Assembly (NCBI GenBank): GCA_028716085.1
Contig: JAQUQM010000008.1
Coordinates: 1-37,801, forward strand
DNA: 37,801 nucleotides
Reading direction: 5' to 3'
From: Dehalococcoidia bacterium
GTDB lineage: Bacteria; Chloroflexota; Dehalococcoidia; GIF9; UBA5629
A program made the position numbers and the translations under genes. Positions within the stretch are counted from its first letter, which is position 1. Each line of letters begins with the position of its first letter. The notes under the pieces were generated by a model. The model had not been told where the DNA came from. It was given only the letters and a program-made list of their open reading frames with translations, and did not search any database. Positions 1 to 37,801 of the stretch are shown one piece after another.

Positions 1-112
1 AAAGCAGATTATCGGCGTCACAGAGGCTTAACAAAAGAGCATAGAATTCAATATATCCGTTGGTATTGTTATTACCAAAATGAACCAAATTAGCAACTTT
101 TTTTCAGTATTA

Positions 113-484
113 TGCCCGCAATGACGTATGACCGACCATGTCATTGCGAGCGATAGCGAAGCAATCTACTGCATTGCGTTATGATAGGCCAGGGGATTGC
201 CACGTCGCCTGCGGGCTTCTCGCAATGACGTGTGGTGAATAAAGGACTCACAATGGCGTATGACCGATCATGTCATTGCGATCCCGATAACATCGGGAGA
301 AGCAATCTACTGCATGGTATTGTGGCAGGCCAGGAGATTGCCACGTCGCCCCGATAGATCGGGACTCCTCGCAATGACGTACGACCGACCATGTCATTGC
401 GAGCGATAGCGAAGCAATCTACTGCATGGTATTGTGGCGGAGGGATTGCCACGTCGCCCCGATTACATCGGGGCTCGCAATGAC
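113..484. repeat. Intergenic palindromic repeat array, cluster 1
   Basis: Three imperfect units lie at 140-229, 272-378 and 393-484. Units 1 and 3 open with GTCATTGCGAG and close with its reverse complement CTCGCAATGAC; unit 2 has slightly decayed ends. Inside are AGCAATCTACTGCAT and GATTGCCACGTCGCC, and units 2 and 3 contain small CCGAT/ATCGG palindromes. The linkers share a GACGTATGACCGACCATG-like stretch, and 113-139 looks like the tail of a further unit. The whole unit can fold as a long hairpin. No transposase is present, so these look like non-autonomous or REP-like elements. Bases 1-112 hold nothing I recognise. Confidence 0.85.
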
Positions 485-506
485 AGAAAATTTTCTCCAA
501 AACCTC

Positions 507-533
507 TTGACATTAGCACGGACGTTCTATAAT
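507..533 (+). promoter_or_regulatory. Candidate sigma-70 promoter of recN
   Basis: TTGACA (507-512) and TATAAT (528-533) both match consensus. The spacer is 15 bp, shorter than ideal. The site lies just after the repeat array and about 45 bp before the recN start. Confidence 0.5.
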
Positions 534-580
534 ATTGGTAGTACAGATGTTTTAATAATGCCGTCTTGAGGAGGCGACAC

Positions 581-2320
581 ATGTTAGGTGAACTGCATAT
601 TAAGAACTTTGCTGTGATAAAGGACATTGCTATCCGTTTCGCGCCCGGTATGAACGTTATCAGTGGTGAGGAGGGATCGGGTAAGTCGCTGCTTGTGGAT
701 GCGCTGAGTTTGATCATGGGGGCGCGCGCGCCGGGAGGGCTCATCCGCAGCGGCGCGGCATCTGCACGCATCGAGGCCATCTTCTGGCCGCCCGAGGATA
801 TCGCCGAGAAAATGAACGGCATGCTGGAGGACAGCGGCATCGAGCCGGAAAGCAACGGCATGATGCTGATCTCCAGGGACTTCCAGGACGGCGGCAAAAG
901 CGTCTCCAGGGTGAACAACCGCGCCGTGCCGCTCTCGTTCCTCAAACAAATGGGCAAGTACCTCCTCGATATCCACGGGCAGATGGAGTACCTCTCGCTG
1001 CTCGACTCCGCCAACCAGTTGAACCTTGTGGACGCCCACGGCGGGCTGACGGAGCAGCGGAAAAACATAAAACACATTATTGAAGAGCTGCGGGCGAAGG
1101 AGAAGGAGATAGCGGCCACCGATAACCTGGAGAAGGAAGGCTATATTGAGCTGCTGCAGTACCAGGTGGAGGAGATAGACCGGGCCAATCTGGAAACATT
1201 TAACGAGGATGAGATAGTGGAGCAGCGCGACGTGCTGCGGCGCGCCGAAGCCATCTGCGGCGGGTGCCTGGAAGCTTACAGCAACCTCTACGGCGATGAG
1301 CGGTCGGCATCCGTGCTGCTGCATAAGACCATCACCACGCTGCGCGGATTGAGCGCCACGGATAAGAACCTTGTGCAATATAAAGAACGGCTGGAGGCCA
1401 TGGCGGCCAATATAGAGGAGTCGGCCCATGAAATGCGCGCCTACTCCGAAAGCATCCAGAACAGCGAAAACCTGCTGCAGGAGATTGAGCAGCGCCTGGA
1501 TAGCATCGCTTCTCTCAAGCGCAAGTACGGCGGCAGCGTGAAGGCCATACTGGCCTTCCGCGACAAGTCGCTGGCGGAGCTGGAGTCGCTGCAGAACCTG
1601 CAGGAGCGGCGTGAAAAGCTGGAGGAGGAGAGGCAGGGACTGAGGGCCGGCTCAGCGAAGGCAGCCGAGGAGCTCTCGCTGGCCAGGCGCAAGTCCGCGG
1701 CGAAGCTGGTCAAGCTGGTCAATGAGGAGCTTACCGACCTGGGGCTGAACTGGGCCAAGTTCGATGTTACATTAACACGAAGAGAGGACGCCGACGGGCT
1801 GTGCATTGCGGGCAAGTGCTACGGGTTTACAGCCGACGGCATAGACAGGGTGGAGTTCCAGGTTGCCACCAATCCGGGTGAGCCGATGCGGTCGATGGCC
1901 GCCATTGCCTCCGGCGGCGAAACGAGCCGCATCGTGCTTGCCATCAAGAGCGCGCTGAAGAAGGCCGACCCCATACCCACGCTGGTCTTCGACGAGATCG
2001 ACATGGGTGTGGGCGGCAGGAGCGCCGACTCGGTGGGCCGCAAGCTGGCCTCGCTGGCCGGCTTCCACCAGGTGCTGTGCATCACGCACCTGCCGCAGAT
2101 CGCCTGCTTCGGCGACGCCCATTTCAGGCTGGTAAAGGATGTGGAGGGCGGACGCGCCTCAACTAAAGTGGAGATGATCGAGGGCAGCGGCAGGCTTAAG
2201 GAGCTGGCGGCCATGCTGGGCTCGGAGAGCAACGGCAACGTCATGCTCAAGGGCGCCGAGGCGCTGGTGAAAAGCGCGGACAAATGGAAGAACGAGGCCA
2301 GGGAGCCGGCGCTGGTCTGA
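581..2320 (+). CDS. recN: DNA repair protein RecN
   Basis: RecN is an SMC-like ATPase that acts at double-strand breaks in recombinational repair. The 579-residue product has the family layout. An N-terminal ATPase half carries the P-loop GEEGSGKS at residues 29-36. Long coiled coils follow (about 150-370). The C-terminal half has the signature ASGGETSRIVLAIKSAL and a Walker B TLVFDEIDMGVGG near residues 467-479, then ITHLPQIA. I chose ATG 581 because GAGGAGG at 568-574 sits 6 bases upstream; an in-frame TTG at 566 overlaps this site. The P-loop has E and S where most RecN proteins have GETGAGKS. Length is normal. The gene converges on the alcohol dehydrogenase gene with a 48-bp gap and no clear terminator. 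Confidence 0.96.
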   Translation: MLGELHIKNFAVIKDIAIRFAPGMNVISGEEGSGKSLLVDALSLIMGARAPGGLIRSGAASARIEAIFWPPEDIAEKMNGMLEDSGIEPESNGMMLISRDFQDGGKSVSRVNNRAVPLSFLKQMGKYLLDIHGQMEYLSLLDSANQLNLVDAHGGLTEQRKNIKHIIEELRAKEKEIAATDNLEKEGYIELLQYQVEEIDRANLETFNEDEIVEQRDVLRRAEAICGGCLEAYSNLYGDERSASVLLHKTITTLRGLSATDKNLVQYKERLEAMAANIEESAHEMRAYSESIQNSENLLQEIEQRLDSIASLKRKYGGSVKAILAFRDKSLAELESLQNLQERREKLEEERQGLRAGSAKAAEELSLARRKSAAKLVKLVNEELTDLGLNWAKFDVTLTRREDADGLCIAGKCYGFTADGIDRVEFQVATNPGEPMRSMAAIASGGETSRIVLAIKSALKKADPIPTLVFDEIDMGVGGRSADSVGRKLASLAGFHQVLCITHLPQIACFGDAHFRLVKDVEGGRASTKVEMIEGSGRLKELAAMLGSESNGNVMLKGAEALVKSADKWKNEAREPALV

Positions 2321-2368
2321 ACCCCTGCAACCCGTGAACCTGCATATTTGCCCTGGGGACAAGACGGA

Positions 2369-3514
2369 TTAGCAGGAGTTCTTGTAAATACTGACGATGG
2401 CCGGGACGTCCAGCGGGGTGGGGTGGAAGGCCACCCACGGCGCGGTCTTACAGGCGTTGGCAGCCAGCTTTTCGAAGTCGGATTCCCTGATGCCCAGGTC
2501 CTTCAGCGTAAACAGCATGCCGACCTTTTTAAGCCATTTCTCCGTGGCGGCTATGCCGTCCGTCTCGCCGAAGACCTTCTCGCCGAGCTGCTTGAACTTC
2601 GCCTCCCTTACCGGCAGCGTGTACTTCATCCATGCAAGCAGCAGCGCGGCCAGTCCGTCGCCGTGCGCAATATCATATTCGCCGCTGAGCGCGTGCTCAA
2701 GCCCGTGCATGGACATCAAGCCCGTGCCGCCGCCCAGGTTGGCGAACTGGGAGCAGGCGATGGTGCTGGCCCAGGTCATGCGCGAGCGGTACTCGATGTC
2801 GTCGAGCTTGTTGAGCAACAGGGGCAGGGTATCCACCACGGTTTTCATGCAGCTTTCCCTCAGGGAATCGTTGATCAGCGTGCTTTCATGGGCCGTGATA
2901 TAGGCTTCCACGAGGTGGCAGAAGATGTCCACACCGCCCTGCGCCGTGGTCCTGGCAGGCAGGGAAAGGGTGAGTGCGGGATCGATGATGGACAGGGTGG
3001 GATGGGTCTCGGGTTTCATAACGGGCACCTTCTCGTGCGTTTCCCATTTGGTGATCACAGCGCCGTTGTTGGCCTCCGAGCCACTGGCAGCCACGGTGGG
3101 CACCAGCACGATGGGCGGGACCCTGCCTTTGGACGTAACCTTGTTCACATAGTGGTCCCAGATGGACTCGGTGCTGCTGCTGGCAAGGGCGATGCACTTG
3201 GAAGCGTCCATGGTGCTGCCGCCGCCCATGCCGATGACCACCTGCACGCCATTCTCGCGGGCTATTTTGGCGCCTTCATCGACTGTGGATGAACGGGGGT
3301 TGGGCTCGACTTTTTCAAAGGTGATGGCTTTAACGCCCTTCTCTTCAAGGTCTTTAAGGACTTTGTCCAGCACGCCCGTACGGCGCATGCTGCCGCCTTT
3401 GCCTGTGGCTAACAGCGCCACCTTGCCCAGCTTCGCGACCTCCTTGCCGAGCTGCGCCAGGCTGCCGGCGCCGATGATGAACCTGGTGGGTATATAGAAC
3501 CTTGAAATACTCAT
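2369..3514 (-). CDS. Iron-containing alcohol dehydrogenase (butanol dehydrogenase/YqhD-like)
   Basis: This is a group III, metal-dependent NAD(P)H alcohol/aldehyde oxidoreductase of 381 residues, a normal length. The N-terminal half has the dinucleotide-binding signature GMGGGSTMDASK. The C-terminal half has the iron ligands in VDIFCHLVEAY (Asp and His) and in HGLEHALSGEYDIAHGDGLA (two His), the latter typical of the BdhA/YqhD branch. The start is supported by GGAGG about 8 bases upstream. The physiological substrate is unknown; interconversion of small aldehydes and alcohols is the family role. It stands alone between recN (convergent) and repeat cluster 2. Two 8-bp palindromes upstream may be regulatory. 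Confidence 0.93.
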   Translation of the reverse strand: MSISRFYIPTRFIIGAGSLAQLGKEVAKLGKVALLATGKGGSMRRTGVLDKVLKDLEEKGVKAITFEKVEPNPRSSTVDEGAKIARENGVQVVIGMGGGSTMDASKCIALASSSTESIWDHYVNKVTSKGRVPPIVLVPTVAASGSEANNGAVITKWETHEKVPVMKPETHPTLSIIDPALTLSLPARTTAQGGVDIFCHLVEAYITAHESTLINDSLRESCMKTVVDTLPLLLNKLDDIEYRSRMTWASTIACSQFANLGGGTGLMSMHGLEHALSGEYDIAHGDGLAALLLAWMKYTLPVREAKFKQLGEKVFGETDGIAATEKWLKKVGMLFTLKDLGIRESDFEKLAANACKTAPWVAFHPTPLDVPAIVSIYKNSC

Positions 3515-3540
3515 GATTACCGCCTCCGTCAGTATTTTGG

Positions 3541-3567
3541 AACCGGTTGATGCTCTGATTACCGGTA
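3541..3567. promoter_or_regulatory. Paired ACCGGT palindromes upstream of the alcohol dehydrogenase
   Basis: AACCGGTT (3541-3548) and TACCGGTA (3560-3567) are perfect 8-bp palindromes with centres 19 bp apart, close to two helical turns. They lie 27-53 bp upstream of the dehydrogenase start. This is the layout expected of two half-operators for a dimeric regulator. No regulator is identified. Confidence 0.3.
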
Positions 3568-3620
3568 AGTATTAGAGATGATAGCAGAATTTGTAGTTAA
3601 ATTGAAGACGATTATAAAAT

Positions 3621-4096
3621 GTCATTGCGAGCCCCGATCTATCGGGACGCGGCAATCTCTGCGTAAACTGTCATTGCGAGGCACAACGTGCCGCGGCAAT
3701 CTCCTGGCCTGCGCTAATACCGTGCAGCAGATTGCTTCGCTGCCTGCCACGCCTTCGGCTCGCAGCTTCGGCTCACCGCAATGACGTGGGGGCTCAATTG
3801 TCATTCCGGGGAACCGCAGGCGACGTGGCAATCTCCTGGCCTGCGCTAATATCATGCAGCAGATTGCTTCGCTGCCTGCCACGCCTTCGGCTCGCAGCTT
3901 CGGCTCACCGCAATGACGTGGGGGCTCAATTGTCCTTCCGGGGAACCGCAGGCGACGTGGCAATCTCTGCGTAAACTGTCATTGCGAGGAGCCCGCAGGC
4001 GACGTGGCAATCTCCTGGCCTGCGCTAATATCATGCAGCAGATTGCTTCGCTACCTGCCACGCCTTCGGCTCGCAGCTTCGGCTCACCGCAATGAC
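3621..4096. repeat. Intergenic palindromic repeat array, cluster 2
   Basis: There are three near-identical units of about 116-119 bp at 3670-3785, 3800-3917 and 3978-4096, plus partial units at 3621-3669 and 3932-3977. Full units start with GTCATTGCGAG or GTCATTCCGGG and end with CACCGCAATGAC. They share CAATCTCCTGGCCTGCGCTA, CAGCAGATTGCTTCGCT and GCCACGCCTTCGGCTCGCAG. The junction CAATCTCTGCGTAAACT occurs twice, which suggests segmental duplication inside the array. The outer ends match cluster 1 but the cores differ. Open frames here are repeat artefacts. Confidence 0.88.
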
Positions 4097-4099
4097 GTG

Positions 4100-4873
4100 T
4101 TAAGTTACGGAATTCCTTAATGTACCCAGCCCTTCGATGCGGATTTCCACGGTGTCGCCGTGCTTGAGCGGGCCCACGCCTTCGGGCGTGCCGGTGGCGA
4201 TGACGTCGCCGGGGTAAAGCGTCATGATGCCTGTGATGAAGCTCACCAGCCTGGGTATGCCGAAGATAAGGTCGGTCGTGTTGCCCGATTGCTTCACTGT
4301 CCCGTTCACGAAGGTCTCGATTTGCAGGTTGAAGGGCGATATCGTGGTGTCGATCCAGGGCCCGATCGGGGCGAAGGTGTCATGGCCCTTGGCGCGCGTC
4401 CACTGGCCGTCCTTGCGCTGCGCCACGCGGTCGGTGACGTCGTTAAAGCAGGTATAGCCGAGCACGTAGTCAGCAAAACGATCCTCGGGAATATTCCTGG
4501 CGGTTTTGCCCATGACCACGGCCAGCTCGCATTCATAATCGATCCTCTCCGCATCAGGCGGCAGGACTATTTTATCGTCCGGGCCGATAACGGCGGAGGA
4601 GGGCTTAAGGAAGAGCAGGGGCAGCTCGGGGAGGGTCATCTTGAGCTCATCAGCGTGGTGCCGGTAGTTCACACCAAGGCAGACTATCTTGGTGGGCTGG
4701 CAGGGCGGTAGCAGCTTTGTCCTGGCGAGGTCGTATTCAGAGCCGTCGGGCACAAAGACCACGTGGTTTTTATCCGGCCTGGTGAAGGGGCCGCCGCGGT
4801 GTCCGCGTATGACGCTGCCCTCCAGTATGCCGTAGCGGGACTGGTCCCTGTATCTGAACCTGACTATCTTCAA
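4100..4873 (-). CDS. Fumarylacetoacetate hydrolase (FAH) family protein
   Basis: The family comprises Mg/Mn-dependent hydrolases, decarboxylases and isomerases of beta-dicarbonyl or 2-hydroxydienoate acids, for example HpcE-type isomerases and acylpyruvases. The 257-residue product has the short N-terminal segment and full catalytic barrel. IVCLGVNYRHHADE is the typical lid and entry motif. The metal-binding acidic residues lie in ERIDYECELAVVMGK, and YTCFNDVTDR and GDVIATGTPEGVG are family hallmarks. The start is TTG, with GGAG 10 bases upstream. It begins 32 bp after the CDF exporter gene on the same strand, so it could be read through from the riboswitch-controlled promoter. The exact substrate cannot be told from sequence. 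Confidence 0.9.
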   Translation of the reverse strand: MKIVRFRYRDQSRYGILEGSVIRGHRGGPFTRPDKNHVVFVPDGSEYDLARTKLLPPCQPTKIVCLGVNYRHHADELKMTLPELPLLFLKPSSAVIGPDDKIVLPPDAERIDYECELAVVMGKTARNIPEDRFADYVLGYTCFNDVTDRVAQRKDGQWTRAKGHDTFAPIGPWIDTTISPFNLQIETFVNGTVKQSGNTTDLIFGIPRLVSFITGIMTLYPGDVIATGTPEGVGPLKHGDTVEIRIEGLGTLRNSVT

Positions 4874-4905
4874 TCCTGTTGTGCTCCGCTGTATAACTGT
4901 AGCAC

Positions 4906-5877
4906 TTATTTCTTGCCGTGGCTTAACTGGAACGCCATGCGCTCCTCCTCGGTAAGCAGGCAGCCGGCGATACAGGCCTTCTTGCAGCTGCCGTCGCAGG
5001 GCTCGATGTGCACAGTGATGTCGGCGCCCTCCAGCTTTTCCTTGATCTCAGCTTCCATTTTCTCGGCTATGGCGTGCGAATCGGTAACCGTCATGGACGG
5101 GTCGACTACCACATGAAGGTCGATGAACTTGGAGGCTCCCGATTGCCTGAGGCGGACGCGGTGGATGGAGCGTACTTTGGGATACCAGCTCTGAAAATAG
5201 CCGGACAGCCAGGCCACCTCGTGCAAGGGAGGCCGGGTATCGATAAGGTCCTTGATGGCATCTATGGTGAGGTGCAGCGCGGCGCGAAAGATGAGCAGGG
5301 CAACGATGATGGCCGCCACAGGGTCGAGCCAGTAGAGGTTGCTGCCCGGCCAGACGATATTGCCCGCCCAGATCAGGGCCAGCCCGGCTACTACTCCCGC
5401 TGACGTATAGACGTCGGTGCGCAGGTGCCAGGCATCGGCGATGAGGGCGGGTGACCTGGTCTTTTTGCCCACCGTAAAGAGAAGCTGCGAGATGGTGATG
5501 TTGGCGATCACAGAAAAGCCCATCACGATAATGCCGGGACCTACAGTTTCCAGAGTATGGGGATGGATCAGCTTGTTTACGGCTTCGGCCACTATCCAGA
5601 TCGCAGCTATAAAGATAAGCAGGGCTTCGGCCAGCGCCGAGATATCCTCCACCTTGCCATGCCCGAAGGGGTGTTCGGCATCGGCCTTTTTACCCGAGAT
5701 CCTCACGGCGAAGAGCGCGATGAAGGATGCAATGAGGTCCATGGAGGAGTGCGCCGCCTCGGAAAGCACGGATATGGAGCCTATGGCCACGCCGGTGATC
5801 AGCTTGAGGACCACCAGCACGCTATTGGAAACGACCGATAGCAGGGCTACCAGTACCTTCTGTTTCTGTTTATCCAT
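4906..5877 (-). CDS. Cation diffusion facilitator (CDF) metal exporter
   Basis: This proton-coupled divalent-metal exporter of the inner membrane has 323 residues and about six transmembrane helices. The transport site motifs are H43-x3-D47 in TM2 and H151-x3-D155 in TM5, the HD/HD pattern of zinc-type CDFs. HPFGHGK (residues 69-75) follows TM2. The C-terminal cytoplasmic domain has the usual ferredoxin-like fold signature. It ends in an added tail with four evenly spaced cysteines, C294, C298, C302 and C306. I prefer ATG 5877. The in-frame GTG at 5904 falls inside the leader terminator loop. No strong ribosome site is visible; the nearest G-run is about 14 bases upstream. The leader matches a NiCo riboswitch, pointing to Co2+/Ni2+ export. 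Confidence 0.92.
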   Translation of the reverse strand: MDKQKQKVLVALLSVVSNSVLVVLKLITGVAIGSISVLSEAAHSSMDLIASFIALFAVRISGKKADAEHPFGHGKVEDISALAEALLIFIAAIWIVAEAVNKLIHPHTLETVGPGIIVMGFSVIANITISQLLFTVGKKTRSPALIADAWHLRTDVYTSAGVVAGLALIWAGNIVWPGSNLYWLDPVAAIIVALLIFRAALHLTIDAIKDLIDTRPPLHEVAWLSGYFQSWYPKVRSIHRVRLRQSGASKFIDLHVVVDPSMTVTDSHAIAEKMEAEIKEKLEGADITVHIEPCDGSCKKACIAGCLLTEEERMAFQLSHGKK

Positions 5878-5886
5878 TTTTAATAC

Positions 5887-5918
5887 AAAAACCCCGCAGG
5901 ACACCCAGTCCCACGGAG
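5887..5918 (-). terminator. Riboswitch expression-platform terminator
   Basis: Read on the minus strand, CUCCGUGGGAC (5918-5908) pairs along all 11 positions, with wobbles, to GUCCUGCGGGG (5902-5892). The loop is five bases (UGGGU) and UUUUU follows (5891-5887). The 5' arm takes in the 3' strand of aptamer helix P4 and the conserved GGGAC junction. The stem also covers most of the 3' strand of P1. Terminator and aptamer are therefore mutually exclusive, as expected for an ON switch. Confidence 0.8.
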
Positions 5919-5982
5919 CTTTACCGTTGCAATTCGCCCGACTGCACCCCGTTTAAACACGGGGCCGCCTGATCCAAGTTGT
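5901..5982 (-). promoter_or_regulatory. NiCo (cobalt/nickel) riboswitch aptamer
   Basis: The minus-strand RNA reads, in order: P1 5' strand ACAACUUGG (5982-5974); AUCAGGC; P2 CCCCGU/ACGGGG (5964-5959 and 5952-5947); GCAGUCGGGC; a short P3; GCAAC; P4 ACGG/CCGU; GUGGGA; P1 3' strand CUGGGUGU (5908-5901). These elements match, in sequence and order, the four-way-junction NiCo class I recall from the Clostridium scindens structure (AGCAGGC, GCAGCCGGGC, GGCAAC, GUGGGACAG). The position directly ahead of a CDF gene is the classic context. P1 is wobble-rich and P3 is shorter than usual. Confidence 0.82.
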
Positions 5983-5986
5983 TTTA

Positions 5987-6015
5987 ATTATAAATAGTGC
6001 ACGTATTTGCGTCAA
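5987..6015 (-). promoter_or_regulatory. Promoter of the riboswitch-CDF transcript
   Basis: On the minus strand TTGACG (6015-6010) and TATAAT (5992-5987) are separated by exactly 17 bp. Initiation about 7 bases downstream would begin the RNA at about 5980, right at the 5' edge of aptamer helix P1. Just upstream, 6026-6046 holds an inverted repeat (GGGTGGGCT/AGCCACCC) of unknown role. Confidence 0.75.
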
Positions 6016-6065
6016 TTTGAAAACAGGGTGGGCTATGCAGCCACCCGGGAGGTATGACGGGGATA

Positions 6066-6094
6066 TTCCATAATGGCAGGTTGATTGGTATAAT
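6066..6094 (+). promoter_or_regulatory. Candidate promoter of the Crp/Fnr regulator
   Basis: TATAAT at 6089-6094 is a perfect -10. A weak -35, TTCCAT (6066-6071), lies 17 bp upstream. Transcription would start inside the palindrome at 6098-6120. Confidence 0.45.
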
Positions 6095-6097
6095 GGC

Positions 6098-6120
6098 TCA
6101 CAAATATAGTATATCTGTGA
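6098..6120. promoter_or_regulatory. 23-bp palindrome over the crp/fnr-like gene start site
   Basis: TCACA-a-ATATA-g-TATAT-c-TGTGA is an inverted repeat, perfect except for one a/c pair and the central base. The outer TCACA/TGTGA arms resemble outward-facing CRP half-sites, though the spacing is not the E. coli TGTGA-N6-TCACA form. It covers the expected transcription start, 8 bp before the ATG. An autorepressor operator is the simplest reading. Confidence 0.5.
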
Positions 6121-6127
6121 AGATGCC

Positions 6128-6796
6128 ATGACGATCAATGCGGAGAACCTGGGAAAGCTGAAGTATTTCGCCGGCCTGGAGCCCGGCCAGCTATCCAATA
6201 TGACCCTGCTTTTTACAGAGAAGGCATTCGTCAAGGGCCAGACCATAATTGCCGAGGATGATGTCAACGAGCAGGTGCATTTCGTGAGCTCGGGCGTGGT
6301 CAAGATTTTCAAAACCTCTTCCGAGGGCAAGGAGCAGATCATCAAGCTGGTCAGGCCAGGCGAATCGTTTAACGACATTCCCGTTTTCAATCAGGGACCG
6401 TGTCCCTACAGCGCCCAGGCGCTGGGAAACGCGGTAATCTACCGCATCGACAGGAAGGACCTGCTGCCGATGATGAAAAGCAACTGGACGGTAACGGCCA
6501 ATGCGCTGGCGGCGGTGGCAGAGCAATCGCGGCTGCTGCTGCAGCTTGTGGAAGACCTTTCCTTCAAGAACGTTACGGGAAGGGTGGCCAAAATCCTGCT
6601 GCAGCACTCTGTGCCGGGACCGGAGGGTGCGCCCAGGCTGACGCAGTATGAGATGGCGGCCATGGCAGGCACGGCGAGGGAAGTGGTGGGGCGATCGCTC
6701 AAGGCGCTGGAAGACGGCGGGGCCATTCGGCTGGAAGGACACCGCATGGTAATAGTGGATAAAGAATACCTGAAACAACTGGCCGGATTGAACTAA
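6128..6796 (+). CDS. Crp/Fnr-family transcriptional regulator
   Basis: The 222-residue product has the two-domain Crp/Fnr build. The cyclic-nucleotide-binding-like beta roll spans about residues 10-125 (FVKGQTIIAEDDVNEQVHFV, GVVKIFKTSSEGKEQIIKLV). A long dimerisation helix follows at about 120-145. The C-terminal winged helix has the recognition segment EMAAMAGTAREVVGRSLKAL near residues 178-197. Only one cysteine is visible, so there is no FNR-type Fe-S cluster, and the effector cannot be assigned. The ribosome site is weak and the leader short. A ferredoxin gene follows 74 bp downstream. The palindrome over its own start suggests autoregulation. It is divergent from the riboswitch-controlled exporter. 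Confidence 0.9.
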   Translation: MTINAENLGKLKYFAGLEPGQLSNMTLLFTEKAFVKGQTIIAEDDVNEQVHFVSSGVVKIFKTSSEGKEQIIKLVRPGESFNDIPVFNQGPCPYSAQALGNAVIYRIDRKDLLPMMKSNWTVTANALAAVAEQSRLLLQLVEDLSFKNVTGRVAKILLQHSVPGPEGAPRLTQYEMAAMAGTAREVVGRSLKALEDGGAIRLEGHRMVIVDKEYLKQLAGLN

Positions 6797-6821
6797 TGTG
6801 ATTTTGGTTACTGTAAATGTG

Positions 6822-6850
6822 TTGCAATAATTGTAAATTAGTGGTAAATA
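6822..6850 (+). promoter_or_regulatory. Possible ferredoxin promoter
   Basis: TTGCAA (6822-6827) and TAAATA (6845-6850) with a 17-bp spacer lie between the regulator and the ferredoxin. Both hexamers are only partial matches. Read-through from the regulator gene is also possible. Confidence 0.3.
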
Positions 6851-6870
6851 ATATTGCGGAGGCGCAGTAA

Positions 6871-7077
6871 TTGACCATTAAGCCTGTATTCGACGAGACA
6901 AAATGCGACGGCTGTGGTTTATGCGTTACAGTTTGCAGGTGCGGAGCTCTGGAAATGCAAAATGATGTGGTAAAGATCATCGAGGTAGCCCACTGCGGCT
7001 GGTGCATGGACTGCGAGCTTGTCTGCGCCACAGGCGCCCTGCAATGTCCCTTTGAAATAGTCACCCTGGATACTTAA
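6871..7077 (+). CDS. 2[4Fe-4S] ferredoxin
   Basis: This 68-residue electron carrier has two complete cluster-binding motifs: C12-x2-C15-x2-C18-x3-C22 and C42-x2-C45-x2-C48-x3-C52. Extra cysteines sit at 24 and 59. The proline that usually follows the fourth cysteine is replaced by Arg and Ala. It starts at TTG, fixed by GGAGG at 6858-6862 eight bases upstream. It is a soluble low-potential redox protein by family. The partner is unknown; it stands alone between a Crp/Fnr regulator and a sigma factor. Synteny with the regulator suggests redox-responsive expression, which is inference only. Confidence 0.9.
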   Translation: MTIKPVFDETKCDGCGLCVTVCRCGALEMQNDVVKIIEVAHCGWCMDCELVCATGALQCPFEIVTLDT

Positions 7078-7236
7078 CCGGCTGCCTGCAAACCCGACCG
7101 GGACTTTATTCCTATTTTTGTCCTGATTATCGTATTTTCCCATTTAAATGCAACACTTTGACTGGTTTTTACGTTAGTATTATTGCGACAAAAGTCGCTT
7201 ACATAGTTTGCATACTGAAGTAAGATAATTGAACGC

Positions 7237-7291
7237 AGGAGAAGGAGAACAACAATAATGATTGGCTGACCAATTAACGAAGTCAGCTTTT
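7237..7291 (+). promoter_or_regulatory. Leader of the sigma gene: three-codon reading frame plus attenuator-like hairpin
   Basis: A strong purine ribosome site, AGGAGAAGGAG (7237-7247), lies 10 bases before ATG ATT GGC TGA (7258-7269), a frame coding for Met-Ile-Gly. The hairpin GGCTGAC (7264-7270)/GTCAGCT (7282-7288) has an 11-base loop and runs into TTTT. Its 5' arm contains the Gly and stop codons, so a ribosome finishing the frame would block the stem. A second small hairpin, GCGAC-AAAA-GTCGC, lies at 7185-7198. The rest of 7078-7236 shows a TTGACT (7158-7163) but no convincing -10. Confidence 0.4.
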
Positions 7292-7319
7292 GATAAGGGA
7301 AGCAAGAGAGGTAAATAAA

Positions 7320-8756
7320 ATGGCCAAGGTCATTACAAAAATAAAAGAAATTGACGATGTTGAGCTGGAGGAAGGATTAAGCGTGCTTGATACCGATGTC
7401 AAGCAGTACGAAGGCGCAGCATTCAAGTCGGGGGCCGATGAAGAGATTTACCCCGTTGACAAGAGGACACGCGACCTCGCGGACGATTCGGTCAGCCTCT
7501 ATATAGCCGAGTGCAGCAAAACCCCCCTGCTGAACGGGGCCGAGGAGAAAAAGCTCAGCGGCAGGATAGAGCTCGCCGGTTACCTGGCGCAAATCGAACA
7601 CCTGGTCAAGGCCAGGAAGGTCAGAAACAATCCCGATATCGATATTGTAAACGCGCTGATACACCGGCTGGCGGGATATACGCGCATCATGGGCAAGCTT
7701 TTCAAACGCTACAACGATCCCGGGCTGCACAAACTGTCGGAGATGGTGCTCAATGGAAAACTCAGGGGGCACATCGATCTGGTCCTGGACGAGGAGCTGG
7801 TGCAGTATCTTTCCAGGAGCGAGCGTATCAGCCAGGAGGAGGCGATCAGCAAGCTGACCGAGATATCGATCATTACACGGCTGATACCCTGGCAGATCAT
7901 GGATAAGTTCAGCCTGGCCAAGGATGTCACCGAACTAAAGAACTTCCTGGGCTGCGTGGAATTCAACAATTTCCTGGAAAGCAACAGGATTCAGATTGCC
8001 GCTCACTGGGAGCAGGTGAGACAGCAGGGCAAAGAGGCCGCCGAGCATATGATCAAGGCGAACCTGCGCCTGGTGCTGAGCATGGCCAAGAAGTACCGCT
8101 CACGCGGCATGCCGCTCTCGGACCTGATCCAGGAGGGCAATATCGGACTGATGCGGGCGGTGGAGAAATTTGATTACAGGCGCGGATTCAAGTTCAGCAC
8201 CTATGCCACATGGTGGATCCGGCAGGCGATCAACCGCGTCATTTCCGACCAGTCCCGAACCATCAGGCTGCCTGTCCATACCGTGGAGACGATCACCAAG
8301 CTGAACAACGCGCGGCAGAAGCTGCTGCAGAAGCTGGGCCGCAAGCCGACCAGCGATGAAATTGCCGCCGAGATGGGTGTGGAGACGGATAAAATAGAAT
8401 GGCTGTTCAGCATCCTCTATGCCGAGCCCGTTTCACTGGACATCCCCATCGGTGAGGATGAGAGCCAGCTCAGTGATTTCATAGAAGACGAGGTCACTCC
8501 GGCGCCTGAAGAGGAGGCGGCCAACAGCATGCTCAGGCAGGATTTCAAGGAGCTGCTGTCCTCGCTGACAGACCGGGAAAGACGGATCCTCGAGCTGCGC
8601 TACGGACTGGATAACGAGCAGGGCCTCACGCTCAAAGAGGTGGGGCATGAGTTCGGCCTGACACGGGAAAGGATCAGGCAGATCGAAAAGGAGGCGCTGG
8701 CCAAGCTGAGGCACCCCAGCAAGAGCAGAAGGTTGATAGACTACCTGTCAGGGTAA
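7320..8756 (+). CDS. Sigma-70 family RNA polymerase sigma factor (RpoD-like, group 1/2)
   Basis: The 478-residue product has the regions of a primary-type sigma factor. Region 1.2 is [21 protein letters not shown] variable segment of about 150 residues follows. Region 2 is [20 protein letters not shown] through [16 protein letters not shown], the core-binding and -10-melting helices. Region 3 contains [20 protein letters not shown]. Region 4 has the -35-reading helix [20 protein letters not shown] near the C terminus. ATG 7320 is chosen because a GAGAGG site lies 8 bases upstream; an in-frame TTG at 7290 lacks one. A second RpoD-type factor sits at 32431-34011 beside dnaG, so this one is probably an alternative group 2 factor. 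A terminator follows. Confidence 0.93.
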
Positions 8757-8781
8757 TCATATCAATTTTACATAAATATTG

Positions 8782-8812
8782 ACTCGCAGCATCGAATCCG
8801 CTGCGAGTTTTT
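8782..8812 (+). terminator. Intrinsic terminator after the sigma factor gene
   Basis: CTCGCAGC (8783-8790) pairs perfectly with GCTGCGAG (8800-8807) across a 9-base loop, then TTTTT. It separates the sigma gene from the pst operon. The remaining bases to 8959 show no clear promoter or Pho box that I can defend. Confidence 0.9.
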
Positions 8813-8959
8813 ATTTTGCCTGAAATTTCGATACGATATATATGAATAATCGAAAACATAGCGGGCGTTTGCCGACTGATTAATATTTCCGTAACAAAAA
8901 CTGGGGATAATTGTGTGAATGAGGCGGTGCAAGGGTGAATATCTATAAGGAGAAGAGGA

Positions 8960-10057
8960 TTGAGTAAACTCGTGCGAAGCCTGACGATTCCTTTTTCAGT
9001 GCTATTGATCGCGGCGGTCGGTTTTTCCGCCTGCGGAGGCCCCTCGGGCGGCACATCTTCATCCACTACGGTGAAATCGGCCAGCCTCACCGGCGCAGGC
9101 GCTACTTTTCCCGCGCCGCTGTATACCAAATGGTTCGACGAATACCATAAGCTCACAGGCGTCAAGGTCAACTATCAGCCTATAGGCTCCGGCGGCGGGA
9201 TCAGCCAGATCATCGAAGGCACCGTGGATTTCGGCGCCAGTGACGGCATTATGACCGCGGAACAGCAGTCCAAGGCGGAATCCCGGCGAGGTCCCATCCT
9301 GCATATCCCTATGACCAGCGGGGCAGTTGCCGTTGTTTATAACCTGGCGGGCATAGGCAGCGGACAGCTCAAGCTCAGCGGTGATATCCTTGCGGATATC
9401 TACCTTAAGAAAATAACCAAATGGAACGATCCCGCCGTGGCATCACTCAATCCCGGTATTGCACTACCAGACGCTCCCATAGCCGTGGTGCACCGCTCGG
9501 ACGGCTCGGGTACAACATATATATTTACCAATTACCTGTCCAAAATAAGCCCTGAGTGGGGCAGCCGGGTGGGCAATGCCACGTCGGTAAACTGGCCGGG
9601 GGACATCGGGGGCCAGGGAAATGCCGGCGTTGCCGGTCAGGTGCAACAGATTCCCAACTCCATCGGCTATGTAGAGCTGGCTTACGCAGAGCAGAATAAG
9701 ATGTCGTGGGCCACGCTGAAAAACAAGGCAGGCAATTTTATCGAACCGACTCTGGAGGCGACCACCAGGGCGGCGGAAGGGGTAATCCTGCCCGACGATA
9801 TGAAGGTGATGCTGACTGATTCAGGCAACGCGGAGGCCTATCCCGTCGTAGGTTTTACCTGGATGCTTGTGTACGTTAACCAGGCGGACAAAAGCAAGGG
9901 TGAGACGCTGGCAAAGGTGCTGTGGTGGGCTATCCACGAAGGGCAGGAATACACAGGTGCACTGGGCTACGCCAGGCTGGCAGACTCGGTTGTAACCAGG
10001 GCGGAAAACCAGCTGCTGTCGATCAAGTACCAGGAGCAACCGTTGCTCAGCCGTTAA
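8960..10057 (+). CDS. pstS: Phosphate ABC transporter substrate-binding lipoprotein PstS
   Basis: PstS captures inorganic phosphate outside the membrane and delivers it to PstC/PstA. The 365-residue product begins with a lipoprotein signal peptide whose lipobox GFSAC places the lipidated Cys at residue 25. A Gly/Ser/Thr-rich linker follows. The mature protein shows the family motifs LTGAGATFPAPLYTKWFDEY, YQPIGSGGGI, VDFGASDG, VHRSDGSGTTYIFTNYL and PNSIGYVELAYA, which line the phosphate pocket. It starts at TTG, with AAGGAG 7 bases upstream. It heads the pstSCAB-phoU operon. The 94-bp gap to pstC contains only a doubtful 14-codon frame. Confidence 0.96.
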   Translation: MSKLVRSLTIPFSVLLIAAVGFSACGGPSGGTSSSTTVKSASLTGAGATFPAPLYTKWFDEYHKLTGVKVNYQPIGSGGGISQIIEGTVDFGASDGIMTAEQQSKAESRRGPILHIPMTSGAVAVVYNLAGIGSGQLKLSGDILADIYLKKITKWNDPAVASLNPGIALPDAPIAVVHRSDGSGTTYIFTNYLSKISPEWGSRVGNATSVNWPGDIGGQGNAGVAGQVQQIPNSIGYVELAYAEQNKMSWATLKNKAGNFIEPTLEATTRAAEGVILPDDMKVMLTDSGNAEAYPVVGFTWMLVYVNQADKSKGETLAKVLWWAIHEGQEYTGALGYARLADSVVTRAENQLLSIKYQEQPLLSR

Positions 10058-10151
10058 TAAATTGAAATAAAAGCATGAGGAAGCGGACGATGAAAAGAGA
10101 GCATCAGCCACCTTCGTTCGTAAACCGGCAGTAATAAACCAGCAGGAAGCT

Positions 10152-11132
10152 ATGCAGAATAGCAAAACAATGCAGGCACCGTCGCACAAGCGGGGAAATT
10201 CGGGTACCAGCGGCGCCCGCCGTCTGGGCGACAGGATATTTTTTAACGCCACTCTGATTTTTGCCCTCTTAATCGTAGCCATTCTGATCGGCCTGCTGAT
10301 TGTCCTGAACATGGATGCCATGCCCGCCATTAATAAGTTCGGGCTGGCCTTCCTCACCGACAGTTCCTGGGATCCTGTGAAGGAAGTGTTCGGCGCCCTG
10401 CCGGCAATCTATGGAACGCTGCTGAGCTCCATAATCGGATTGGTTATTGCAGTGCCGGTCAGCCTGGGCGCAGCCATTTTCCTGGCTGAGCTGGCGCCGC
10501 GGTGGCTGAGCAGGCCCGGGTCCTTTCTCATCGAAATGCTGGCCGCCATACCGAGCGTCATCATCGGGTTGTGGGGCCTGTTCGTCATGGTGCCGGTCAT
10601 CCGAAATCCGGTAGAAAGCTGGCTGGGCAGTACCCTGGGATTTCTGCCCCTCTTTCAGGGGCCTCCCTTCGGTGTAGGTTTCCTGGCGGCGGGAGTCATC
10701 CTGGCTATCATGATTATTCCGATCATCACGGCGGTGAGCCGCGAGGTAATGGAGGCCGTGCCCGATACCCAGCGCGAGGCCATGCTGGCGCTGGGAGCCA
10801 CACGCTGGGAGATGATTCAAAAGGCGGTTTTGCCCTACTGCCGCTCCGGCCTTACTGGAGCTATAATACTGGGGCTGGGACGCGCGCTGGGCGAGACCAT
10901 GGCAGTGACCATGGTTATCGGCAACTCCTACGCCATTACCGAATCATTGTTTTCACCGGGCGTTACCATCGCCAGCAAGATAGCGAGTGAGTTCAGCGAG
11001 GCCTCCGGCGACGTCTATATCGGCAGCCTGGTGGAGCTGGCCCTGGTGCTTTTTGTGATCACGCTCCTGGTCAATATCATTGCGCGCCTGCTTGTCTGGC
11101 GCATGACGACGGTGAAGGCGGTAATTGGATGA
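10152..11132 (+). CDS. pstC: Phosphate ABC transporter permease PstC
   Basis: This inner-membrane half of the phosphate channel has 326 residues. A hydrophilic N terminus of about 30 residues precedes about six helices, the first at about 37-60. The cytoplasmic coupling (EAA-type) loop is in PDTQREAMLALGATRWEMI, which contacts PstB. FGALPAIYGTLLSS and LGRALGETMAVTMVIGN are typical PstC stretches. Its TGA stop overlaps the ATG of pstA in an ATGA tetranucleotide, indicating translational coupling. Length and motifs are normal. Confidence 0.95.
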   Translation: MQNSKTMQAPSHKRGNSGTSGARRLGDRIFFNATLIFALLIVAILIGLLIVLNMDAMPAINKFGLAFLTDSSWDPVKEVFGALPAIYGTLLSSIIGLVIAVPVSLGAAIFLAELAPRWLSRPGSFLIEMLAAIPSVIIGLWGLFVMVPVIRNPVESWLGSTLGFLPLFQGPPFGVGFLAAGVILAIMIIPIITAVSREVMEAVPDTQREAMLALGATRWEMIQKAVLPYCRSGLTGAIILGLGRALGETMAVTMVIGNSYAITESLFSPGVTIASKIASEFSEASGDVYIGSLVELALVLFVITLLVNIIARLLVWRMTTVKAVIG

Positions 11133-11977
11133 TAACGCAGGGCGCAGGCTATTTACGGCGAAAATGGTCCAGCCGTGCCATGCTGATACTGAGCGGTCTG
11201 GGCGCCGGGCTGTGCATACTGATCCTGGCGCTGATACTGGGCTATATCCTGTTTAACGGTATATCGTACCTCAACATGGATTTTCTTACACAGCCGGCCA
11301 AACCGGTGGGCGAAGCCGGTGGAGGTATGCGTGACGATATCATCGGCACATTTATCCTGGTAATACTGGGATCGGCAATAGCTTTGCCTGTAGGGCTGAT
11401 GGCCGGTGTTTTTCTGGCAGAGTACGGAAAGCCATGGGCGGCGTCTGCGGTACGCTTTGCGGCTGACATCCTGGCCGGCGTGCCATCGATCGTGGTGGGC
11501 GTCTTTGCTTATGCCGTCCTGGTTCGTCCCATGGGCTCCTACTCAGCGCTGTCGGCTGGTTTTGCGCTGGCGATCATTATGATTCCGGTCGTAGCCCGCA
11601 CGGCGGAGGAATCGATGCGCCTGGTGCCTAACTCGGTGCGTGAGGCGGCGCTGGCACTGGGCATACCGCGGTGGCGGGCGGTCGTCGGCGTGGTGATACC
11701 CGGCGCCCTGACAGGTATAGTTACAGGCATTATGCTTGCCGTGGCGCGTATTGCGGGAGAAACCGCCCCGCTGATATTCACCGCGCTGGGCAGCGCCTTT
11801 GGTTACCAGGGGCTCGACCAGCCTATCGGCGCCCTGCCCCTGCAGATATACCGCTATGCGCTGTCGCCCTATGATGACTGGCAGAAACAGGCCTGGGCCG
11901 CAGCCTTTTTGCTGGTGATAATTGTCCTTGGCATCAATATTGTTGTACGCCTGGTGAGCAGGCGAAGGCGCAGGTGA
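11129..11977 (+). CDS. pstA: Phosphate ABC transporter permease PstA
   Basis: This is the second permease subunit, 282 residues with about six transmembrane helices. The coupling loop is VPNSVREAALALGIPRWRAV. Family motifs include VGLMAGVFLAEYGK, LAGVPSIVVGVFAYAVLV and ARIAGETAPLIFTALG. It starts within the stop codon of pstC by a 4-base overlap. It ends 38 bp before pstB. Nothing unusual is seen; it pairs with PstC to form the phosphate pathway energised by PstB. Confidence 0.95.
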   Translation: MITQGAGYLRRKWSSRAMLILSGLGAGLCILILALILGYILFNGISYLNMDFLTQPAKPVGEAGGGMRDDIIGTFILVILGSAIALPVGLMAGVFLAEYGKPWAASAVRFAADILAGVPSIVVGVFAYAVLVRPMGSYSALSAGFALAIIMIPVVARTAEESMRLVPNSVREAALALGIPRWRAVVGVVIPGALTGIVTGIMLAVARIAGETAPLIFTALGSAFGYQGLDQPIGALPLQIYRYALSPYDDWQKQAWAAAFLLVIIVLGINIVVRLVSRRRRR

Positions 11978-12015
11978 TCAATAAGGAAAATGAATAACGA
12001 GGAATATGAAGATTT

Positions 12016-12849
12016 ATGGTGCACGAAGCAGTGAATCAGGCCGATAAGGAAAGCAGAAGTGAAGCGGTTGCAGCCGCGCCGGTGCATGTGAGGAACATAC
12101 TGGAGGTAAAAAACCTCAGCGCATGGTACGGGAACATGATGGCAGTGAATAATCTGACCATGAGCATCCATTCGCGGTCTATCACCGCCATCATCGGGCC
12201 GTCGGGTTGCGGCAAGTCCACCTTTATCCGCTGCCTTAACCGCATGCATGAGGTGTCGGATGGGGGAAGGGTGGAGGGCAAGGTGCTGCTGGACGGGAAA
12301 GACCTGTATGCCAGGGACGTTGATCCTGTAGAGATACGCCGCCGCATTGGCATGGTATTTCAAAAGCCCAGCGTGTTCCCCACCATGTCAATTTTCGATA
12401 ACGTGGCATCCGGCATCAGCCTGACCCGCCTGTGGAGCCGGAAGCGCGACCTGCAGGACGTGGTGGAGCGCAGCCTGAAGAAGGCGGCGCTGTGGGAAGA
12501 GGTGAAGGACAAGCTTAACCAGTCCGGAGGATCGCTCTCAGGCGGGCAACAGCAGAGGCTATGCATTGCACGGGCGATTGCCATCGCGCCCGAGATCATC
12601 CTGATGGATGAGCCGTGCTCCGCGCTCGATCCCATATCTACTTTAAAAATCGAAGAGCTGATGCTGGAAATCAAGAAGGACTACACTGTAATTATTGTGA
12701 CGCACAATATGCAGCAGGCGGCGCGTGTGTCCGACCGCACGGGATTCATGCTGCTGGGCGAGCTGATAGAATATGCGCCGACCAAGGAAGTGTTCACGGT
12801 TCCTAAAGACAAGAGAACCGAGGACTACATAACGGGCCGCTTCGGCTAA
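12016..12849 (+). CDS. pstB: Phosphate ABC transporter ATP-binding protein PstB
   Basis: This cytoplasmic ATPase drives phosphate import. The 277-residue product has Walker [10 protein letters not shown] at residues 61-69, the Q-loop in [19 protein letters not shown], the signature [16 protein letters not shown], Walker B IILMDEP, the D-loop SALDP and the switch histidine in [18 protein letters not shown] after Walker A is diagnostic of PstB. It is about 20 residues longer at the N terminus than the E. coli protein. GAGGA lies about 12 bases before ATG. phoU begins 13 bp later. Confidence 0.96.
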
Positions 12850-12862
12850 GGGAGGTTAAAGT

Positions 12863-13528
12863 ATGCCGAGAGAAACTTATCAGAGGCATTTACGGGAAAT
12901 ACAGGACGAAGTGATGGAGATGGGTGGCACGGTGGAAAAAGCGCTGGAATGGTCCATGCAGGCTTTAAAGAACCGTGACCTGGAGCTGGCCAAAAAGGTG
13001 GTGGACAACGATAAGGAGATAGATAAAAAGCGTTTTGCCATTGAAGAGCAAGCTCTTGACCTGATGAGCACACAGGCGCCCATGGCCAGCGATTTGAGGA
13101 TTCTGCTGGCAACGCTTTCTGTTATTACCGACCTGGAAAGGATGGCGGACCACGCAGCGGGCAATGCGAAAGTAGCGATTTTGATAGGAGATGAGCCGCC
13201 TTTGAAACCGCTCATCGACCTCCCCCGCATGAATGAGATCGTCATCGATATGCTGCATAAGAGCCTCGATGCCTTTATCCATCACGACGCTGAAGCAGCG
13301 CGGCAGATCGTTTCCAGGGATGATGAGATCGATCACCTTTATGACCAGGTATTCCGTGAGCTGCTGATTTTTATGATGGAGGACCCGCGCACCATCACGC
13401 GTGCTGAGAGGCTGATCTGGGTGGGACATAACCTGGAGCGGACAGGTGATAGGGTGACTAACATCTGTGAACGTGTTGTCTTCATGGTGACCGGCAAGAT
13501 GGAGGAGATGAATATTTCGACTTATTGA
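12863..13528 (+). CDS. phoU: Phosphate signalling complex protein PhoU
   Basis: PhoU is a peripheral regulator of the Pst transporter and of Pho signalling. The 221-residue helical protein has the usual two tandem three-helix bundles, about 1-105 and 115-215. Each carries the metal-binding E-x3-D type motif: DLERMADHAAGNA in the first and NLERTGDRVTNICERVVF in the second. GGAGG lies a few bases before the ATG. It is the last gene of the pst operon, and no phoR/phoB pair is in view. The 158 bp downstream hold no recognised terminator or gene. Confidence 0.94.
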   Translation: MPRETYQRHLREIQDEVMEMGGTVEKALEWSMQALKNRDLELAKKVVDNDKEIDKKRFAIEEQALDLMSTQAPMASDLRILLATLSVITDLERMADHAAGNAKVAILIGDEPPLKPLIDLPRMNEIVIDMLHKSLDAFIHHDAEAARQIVSRDDEIDHLYDQVFRELLIFMMEDPRTITRAERLIWVGHNLERTGDRVTNICERVVFMVTGKMEEMNISTY

Positions 13529-13686
13529 ATACTAGGCAGATCGTGCTGAAGATAACTTTGTGATGTAGTATGTTCTATGTTAGACGAATGGACAGGCGTA
13601 CATTCTAACTAATTGGACTTTTCTTGGTTTGTATTAGGTTATTTTAGACTAGGTCTTTGTATACGTCTATCTTGAAAAACCATTAC

Positions 13687-14187
13687 TTATAGTTCATGGG
13701 CGTTTAGTGTTGCCTGCAAAAAATAAACGATGTCTTTTTCTTCCTTTTTCCCAAACCAGGTTAAGATTTTAACAAATCCATATAAAATTAACGGAGCCAG
13801 GAAAATAATAAAATAGAAGATAGGAGAAATATTAATAGGACTCTCTGTACCACGTATCATATTTGTCAAAATAAATAGGTAGGGTGAAATACCGAATGCA
13901 ACAATCATCCCGTACATAGCATATATGATTCCCTGTACGACTAAATCCAAACCAAAATGACCAGAAATCTTTGTACCTGAATCGTCAGCTATGAGATTCC
14001 CGTATAAGACTGAGCCGCATGAATTATGATAACCAATTTGTCTTTTCCAAAGCTGAAACTTATTACCTTTTATTTTTCCCCCGATACCTTCAACACCAGA
14101 AAAATATGGTTGGTTATTTACAGAATTTTTGAGTCTTTCAATACAATTATCAATTTTCATGTCAGTATGCCAAGTAATTTCTATCAT
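13687..14187 (-). CDS. Hypothetical membrane protein, AT-rich
   Basis: I do not recognise a named family. The 166-residue product starts with a soluble region of about 90 residues (ERLKNSVNNQPYFSGVEGIG, FQLWKRQIGYHNSCGSVLYG, DDSGTKISGHFGL) that looks like a small beta-rich domain. Two strongly hydrophobic helices follow (about 90-115 and 125-150), then a short charged end. Similar soluble-domain-plus-two-helix hypotheticals occur sporadically in bacteria, from memory. Base composition is much lower in GC than the neighbouring pst and acyl-CoA synthetase genes, and the flanks are AT-rich too, which suggests recent acquisition. The ribosome site is weak; ATG 14160 is an alternative start. Confidence 0.65.
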   Translation of the reverse strand: MIEITWHTDMKIDNCIERLKNSVNNQPYFSGVEGIGGKIKGNKFQLWKRQIGYHNSCGSVLYGNLIADDSGTKISGHFGLDLVVQGIIYAMYGMIVAFGISPYLFILTNMIRGTESPINISPIFYFIIFLAPLILYGFVKILTWFGKKEEKDIVYFLQATLNAHEL

Positions 14188-14315
14188 ACTTATTTATTTC
14201 AGCCAATTAATATTATTTCATTCATATTTTGCTAGATTCAGATGTCGATGTGGCTCATAATTTGAAGTACTGATTCTTTACACTCAGGCCAACATAAATA
14301 GTGGGATAGAGAACC

Positions 14316-17042
14316 TCAACGGCTTTCGGCGCAAACCATAATCCGGCCGTCTACCACTAGGTAGGCCTCTCCATCCGGCAACACTTTTACGGGATTGAGG
14401 TCCATCTCCATTATCTGCGGATTGTCTTCCACCATGGCGGAAATTCTGAGTATGAGGTCTTCAATAGAGGAGATGTCTGCCCGAGGGGATCCCCGCCAGC
14501 CTTCAAGCAGCTGGTAGGCCTTGACCGACCTCACCATTTCATGCGCGTCTATATCCGTCAACGGGTGGATACTGAAAGTCACGTCCTTAAACAGCTCAAC
14601 ATATATTCCGCCCAGCCCGAACATGATCAGCGGGCCGAATGACGGGTGCTGCGTGACGCCTACGATTACCTCTACACTGCTCTTGATCATCTTCTGGATG
14701 ATAACACCGTCCATTTCATTCTTTCTTCCGATCTTGTTCAGGTTCTTGCCGATCCGGTTGAATGCTTTTTCAACCTCCTCCGCAGTGCGGCAGTCAAGTA
14801 TGACGCCTTCCACATCCGTTTTCTGCGTGATGGAACTGGAAAGGAGTTTCACCGCTACGGGGAAGCCGATTTCCTGTGCAGCCTCCACGGCTTCGGCAGG
14901 CGTCTTTGCCAGCTTGAGAGGAACAACCTTTATGCCGTAGCAGTCAAGAAGGCCGGTGATTGACCCGGCATCGAGCCAGACCTGCGGTTGGCCGGCTTTC
15001 TGCAGTGCGGCATCAATGATCCCTGCCGCTTTTTCCTTGTCGATGTCCGGTAATTCGGGGATTATACCGACGGGCTTTTTGAGGCGCTCGCTGAACTGCA
15101 GCGCCCTGGAAAGTGCACCGGCTGTGGATTCGGGGAAGGCAAACGAAGGGACATAGCCCTTATCTTTAAATCCGAGCTCAACCCTGGTTCCGCGTAAACC
15201 GAGAAAGGAAGTGACCAGCGGCTTGCCTCCATCGCGGTAGGCAGGGGCTACTTCCCTGATAACGGCGGCGAACTCCTCGCTCAGGCTCAAGATGGGCGGG
15301 ATAAATATGGCGACAACGATATCGACGTTGACGTCTTCCCGCAACAGCTCGAGCGACTGTTTATACTGGTCAATGGAAAACTCAGGTGAGGTGTCAATAG
15401 GGTTGGACAGGTTGGCCCTGGCGGGCAGGATTGATTTCAGGCGCGTAATTGTATTATCGGTCAGGGCGGGTACTTCCAGCCCCCTTGCCCGGCACGCTTC
15501 AGCCGTGAGCAGGGCAGGGCCGCCGGCATTGGAGATAATGGCTACCCTGTTGCCGGCCGGCAAGGGCTGGTTGGCAAGCAGGCTGCCGGTATCGAACAGG
15601 TCTTCAAGTGTGTCGACCCTGAGGATGCCCGCCTGTTTGAACAATGCCTCGGTAGCCGCCTGATCGGTGGCAATGGCGCCGGTTTCAGATGTTGAAGTTC
15701 TTGCCCTGGGAGACGGGCTGGCGCTGGTGACTGCAACAACAGGCTTCTTGGCGGTTATGCTGCGCGCAATACGCGTGAACTTCCTCGGATTGCCGAAAGT
15801 TTCGAGGTAGAGAAGAACCACATCAGTCTCAGGGTCGTCCTCCCAGTACTGCATGAGCTCGTTACTGGAGATATCAGCGCGGTTACCGATACTGACGAAT
15901 GTCGATAACCCTATATTCAGGTTGTTGGAATACATCAATATGGCGGAGCCGAGGACGCCGCTCTGCGTGGCGAAGGCGATGTTGCCGTGCGGCGGAAAAA
16001 CATAGGAAAAAGTGGCGTTTAGATTGACAGCGGGATTTGTGTTAACCAGCCCCATGCAGTTCGGACCCAGCAGGCGCATACCGTAGCTGCGCACGGTTTT
16101 CAACAGCCTGTTCTGCCTTTCCAGTCCCTCGGGGCCGGTATCGGCAAAACCGGACGACAGCACAACTATGCCTTTAACGCCCTTGCGGGCGCATTCCTCG
16201 ACAATGTGCTGCACGGTTTCAGCCGGTGTGATGATGATGGCCAGGTCCACATCGCCCTGAATATCCAGGACGGAAGCGTAGGCCTTGATGGCGGCGATAG
16301 ATTCCGCCTTGGGATTTACGGGATAGATCACGCCTTTGAAGTCCTGCTGGATGAGGTTGCGAAAGACGAAATTGCCGATGGTATTGGGCCTTCGCGAGGC
16401 TCCTATGACCGCAACGGATTTTGGATTTAGAAACGTTCGCAGAGATGCGATGGAAGCGACCTTCTCGCGTTCCATGGATTTCTGCTCGACGATAGGTGTG
16501 GTGGCCAGGTCGAGCACTCCCAGGTAAGTGGTGCCCTGCATTTGCCTGTGCATGGTGAACCCGCTGTTCACCAGCACATTCATCATTTCACGGTTTTCCG
16601 AGAGCACCTCAGCTTCGAACTTGGTGATCCGCTTGTCCCTGGCGATAAATGCCAGCTGATCCAGAAGATGGCTGCCTATGCCCAGGCCCTGGTATTTGTC
16701 TTCAACCTCAAAAGCGATTTGGGCAACGGTATCGCCCGGCTGCCTGGCGTAGCGGCCTACCGCGATGATGCGTTCCTCGGCGTCTTCCCCCAGCGTGCCG
16801 ACCATGGCAAAGGTATTCTGATAGTCAACGGTGCAGAACTGGCGCGCCTCTTCCTTCGACATGTGTGTTATCACATGGTGGAAGCGCAGGTAGATTGTCT
16901 GTTTGCTCAGGCGGTTAAAAAAGGCGATCAGTTTCTCTTCGTCGGCCGTCATGATGGGGCGAAGGTGCAGGCTGGAGCCGTTTTTCAAAGCTACCGTTGC
17001 TGAGTATTTGTCCAGACTTCTATCATCCAAACCCATCGACAT
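14316..17042 (-). CDS. GNAT acetyltransferase fused to a pseudo NDP-forming acyl-CoA synthetase (Pat-like)
   Basis: The 908-residue fusion starts with a GNAT domain (about 20-185; acetyl-CoA loop YQGLGIGSHLLDQLAF). Next come the CoA-binding and ligase domains of ADP-forming acyl-CoA synthetases (about 200-660; FLNPKSVAVIGASRRPNTIG, RLLGPNCMGLVN) and a C-terminal ATP-grasp domain (about 690-900). The phosphorylated His of the SHTGAxAG motif is Glu453 (STSETGAIA). The second catalytic His, normally in an HKxDVGGV motif, is Gln740 (ITQKTDVEGV). Both phospho-relay residues are therefore missing. The best reading is a Pat-type protein lysine acetyltransferase with a non-catalytic ligand-sensing synthetase body. 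The GNAT is N-terminal, as I recall for actinobacterial Pat forms, not C-terminal as in enteric Pat. Confidence 0.9.
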   Translation of the reverse strand: MSMGLDDRSLDKYSATVALKNGSSLHLRPIMTADEEKLIAFFNRLSKQTIYLRFHHVITHMSKEEARQFCTVDYQNTFAMVGTLGEDAEERIIAVGRYARQPGDTVAQIAFEVEDKYQGLGIGSHLLDQLAFIARDKRITKFEAEVLSENREMMNVLVNSGFTMHRQMQGTTYLGVLDLATTPIVEQKSMEREKVASIASLRTFLNPKSVAVIGASRRPNTIGNFVFRNLIQQDFKGVIYPVNPKAESIAAIKAYASVLDIQGDVDLAIIITPAETVQHIVEECARKGVKGIVVLSSGFADTGPEGLERQNRLLKTVRSYGMRLLGPNCMGLVNTNPAVNLNATFSYVFPPHGNIAFATQSGVLGSAILMYSNNLNIGLSTFVSIGNRADISSNELMQYWEDDPETDVVLLYLETFGNPRKFTRIARSITAKKPVVAVTSASPSPRARTSTSETGAIATDQAATEALFKQAGILRVDTLEDLFDTGSLLANQPLPAGNRVAIISNAGGPALLTAEACRARGLEVPALTDNTITRLKSILPARANLSNPIDTSPEFSIDQYKQSLELLREDVNVDIVVAIFIPPILSLSEEFAAVIREVAPAYRDGGKPLVTSFLGLRGTRVELGFKDKGYVPSFAFPESTAGALSRALQFSERLKKPVGIIPELPDIDKEKAAGIIDAALQKAGQPQVWLDAGSITGLLDCYGIKVVPLKLAKTPAEAVEAAQEIGFPVAVKLLSSSITQKTDVEGVILDCRTAEEVEKAFNRIGKNLNKIGRKNEMDGVIIQKMIKSSVEVIVGVTQHPSFGPLIMFGLGGIYVELFKDVTFSIHPLTDIDAHEMVRSVKAYQLLEGWRGSPRADISSIEDLILRISAMVEDNPQIMEMDLNPVKVLPDGEAYLVVDGRIMVCAESR

Positions 17043-17065
17043 CTCAACAATCTTATTTCAAGCCC

Positions 17066-17094
17066 GACATATTCAGGTTAATCAGCGATATCAA
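17066..17094 (-). promoter_or_regulatory. Candidate promoter of the GNAT-synthetase fusion
   Basis: On the minus strand TTGATA (17094-17089) and TATGTC (17071-17066) have a 17-bp spacer, 24 bp before the start codon. The rest of the 211-bp gap up to 17253 shows no other signal. Confidence 0.4.
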
Positions 17095-17253
17095 TCATTC
17101 CGTTTGTTAAATATTAGCACATCCGGCTATTATTAATGAATTCACCGGGCGCTTGAGCGTATCTGGCCGGCAGGCAATGGCAGAATGAACAGATATTAGA
17201 TCACCCCGATGCTGTGGCAGTGGAATCAACCTGATATACCGGGAGGGTTGCTT

Positions 17254-18285
17254 TTAAGCCACTTTGCTCTGCATGGACTTAATGATATCTTCCGCTTCGC
17301 TAACCATGCGCTCGATAACCTCTTTGCAGGTTGGCAGGTCGCGGATCCTGCCGATGACCTGTCCGAATGGAACCACACCATTTTCCAGGTCACCGTCATT
17401 CAGCACCTTGCCCAGGGCGTCGACGCCTATTGCCTGGCGGGCCAGTTCCGTCACGCCCCTTTTCTGCAGGCTGCCGAAGAGAAGCTTCCAGACCGGCACA
17501 TCGACCTGTTTCCTCAGCGCCCATCCGCTTTTCATTGCCTCGATGTATGAGGTTTTACCGGTCGACATTTCCAACGCACGCTTGTTTTTATACCAGCGGC
17601 CCGGCAGGCCGTCTATGCCGTCGGAGTAAATGGTGTCTTCCATATTGGTCTTGAGCGCGGTCTGCTTGATGTTGGGGTGAACATCGCATTCCTGGGTAAG
17701 CAGGAAGCGCGTGCCCATGGCGATGGCATCCGCTCCCAGCGCTATGGCCGCCGCCAGTCCCCTGCCGTCGCAGTATCCGCCTGCCGAGATGATGGGTGTT
17801 GTCACCTTGCTTGCTATTTGCGGGAGCAGTACCATGCCGCCGATATCGCTTCCATGAGCGGCAGCTTCGTGCGCTGTCACAATTAGCGCATCGGCCCCCT
17901 GCTCGGCAGCCCTGATGGCATGCCGCTCGGTAGCCACAGTGGAGATAACCTTGCCGCCGTACTCATGTGCGGCTTTAATTATCCAGTCTCCCTTGCCCAA
18001 TGCGAAATTGATGATGGGTGCTTTTTCCGCCAGGGCCACTTCCGCATTTTCCTTGCCGTTGGGGAAGATCAGGGTGACATTGATGGCAAAAGGTTTATCC
18101 GTCAGGGATTTGATCTCCTGAATGATGCCTTTTAACTGGTCCGGCGTGTTGGCGACGCTGTTAAAAATACCCAGTCCCCCTGCGTTTGAAACCGCTGCTA
18201 CCAGATGGGGCAAACTTACATAAGCCATTCCTGAAAGCAGTATGGGATGCTTGATGCCGAATGCTTCTGTAATCTTCGTTTTCAT
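17254..18285 (-). CDS. Nitronate monooxygenase / FabK-like flavoprotein
   Basis: This FMN-dependent TIM-barrel enzyme of the 2-nitropropane dioxygenase family has 343 residues. Family motifs are the N-terminal FGIKHPILLSGMAYVS, the loop AVSNAGGLG, the segment HEAAAHGSD carrying the usual active-site-region His, and the phosphate-binding ISAGGYCDGRGLAAAIALGA and GADAIAMGTRFLLTQE. Members include nitronate monooxygenases and enoyl-ACP reductase II, so the substrate is open. GGAGG lies 10 bases before the ATG. It is divergent from a paralogue at 18473 and precedes the GNAT-synthetase fusion on the same strand. Confidence 0.88.
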   Translation of the reverse strand: MKTKITEAFGIKHPILLSGMAYVSLPHLVAAVSNAGGLGIFNSVANTPDQLKGIIQEIKSLTDKPFAINVTLIFPNGKENAEVALAEKAPIINFALGKGDWIIKAAHEYGGKVISTVATERHAIRAAEQGADALIVTAHEAAAHGSDIGGMVLLPQIASKVTTPIISAGGYCDGRGLAAAIALGADAIAMGTRFLLTQECDVHPNIKQTALKTNMEDTIYSDGIDGLPGRWYKNKRALEMSTGKTSYIEAMKSGWALRKQVDVPVWKLLFGSLQKRGVTELARQAIGVDALGKVLNDGDLENGVVPFGQVIGRIRDLPTCKEVIERMVSEAEDIIKSMQSKVA

Positions 18286-18404
18286 AGGGATAAATCCTCC
18301 GGAATTTGTATAGTAGGATACGGAAGTTCTATGTTCTCAAAAAACACCCTGCTTGTCAAAATGATTGTTCGATCAATAAACACGCTCTGCCATGCTTGAT
18401 GACG

Positions 18405-18433
18405 TTGTTGTGGATGTATACAAATGCTATAAT
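18405..18433 (+). promoter_or_regulatory. Promoter of the plus-strand nitronate monooxygenase-synthetase pair
   Basis: TTGTTG (18405-18410) and a perfect TATAAT (18428-18433) are 17 bp apart, 39 bp before the start codon. In the opposite direction the same 187-bp gap has TTGACA (reverse complement at about 18353-18358) but no clean -10 at the right distance. Confidence 0.6.
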
Positions 18434-18472
18434 CGCTCGTCCCGACCATTTTACTGAACAAGGAGGCAAATC

Positions 18473-19465
18473 ATGAAAACCAGGATGACCGAGCTCTTCG
18501 GGATAAAGCATCCCATAATGTGTGGGGGTATGATGTGGCTGTGCAAGCCTGAACTCTGCGCTGCTGTTTCCAATGCGGGCGCCCTGGGCAATATTACGGC
18601 GGCCAACTACGATTCCGGTGAGGAATTGCGTAAGGCTATCAGAAAGACGCGAGAACTGACGGATAAGCCTTTTTCTGTGAACTTAACCCTGCTTCCGTCT
18701 TTCCGCATCACCAAGGAGATGTATAACGGCTGGTTCAATGCATGCCTCGAAGAGAAGGTGGCTGCTTTTGAGATATCCGGCGCGCCTGTTGATAAATTCT
18801 TCGGCCCGGATGCCGTCAAGAAAATTCACGACGCCGGCGCCAAGCTGATACACAAGGTAGGTTCTGTCAGGCATGCCAGGCATGCGGACCAGGTGGGGTA
18901 CGATGCTGTGATTGCAGCGGGTGTGGAAGAAGGCGGGCATCCCCTGAATGACGATGTGACTACCATGGTGTTGACGCCACGTATAGCGGAGTCGGTGAAA
19001 ATACCTGTGATAACCACCGGGGGCATAGCCGACGGAAGGGGACTTGCGGCGGCTCTGATACTGGGCGCCGAGGGTGTAATGATGGCGTCCCGGTTTATGG
19101 CCACGAAAGAATGCCGCATGAATAATAAAGTGAAGGAAGAGCTGGTGAGACGGCAGGAATTCGAAACTTCCCTGTACGGCAAGACGATAGAGCTGCAGGG
19201 ACGCGCTCTTAAAAACGTAGTGTTTAATCAGATACAGGAACTGGAAGCCAGGCATGCGAAAATTGAAGAGCTTGCACCCCTGCTGAGCGGCCTGCGCCAG
19301 CAAACGGTATGGGATAATGGAGATGTGGAGGCAGGCCTGATACCCGTAGGACAATCCATCGGCATGATTCATGACGTGGTGAGCTGCCAGGATCTTGTCG
19401 AACGAATCGTAAAGAATGCCGAGCAGATTCTGAAGAATTCAACCGGGCGCCTTCAAATCAGCTAA
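18473..19465 (+). CDS. Nitronate monooxygenase / FabK-like flavoprotein (paralogue)
   Basis: This is a 330-residue FMN TIM-barrel protein, clearly paralogous to the divergent gene at 17254-18285 (FGIKHPIM, AAVSNAGALG, LTDKPFSVNLTL are shared). Flavin-site motifs are AAGVEEGGHPLNDD (His after the Gly pair), ITTGGIADGRGLAAALILGA and GVMMASRFMATKE. The start is fixed by AAGGAGG ending 6 bases before the ATG. It is followed after 24 bp by an acyl-CoA synthetase alpha-type gene, so the two are likely co-transcribed. As for its paralogue, oxidation of a nitronate or reduction of an enoyl thioester are both possible from family membership. Confidence 0.88.
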   Translation: MKTRMTELFGIKHPIMCGGMMWLCKPELCAAVSNAGALGNITAANYDSGEELRKAIRKTRELTDKPFSVNLTLLPSFRITKEMYNGWFNACLEEKVAAFEISGAPVDKFFGPDAVKKIHDAGAKLIHKVGSVRHARHADQVGYDAVIAAGVEEGGHPLNDDVTTMVLTPRIAESVKIPVITTGGIADGRGLAAALILGAEGVMMASRFMATKECRMNNKVKEELVRRQEFETSLYGKTIELQGRALKNVVFNQIQELEARHAKIEELAPLLSGLRQQTVWDNGDVEAGLIPVGQSIGMIHDVVSCQDLVERIVKNAEQILKNSTGRLQIS

Positions 19466-19489
19466 GCATAACATTGGAATTTAATAGGT

Positions 19490-21214
19490 ATGTGTGCTGA
19501 TATTGTAAAAGAGCTTGAACCTCTGTTTAATCCGAAATCGGTGGCCCATATAGGAGCGACCAATAACCGCAATAAATGGGGTTTTTCCACCATTACGAGC
19601 TTGATCAACACCTTCCAGGGGCCGATTTATCCGGTTAATACTCACGAAAACGATATTCAGGGCCTGAAGGTATACAGGAAAGTGACGGATATTGCGGAAC
19701 CGGTCGACCTGGCGGTTTTCACTATTCCGGCGGAACGTGTTGCGGAAGCTATGGAGGACTGCGTTGCCAAAGCCGTCAAGTCTGCCGTTGTCATCTCGGC
19801 CGGTTTTGCAGAGACCGGGCCGGAGGGGAAAAAGCTTCAAGACGAGGTATTGGGCATAGCGCGTAAAGGCAATATCAGGTTCATCGGTCCCAACTGTATG
19901 GGATACTGGAGCGCTTCATCGAACCTCGGTGCATTTATGATGCCGCTGCTGGTCAGGGACGGGCCGCTTGCCTTTGTATCACAGGGAGGCAATGTCGGCG
20001 CTGCTGTCGTTGTGGCGGGTTATGAGCGCGGAGTGGGATTTCACCGCTATGTCAGCTGCGGTTGTGCTGCGGATATAGCCATCGAGGATTACATAGAATA
20101 TTTCGGCAGGGACCCCGGGGTTAAAGTCATTATGACTTACATTGAAGGTCTTGATGACGGCAAAAGATTCATGGAGATAGTAAAAGAAGTAACATTGAAA
20201 AAACCCGTGATCGTCCTTAAACCGGGTAAAACTGAGGCCGCTGCCAAAGCCATCAAATCGCATTCGGGGGCCATGGCCGGATCAGACCAGATTTATGATG
20301 CGGCATTTAAGAAAATGGGAGCTACCCGTGTGGAAAATCCCGAGGAAATGCTGGACGTGGCCATAGGATTCCTGACCCAGCCCCTTCCCAAAGGAAGAAA
20401 TGTGGCGATTATTACTCCCGGGGGCAGTTACGGCGTTCTTTGCGCGGAAGCATGCGAGGAAGACCATCTGAATGTGATAAAGCTGCCTGATAAAACTATA
20501 CAAGCACTGGATAAAATGTTCCCGCCCAGGTGGAGCCATGGCAATCCCGTCGATCCTGCGGGCGACAGGAACTTCATAGCGTATTTAACCGCCCCTGAGG
20601 CATTGCTTGCCCTTAAAGAAGTCGATTCGTTGATCTTTATGGGTTTTGGCGGATTTACCTTATTTGGTAATCTGCTGATGCAGCAGCGCTCGAAAGTGGA
20701 ACAGCAACAGATGAAGCCGGAGGAAATCACGCTCAGGGATGCTGCCTTGCGGGCCATAATCCCCATTCTGGAGAATATCCGGTCGGGCGATGTTGATAAG
20801 ACAGAAGCCGGCATCAGGACACTGATACAGATGCTGGGTATGGTCCTGGGTATCAAGAATGAGATGGAAATTGAAGACCTTGCGATTATGACAATTGCAG
20901 CCAGGCATTCAGGAAAGATGGATGACATCCTCATCGATGATTTGATGGAGCTGGCAAGCGGAAAAGCTTTGGCCAACGGCAGCGGCAGGTCGCGCGTGGA
21001 GATAATTAACGATCTCATCAGCAGGCTCTTGCGGGCTTTGGTCAGCCAGTGGATAGAAAGCTGGGGCAAACCTGTGATCACAACCACATTTACCGAGGAG
21101 CAGGTGAAATTGATAGGCGATCATTACGACTATACTTCAGGGAAAAGAGCGGCCAGGGTACTGGTCAAATTGACCGAGTACTATTCATATCTTCACAATA
21201 TCGGAGCGGTTTGA
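19490..21214 (+). CDS. NDP-forming acyl-CoA synthetase, alpha-type subunit only
   Basis: The family interconverts acyl-CoA plus ADP and phosphate with acid, ATP and CoA through a phosphohistidine. The 574-residue product has the CoA-binding Rossmann domain (LFNPKSVAHIGATNNRNKWG, IRFIGPNCMGYWSASSN), the first ligase domain (FVSQGGNVGAAVV) and the catalytic histidine His258 in KSHSGAMAGSD. A second ligase-like domain follows, then about 110 residues I cannot assign. There is no ATP-grasp (beta) domain in the protein or next to it, so it needs a beta subunit encoded elsewhere or has another role. Start ATG 19490 has only a weak ribosome site, consistent with coupling to the upstream gene. Confidence 0.87.
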   Translation: MCADIVKELEPLFNPKSVAHIGATNNRNKWGFSTITSLINTFQGPIYPVNTHENDIQGLKVYRKVTDIAEPVDLAVFTIPAERVAEAMEDCVAKAVKSAVVISAGFAETGPEGKKLQDEVLGIARKGNIRFIGPNCMGYWSASSNLGAFMMPLLVRDGPLAFVSQGGNVGAAVVVAGYERGVGFHRYVSCGCAADIAIEDYIEYFGRDPGVKVIMTYIEGLDDGKRFMEIVKEVTLKKPVIVLKPGKTEAAAKAIKSHSGAMAGSDQIYDAAFKKMGATRVENPEEMLDVAIGFLTQPLPKGRNVAIITPGGSYGVLCAEACEEDHLNVIKLPDKTIQALDKMFPPRWSHGNPVDPAGDRNFIAYLTAPEALLALKEVDSLIFMGFGGFTLFGNLLMQQRSKVEQQQMKPEEITLRDAALRAIIPILENIRSGDVDKTEAGIRTLIQMLGMVLGIKNEMEIEDLAIMTIAARHSGKMDDILIDDLMELASGKALANGSGRSRVEIINDLISRLLRALVSQWIESWGKPVITTTFTEEQVKLIGDHYDYTSGKRAARVLVKLTEYYSYLHNIGAV

Positions 21215-21277
21215 GGAAGTTCCAAAATCCGGCTTGATGCGCTATATTTAATGTAGCGGATATCGAGGTGGACAGAC

Positions 21278-22387
21278 ATGATTGACCGAACCATGCGCGC
21301 CAGAAAAGTCTATTTCATTACACTGGTTTTAATGCTGGGGCTTTCCTTCTTAAGGACGGGCGATGTCGGAGCTGATTCATCTCCAATTGTGGATGAGTCG
21401 GTTACCTTGCCAATCATCGCTGATTTTAGTTTATCTCCCGTCAGCATAGACGCGGGCTCGACAGCTATATTGTCCTGGGAAGTGAAGAATGGGGCGCAGG
21501 TCAATATAGACCAGGGAGTGGGCAATGTGGCATCTTCCGGACAGGTTAAGGTGGCGCCGCTTTACAGGACGACCTATAAGCTGACGGCGAGTAATGGTAC
21601 GGGTATCAGGACCAGGTATCTTACGCTGTCGGTTACTCCCATGCAGACGGGGGATTTAGTCAACAGCGATCCTGTTACGGGAAGGAATGCAGAGCTGGAT
21701 TTCAGGTGGGAACAGCTCTGCCTGTCGAAACAATACCAGGTGCAGATAGCCAGAGACCCGGTTTTCAGCCTTATTGTCTATGATTCTGTAATCATGGAAC
21801 CGGCAGATGTAACATCACCTGCATTTTTTATCGGACCGGGAATGTTGGAGGCCGGGCATGCCTATTACTGGCGGGTACGCACCAGGATGGCAGCCACAGG
21901 CCAGTATATTCTGAGCCCGTGGTCTGATGTTAAAACATTCTCGGTAAGGCCGGGATATCCCATCAGGACTGATTACTACGGAATTGCCGGGTTTACACCG
22001 GCAAATGGCTGCCTTTCCTGCCCGGTTAAACCTGTTGCATTCAGCTGGTCAGGATACCAGGGGACGACCAAGTACAGGTTCACCCTGGCCAGGGACCATG
22101 AACTTCAGGACATAGTTGTCGAGGCGACTGTTCCCACGACATCATATGCTCTGGGGCAGCCTCTCGAGTATGAGACGAGTTATTTCTGGCAGGTAATGGC
22201 CCTCGAACCCATCCCCAGTGATCCCAGCCCGGTCTTCACCTTCAGCACTGAGTCACCAGCGAAACCCGTTCAGCAACCAACTCCGGGATCCATAGGTACC
22301 CCGGCCTGGGTGTGGGCTGTGATAGCGATCGGAATCTTCTTAATCATACTGGTCGTAGTGCTGGCCATTATGGCGCGCAAGCGTTAA
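21278..22387 (+). CDS. Surface-exposed protein with Fn3-like modules and C-terminal membrane anchor
   Basis: The 369-residue product has an N-terminal signal segment (about 9-27) and a first beta-sandwich region with Ig-like character (about 45-120, DFSLSPVSIDAGSTAILSWE). Two related Fn3-like modules follow (about 130-225 and 245-335), marked by FRWEQ...AYYWRVRT and FSWSG...SYFWQVMA. A Pro-rich linker leads to a C-terminal helix (about 342-364, WVWAVIAIGIFLIILVVVLA) and the charged stop-transfer end MARKR. It is predicted to sit outside the cell, anchored at its C terminus. GAGGTGG lies 7 bases before ATG 21278. Ligand and function are unknown. Confidence 0.75.
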   Translation: MIDRTMRARKVYFITLVLMLGLSFLRTGDVGADSSPIVDESVTLPIIADFSLSPVSIDAGSTAILSWEVKNGAQVNIDQGVGNVASSGQVKVAPLYRTTYKLTASNGTGIRTRYLTLSVTPMQTGDLVNSDPVTGRNAELDFRWEQLCLSKQYQVQIARDPVFSLIVYDSVIMEPADVTSPAFFIGPGMLEAGHAYYWRVRTRMAATGQYILSPWSDVKTFSVRPGYPIRTDYYGIAGFTPANGCLSCPVKPVAFSWSGYQGTTKYRFTLARDHELQDIVVEATVPTTSYALGQPLEYETSYFWQVMALEPIPSDPSPVFTFSTESPAKPVQQPTPGSIGTPAWVWAVIAIGIFLIILVVVLAIMARKR

Positions 22388-22449
22388 GATCGGCTCAATA
22401 ATTGCTGCACACTTACTGAAGAGACAGGAAATATTTGCCCGCAAACCTA

Positions 22450-22478
22450 TTGACATGGTAATGCTGTCTGCGTATTCT
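22450..22478 (+). promoter_or_regulatory. Promoter of the small DUF4870-like gene
   Basis: Consensus TTGACA (22450-22455), a 17-bp spacer and TATTCT (22473-22478) lie 30 bp before the start codon. The same hexamer pair and spacing recur on the minus strand at 27648-27676. Confidence 0.7.
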
Positions 22479-22507
22479 TATACTTAATAAAATCAGGAGG
22501 TATGGAT

Positions 22508-22813
22508 ATGGCGAAATCGTCTACGGGGCTTGAAGAAAACGTTGCAGGGTTATTGTGCTATGTGGCTGGTTGGGTAACCGGGCTTATCTTTTTCTTGATC
22601 GAGAAAGATAGTAAATTCGTGAAATTTCATGCCATGCAATCTATTATTACATTCGGCGCATGTGTGGTTCTAAGTTTTATTCCTTTCGTTAACTGGATTA
22701 TCTGGATCGTGGCTTTGGTGCTCTGGATAGTGCTAATGGTCAAGGCTTACCAGGGGCAGAAATTCAAGCTGCCTTTGATTGGTGACCTTGCAGAGAAGTG
22801 GTCTGCATCATAA
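22508..22813 (+). CDS. Small DUF4870/Tic20-like membrane protein
   Basis: The 101-residue product has three hydrophobic helices and the pattern of the DUF4870/Tic20-like family: an N-terminal NVAGLLCYVAGWVTGLIFFL helix, the connecting IEKDSKFVKFHAMQSII (an amphipathic FVKFHAxQS segment conserved in the family), then two more helices and KAYQGQKFKLPLIGDLAEKW. Function is unknown. I chose ATG 22508 because AGGAGG at 22495-22500 is 7 bases away; ATG 22502 would be only one base from it. It is probably monocistronic, with its own strong promoter. Confidence 0.85.
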   Translation: MAKSSTGLEENVAGLLCYVAGWVTGLIFFLIEKDSKFVKFHAMQSIITFGACVVLSFIPFVNWIIWIVALVLWIVLMVKAYQGQKFKLPLIGDLAEKWSAS

Positions 22814-22849
22814 ATGACCCGCAAGAGTACAGGTTTTTACGGTACTTTG

Positions 22850-22924
22850 GTACTATGTGATCGTACAATAGTACTTGACGAGCGGGCAAAGGTATTGACA
22901 CGCAAGCGATTAATGCTCTATGCT
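22850..22924 (+). promoter_or_regulatory. Promoter and upstream palindrome of the DUF5679 gene
   Basis: TTGACA (22895-22900) and TATGCT (22919-22924) with an 18-bp spacer form a good sigma-70 promoter 31 bp before the start codon. Upstream, GTACTAT (22850-22856) and ATAGTAC (22868-22874) are inverted around 11 bases. This could be an operator or activator site, or a weak terminator for the preceding gene. Confidence 0.6.
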
Positions 22925-22955
22925 TCAAGATAAAATATTTTCAGGAGGTTTGTTG

Positions 22956-23096
22956 ATGCAAGCTTATTGCATGAAGTGCCGCGCGAAGAAGGAGATGAAA
23001 AATCCGAAAGCCATTAAGATGAAGAATGGCAAGCCGGCAACTCAGGGAGTGTGTCCTTCTTGTGGGACCAAGATGTTCAAGATCGGGAAAGCATAA
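22956..23096 (+). CDS. DUF5679 zinc-ribbon microprotein
   Basis: This 46-codon gene encodes a protein with two CxxC knuckles, C5-x2-C8 and C33-x2-C36, separated by the basic stretch KKEMKNPKAIKMKNGKPATQ. It ends TKMFKIGKA. This is the DUF5679 family pattern, a tiny zinc-ribbon protein I associate with Chloroflexota and relatives. AGGAGG at 22943-22948 sits 7 bases upstream, a promoter lies just before and a terminator just after, so it is an independent well-expressed unit. Function is unknown; a nucleic-acid or ribosome-associated role is only a guess from the charge and zinc knuckles. Confidence 0.9.
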   Translation: MQAYCMKCRAKKEMKNPKAIKMKNGKPATQGVCPSCGTKMFKIGKA

Positions 23097-23120
23097 AGAA
23101 GAAGCATCTCTGAACTAATA

Positions 23121-23152
23121 AAGGCTGGGCGTTCGCCCAGCCTTTTGCTTTT
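23121..23152 (+). terminator. Strong intrinsic terminator, possibly bidirectional
   Basis: AAGGCTGGGC (23121-23130) pairs perfectly with GCCCAGCCTT (23135-23144) around a GTTC loop, followed by TTTTGCTTTT. It lies between the DUF5679 gene and the convergent glycosyltransferase gene. On the minus strand the stem is followed by TTTATT, so it may also serve that transcript. Confidence 0.92.
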
Positions 23153-23212
23153 GTTATTGAATTCTTCCTGTCCCTGGATAATGGAAATACTCGATAATCC
23201 GGGGAATTGTAT

Positions 23213-24442
23213 CTATCTAGCCTCGGGCGAGAATGTTGAAACAACATCCTGGTATTCACTGATGAGTTTATCCGCCACATTGTTCCAGCTGTACTCGGTA
23301 AGGCAGGGGCATTGGTCGGGAAAGTTCTCCGGCCTTAACTCGTTCGAATTCAGCATATGAGTGATGTGGATTGCCAAATTGGCAGGCGTATTATCCTCGG
23401 CCAAGCGGCATATGGGACATTTGCGTGCCAGGTCTTTGATTCCTCCCACATCGGCAGCTATGATGGGCGTACCGCAGGCAAGGGCTTCCAGCGCTACCAA
23501 ACTTGCGCTTTCGTAATGTGATGGAATCACACAGAAATCCGCAGCGTTATAATAATGGTGTATTTCCTCGTGTGCTACCGAGCCCCTAAAATCCACTTTT
23601 CCCTGCATATCCCTTTTTTTCATATCCTTCAACATGGTTAATTCGTATTTCGCCTTACCGTCACCGCCGATCACAACCAGTTCAAAATCATTTCTATCTT
23701 TTAGCATCGACACAGCTTTCAACAGGCTGTCAAGGCCTTTTAACGGATCGATTCTGCCCACATACAGGGCCACCTTTTTGGAGTTTAAGCCGCATACTTT
23801 TCTGGCCAGCTGCTTATCACGGGGGTGGAATTGCTCGAGATTTATGCCGCATGGAATAGTAGCTACTTTTTCATTTTCTACTATATAGTGATTCAGCAGT
23901 TCCTGCTTGTCTTTCTCGGAAAGTGTTACGATACGGTTGCAGCAGTCCATGATAAGCTGTTCGTTTAGAATGCGAAAGTCAGGCTCCAGAATTCCCAGGC
24001 CGAGATTGTTTTTAATAGCGCCCAGCGTGTGAAACATAGTAATATGAGGAATGTCCCAGGACTTCTGCAACTGCAGCCCAACCATGCCGGATAGCCAGTA
24101 GTGGCTGCTTATCAAGTCATAGTGACGACCTGTACGCGCCTGATACCGGTAGATTGACTCCAGAATATTATTTACATATAAGTTCAGGTTGTTTTCGGTA
24201 ATGTTGCCGTATTCGTCAGCTTGCAGATGGATTAATTGGGTGCGATTTCCCAGGTCTACTACTTCCTTCTGATCACAACAGGAATTAGCTGTTGTGTAGA
24301 TATCGATCGAGTGCCCTTTCTGCCCCAGTTGTTTAACTATTTCTTTAATGTATACGTTCATACCGCCTGTGTAGCGGCTTCCCGGCTTGGCCCAGGGGCA
24401 GCTATGCAGGCTTAGAAGAGCTATGTTTAATGTATCGTTCAA
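23213..24442 (-). CDS. GT4-family glycosyltransferase (MshA/sucrose-phosphate-synthase-like)
   Basis: This GT-B fold retaining glycosyltransferase has 409 residues. The N-terminal acceptor domain has SRYTGGMNVYIKEIV and SSHYWLSGMVGLQLQ, characteristic of the MshA-like branch. The C-terminal nucleotide-sugar domain has VALYVGRIDPLKGLDSLLKA, the GGDGK loop and the E-x7-E-type motif in PSHYESASLVALEALACGTP, where the usual F/G after ES is A/S. It starts at TTG, with AAAGGAAG 6 bases upstream. It is the last gene of the minus-strand run, 24 bp after the acyltransferase gene. Donor and acceptor are not predictable; envelope glycan or small-molecule glycosylation are both possible. Confidence 0.88.
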   Translation of the reverse strand: MNDTLNIALLSLHSCPWAKPGSRYTGGMNVYIKEIVKQLGQKGHSIDIYTTANSCCDQKEVVDLGNRTQLIHLQADEYGNITENNLNLYVNNILESIYRYQARTGRHYDLISSHYWLSGMVGLQLQKSWDIPHITMFHTLGAIKNNLGLGILEPDFRILNEQLIMDCCNRIVTLSEKDKQELLNHYIVENEKVATIPCGINLEQFHPRDKQLARKVCGLNSKKVALYVGRIDPLKGLDSLLKAVSMLKDRNDFELVVIGGDGKAKYELTMLKDMKKRDMQGKVDFRGSVAHEEIHHYYNAADFCVIPSHYESASLVALEALACGTPIIAADVGGIKDLARKCPICRLAEDNTPANLAIHITHMLNSNELRPENFPDQCPCLTEYSWNNVADKLISEYQDVVSTFSPEAR

Positions 24443-24466
24443 TGCAGGCTTCCTTTGAAGAATAAA

Positions 24467-25438
24467 CTAATGTTTATTAATTATACATCTGTAGACGGGG
24501 GTTGCCGTTCCACCGAGATGATATTTATATTGCTCATCTCCCTTGAGGAAATCAAATCTTCTCTTGTTTTTCGCTATGCTGTCCTTGATGCAAAAGTATT
24601 TGGACAGCAATCCAACGCTTAGCCACCGGTAACTCGGATCGTAGCCGCTATTGTATAAATAAGTGTCATTTTGATAATCGAAACATAAAGTAGCTGCGGC
24701 AGGTACGGAATTAATTTCAAGGACCCCCATGGCCAGTTTATTCTGATCCGACATCGAAGAGATTACCGCCTTAAAGAAACTTTCAATTTCCGGTGTCAGG
24801 AATGACTTTTTATCCGATCTGCTTTCCTGGAAGAAATGAAGAAATGTATTGATATCCTCTTGGGCGGCTCTGGTTTCAATCCTGAATTTAACGTTACCCT
24901 CCTCATTAAGGCGTCTTTCTTTGCGAAGCAGTTCGTGACGCTGTTTTCCACTGAGAGAAGCGATATATTTTTCCAGCGTGTCCGGAAGGTCGGCTGCTAC
25001 AATAACATCGGTCTGCTCACAGGATACCTCCCATCCTTTATTTGCAGCCATCTGAATAAAATGTGAGTGGACAGTAGACTCCGGTAGCAGCGGGGAAAGA
25101 TCAAGTCCTTTTATAGTTGTTGTAGATAAGTGGTCCAGCAAGGATGTAAAAAACGACTCTTCCTTCCCTTCTTCGATAACAAAATCAAGGAAATCGCAGA
25201 CATTATCACTGCCGATGAAGTACAAAATATTATTGTGTGAGCGCAAAGGTGCAATGCCGATAACCGTATTTCCTTCCTTTACCGAACCCAGATACAGGTT
25301 ATTATCAGCGGCAAAATGGCTCCACCACTGGGCGGACCATTCTGCCGAGGAGAATAAAAGCTTTGTTCTGGCAACAGCATGAATCCGCTCCCAGGGATTC
25401 TTTAAACTATCAAAACTATCTAAACTGAGATTGGACAT
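24467..25438 (-). CDS. FemAB/CelD-like GNAT acyltransferase
   Basis: The 323-residue product matches the GNAT fold group annotated CelD/BcsL or Acetyltransf_6, often linked to cell-envelope polysaccharide synthesis. Recognisable segments are FSSAEWSAQWWSHFA near the N terminus, IGIAPLR, SLSGKQRHELLRKERRLNEE, LHFFQESRSDKKSFL, and the second-domain core AAATLCFDYQNDTYLYNSGY followed by RRFDFLKGDEQYKYHLGG. The GDExYKxxLG ending is typical. No clear ribosome site precedes the ATG. It sits directly before the glycosyltransferase gene, which supports a shared role in decorating an envelope glycan or lipid. The substrate is unknown. Confidence 0.82.
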   Translation of the reverse strand: MSNLSLDSFDSLKNPWERIHAVARTKLLFSSAEWSAQWWSHFAADNNLYLGSVKEGNTVIGIAPLRSHNNILYFIGSDNVCDFLDFVIEEGKEESFFTSLLDHLSTTTIKGLDLSPLLPESTVHSHFIQMAANKGWEVSCEQTDVIVAADLPDTLEKYIASLSGKQRHELLRKERRLNEEGNVKFRIETRAAQEDINTFLHFFQESRSDKKSFLTPEIESFFKAVISSMSDQNKLAMGVLEINSVPAAATLCFDYQNDTYLYNSGYDPSYRWLSVGLLSKYFCIKDSIAKNKRRFDFLKGDEQYKYHLGGTATPVYRCIINKH

Positions 25439-25478
25439 GACAGCAACCTAAATAATTATACTTTGCTGGCGCCTCAAT

Positions 25479-26873
25479 TTATAAAGTGAAGCTCTGTCCA
25501 AGTTCCGGAACGGCAACGTTTTGCAGGCCATTGTCCCGGAAAGCGTTGGCTAATGACAGTGATGCTGCTTCTTCGCCATGTACGACAAATACCTGCTTCC
25601 ATTTGTCTTTCCCGGCAAGAGTCCACTTAATCAGATCGTTGCGATCGGCATGCGCACTGAATTCATTAAAAACTTCGACCTGGGAACGGAGCTTGTGTTT
25701 TTCACCGAAAATCGATACTTCCTGCCATTTTTCAGCAATTTTTCTGCCAAGTGTGTTTTCCGCCTGCCAGCCCACAATGAGTATGGTATTCTTCGGATTA
25801 TTGATATTGTTCCTTAAATGATGCAGGATGCGGCCTGCTTCAGCCATTCCCGATCCGGCTATGATCATAGCCGGCGTTTTCAAGTGGTTTAAAGACTTGG
25901 ATTCCTCTACTGTGGATACGTACCGCAATCCGCGAAAACCGAATGGATCCGCCTGGGTTCTGAGCAATTCCGCGGTCTCGAGGTCATAACACTCCGGATG
26001 TATCCTGAATATGTCCGTGGCATCGATAGCCAAAGGGCTGTCTATAAAAATGGGGATATCAGGGATGCTGCGATCCAGTTTTAGCTGGTGCAGACTATAA
26101 ATCAGCTCCTGTGTGCGCTCGAGGGCAAACGAGGGTACGATTAGTTTCCCGCCTCTTGATACGGTCTGATTAATTATCCCTGCCAGCTTATTCTGTGCGT
26201 TTCTGATATCGGTATGCAGGCGTTCGCCATAGGTGCTCTCAATGATCAGGATATCCGCGTCACTCACAACATAGGGATCACGAATTATAGGCATGTTGTA
26301 ACGGCCAAGATCACCTGTAAAGCACACCTTCAGGTTTCTCCCGTTGTCGTTTATATTCAGTTCAGTTATGGCAGAGCCAAGTATGTGCCCGGCATCACGA
26401 AATATTACCGATACGTTATCTGTCAGGTTAAATGAATGGTCGTACGAATGACCATCGAAAAGCTTTAGAGCCGGTGGTACATCATTAATAGTATATAGCG
26501 GTCCTATCTCGCTTTCATTATGCTTACGCCGGATTTTATTCACAAACTCAATATCACTTTGCTGAATATTAGCTGCGTCCATGAGCATAATGTTGGCGAG
26601 GTCGAATGTTGCCGCTGTGCAATGTATGTCACCTGAAAAACCCTGTTTTACCAGATTGGGGACATTGCCCAGATGGTCCATGTGTGCGTGAGATATTAGG
26701 AGCGTATTTATGCTGCGGACGTTGAAAGGGAAGTTGAGGTTGCGTTCATAGGTCTCGCTGCGGCGGCCTTGAAACAGGCCGCAATCAAGCAGGATACGAT
26801 AGCCGTTGATATCCAGGATATGTCTTGAGCCGGTTACTGTGCGCGTTGCGCCGTGAAATGAGATACTAATCAA
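25479..26873 (-). CDS. Beta-CASP metallo-beta-lactamase ribonuclease (CPSF-like)
   Basis: The 464-residue product has the full MBL / beta-CASP / RMMBL arrangement of RNA-processing nucleases related to CPSF73. MBL motifs are SHAHMDHLGN (zinc ligands), the later HILGSAITEL and FTGDLGRYN. The beta-CASP part starts around residue 205 with ESTYGERLH and includes PSFALERTQELIYSL and IIAGSGMAEAGRILHHLRN. The C-terminal RMMBL has GWQAENTLGRKI and FSAHADRNDLIKW. It starts at TTG and overlaps the end of the LOG-family gene by 8 bp, so the two are translationally coupled. Substrate is RNA by family; some relatives act on DNA. Confidence 0.92.
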   Translation of the reverse strand: MISISFHGATRTVTGSRHILDINGYRILLDCGLFQGRRSETYERNLNFPFNVRSINTLLISHAHMDHLGNVPNLVKQGFSGDIHCTAATFDLANIMLMDAANIQQSDIEFVNKIRRKHNESEIGPLYTINDVPPALKLFDGHSYDHSFNLTDNVSVIFRDAGHILGSAITELNINDNGRNLKVCFTGDLGRYNMPIIRDPYVVSDADILIIESTYGERLHTDIRNAQNKLAGIINQTVSRGGKLIVPSFALERTQELIYSLHQLKLDRSIPDIPIFIDSPLAIDATDIFRIHPECYDLETAELLRTQADPFGFRGLRYVSTVEESKSLNHLKTPAMIIAGSGMAEAGRILHHLRNNINNPKNTILIVGWQAENTLGRKIAEKWQEVSIFGEKHKLRSQVEVFNEFSAHADRNDLIKWTLAGKDKWKQVFVVHGEEAASLSLANAFRDNGLQNVAVPELGQSFTL

Positions 26874-27546
26874 TTGCTCTACGTCCTACGATTGCCTGCC
26901 GTAAATACCAGCTGCTGACGATATCTTCTACCTCGGAAGGCTGATCGCAGAGCCTGAGCAGTTGTAAATCAGAATCCGATATATAGCCGTTGATCAATAC
27001 TACGTTTTGCAGCCAATCCAGAAAGCTGCGCCAGAACGTGGAATTAAACATTATCACAGGAAAAGGCTTGATTTTATGTGTTTGAATTAAAGTTAATACT
27101 TCCGTCAGCTCATCCATGGTGCCCAGTCCTCCGGGCATGATGACGAATGCTGTAGCATATTTGACCAGCATAATTTTGCGGACGAAAAAATGGTTGAAGG
27201 TGATGTTAACGTTGGAGTACGTATTGCATTTCTGTTCCTGAGGCAAAACAATATTAAGCCCGACAGATTTAACACCGGCCTCGTTCGCGCCCAGGTTCGC
27301 CGCTTCCATAATGCCCGGCCCGCCGCCGGTTACAATATTGAAGCCCTGTTTGCCCAGTAAAAAAGCGATTTTCCTGGCATTTTTATAATCGTCTTGATCC
27401 GGTGTGGCAGCAGCAGCACCGTAAATCGTAACTGCAGGTTCGATACCGGAAAGATTATCGAATCCCTCGACAAGCTCACCGATATACCTGAACAGCCGCC
27501 ATGACTCTTCTTTTTCCAGGGCATTTATTTCATATCTCTCAGACAT
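26866..27546 (-). CDS. LOG-family Rossmann protein (TIGR00730-like)
   Basis: The family includes cytokinin-riboside 5'-monophosphate phosphoribohydrolases, long misannotated as lysine decarboxylases, which hydrolyse nucleoside monophosphates to base and ribose phosphate. The 226-residue protein has VTIYGAAAATPDQDDYKNAR near the start, the motif GGGPGIMEAANLGANEAG and the catalytic/nucleotide motif PGGLGTMDELTEVLTLIQ. The first motif reads YGAAAAT where relatives have FGSxR or similar. ATG 27546 fits a GGGAA site 6 bases upstream better than ATG 27552. It is coupled by overlap to the beta-CASP nuclease. A consensus promoter lies upstream. Confidence 0.88.
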   Translation of the reverse strand: MSERYEINALEKEESWRLFRYIGELVEGFDNLSGIEPAVTIYGAAAATPDQDDYKNARKIAFLLGKQGFNIVTGGGPGIMEAANLGANEAGVKSVGLNIVLPQEQKCNTYSNVNITFNHFFVRKIMLVKYATAFVIMPGGLGTMDELTEVLTLIQTHKIKPFPVIMFNSTFWRSFLDWLQNVVLINGYISDSDLQLLRLCDQPSEVEDIVSSWYLRQAIVGRRAID

Positions 27547-27647
27547 CGGCATTTCCCATTATCAAAATTTCTTAAATCCCGTTCGTATTATCCAATGAAA
27601 CACTAATAATATGTACGTATACTGCAAATCTTAATTTGAATGTACTT

Positions 27648-27676
27648 AGAATAACGCCGACAGATTTGACTGTCAA
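27648..27676 (-). promoter_or_regulatory. Promoter of the LOG-nuclease transcript
   Basis: On the minus strand TTGACA (27676-27671), a 17-bp spacer and TATTCT (27653-27648). The inverted repeat GACAG-N6-CTGTC (27659-27674) overlaps the -35 and could be an operator. The site lies in the 143-bp gap after the sbcC-like gene. Confidence 0.65.
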
Positions 27677-27689
27677 GGAAACGAATACC

Positions 27690-30257
27690 TTAAGAACTTA
27701 TAGTAAAGGTCGATCCCTCAGTCGTTTTGACTACGTTGATCAGGACAGGGAACTTGTCCTTGAGCTCGTCCAGATGGGTAATAACTATGATTTTTTCAAA
27801 ATCATCTTGAATGGAATTAATGGCATCGACGAGCCTTTCGAGACTGGAAGCGTCCTGTGTCCCGAAACCTTCGTCAATGATAAGCACGGGCATCGAAGCT
27901 CCTGCCCTTCTGACCAGTAACCGTGAAATGGCTATGCGCAGGCTGAGGTCAATACGAAAGGCTTCCCCCCCGCTGTACATTTCATAGTTTCGGGTCCCCA
28001 GTTCATCAGATATCTTGATGTCCAGTGTTTCAATCGTCTCGCCCTTCTTGGTATCGCGTTGAGTTTCCAGCGAAAGCGACATCCTGTTATCTGTTAGCTT
28101 GCCTAATAAAATATTTGCTTCTTCCTCAATTTCAGGTAATGCTGACTCGATAAGTAAAGCCTGAATACCCTTCTTGCCGAATGCAGTCGCGAGATCTGCA
28201 TAGATGCGGGCTTCCTCCCTGGTTAATTGCATACGTTGCTCACGATCCTCTTTCTCCGCAGCAAGGAGGTCAAGCTGTCTCATTTTTTCTTTCAATTCGA
28301 CTTGCTTATCCCGGACGGCCCTTTCCTTCTGCAGTGCAGAAGCATGCTGTGCTGTCAGAGCATCCAGTCTTTCTGATAAGCCGGGCAGGATTGAGAGCTC
28401 GTTGTTTAACGTCTGGCAATTCAGAACGAGTGATTCGCTCTTCTGACGTAGTATCGATATTTCCTTTTCAGCATCGGCGGCAGCTGCTTTTTCAGATTCA
28501 AATCTCTGGAGGGCGTCATTTAGCTCACGATGTAAATCCTCATACGGTAGCAATTCGACCTTTTTGATTTTTATCTGATCATGGACGTCTTTTTCATAGC
28601 CAAGTTTTTCCTGTTGCTCTTTCAGGTGCACAAGTGTTTTCTGTTCATCAGGAGCAAAGTTATTGCTCTTAATGTCATCATCCAGCTGATGCAACCTCTT
28701 TACCCTGGGAGATAATTGAGCCTCGGCTTCCTTTGCTTCCGTAATTTCCTTCTCAGTGACGGCTATCAGCCGCTTTAATTTGTCGCCTTCAATTTTAACG
28801 GTCGTTTCCTTTTGTTTGATCTCTTTTTCCAGTGCTGACAGCTCTGCCCGGTTATGAGAAATAGTATTGAGGTTCTGCCCGTGCAGGATTATATTCTGCT
28901 GCATTTCAGCCTTAAATTTTCTATCCAGCCTGCTGCGACCTTCCGTCCCCAGGTCTGTTTCGCAGAGCGGACACTTGGCCTCGGCGTGCGATATCATTTC
29001 AATCTTCAGTTTAAGGTCTTCAATTGACTTTGATAGCTCGCTGTTTGATGCTGTAGTAGAACTGATCGAAGCGGTCAGTTCATTAACCAGCTTCCTTTTG
29101 CTTTCCAGAAATGTTTCCTGGTCTTCAATCTCGGCCTGTCTTGTGAATAATCCGGTCAACTTCTCCTGCAGCATGGAAAGATTACGAGCTTTTGTTTCCA
29201 GTTCCGATATCTGGCTCTGCAGAAGTTTGCGTTCACTGTTAAATGTATTCATCGCTGATGCTATGAGCTTTTCCAGCTTTTCTTTCTGCTCGAGCATGAC
29301 AAGCAACTGCTTGAGTTTGCCGTTCATCTGCTCGTCAGAAGCCGCGACCTGTAAATATTCCGCATATTTATTTTGGACCGTATCTTTCTTTATCAGGATT
29401 CTATTGTATTTTTCAATATTATTGTTGTGGTCAATCAGGCGTTTTTGCCATTTTCCCGTATCCTGCTGAAGGTTTTGTATCTGTTCTTGATATAAGGACA
29501 TTTGTTTTTGTTTAACCATAAGGGCATCTCTCTGCTGTCGGATTGATGAGATATCGCCATCCAGTGCAGCAATTGTTTTTTCCACATTACTTATCGCGCT
29601 GTTTACAGCAGCCAGTTCTTCCTCGTACTCAACCTTTTTACCTATTTTGGAATTGATGATATTGATTTCAACTGCTGTATTATCTTCTTCATATTTCCTT
29701 TTTTCCGAAACCTGTTTGGCTTCTTTCTCAATACTTTCGTAAAAGGAAAGATCCAATATATCTGCCAGAATTTCCTTGCGTTCAGCAGGTCTCTTTGTGG
29801 TGAACTCGTTGGATCTTCCCTGCAGCAGCATGGCGCTGTTAATAAATGCCTGGTAATCCAGGTGAAGCAGGCCGATTATTTTTCGCTGGGTTTCAGTGCG
29901 ATTCTGTTCCGATATGGATTTATAAACGCCGTTATTTTTTATCTGCAATTCAAGCATGGGTTGTCCCGATCGTGAGTGGGTCGACCTTACGTGTTTGCGG
30001 ATAATGCGATAAAGCAGGCCGTTGGCGTTAAATTCAAGTTCGACCTCCATTTCATTTTGACCGAGACAAATGAGGTCGTCGTCGGACTTGGCGCGGGATT
30101 TTCCCCACAGAGCCCATGTGATTGCATCGAAGATAGCTGATTTCCCGCTGCCGTTGTCACCGCAGAGGCAGGCAACATGGATCCCGTCAAAATTGAGAGG
30201 CGGTAGACTACCCCTGTAGCACATGAAGTTCCTGAGGGTCAGCTTGGTGGGAATCAA
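27690..30257 (-). CDS. sbcC: SbcC/Rad50-like SMC-family ATPase
   Basis: This is a DNA double-strand-break end-processing ATPase that normally partners SbcD/Mre11. The 855-residue protein has Walker A GDNGSGKSA near residue 34. Long coiled coils follow, broken by a zinc hook CPLC at about residues 428-431. The C-terminal ATPase half has the signature-like MYSGGEAFRIDLSLRIAISR, Walker B PVLIIDEGFGTQD and the switch region VITHLDEL. It starts at TTG, with GGAG about 9 bases upstream. No sbcD/mre11 gene is adjacent; next downstream is a LOG gene and then a beta-CASP nuclease. It is shorter than E. coli SbcC (over 1000 residues), closer to Rad50-like forms. Divergent from ffh. Confidence 0.88.
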   Translation of the reverse strand: MIPTKLTLRNFMCYRGSLPPLNFDGIHVACLCGDNGSGKSAIFDAITWALWGKSRAKSDDDLICLGQNEMEVELEFNANGLLYRIIRKHVRSTHSRSGQPMLELQIKNNGVYKSISEQNRTETQRKIIGLLHLDYQAFINSAMLLQGRSNEFTTKRPAERKEILADILDLSFYESIEKEAKQVSEKRKYEEDNTAVEINIINSKIGKKVEYEEELAAVNSAISNVEKTIAALDGDISSIRQQRDALMVKQKQMSLYQEQIQNLQQDTGKWQKRLIDHNNNIEKYNRILIKKDTVQNKYAEYLQVAASDEQMNGKLKQLLVMLEQKEKLEKLIASAMNTFNSERKLLQSQISELETKARNLSMLQEKLTGLFTRQAEIEDQETFLESKRKLVNELTASISSTTASNSELSKSIEDLKLKIEMISHAEAKCPLCETDLGTEGRSRLDRKFKAEMQQNIILHGQNLNTISHNRAELSALEKEIKQKETTVKIEGDKLKRLIAVTEKEITEAKEAEAQLSPRVKRLHQLDDDIKSNNFAPDEQKTLVHLKEQQEKLGYEKDVHDQIKIKKVELLPYEDLHRELNDALQRFESEKAAAADAEKEISILRQKSESLVLNCQTLNNELSILPGLSERLDALTAQHASALQKERAVRDKQVELKEKMRQLDLLAAEKEDREQRMQLTREEARIYADLATAFGKKGIQALLIESALPEIEEEANILLGKLTDNRMSLSLETQRDTKKGETIETLDIKISDELGTRNYEMYSGGEAFRIDLSLRIAISRLLVRRAGASMPVLIIDEGFGTQDASSLERLVDAINSIQDDFEKIIVITHLDELKDKFPVLINVVKTTEGSTFTISS

Positions 30258-30395
30258 CCTGTCAATCTCCCAAATGCCACAAATTACTCGAAAATACGAA
30301 GAGGTTAATATTAATGAAATATGCTATTCTATATTTTACAGCAACAATAATGATGCCAAATAAAGTACTGCAATAATTGATCCCTTCGCGATCAT

Positions 30396-30419
30396 ATTTT
30401 ACCATACCAACTGTAAAAT
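30396..30419. other. Inverted repeat upstream of ffh
   Basis: ATTTTAC (30396-30402) and GTAAAAT (30413-30419) form a perfect 7-bp inverted repeat 32 bp before the ffh start. Overlapping upstream sequence has TGATC/GATCA (30378-30394). No convincing promoter is seen in 30258-30450. Confidence 0.25.
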
Positions 30420-30450
30420 AAATGTACCGTAGAAATAATCGAGCACTAAT

Positions 30451-31782
30451 ATGTTTGAAATCCTGACGCAGAAGCTAGGCAGCATCTTCAGCAGCCTCGG
30501 TAATAAAGGCAGACTGAGCGAAAAAGAAATAGATGATGCACTGAGGCAGATACGTTTAGCGCTCCTGGAAGCTGATGTAAATTTCAAGGTGGTTAAGAGC
30601 TTCCTGGCTGATGTCAGGGAAAAGGCGTTAGACACAAAGATACTGGAAAGCCTGACTCCTGTGCATCAGATAGTAAAAATTGTTAATGAAGAGCTGATCA
30701 ATGTTCTGGGAAAAGAAGTATCACATCTCAAGGCTGCTGCGCATCCGCCATCGATAGTAATGCTGGTGGGTTTGCAGGGAGCGGGTAAAACAACTACGGC
30801 AGCCAAGCTTGCTGCAAATTTAAAACAGTCGAACCACATGGTATTGCTTGTTGCAGCAGACACGCGCAGACCGGCGGCGATCGACCAGCTTAAAGTACTG
30901 GGTCAACAACTTGATATACCGGTATATTCCGAAGATATCAAATCGGACCCGGTAAAAATCTGCAACAATGCCGTTAAAAAGGCGGATGATCTGGCCGCTA
31001 CATGGGTTATTATTGATACCCAGGGACGCCTCCATATTGACGAAATCCTGATGCATGAGCTGGTGGCTATCAAGAACAAAGTTAAACCGACAGAGATATT
31101 GCTGGTGGCCGATTCAATGACCGGTCAGGATGCGGTCATGATATCAGAGGAATTTAACAAAAGTCTGGGCTTAACTGGATTAATCCTCACCAAGCTGGAC
31201 GGCGATGCCAGAGGTGGCGCTGCCCTATCGATAAGAGCGGTTACCGGAATTCCTATCAAGTTTATCGGCGTTGGAGAAAAAGCAAGTGCACTGGAAGCTT
31301 TTTACCCGGACAGGCTGGCCTCACGAATACTTGGTATGGGCGACGTATTGACGTTGATTGAGAAGGCTGAAAAAACCTTTGATAAGAAACAAATGGAACA
31401 GCTGGAAAGCAAAATACGTAAGTCCGAGTTTGATCTTGAAGACCTGCTGTGGCAACTGCGACAGATAAAGAAAATGGGGAGTTTTGGTCAACTTGTAGAG
31501 ATGATCCCCGGTTTTTCCAAGATAACCAAAGGTGTTTCGGAAAAGGAGAGCCTCGATAGAACTAGGAGGGTGGAAGCTATCATACTTTCTATGACCTCGG
31601 AGGAGAGAAGGAATCCGGAGATAATCAATGGAAGCCGAAAACGCAGGATTGCCAGGGGAAGCGGGACTTCTCCGAACGATATAAACCAGTTACTGAATCA
31701 ATTCTATAGTATTCAGAAAATGACCAAAATGATTGCCAAGGGAAAAATGCCTCGCAATTTTACCGATATGATCGGGCGATAA
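30451..31782 (+). CDS. ffh: Signal recognition particle GTPase Ffh
   Basis: Ffh binds SRP RNA and signal sequences of nascent membrane proteins and docks with FtsY. The 443-residue product has the N domain (1-90, DALRQIRLALLEADVNFKVV), the G domain with P-loop GLQGAGKTT at 107-115, the DTRRPAA motif, G3 at 189-193 and G4 TKLDGDARGG. The Met-rich M domain (about 325-443) carries the RNA-binding RIARGSGTSPNDINQLLNQF. The G3 motif reads DTQGR, with Q191 in place of the near-universal Ala. Only a weak ribosome site (GAG) precedes ATG. The stop codon lies 3 bp from the stop of the convergent gene. No SRP RNA gene was recognised nearby. Confidence 0.96.
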   Translation: MFEILTQKLGSIFSSLGNKGRLSEKEIDDALRQIRLALLEADVNFKVVKSFLADVREKALDTKILESLTPVHQIVKIVNEELINVLGKEVSHLKAAAHPPSIVMLVGLQGAGKTTTAAKLAANLKQSNHMVLLVAADTRRPAAIDQLKVLGQQLDIPVYSEDIKSDPVKICNNAVKKADDLAATWVIIDTQGRLHIDEILMHELVAIKNKVKPTEILLVADSMTGQDAVMISEEFNKSLGLTGLILTKLDGDARGGAALSIRAVTGIPIKFIGVGEKASALEAFYPDRLASRILGMGDVLTLIEKAEKTFDKKQMEQLESKIRKSEFDLEDLLWQLRQIKKMGSFGQLVEMIPGFSKITKGVSEKESLDRTRRVEAIILSMTSEERRNPEIINGSRKRRIARGSGTSPNDINQLLNQFYSIQKMTKMIAKGKMPRNFTDMIGR

Positions 31783-31785
31783 ATA

Positions 31786-32394
31786 CTATTTTGCTGCTTT
31801 AGTTACCGCGGATATCCTCATCTGCCCTTCACCAATTGTGACATCTTTAATAGTTAGTCTTAATTCTTCCAGCGGTATATTTAATTTAATTATTATGTTT
31901 GCCAGATTTTCTACGCCGCGGTCAATTTCATCAGGTACTGCAAGCTTGCCAAGGAAGAAGTCCCTGACAACCATTTTAGGTTTGCCATCCTCGACCTCAA
32001 TCTGGCCGAAAATGCCCGTTTTTAAAGGCAAACCGGGAACGTTCCATGCCGTATAGGTAAGCAAATAACCGTCATTAAAATTCACCAGAATTTCTTTGGC
32101 GGGCAGGGTTCCCTCTGCCAGCATCATAACCAATGCTGAATTAATTTCTTCTTCGGTCATTACGAACTCAATATCTTTCTGGGTTTTAGTGCTTTCAGCG
32201 GTTGCAACGCTTTTCTTTAGATCGACAATTTTTTCATTGAGGCTATCAACGGCCTCGGATGATAGCACAACAGGCCTCATACTTGACCTTATATCAGGTG
32301 TAAGAAAAGCCAATATATAGCCAATGATAAGGGCAATGATAGCCAGAATAGCTAAAACGCCCATTACCATTAAAAATACTTGAAGGACTTTCAT
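31786..32394 (-). CDS. Hypothetical membrane-anchored protein
   Basis: The 202-residue product has one N-terminal transmembrane helix (about 7-32, VFLMVMGVLAILAIIALIIG). A short linker leads to an extracytoplasmic domain beginning near FVMTEEEINSALVMML. The pattern (a helix with an EINSAL motif, then beta strands such as LLTYTAWNVPGLPLKTGIFG) resembles lipid-binding LmeA/DUF2140-type proteins, but I do not claim membership. It follows rpoD by 36 bp on the same strand, suggesting co-transcription, and ends 3 bp from the end of ffh. An AGGAG-type site precedes the ATG. Confidence 0.65.
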   Translation of the reverse strand: MKVLQVFLMVMGVLAILAIIALIIGYILAFLTPDIRSSMRPVVLSSEAVDSLNEKIVDLKKSVATAESTKTQKDIEFVMTEEEINSALVMMLAEGTLPAKEILVNFNDGYLLTYTAWNVPGLPLKTGIFGQIEVEDGKPKMVVRDFFLGKLAVPDEIDRGVENLANIIIKLNIPLEELRLTIKDVTIGEGQMRISAVTKAAK

Positions 32395-32430
32395 GAGATT
32401 CCTCCTAATTGCGTTGTGCAGGATAAATGG

Positions 32431-34011
32431 TTATTCAAGGTAGTCTTTCAGCTTACGGCTTCTGCTGGGATGCCGCAATTTACGCAGAGCTTTGGCCTCT
32501 ATCTGCCGGATTCTTTCACGGGTTACGTTAAATTCCTTGCCTACTTCTTCCAGTGTTCGGGCCCGGCCGTCTTCAAGGCCAAATCTCAGGAGCAGTACCT
32601 TTCTCTCCCTGTCGGTAAGCTCGCCGAGTACTTTATCCAGCTGGGCTTTTAGTAATTCGCGTGAAGCTGCATCTGCAGGTGGAAGAGTGGCCCGGTCTTC
32701 AATAAAATCACCTAAATGGCTATCCTCCTCTTCCCCTATGGGCATTTCCAGGGATATGGGTACTTGAGAAAGCTTCATGATTTCCCGAACTTTTTCAGCG
32801 GAAATCTCCATGCCGTGCCCGATTTCCTCGCAACTGGGTTCGCGTCCAAATTCCTGGGACAGTTTGCGATTGACTTTGAGCAACCTGTTGATGGTCTCAA
32901 CCATGTGCACAGGTATGCGAATCGTCCGTGCCTGATCAGCTATGGCACGGGTTATTGCCTGCCTGATCCACCATGTTGCATAAGTGCTGAATTTATAACC
33001 TTTCCTGTATTCAAATTTCTCCACGGCCCGGACAAGACCTATATTGCCTTCCTGGATTAAATCGAGCAGCGGCATACCATGCCCCACATATTTTTTAGCG
33101 ACGCTGACAACAAGACGCAGGTTGGACACCGTCAGTTGTTTACTGGCTTCCTTGCCCTCCCTGTCTATCTGTTCAAATTTGGATAGAAAACGCCTATTGT
33201 TGGATTCCAGCTTGGAAATCAATTTGGCATCGAATCCTTTGGTTACCTGTTGTTTGAATTTGTCCCATGACGTGTTGCCGTCCATAATCGAGAAAATCTC
33301 AGGATTAATCATCCTGACATATATGGAAAAGTCAACCAGCCTCTTTTCAATTTCAGGGGGTTCCAGGTGGAGTTCTTTGGAAATCTGAATTACCAGTTCC
33401 TGGTTAATAAACTCGTCAATGGCCTGATGCAGCTTCTGATTCAATATTTTTTCTTTGAAGCTCGATTTTCGATTCACATTCAGATGTTCGGATAGTTTAT
33501 CTATAACCTGATCGCAGATGTACAGATTCCTTAATATCTGAAGAATATATTCGGATAACGAAGGAGCCCTTCCTTCCGTCATTTTAAAATAGTCTTTGAT
33601 ATTTTCCAGGTATTTGTACGGCTCGATTTTGCTTGCCAATTCACGTTCGAGTTTAGCATTCAGCAGCGGATATTTACCGATTTCGTGCAAGTACATCCTG
33701 ACCGGATCATCAATTGCCTCATGTTCAGCGAGCTCTAATTCAATCTCAATGAGAGGTTTTTCAGTAGTCTCCGGTTTTTCCAGCCACTCATCCTCTGCAA
33801 ACTCGGCTGGTTCTTCGATATCATAGGATATTAAATCTTTCTCTGCCTGAATTGCGGGCTCGGCATCCAGCTGGTCCCACTGATCAGCCGGCACTTCAAA
33901 TCCGTTGATAGATAATCCGGTGACATTTTTTTCAGCAACGGATTTTTTTACCGGGACCTTTTCTGCGGCCTTAACCGGCCGTGCCTTTTCTTTTTTTGCT
34001 GGTCTGGCCAT
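32431..34011 (-). CDS. rpoD: Primary RNA polymerase sigma factor RpoD
   Basis: The 526-residue product has a Lys/Pro-rich N terminus and an acidic stretch (region 1.1-like, about 1-85). Region 1.2 is [21 protein letters not shown] non-conserved insert of about 150 residues follows. Region 2 is [20 protein letters not shown] through [15 protein letters not shown]. Region 3 contains [20 protein letters not shown], and region 4 has [20 protein letters not shown]. Its position directly after dnaG is the classic macromolecular-synthesis arrangement and marks it as the housekeeping factor. Its ATG abuts the dnaG stop, and the ribosome site AAGGGAG lies within the 3' end of dnaG, so translation is probably coupled. 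Confidence 0.96.
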
Positions 34012-35883
34012 CTATGCTCCCTTTGCCCGACTGAAGAAACGACTTCGTTTCTTGAAGATCTCTTTTAATTGTTGGCTCTCGCTGATTCCATGTTCTATTA
34101 ATGTGGAAATCTGTTTCTCAATATCGCCGCCCTCGGCTTCCGCCGCAAGAATAAGCTTTTTCTTTGTCTCCAAATTCTTCAAATATACTTCCTGCAAACG
34201 GCTAACACAATCGCGTAGCGCTTCTTCCCTTGTGTAGCTGTCCTCGTATACTGAAGGGGGTAACTGTTTGTCGAATAGAAGCAAGCGTTCGAAATATCCA
34301 TGTAAAGCCGGATCCAAATTTTCCTGGATATTAATAATATCAGCATCCTGTTGCCACTTACATAATATATCCCTGTTTTCCGATTGTTCAAAATAGTTCG
34401 GCGATAAATTCATCCCCACAGGCCTTAAGTCGGGATATTTTAAAAGCAAGCTCAAACAATACTCCTCAACGTGCCGTGATGAAGTCGCGAAATCAGCGGC
34501 CCCTTTAGATATTTTTGAACCTTTTGCTTTCCTATATCGTTGCTCCTGATTCCGTGTATTGAATAATGCATCTTTCAGAAATCTTTCGTCAACATTTAGT
34601 AATTGAGCCAGTTTTTGAACGTAATGTGCGCGCCTTATCGGATCATCGATATGAGACAAAATCGGTAAAAATTTCGTAACTACTGCAGACTTATCCTGAG
34701 AGCTGGCCGGATTTATGTTATCAATTTCCTTTTTTAAAGTAAAATCAATTATAGGTTGCGATTCATCCAGCAGTTTACCCCACTGCGCCGGTGATTTCTT
34801 AATGATTTCATCCGGGTCCTTGCCGTCCCGTATTTCAACGACCTGTATTTCATACTTGACCAATTCTTCATACGTCTTTGATGTCGACCAGGGCATCCAG
34901 TGTTCCTTGGGAATCTGTTCATCAATGGAACTTATGCTTCTGACTGTGGCTGCCAGGCCGGCCTGATCTGCGTCCAGCGCAACAACAATATTCTTGGACA
35001 ATTTACGTAAGACGGAGATCTGCCTGTCAGTCAACGAAGTGCCCATAGATGCGACCGTGTTTTCAAAACCGTACTGGTGTGCTGTGATCACGTCCATGTA
35101 ACCTTCCATTATTACGGCCGAATCCTTCTGCATAATGGCGGGTTTCGCTTTTTCGATACCGTATAAAACACTGCTTTTATCGAAGAGCGCTGTTTGAGGC
35201 GAGTTAATATATTTGGGTAATGAATCATCAAGGGCACGGCCGCCGAATCCGATGACTTTACCGTTGATATCACGTATCGGGAACATGAGCTTGTTGCGGA
35301 AACGATCGTAATATCCCCCACCCTCCCGCGCTATCGCCGAGCCGGTGGCAACAAGTTCTTCGGCATGATATCCCGAGTTAGCCAGGTGGCTAATCAAGTT
35401 ATCCCAGCTTGGTAATGCGTAACCCAGCTGAAAGCTTTTCACAGTTTTGTCATTGAGCCCCCGTTTTTCGACATATTGCCTGGCGATATCCGCTTCGGGC
35501 GAGTGTAACAGCAGGTAATGAAAATATTCAGCGGTCACCTCGTTGATTTTAAGCAGCCTGTTTTGCTTCTCACGTTCCTCGCCGGTTGTTTTAGCGGACT
35601 GGTAGGTCAATACTACATTGGCTTTTTCGGCCAGCAAGCGCAAAGCCTGGCTGAAATACATCCCCTCTTTTTTCATGACAAAGGTAAAAACATCTCCGCC
35701 TGTCCCGCATGCTCCGAAACAATGCCAGCTTTGCTTATCTGGAAAAACAAAGAATGAAGGGGTTTTTTCAGTATGGAAAGGACAAACAGCTTTGAAATTA
35801 CGCCCGGATTTCTGAAGCTTTGTGTACTGGGAGATAACTTCAACAATATCGATTTTTTGTTTTATCTCATCGACAGTATTCAT
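34012..35883 (-). CDS. dnaG: DNA primase DnaG
   Basis: DnaG synthesises RNA primers at the replication fork. The 623-residue product has the CHC2 zinc finger (C34, H37, C55, C59 in CPFHTEKTPS and HCFGAC) and the catalytic core with YALPSWDNLISHL and DINGKVIGFGGRALDD. The TOPRIM motifs are VIMEGYMDVITAHQYG and VVALDADQAG. A C-terminal helicase-interaction region spans about 440-623. No clear ribosome site precedes the ATG. It starts 20 bp after the dGTPase gene and runs without a gap into rpoD. Length is normal. Confidence 0.96.
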   Translation of the reverse strand: MNTVDEIKQKIDIVEVISQYTKLQKSGRNFKAVCPFHTEKTPSFFVFPDKQSWHCFGACGTGGDVFTFVMKKEGMYFSQALRLLAEKANVVLTYQSAKTTGEEREKQNRLLKINEVTAEYFHYLLLHSPEADIARQYVEKRGLNDKTVKSFQLGYALPSWDNLISHLANSGYHAEELVATGSAIAREGGGYYDRFRNKLMFPIRDINGKVIGFGGRALDDSLPKYINSPQTALFDKSSVLYGIEKAKPAIMQKDSAVIMEGYMDVITAHQYGFENTVASMGTSLTDRQISVLRKLSKNIVVALDADQAGLAATVRSISSIDEQIPKEHWMPWSTSKTYEELVKYEIQVVEIRDGKDPDEIIKKSPAQWGKLLDESQPIIDFTLKKEIDNINPASSQDKSAVVTKFLPILSHIDDPIRRAHYVQKLAQLLNVDERFLKDALFNTRNQEQRYRKAKGSKISKGAADFATSSRHVEEYCLSLLLKYPDLRPVGMNLSPNYFEQSENRDILCKWQQDADIINIQENLDPALHGYFERLLLFDKQLPPSVYEDSYTREEALRDCVSRLQEVYLKNLETKKKLILAAEAEGGDIEKQISTLIEHGISESQQLKEIFKKRSRFFSRAKGA

Positions 35884-35902
35884 CTTTAGTAATTGGAAAA
35901 AA

Positions 35903-36949
35903 TCAATGTACCGGTTTACTGCTCAACTTCCCGGCTGTAAGTATAGCGTAATGATCGGTCATACCTGCAATGTAATCGGCCACTTTGCGCTCAACGGTAT
36001 CGTTTTGCAACTGATATTCGGGAGGCATTGTCCGCGGATTTTTTACGAAATAATCAAAAAGCAACAGTATTATCTCACGGGCTTCCACTGCATCCTTGTA
36101 GCAAAGGCTGGGGTAATATACACGCTTAAACAAAAATTCGCGCAGTTCATTCGCCGGTTCAATAATCGAATTGCTCATGCTGATCAATGGCTTGTTATTA
36201 TTTAGCCGTTTCATGTTTTCCGTGGAGATGTTAACTATATCGGTAACGAGCGTATTGATCCTCGCAGAATTGGTCTTTCCCAAAACCCTGGTGGTGGAAT
36301 CCGGCAAATCGTCCTGTGCAATAATCCCCGCCCGGATGGCGTCTTCTATATCGTGGTTGATATAAGCTACCATGTCCGCGATTTTAACTACCTCCCCTTC
36401 GACGGTGGCTACGTTATTCCACCCTTCTTCAAGTATGTTCAGGTCTCCCTTGGAGTGGTTCAGGATGCCATCACGCACTTCAAATGTCAAATTCAAACCC
36501 CGGCCTCCCTTCTCCAGAAAGTCTACCACCCTGAGGCTTTGCTGATAGTGTTTAAAACCGCCCGGCAGGAGCTCATTCAATACCTGTTCGCCCATATGCC
36601 CGAAAGGGGTATGCCCCAGGTCATGACCAAGCGCGATGGCTTCCGTCAGATCTTCATTTAAATTGAGGGCACGTGAAATGGTCCTCGATATCTGGGCAAC
36701 TTCAAGGGTATGCGTCAACCTGGTGACATAGTGGTCGCTGATAGGGGCGATAAACACCTGGGTTTTATGTTTTAGACGCCGGAAGGCGTTGCAGAAAATA
36801 ATACGGTCACGGTCGCGCTGGAAATCCGTTCTCAGCGTACAGGGTTTCTCAGCATGTTGCCTGCCACGGCTGGCAGCACTTTTAGCAGCAAAAGGGGAAA
36901 GATGTTCCTCAGCCTGTTCCAGTTGACGGCGGACGTTTAATTCAACCAT
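35903..36949 (-). CDS. dgt: Deoxyguanosinetriphosphate triphosphohydrolase-like HD protein
   Basis: dNTP triphosphohydrolases of the HD superfamily cleave dNTPs to nucleoside and triphosphate and help balance nucleotide pools. The 348-residue protein has RDRIIFCNAFRRLKHKTQVF, the HD metal site spread over LTHTLEVAQISRTI and ALGHDLGHTPFGHMGE, then GFKHYQQSLRVVDFLE and the downstream Asp in IADMVAYINHDIEDA. Length fits the short bacterial type. The ribosome site is weak. It lies just upstream of dnaG, a sensible pairing with replication. Confidence 0.94.
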   Translation of the reverse strand: MVELNVRRQLEQAEEHLSPFAAKSAASRGRQHAEKPCTLRTDFQRDRDRIIFCNAFRRLKHKTQVFIAPISDHYVTRLTHTLEVAQISRTISRALNLNEDLTEAIALGHDLGHTPFGHMGEQVLNELLPGGFKHYQQSLRVVDFLEKGGRGLNLTFEVRDGILNHSKGDLNILEEGWNNVATVEGEVVKIADMVAYINHDIEDAIRAGIIAQDDLPDSTTRVLGKTNSARINTLVTDIVNISTENMKRLNNNKPLISMSNSIIEPANELREFLFKRVYYPSLCYKDAVEAREIILLLFDYFVKNPRTMPPEYQLQNDTVERKVADYIAGMTDHYAILTAGKLSSKPVH

Positions 36950-36970
36950 GATGGATGATGAGTTACCAGT

Positions 36971-36976
36971 ATTATA
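36971..36976 (-). promoter_or_regulatory. Possible -10 element for the dgt-dnaG-rpoD run
   Basis: A minus-strand TATAAT (36976-36971) lies 21 bp before the dgt start. The best -35 candidate, TTGGCT, is 20 bp upstream, which is too far for an ideal promoter. The 99-bp gap after ychF has no terminator. Confidence 0.3.
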
Positions 36977-37048
36977 TTACAGAATTACCGGACAGCAGCC
37001 AACCGTGACAGAAAGATGGCGGGGACTTGATTATGAATACATTTAAAT

Positions 37049-37801
37049 TCAGACATTGAAAAGAAAATGCGAGATATCGCCGTCTTGGATTATATAGTTC
37101 TTCCCCTCCAATCTCAACGAACCGTGTTTGCGGGCTTCCGGCAGACTGCCGAACTTAATGAAGTCATTATAGCTGATAACTTCAGCCCTGATAAAACCCC
37201 GCTCTATGTCCGTATGTATTTTTCCTGCTGCCTTAATTGCCGGTGTATTTTTCTGGATTGTCCACGCCTTCACCTCATCATCCCCCACGGTGAAAAAAGA
37301 TATCAGCCCCAGCAGTGAATAGGAATGTTTGATAACAACATCGAAGGCAGCCTCTTTAATTCCCATATCTTTCCTGAACTCTTCAGCTTCCGCTTCTCCT
37401 AACTGGGAAAGCTCCATCTCCAGCTCGCCGCACATGGAGACGATTTCAACCTGCGGTTGGGAATAGGCCTTTGCCATTTCCGCCTGAATGCGTTCGGCTT
37501 CTGCCAGCTGCTGCTCCCCGATATTGATGACGATAAGCATCGGCTTGGCGGTGAGAAACTGGTAGTTGGATAAAGAATGCAGCTCTTCGACGGTCAAATT
37601 TTGCAGGCGGATGGGAATGCCCTTTTCCAGATTGTCCTTGACTTTCAGCAGCAGCGCCTGTTCCTTGATAGCTGCGTCCCGCTCGGCGGACTTACCCATT
37701 TTTAAAGACGATTCGATACGGCTCAACCGCTTCTCAACTATGGCGAGATCGGAGAAGATAAGCTCCATGTCGAGGGTCTCAATGTCCCTGCGCGGATCGA
37801 T
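37049..37801 (-). CDS. ychF: Redox-regulated ATPase YchF/OLA1, C-terminal part
   Basis: The frame stays open to the window edge, so the N-terminal G domain with its P-loop is cut off. The visible 250 residues start with DPRRDIETLDMELIFSDL, the conserved stretch that follows the switch regions in YchF. Next come the helical hairpin (VEKRLSRIESSLKMGKSAER) and KPMLIVINIGEQQL, the N-x-x-E-type base-recognition region that makes this subfamily prefer ATP. A C-terminal TGS domain follows (EVKAWTIQKNTPAIKAAGKI through DGDISHFLFNV). YchF is a ribosome-associated stress-related P-loop NTPase. The gene precedes dgt by 99 bp. Confidence 0.94.
   Translation of the reverse strand: MDPRRDIETLDMELIFSDLAIVEKRLSRIESSLKMGKSAERDAAIKEQALLLKVKDNLEKGIPIRLQNLTVEELHSLSNYQFLTAKPMLIVINIGEQQLAEAERIQAEMAKAYSQPQVEIVSMCGELEMELSQLGEAEAEEFRKDMGIKEAAFDVVIKHSYSLLGLISFFTVGDDEVKAWTIQKNTPAIKAAGKIHTDIERGFIRAEVISYNDFIKFGSLPEARKHGSLRLEGKNYIIQDGDISHFLFNV

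Follow-up and report, generated by a model that had tools for sequence, protein, structure and literature searches.

Metal-sensing junction RNAs are found in front of exporter genes, as in the case of the yybP-ykoY Mn2+ riboswitch, which is often an ON switch. The NiCo (czcD) class (RF02683; Furukawa et al. 2015) was first described as selective for Co and Ni, while later buffered measurements, according to PMC7689651, showed that the RNA responds to Fe(II) and Zn(II) as well, with Fe(II) favored; the dispute appears as well in PMC9481103. The guanines reported to coordinate Co in this class are G46/G47 and G87/G88 (PMC7689651).

The locus described here lies in a 37,801-nt stretch of a Dehalococcoidia genome (contig JAQUQM010000008.1), referred to in its entirety as the window. 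Judged by sequence comparison, the leader of its CDF exporter gene is a new, sub-threshold member of the known NiCo class, with the standard ON design. We hold with high confidence that a NiCo-class riboswitch controls this exporter by transcription termination, the cognate metal being Co2+, Ni2+, Fe2+ or possibly Zn2+.

Organization of the locus

Read along the minus strand from 6015 to 5875, the leader consists of a promoter, the aptamer, a terminator and the ATG of the exporter gene (Table 1). The first-pass annotation had placed the ordered NiCo signature motifs within 5877–6015, and all of them can be read there on the minus strand. It had also proposed a promoter with 17-nt spacing at the aptamer edge; the two hexamers are indeed evident and match 11 of the 12 consensus positions. 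A TTGAC...TATAAT-like promoter is similarly readable 5' of the aptamer in many relatives. A Shine-Dalgarno sequence is absent from 5886–5878 (minus strand), between the terminator and the start codon, and an obvious one is also absent in about half of 20 window genes checked.

Table 1. Features of the leader and of the exporter gene (window coordinates)
Feature	Position	Strand	Basis
Sigma-70-type promoter	5987..6015	-	TTGACG - 17 nt - TATAAT
-35 TTGACG	6015-6010	-	direct reading of strand
-10 TATAAT	5992-5987	-	direct reading of strand
Predicted NiCo-class aptamer, four-way junction	5903..5981	-	RF02683 33.6 bits; clade model R1 68.4 bits
P1 5' strand ACUUGG	5974..5979	-	gapless pairing with 5908-5903
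CAGGC	5971-5967	-	direct reading
P2, GGC/GUC base and GCCCC/GGGGU upper helix	5940..5969	-	pair counts on alignment A1
GUCGGGC	5942-5936	-	direct reading
CGGGC guanines, J2/3 and first P3 base	5937..5939	-	invariant in 13-leader alignment A1
Short P3, 2 bp (GC/GC) and at most one G-U, small loop	5929..5937	-	RF02683 match, A1
GCAACGG	5930-5924	-	direct reading
P4 ACGG/CCGU, 7-nt loop	5913..5927	-	100% of cells paired on A1
GUGGGAC	ends at 5908	-	direct reading
GGGAC, J4/1 GG and top of P1	5908..5912	-	invariant in A1; doubles as terminator 5' arm
Intrinsic terminator stem-loop CUCCGUGGGAC-UGGGU-GUCCUGCGGGG, 11 bp	5892..5918	-	reading, folding, covariation
Terminator arms CUCCGUGGGAC and GUCCUGCGGGG	5918-5908 and 5902-5892	-	direct reading
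U5 tract of terminator	5887..5891	-	direct reading
ATG start of CDF gene	5877-5875	-	direct reading
CDF cation exporter, 323 aa	4906..5877	-	Pfam, TIGR01297; start 9 nt past U tract

The downstream gene had been taken for a CDF exporter, which the protein families confirm: Pfam Cation_efflux (E 3.6e-49, 167.7 bits, cut-off 26.6), Pfam ZT_dimer (E 4.3e-22, 78.3 bits, cut-off 26.7) and TIGR01297 (CDF) all match above their cut-offs. The metal-site tetrad is H43xxxD47 / H151xxxD155 (HD-HD), and the nearest solved structure is that of E. coli FieF (PDB code 2qfi). Among named relatives, the one nearest to the exporter (89% identity) comes from a “Chloroflexi bacterium” MAG, and the leader there carries the same NiCo element.

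On the plus strand, 6128–7077 contains a divergently oriented regulator of the Crp/Fnr family and, after it, a small frame resembling a 4Fe-4S ferredoxin; a regulator of this family is likewise divergent from the NiCo-CDF unit in two relatives (L008 and L012). In the interval bounded by the gene ends at 3514 and 4100, the window contains a repeat cluster (3646–4099) with three copies of a 107-nt unit that are 92–99% identical and spaced by 132 and 179, which looks like an intergenic repeat element.

Similarity to the NiCo class

Scanning with Rfam at gathering scores gives zero matches anywhere in the window. A permissive scan of the leader with 4227 families, in line with the NiCo assignment of the first-pass annotation, yields a significant match to RF02683 at 5987–5904 on the minus strand that spans the full model (positions 1–96; 33.6 bits, E 5.6e-6), though it stays 3.4 bits under the gathering threshold of 37 bits, which is a curated inclusion rule and not a biological feature. 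The leader was overlooked by Rfam because its score falls just below this cut-off. Over the whole 2.46-Mb genome its RF02683 E-value is 9.9e-6, and it is the sole credible match. The runner-up for NiCo in the genome, at 18.5 bits and E 0.21, is contained in an open reading frame and, like the HCV_5BSL1 match at 6051–6023 (E 6.7), is attributed to chance. No NiCo leader was found for the second CDF gene of the genome.

The clade covariance model R1, built from the leaders of 11 relatives with the genus of the window left out, scores the window leader at 68.4 bits (E 2.7e-23) and also picks up a clostridial NiCo aptamer (27.1 bits). Another match of this model in the genome (21 bits, E 4.9e-4) was rejected; it overlaps an aminotransferase-like coding frame on the opposite strand, is missing GGGAC and has no Rfam match. 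On these scores, the resemblance of the leader to NiCo RNAs is far beyond chance.

Distribution among relatives

Once one false match is set aside, 14 NiCo leaders remain among 30 genomes of the same GTDB family; they come from 13 of these genomes, and all except one precede a CDF exporter (13 of 14). There is no NiCo match at E<=0.1 in 14 control genomes. Matches occur in 23 of 393 genomes searched across the class and in 9 of 400 across the phylum, one being false in each search. The family and class searches together provide 27 distinct leaders, of which 11 reach the gathering score, while 16 miss it with the same core and gene linkage. Downstream of the 27 are 25 CDF genes, one Mg-transport-type P-type ATPase and one condensation-domain protein. 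Three further loci (L016, L037 and L044), in which the core or the gene is missing, were rejected as NiCo leaders. A search with the exporter protein, which is blind to RNA, brought in distant CDF genes from Lachnospiraceae, two of which have NiCo leaders scoring 54–55 bits, above the threshold.

The NiCo-like leader at 1501–1578 of L034 is located 5' of the P-type ATPase, which is nearest to the magnesium-translocating type (TIGR01524, below cut-off, partial sequence). In L005 (1501–1581), a NiCo leader with its terminator precedes the condensation-domain protein and no exporter; the Pfam Condensation match (E 2e-7) is just under the cut-off and the contig ends inside the gene.

Aptamer core and helices

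The core motifs CAGGC / CGGGC / GCA[G/A] / GGGAC are complete in the window, and across the clade they vary hardly or not at all. When mapped through the Rfam consensus, the GG in CGGGC would correspond to G46/G47 and the GG in GGGAC to G87/G88, so that both metal-site pairs appear to be retained. On alignment A1, which comprises 13 leaders, 92.6% of the cells of the four-way-junction pairs are paired, and double changes number 18; when the 3' partners are slid, the pairing falls to 30–45%, and none of 500 shuffles equals the real alignment.

P1 has six pairs, three of them G-U, and covaries across the 27 leaders, with none of 5000 strand shuffles as good in a gapless test. The second pair of P2 varies between G-U, A-U and G-C on A1, and the upper helix shows compensatory changes. 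Variation in P4 among the 27 leaders takes the forms A-U/G-U/G-C and C-G/U-G/U-A. The pairs of P3 and P4 are nearly unvarying within the clade, so that they are supported chiefly by this constancy and by other families; the 2-bp P3 is invariant, with a loop of 4–5 nt in 11 of 13 leaders. The leader had been suggested to be a divergent member of the class. Its P3 is indeed short and its P1 rich in G-U pairs, but the divergence is only mild and the metal-site guanines are intact. With a short P3 common to the clade, and with P1 G-U pairs that differ among its members, the window is no outlier.

Applied to the alignment, RNAalifold returns the terminator together with an alternative pairing in P2/P3, and the four-way junction is absent from its prediction. 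A ligand-free RNA would be expected to behave in this way, but this is no proof. The alternative P2 pairing (columns 14-39 and 15-38) was discarded, as its outer pair is broken in L007 and L010, where the Rfam pairing is kept as A-U.

Terminator and proposed mechanism

The 11-bp terminator stem with its U5 tract, noted at first inspection, can be read directly and is found in 27 of 27 leaders. On A1 it is 98.1% paired, as opposed to 38–52% when slid, and it covaries. The energy of the stem-loop is about -20.6 kcal/mol. An automatic terminator scan flagged none in the leader; direct reading and folding do show one. It had been proposed that the terminator reuses the 3' strands of both P4 and P1. 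This holds for P4, but of the P1 3' strand (5908–5903) only C5908 is in the stem, while 5907–5903 forms the loop. The stem thus shares the P4 3' strand and GGGAC with the aptamer. The two structures exclude each other and both are conserved, as is characteristic of a switch. These comparisons establish the sequence features, the homology, the gene linkage and the covariation of the two folds.

In the metal-free fold of the full leader the terminator dominates (-41.4 kcal/mol). For an RNA ending at 5900, the fold constrained to the aptamer has -23.9 kcal/mol versus -25.3 kcal/mol for the unconstrained minimum, a small gap, and the metal would need to add only little to hold the aptamer. The finished terminator is far more stable than the aptamer, suggesting that the decision is made during transcription.

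RNA polymerase would start near 5981, just 5' of P1. At low metal, the stretch 5918–5908, which runs from the P4 3' strand through the J4/1 guanines into the beginning of the P1 3' strand, would pair with 5902–5892, and the hairpin followed by U5 would end transcription 9 nt 5' of the ATG. At high metal, ions between the J2/3 GG and the J4/1 GG would lock the four-way junction before the 3' arm of the terminator is synthesized, so that no terminator would form and the exporter would be transcribed. The RNA switch very probably turns the exporter gene on at metal excess. The same ON mechanism has been described for the NiCo class (PMC7689651, PMC7917058), and we infer metal binding, the kinetic competition between folds and the direction of control for the window leader.

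Which metal is sensed

With the same RNA and mechanism, the physiological ligand could be Fe(II), or a wide range of divalent metals, instead of Co/Ni, which we consider somewhat less likely than not. The metal site of the exporter is HD-HD in the alignment, versus DD-HD in FieF. In CDF proteins, an HD-HD site speaks for Zn/Co and not for Fe/Mn. Large subunits of the [NiFe]-hydrogenase type are encoded several times in the genome, which also has a cobalamin riboswitch match just at threshold; this indicates that Ni and Co are probably handled. On the side of iron, FieF, the nearest solved homolog of the pump, is named a ferrous-iron efflux pump, and the genome encodes FeoB. None of these points from the metal site and the genome content is decisive. 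The Eba-czcD RNA responded to Fe(II) in buffered anaerobic assays, and a comparison with the availability of metals in the cell favored Fe(II)/Mn(II), as Xu and Cotruvo (2020) are presented in PMC7689651.

Leaders with altered cores

In six genomes of the family a CDF ortholog is present, but the family scan gave no NiCo match for it. Four of their leaders, L050, L052 and L053 from one genus and L054 from another, keep the promoter, the terminator and the CDF gene, while the aptamer core is altered. For the CDF ortholog of L062 no such leader was found, and L063 is truncated. L050, L052 and L053 have lost the G-C pair at the top of P1 (G8-C74) and have an enlarged internal loop there, and two of the three also have changed core guanines. 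The core of L050 contains CUGGC and GUAGGAAC, that of L053 contains GCGGUAAC, and L054, an independent case, has CAAGC and GUAGGAC. The clade model still recognizes all four at 30–50 bits, and their terminator energies are -20.2 (L050), -21.1 (L052), -16.5 (L053) and -12.5 kcal/mol (L054).

The four altered leaders are either decaying or changed in specificity. As two of the four have strong terminators, these leaders could be working switches that respond to another metal, and not dead remnants. That the NiCo scaffold is shifting or losing specificity in this Chloroflexota family is, on balance, improbable; were such a specificity series real, the window leader would be the canonical reference for a natural series. 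Since relatives with altered cores exist, metal binding is not under strong selection everywhere in the clade.

These four relatives, having the same layout, also show that decay may occur in the clade, and the window score is under the gathering threshold; the window leader itself could then be a decayed, non-sensing remnant, with the terminator acting as a constitutive attenuator and an aptamer that no longer binds metal. This is very unlikely: each core position that is invariant across the clade alignment is retained in the window, and the model built without its genus gives it 68.4 bits, versus 30–50 bits for the altered leaders. The same-genus member L011 also holds these positions, with P1 changed yet still paired.

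A plain promoter and terminator with a coincidental likeness to NiCo, which the lack of an Rfam match at gathering score might suggest, has a negligible chance of being correct and is refuted in practice by the comparative data, namely the E-values under RF02683 (5.6e-6) and the clade model (2.7e-23), the association with CDF genes across dozens of genomes and the covariation of the aptamer-only helices P1 and P2.

Comparison with known metal-responsive RNAs

With a NiCo-class switch at this locus, the class reaches into an uncultured lineage of Chloroflexota, in which most copies fall under the standard Rfam cut-off, and a metal-export regulon is predicted for this lineage. Canonical and altered leaders are paired in the same genera, which allows a natural test of the core guanines that determine the metal response, and such pairs bear on the dispute between Co/Ni and Fe(II).

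The Rfam model of the yybP-ykoY riboswitch has no match in the leader at E 10. NiCo-AnGGAG (RF03164), from the same clan as RF02683 (CL00122), is similar in the overall fold family, but gives no match in the genome even at E 1, and the best match of the clan in the window is RF02683. The leader differs from typical RF02683 members in P3, which has 2 bp and a small loop versus 5 bp in the Rfam consensus, in the three G-U pairs of P1, in its score below gathering and in its host, an uncultured Chloroflexota bacterium. It resembles them in the ordered core motifs, the four helices at a four-way junction, the GG/GG metal-site guanines, the probable ON control via an overlapping terminator and the CDF exporter downstream.

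Follow-up and report, generated by a model that had tools for sequence, protein, structure and literature searches.

What does an acyl-CoA synthetase do once it is joined to an acetyltransferase and no longer carries the histidines of its own chemistry? This question is raised by one gene in the stretch of 37,801 nucleotides from a Dehalococcoidia bacterium analysed here (the window). The open reading frame (positions 14316-17042, minus strand, stop codon included) starts with ATG, is intact in the window and encodes a 908-residue, type II Pat-like fusion of a GNAT domain with an ADP-forming acyl-CoA synthetase. A sequence-only reading had proposed that the synthetase body is a pseudoenzyme sensor controlling a lysine acetyltransferase. 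We put the odds slightly above even (about 0.55) that the protein is an acyl-CoA-sensing, synthetase-dead, type II Pat-like acetyltransferase of AMP-forming acyl-CoA synthetases that arose by tandem duplication. The sequence backs this through domain architecture, residue losses, phylogeny, synteny, purifying selection and the presence of candidate targets and erasers.

The GNAT domain, delimited with Pfam (about residues 25-163) and the 4nxy and 4u5y structures, comprises residues 13-178 (16509-17006; all features of this gene lie on the minus strand). It is followed in Pfam by the domains CoA_binding (residues 207-334, 16041-16424), Succ_CoA_lig, which bears the swinging loop (353-488, 15579-15986), Ligase_CoA_2 (500-615, 15198-15545) and ATP-grasp_5 (687-903, 14334-14984). 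In an AlphaFold2 model of the fusion protein, calculated from a 56-row alignment (pLDDT 88.3, pTM 0.84), residues 442-449, inside the swinging loop, form one of two low-confidence stretches. The best structural matches of the model are ADP-forming synthetases (including DddX), E. coli PatZ and the GNAT domain of S. lividans PatA. Residues 199-903 match the N. maritimus 4-hydroxybutyryl-CoA synthetase (8wzu) over 608 residues at 2.9 Å (Z 44.5), with the subdomain order 1-2-5-4-3 and the overall fold of an ADP-forming synthetase, and residues 193-908 match E. coli PatZ (9it0, Z 38.4). The S. lividans PatA GNAT structures superimpose on the window GNAT with Z 26-27 at 1.1-1.5 Å (4u5y on residues 9-179: Z 26.9, 1.1 Å). 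Pfam and the structural matches confirm the N-terminal position that had been assigned to the GNAT domain.

When aligned to 8wzu, window residue 453 corresponds to His256 and residue 740 to His535. These are the swinging-loop histidine and the first phosphate acceptor, respectively, both belonging to the phosphorelay (PMC11494057, cited from part of the text). The window protein has Glu453 (GAA, 15684-15686) and Gln740 (CAG, 14823-14825) instead, in the contexts S-E-TGA and TQKTDVEGV, so that neither the phospho-histidine of SHTGA nor the ATP-grasp histidine of HK-x-D-V-G-G-V is present. Numbering and residues are as the sequence-only reading gave them, and the alignment that it had suggested, against ADP-forming synthetases and E. 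coli PatZ, has both relay positions replaced. A histidine elsewhere in either relay motif, which the same reading had named as contrary evidence, was sought in the alignments of the window protein and its relatives and is absent. The swinging-loop mutant His292Ala of DddX, a member of the same superfamily, is inactive (PMC8163506, cited in part). Absence of one or both histidines does not by itself prove that no ligase activity is left.

The replacements are shared by a clade of nine sequences, the window clade, in which residue 740 is Gln in all nine and residue 453 is Gln or Glu in eight (pairs at 453/740: two EQ, six QQ and one HQ). The single member with the swinging-loop histidine left is the L050 copy. 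The changes are focused: among 72 positions whose conservation reaches 95% or more across 139 sequences that have both histidines, eight are changed in at least eight of the nine clade members (E301, K439, G441, A449, H453, H740, G745 and D799), and six of these eight fall within the swinging loop or the ATP-grasp histidine motif (Fisher p 3e-5, with 10 conserved positions in the two segments and 62 elsewhere, the segments having been picked after the list was known). In the altered swinging-loop region (residues 439-458, 15669-15728; loop as named in PMC11494057, delimited by conservation comparison), T439, A441, T449 and E453 replace the conserved K, G, A and H. D515 is altered in five of the nine members, a few other conserved positions are altered in one or two, and the rest are kept; together with the match to 8wzu this bears out the earlier statement that the overall motifs of the synthetase fold persist.

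The acetyl-CoA-binding loop of the GNAT domain (Q/R-x-x-G-x-G/A) is likewise present, as had been noted, in the form QGLGIG (residues 118-123). The general-base position, on the other hand, had escaped the sequence-only reading, which is incomplete in this respect. Gln108 (CAA, 16719-16721) aligns without gaps with the general-base Glu809 of PatZ and SePat; each of the nine clade members has Gln here, whereas Glu occupies this position in 92 of the 101 N-terminal fusions with both histidines, in 7 of 7 actinomycete sequences and in all 26 C-terminal fusions. Since this replacement is fixed in the clade, the GNAT domain may be weak or dead.

The rival explanation that survives best follows from this change: synthetase and GNAT would both be catalytically dead, and the protein would bind acyl-CoA and serve as a regulator or scaffold. 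Across the clade, replacements affect all three residues with a putative catalytic role (108, 453 and 740), and among 21 conserved GNAT positions 108 alone is changed in at least eight of the nine members. Against this reading, the acetyl-CoA loop is retained, Glu112, on the same predicted strand as residue 108, is fixed in all nine members and absent from the 101 relatives, and within the window clade the GNAT domain has diverged less than the body (GNAT/core divergence ratio 0.84, 28 pairs of 8 sequences, against 1.25 in 300 pairs of 25 relatives with both histidines). These ratios fit a shift of constraint toward the GNAT domain, although the pairs share history. Moreover, mutation of E809 is reported to reduce activity without abolishing it, and SePat carrying E809Q shows no defect in vivo (PMC8556138, cited in part). 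Because the residue is thus described as non-essential in SePat, we do not take Glu at position 108 as defining a type II Pat. A protein dead in both halves is a serious contender, but clearly a less probable one than an acetyltransferase with a silent synthetase.

It is improbable that the synthetase is still an active ligase that uses a different phosphate acceptor or receives relay residues in trans from one of the alpha or beta subunits encoded in the genome; we know of no precedent for such an arrangement. Most conserved synthetase positions are retained, and the genome encodes a stand-alone beta subunit (THKSDSGGV) besides numerous alpha-type proteins that also stand alone, but the sites that changed are precisely relay and loop sites, and the chain itself holds defective copies of both halves.

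In trees calculated with both histidine motifs masked (FastTree, and IQ-TREE on 34 rows), the nine sequences of the window clade form one group (FastTree support 100). Their sister is a pair of tandem paralogues with intact histidines, L050_3085 and L039_3865 (support 99 in FastTree, 100/98 in IQ-TREE). Clade and sister are nested among N-terminal GNAT fusions with both histidines, and the loss is therefore derived and later than the fusion. The paralogues use CAC or CAT for both histidines, and the clade members have CAA, CAG, GAA or GAG at positions 453 and 740, with the exception of CAT at 453 in the L050 copy. Judged by these sequences, a fusion with both histidines was duplicated in tandem, and the window clade is the derived copy.

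Within the available stretches, the relatives examined share the order alpha-type synthetase, NMO genes, fusion, PhoU-PstB-PstA. In the window the conserved neighbours are a stand-alone ADP-forming synthetase alpha-type protein that keeps the phospho-histidine (SHSGA; 19490-21214, plus strand) and, on the other flank, PstA-PstB-PhoU (11129-13528, plus strand; Pfam and synteny). The intact paralogue or its remnant is found in relatives between the fusion gene and that of the NMO/FabK-like flavoprotein NMO1 (17254-18285, minus strand). In L050 the clade member has the paralogue with both histidines immediately upstream; in L039 a frame-changing deletion interrupts the GNAT domain of the paralogue, L191 has lost most of the paralogue, and in L011 only a C-terminal scar of it is left, these single defects being less certain because the genomes are metagenome assemblies. 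The synteny comparison found no paralogue remnant in the window, L192, L193 or L194.

A few other features of the locus and genome may be recorded here. NMO1 is part of a divergent pair of FabK/NMO-like flavoproteins (17254-19465); a third copy, missing from the window, occurs in several relatives. For the 166-residue protein encoded at 13687-14187 (minus strand), neither Pfam nor tblastn against the syntenic relatives examined gave a match. Succ_CoA_lig-type matches number 15 in the genome, most of them in ORFs of 470-580 residues, against only three ATP-grasp_5 matches, one of them the stand-alone beta subunit of 243 residues with the THKSDSGGV motif. One beta subunit may be shared by many alpha subunits.

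Neutral decay of a duplicate on its way to a pseudogene could point to the damaged sister copies nearby and to L195:4100-5460, where the orthologous locus holds only a truncated, frameshifted C-terminal piece that keeps the ATP-grasp histidine. We reject this explanation, which we consider very unlikely, because it is contradicted by the intact reading frame and by low dN/dS. Against the nearest relative, NG86 dN/dS is 0.046 overall, 0.028 for the GNAT domain, 0.017 for the domain that lacks the phospho-histidine and 0.051 for ATP-grasp, with every domain at 0.02-0.06, values that are rough because dS exceeds 1 in most domains (several more distant pairs were saturated). Purifying selection is thus strong on all domains, which argues against a dying gene, and the histidine-less copy is retained where the intact sister is lost. 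A sequencing or assembly artefact in this metagenome-like genome of 165 contigs has practically no probability left and was rejected, since nine sequences share the replacements with different synonymous codons.

How common is the loss among proteins of this architecture? We compared 169 distinct sequences, taken from the relatives, a scan of genome contigs (80 loci), a search through 393 genomes belonging to the window's class (84 with E <= 1e-100, from which rows with a near-complete core were taken), a plasmid search (15 of 216 records used) and E. coli records; before counting, we removed ORFs with incomplete coverage of the core and sequences that did not differ in their last 500 core residues. 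Both relay histidines are retained in 126 of the 143 distinct GNAT-synthetase fusions in this sample, which was assembled by searching with the window protein or its conserved peptides and is biased to the query, partly related and not random. The count is 101 of 117 for N-terminal and 25 of 26 for C-terminal GNAT fusions, and both histidines are present in 26 of 26 synthetases in which no GNAT domain was found, of which three (L061, L097 and L155) start at a contig end, so that absence of the domain is not established for them. The 17 fusions that lost a histidine fall in three groups only: the Dehalococcoidia clade of the window (9), an actinomycete clade (7) and E. coli PatZ (1). The open-access literature, from which subscription papers are mostly absent, yielded no account of such a two-histidine census in GNAT fusions or of the window clade.

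Fusions with both histidines include L050:3085-5943, L017, L018 and L047, and NCBI labels some relatives as bifunctional GNAT / acetate--CoA ligase, which is an annotation and not a test. Four sequences without GNAT (L158, L161, L163 and L164) keep both histidines and are nested among N-terminal fusions, a pattern that suggests repeated loss of the GNAT domain while both histidines stay. On a Tsukamurella plasmid (L199:180-4113), an AcuC-type deacetylase gene overlaps the start of a fusion gene in which both relay motifs are lost.

In a review, the synthetase body of type I and type II Pat enzymes has been described as inactive because a histidine is missing (PMC8556138, in part). As 126 of 143 fusions keep both histidines, this description cannot be assumed for the architecture, and architecture alone does not imply a pseudoenzyme. 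The earlier proposal of a pseudoenzyme body that controls a lysine acetyltransferase gains support from the relay mapping, the loss of both histidines, the retention of the rest of the body and a genome rich in candidate targets and deacetylases. It overlooked how many relatives of the same architecture have intact relay residues, and it is largely anticipated in print (PMC8556138); the broader histidine census is the more interesting outcome. Tentatively, we speculate that most bacterial fusions are self-fuelled acyltransferases, in which the body would convert free acid, ATP and CoA into the acyl-CoA used by the GNAT domain. The view of the body as an inactive sensor would then stem from few derived cases, and the window clade would be a natural synthetase knock-out that came about through duplication; in one tandem pair the two copies would have decayed in complementary ways, the sister losing its GNAT domain and the window-type copy its synthetase. 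Tandem pairs such as that in L050, where an intact copy sits beside a histidine-poor one, amount to an experiment of nature on the share of the synthetase reaction in protein acetylation.

P-x4-G-K is the acetylation-site motif of AMP-forming acyl-CoA synthetases. The window's own genome has 18 AMP-binding matches, and the motif occurs near the C terminus in 11 of the 15 loci examined; L214 is a clear acetate-CoA ligase (it passes the acetate--CoA ligase model). Two sirtuins and HDAC-type matches at three places were also found. At L236:611-3401 (contig C111), an HDAC-type gene immediately precedes the gene of an AMP-forming acyl-CoA synthetase with PKNLMGK. No AMP-forming acyl-CoA synthetase is encoded among the neighbouring window genes scanned. 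In Dehalococcoides mccartyi, a member of the same class, Acs is acetylated in stationary phase (PMC7918482, in part), and pairs of the L050 type belong to a bacterial class in which Acs acetylation has been seen in culture. The candidate targets and deacetylases in the genome make an acetyltransferase as writer plausible; their link to the window protein is circumstantial.

For the synthetase-dead acetyltransferase that we favour, we propose the following model. The histidine-poor copy would have arisen when a fusion that had both histidines was duplicated in tandem. Its body would be unable to run the relay from ATP via the ATP-grasp histidine and the swinging-loop histidine to acyl phosphate and acyl-CoA, and would thereby have lost ligase activity. 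Because the fold and most conserved sites are kept, the body most likely binds acyl-CoA, and perhaps nucleotide, and such binding would set the oligomeric state and the activity of the GNAT domain. We infer that the protein acts in this way as a sensor and acetyltransferase, responsive to the acyl-CoA level. Its likely targets would be the active-site lysines in the P-x4-G-K motif of the AMP-forming acyl-CoA synthetases of the genome, and sirtuin or HDAC-type deacetylases would serve as erasers.

Among known systems, type II GNATs have an N-terminal GNAT domain and a synthetase domain described as inactive because it has no catalytic histidine, and acetyl-CoA sensing has been proposed for them (PMC8556138, in part). 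With Glu453 and Gln740, the window protein has no catalytic histidine either. By architecture only, it is type II Pat-like: S. lividans PatA shares the N-terminal GNAT domain and the C-terminal ADP/NDP-forming synthetase body, but has a collagen-like segment (PMC8556138, in part; PMC4053389) and, in its GNAT domain, by which alone it was compared, the E809-type Glu where the window protein has Gln108. The type I enzymes E. coli PatZ and S. enterica Pat also combine GNAT with a pseudo-synthetase, but their GNAT domain is C-terminal, and PatZ has lost only the swinging-loop histidine of the relay while keeping the ATP-grasp histidine and Glu809. The N. maritimus enzyme 8wzu, Ca. Korarchaeum ACD1 and DddX have the same body, with the subdomain order seen in 8wzu, but possess the relay histidines and no GNAT domain. 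The closest phylogenetic relatives, the GNAT-synthetase fusions with both histidines, share the architecture and differ in their intact relay residues. What goes beyond the known type II Pat proteins is the census majority with both histidines and a derived tandem-duplicate clade with focused residue changes, and by its sequence the window protein is set apart from them by the joint loss, in that duplicate clade, of both histidines, the loop residues and the GNAT glutamate.
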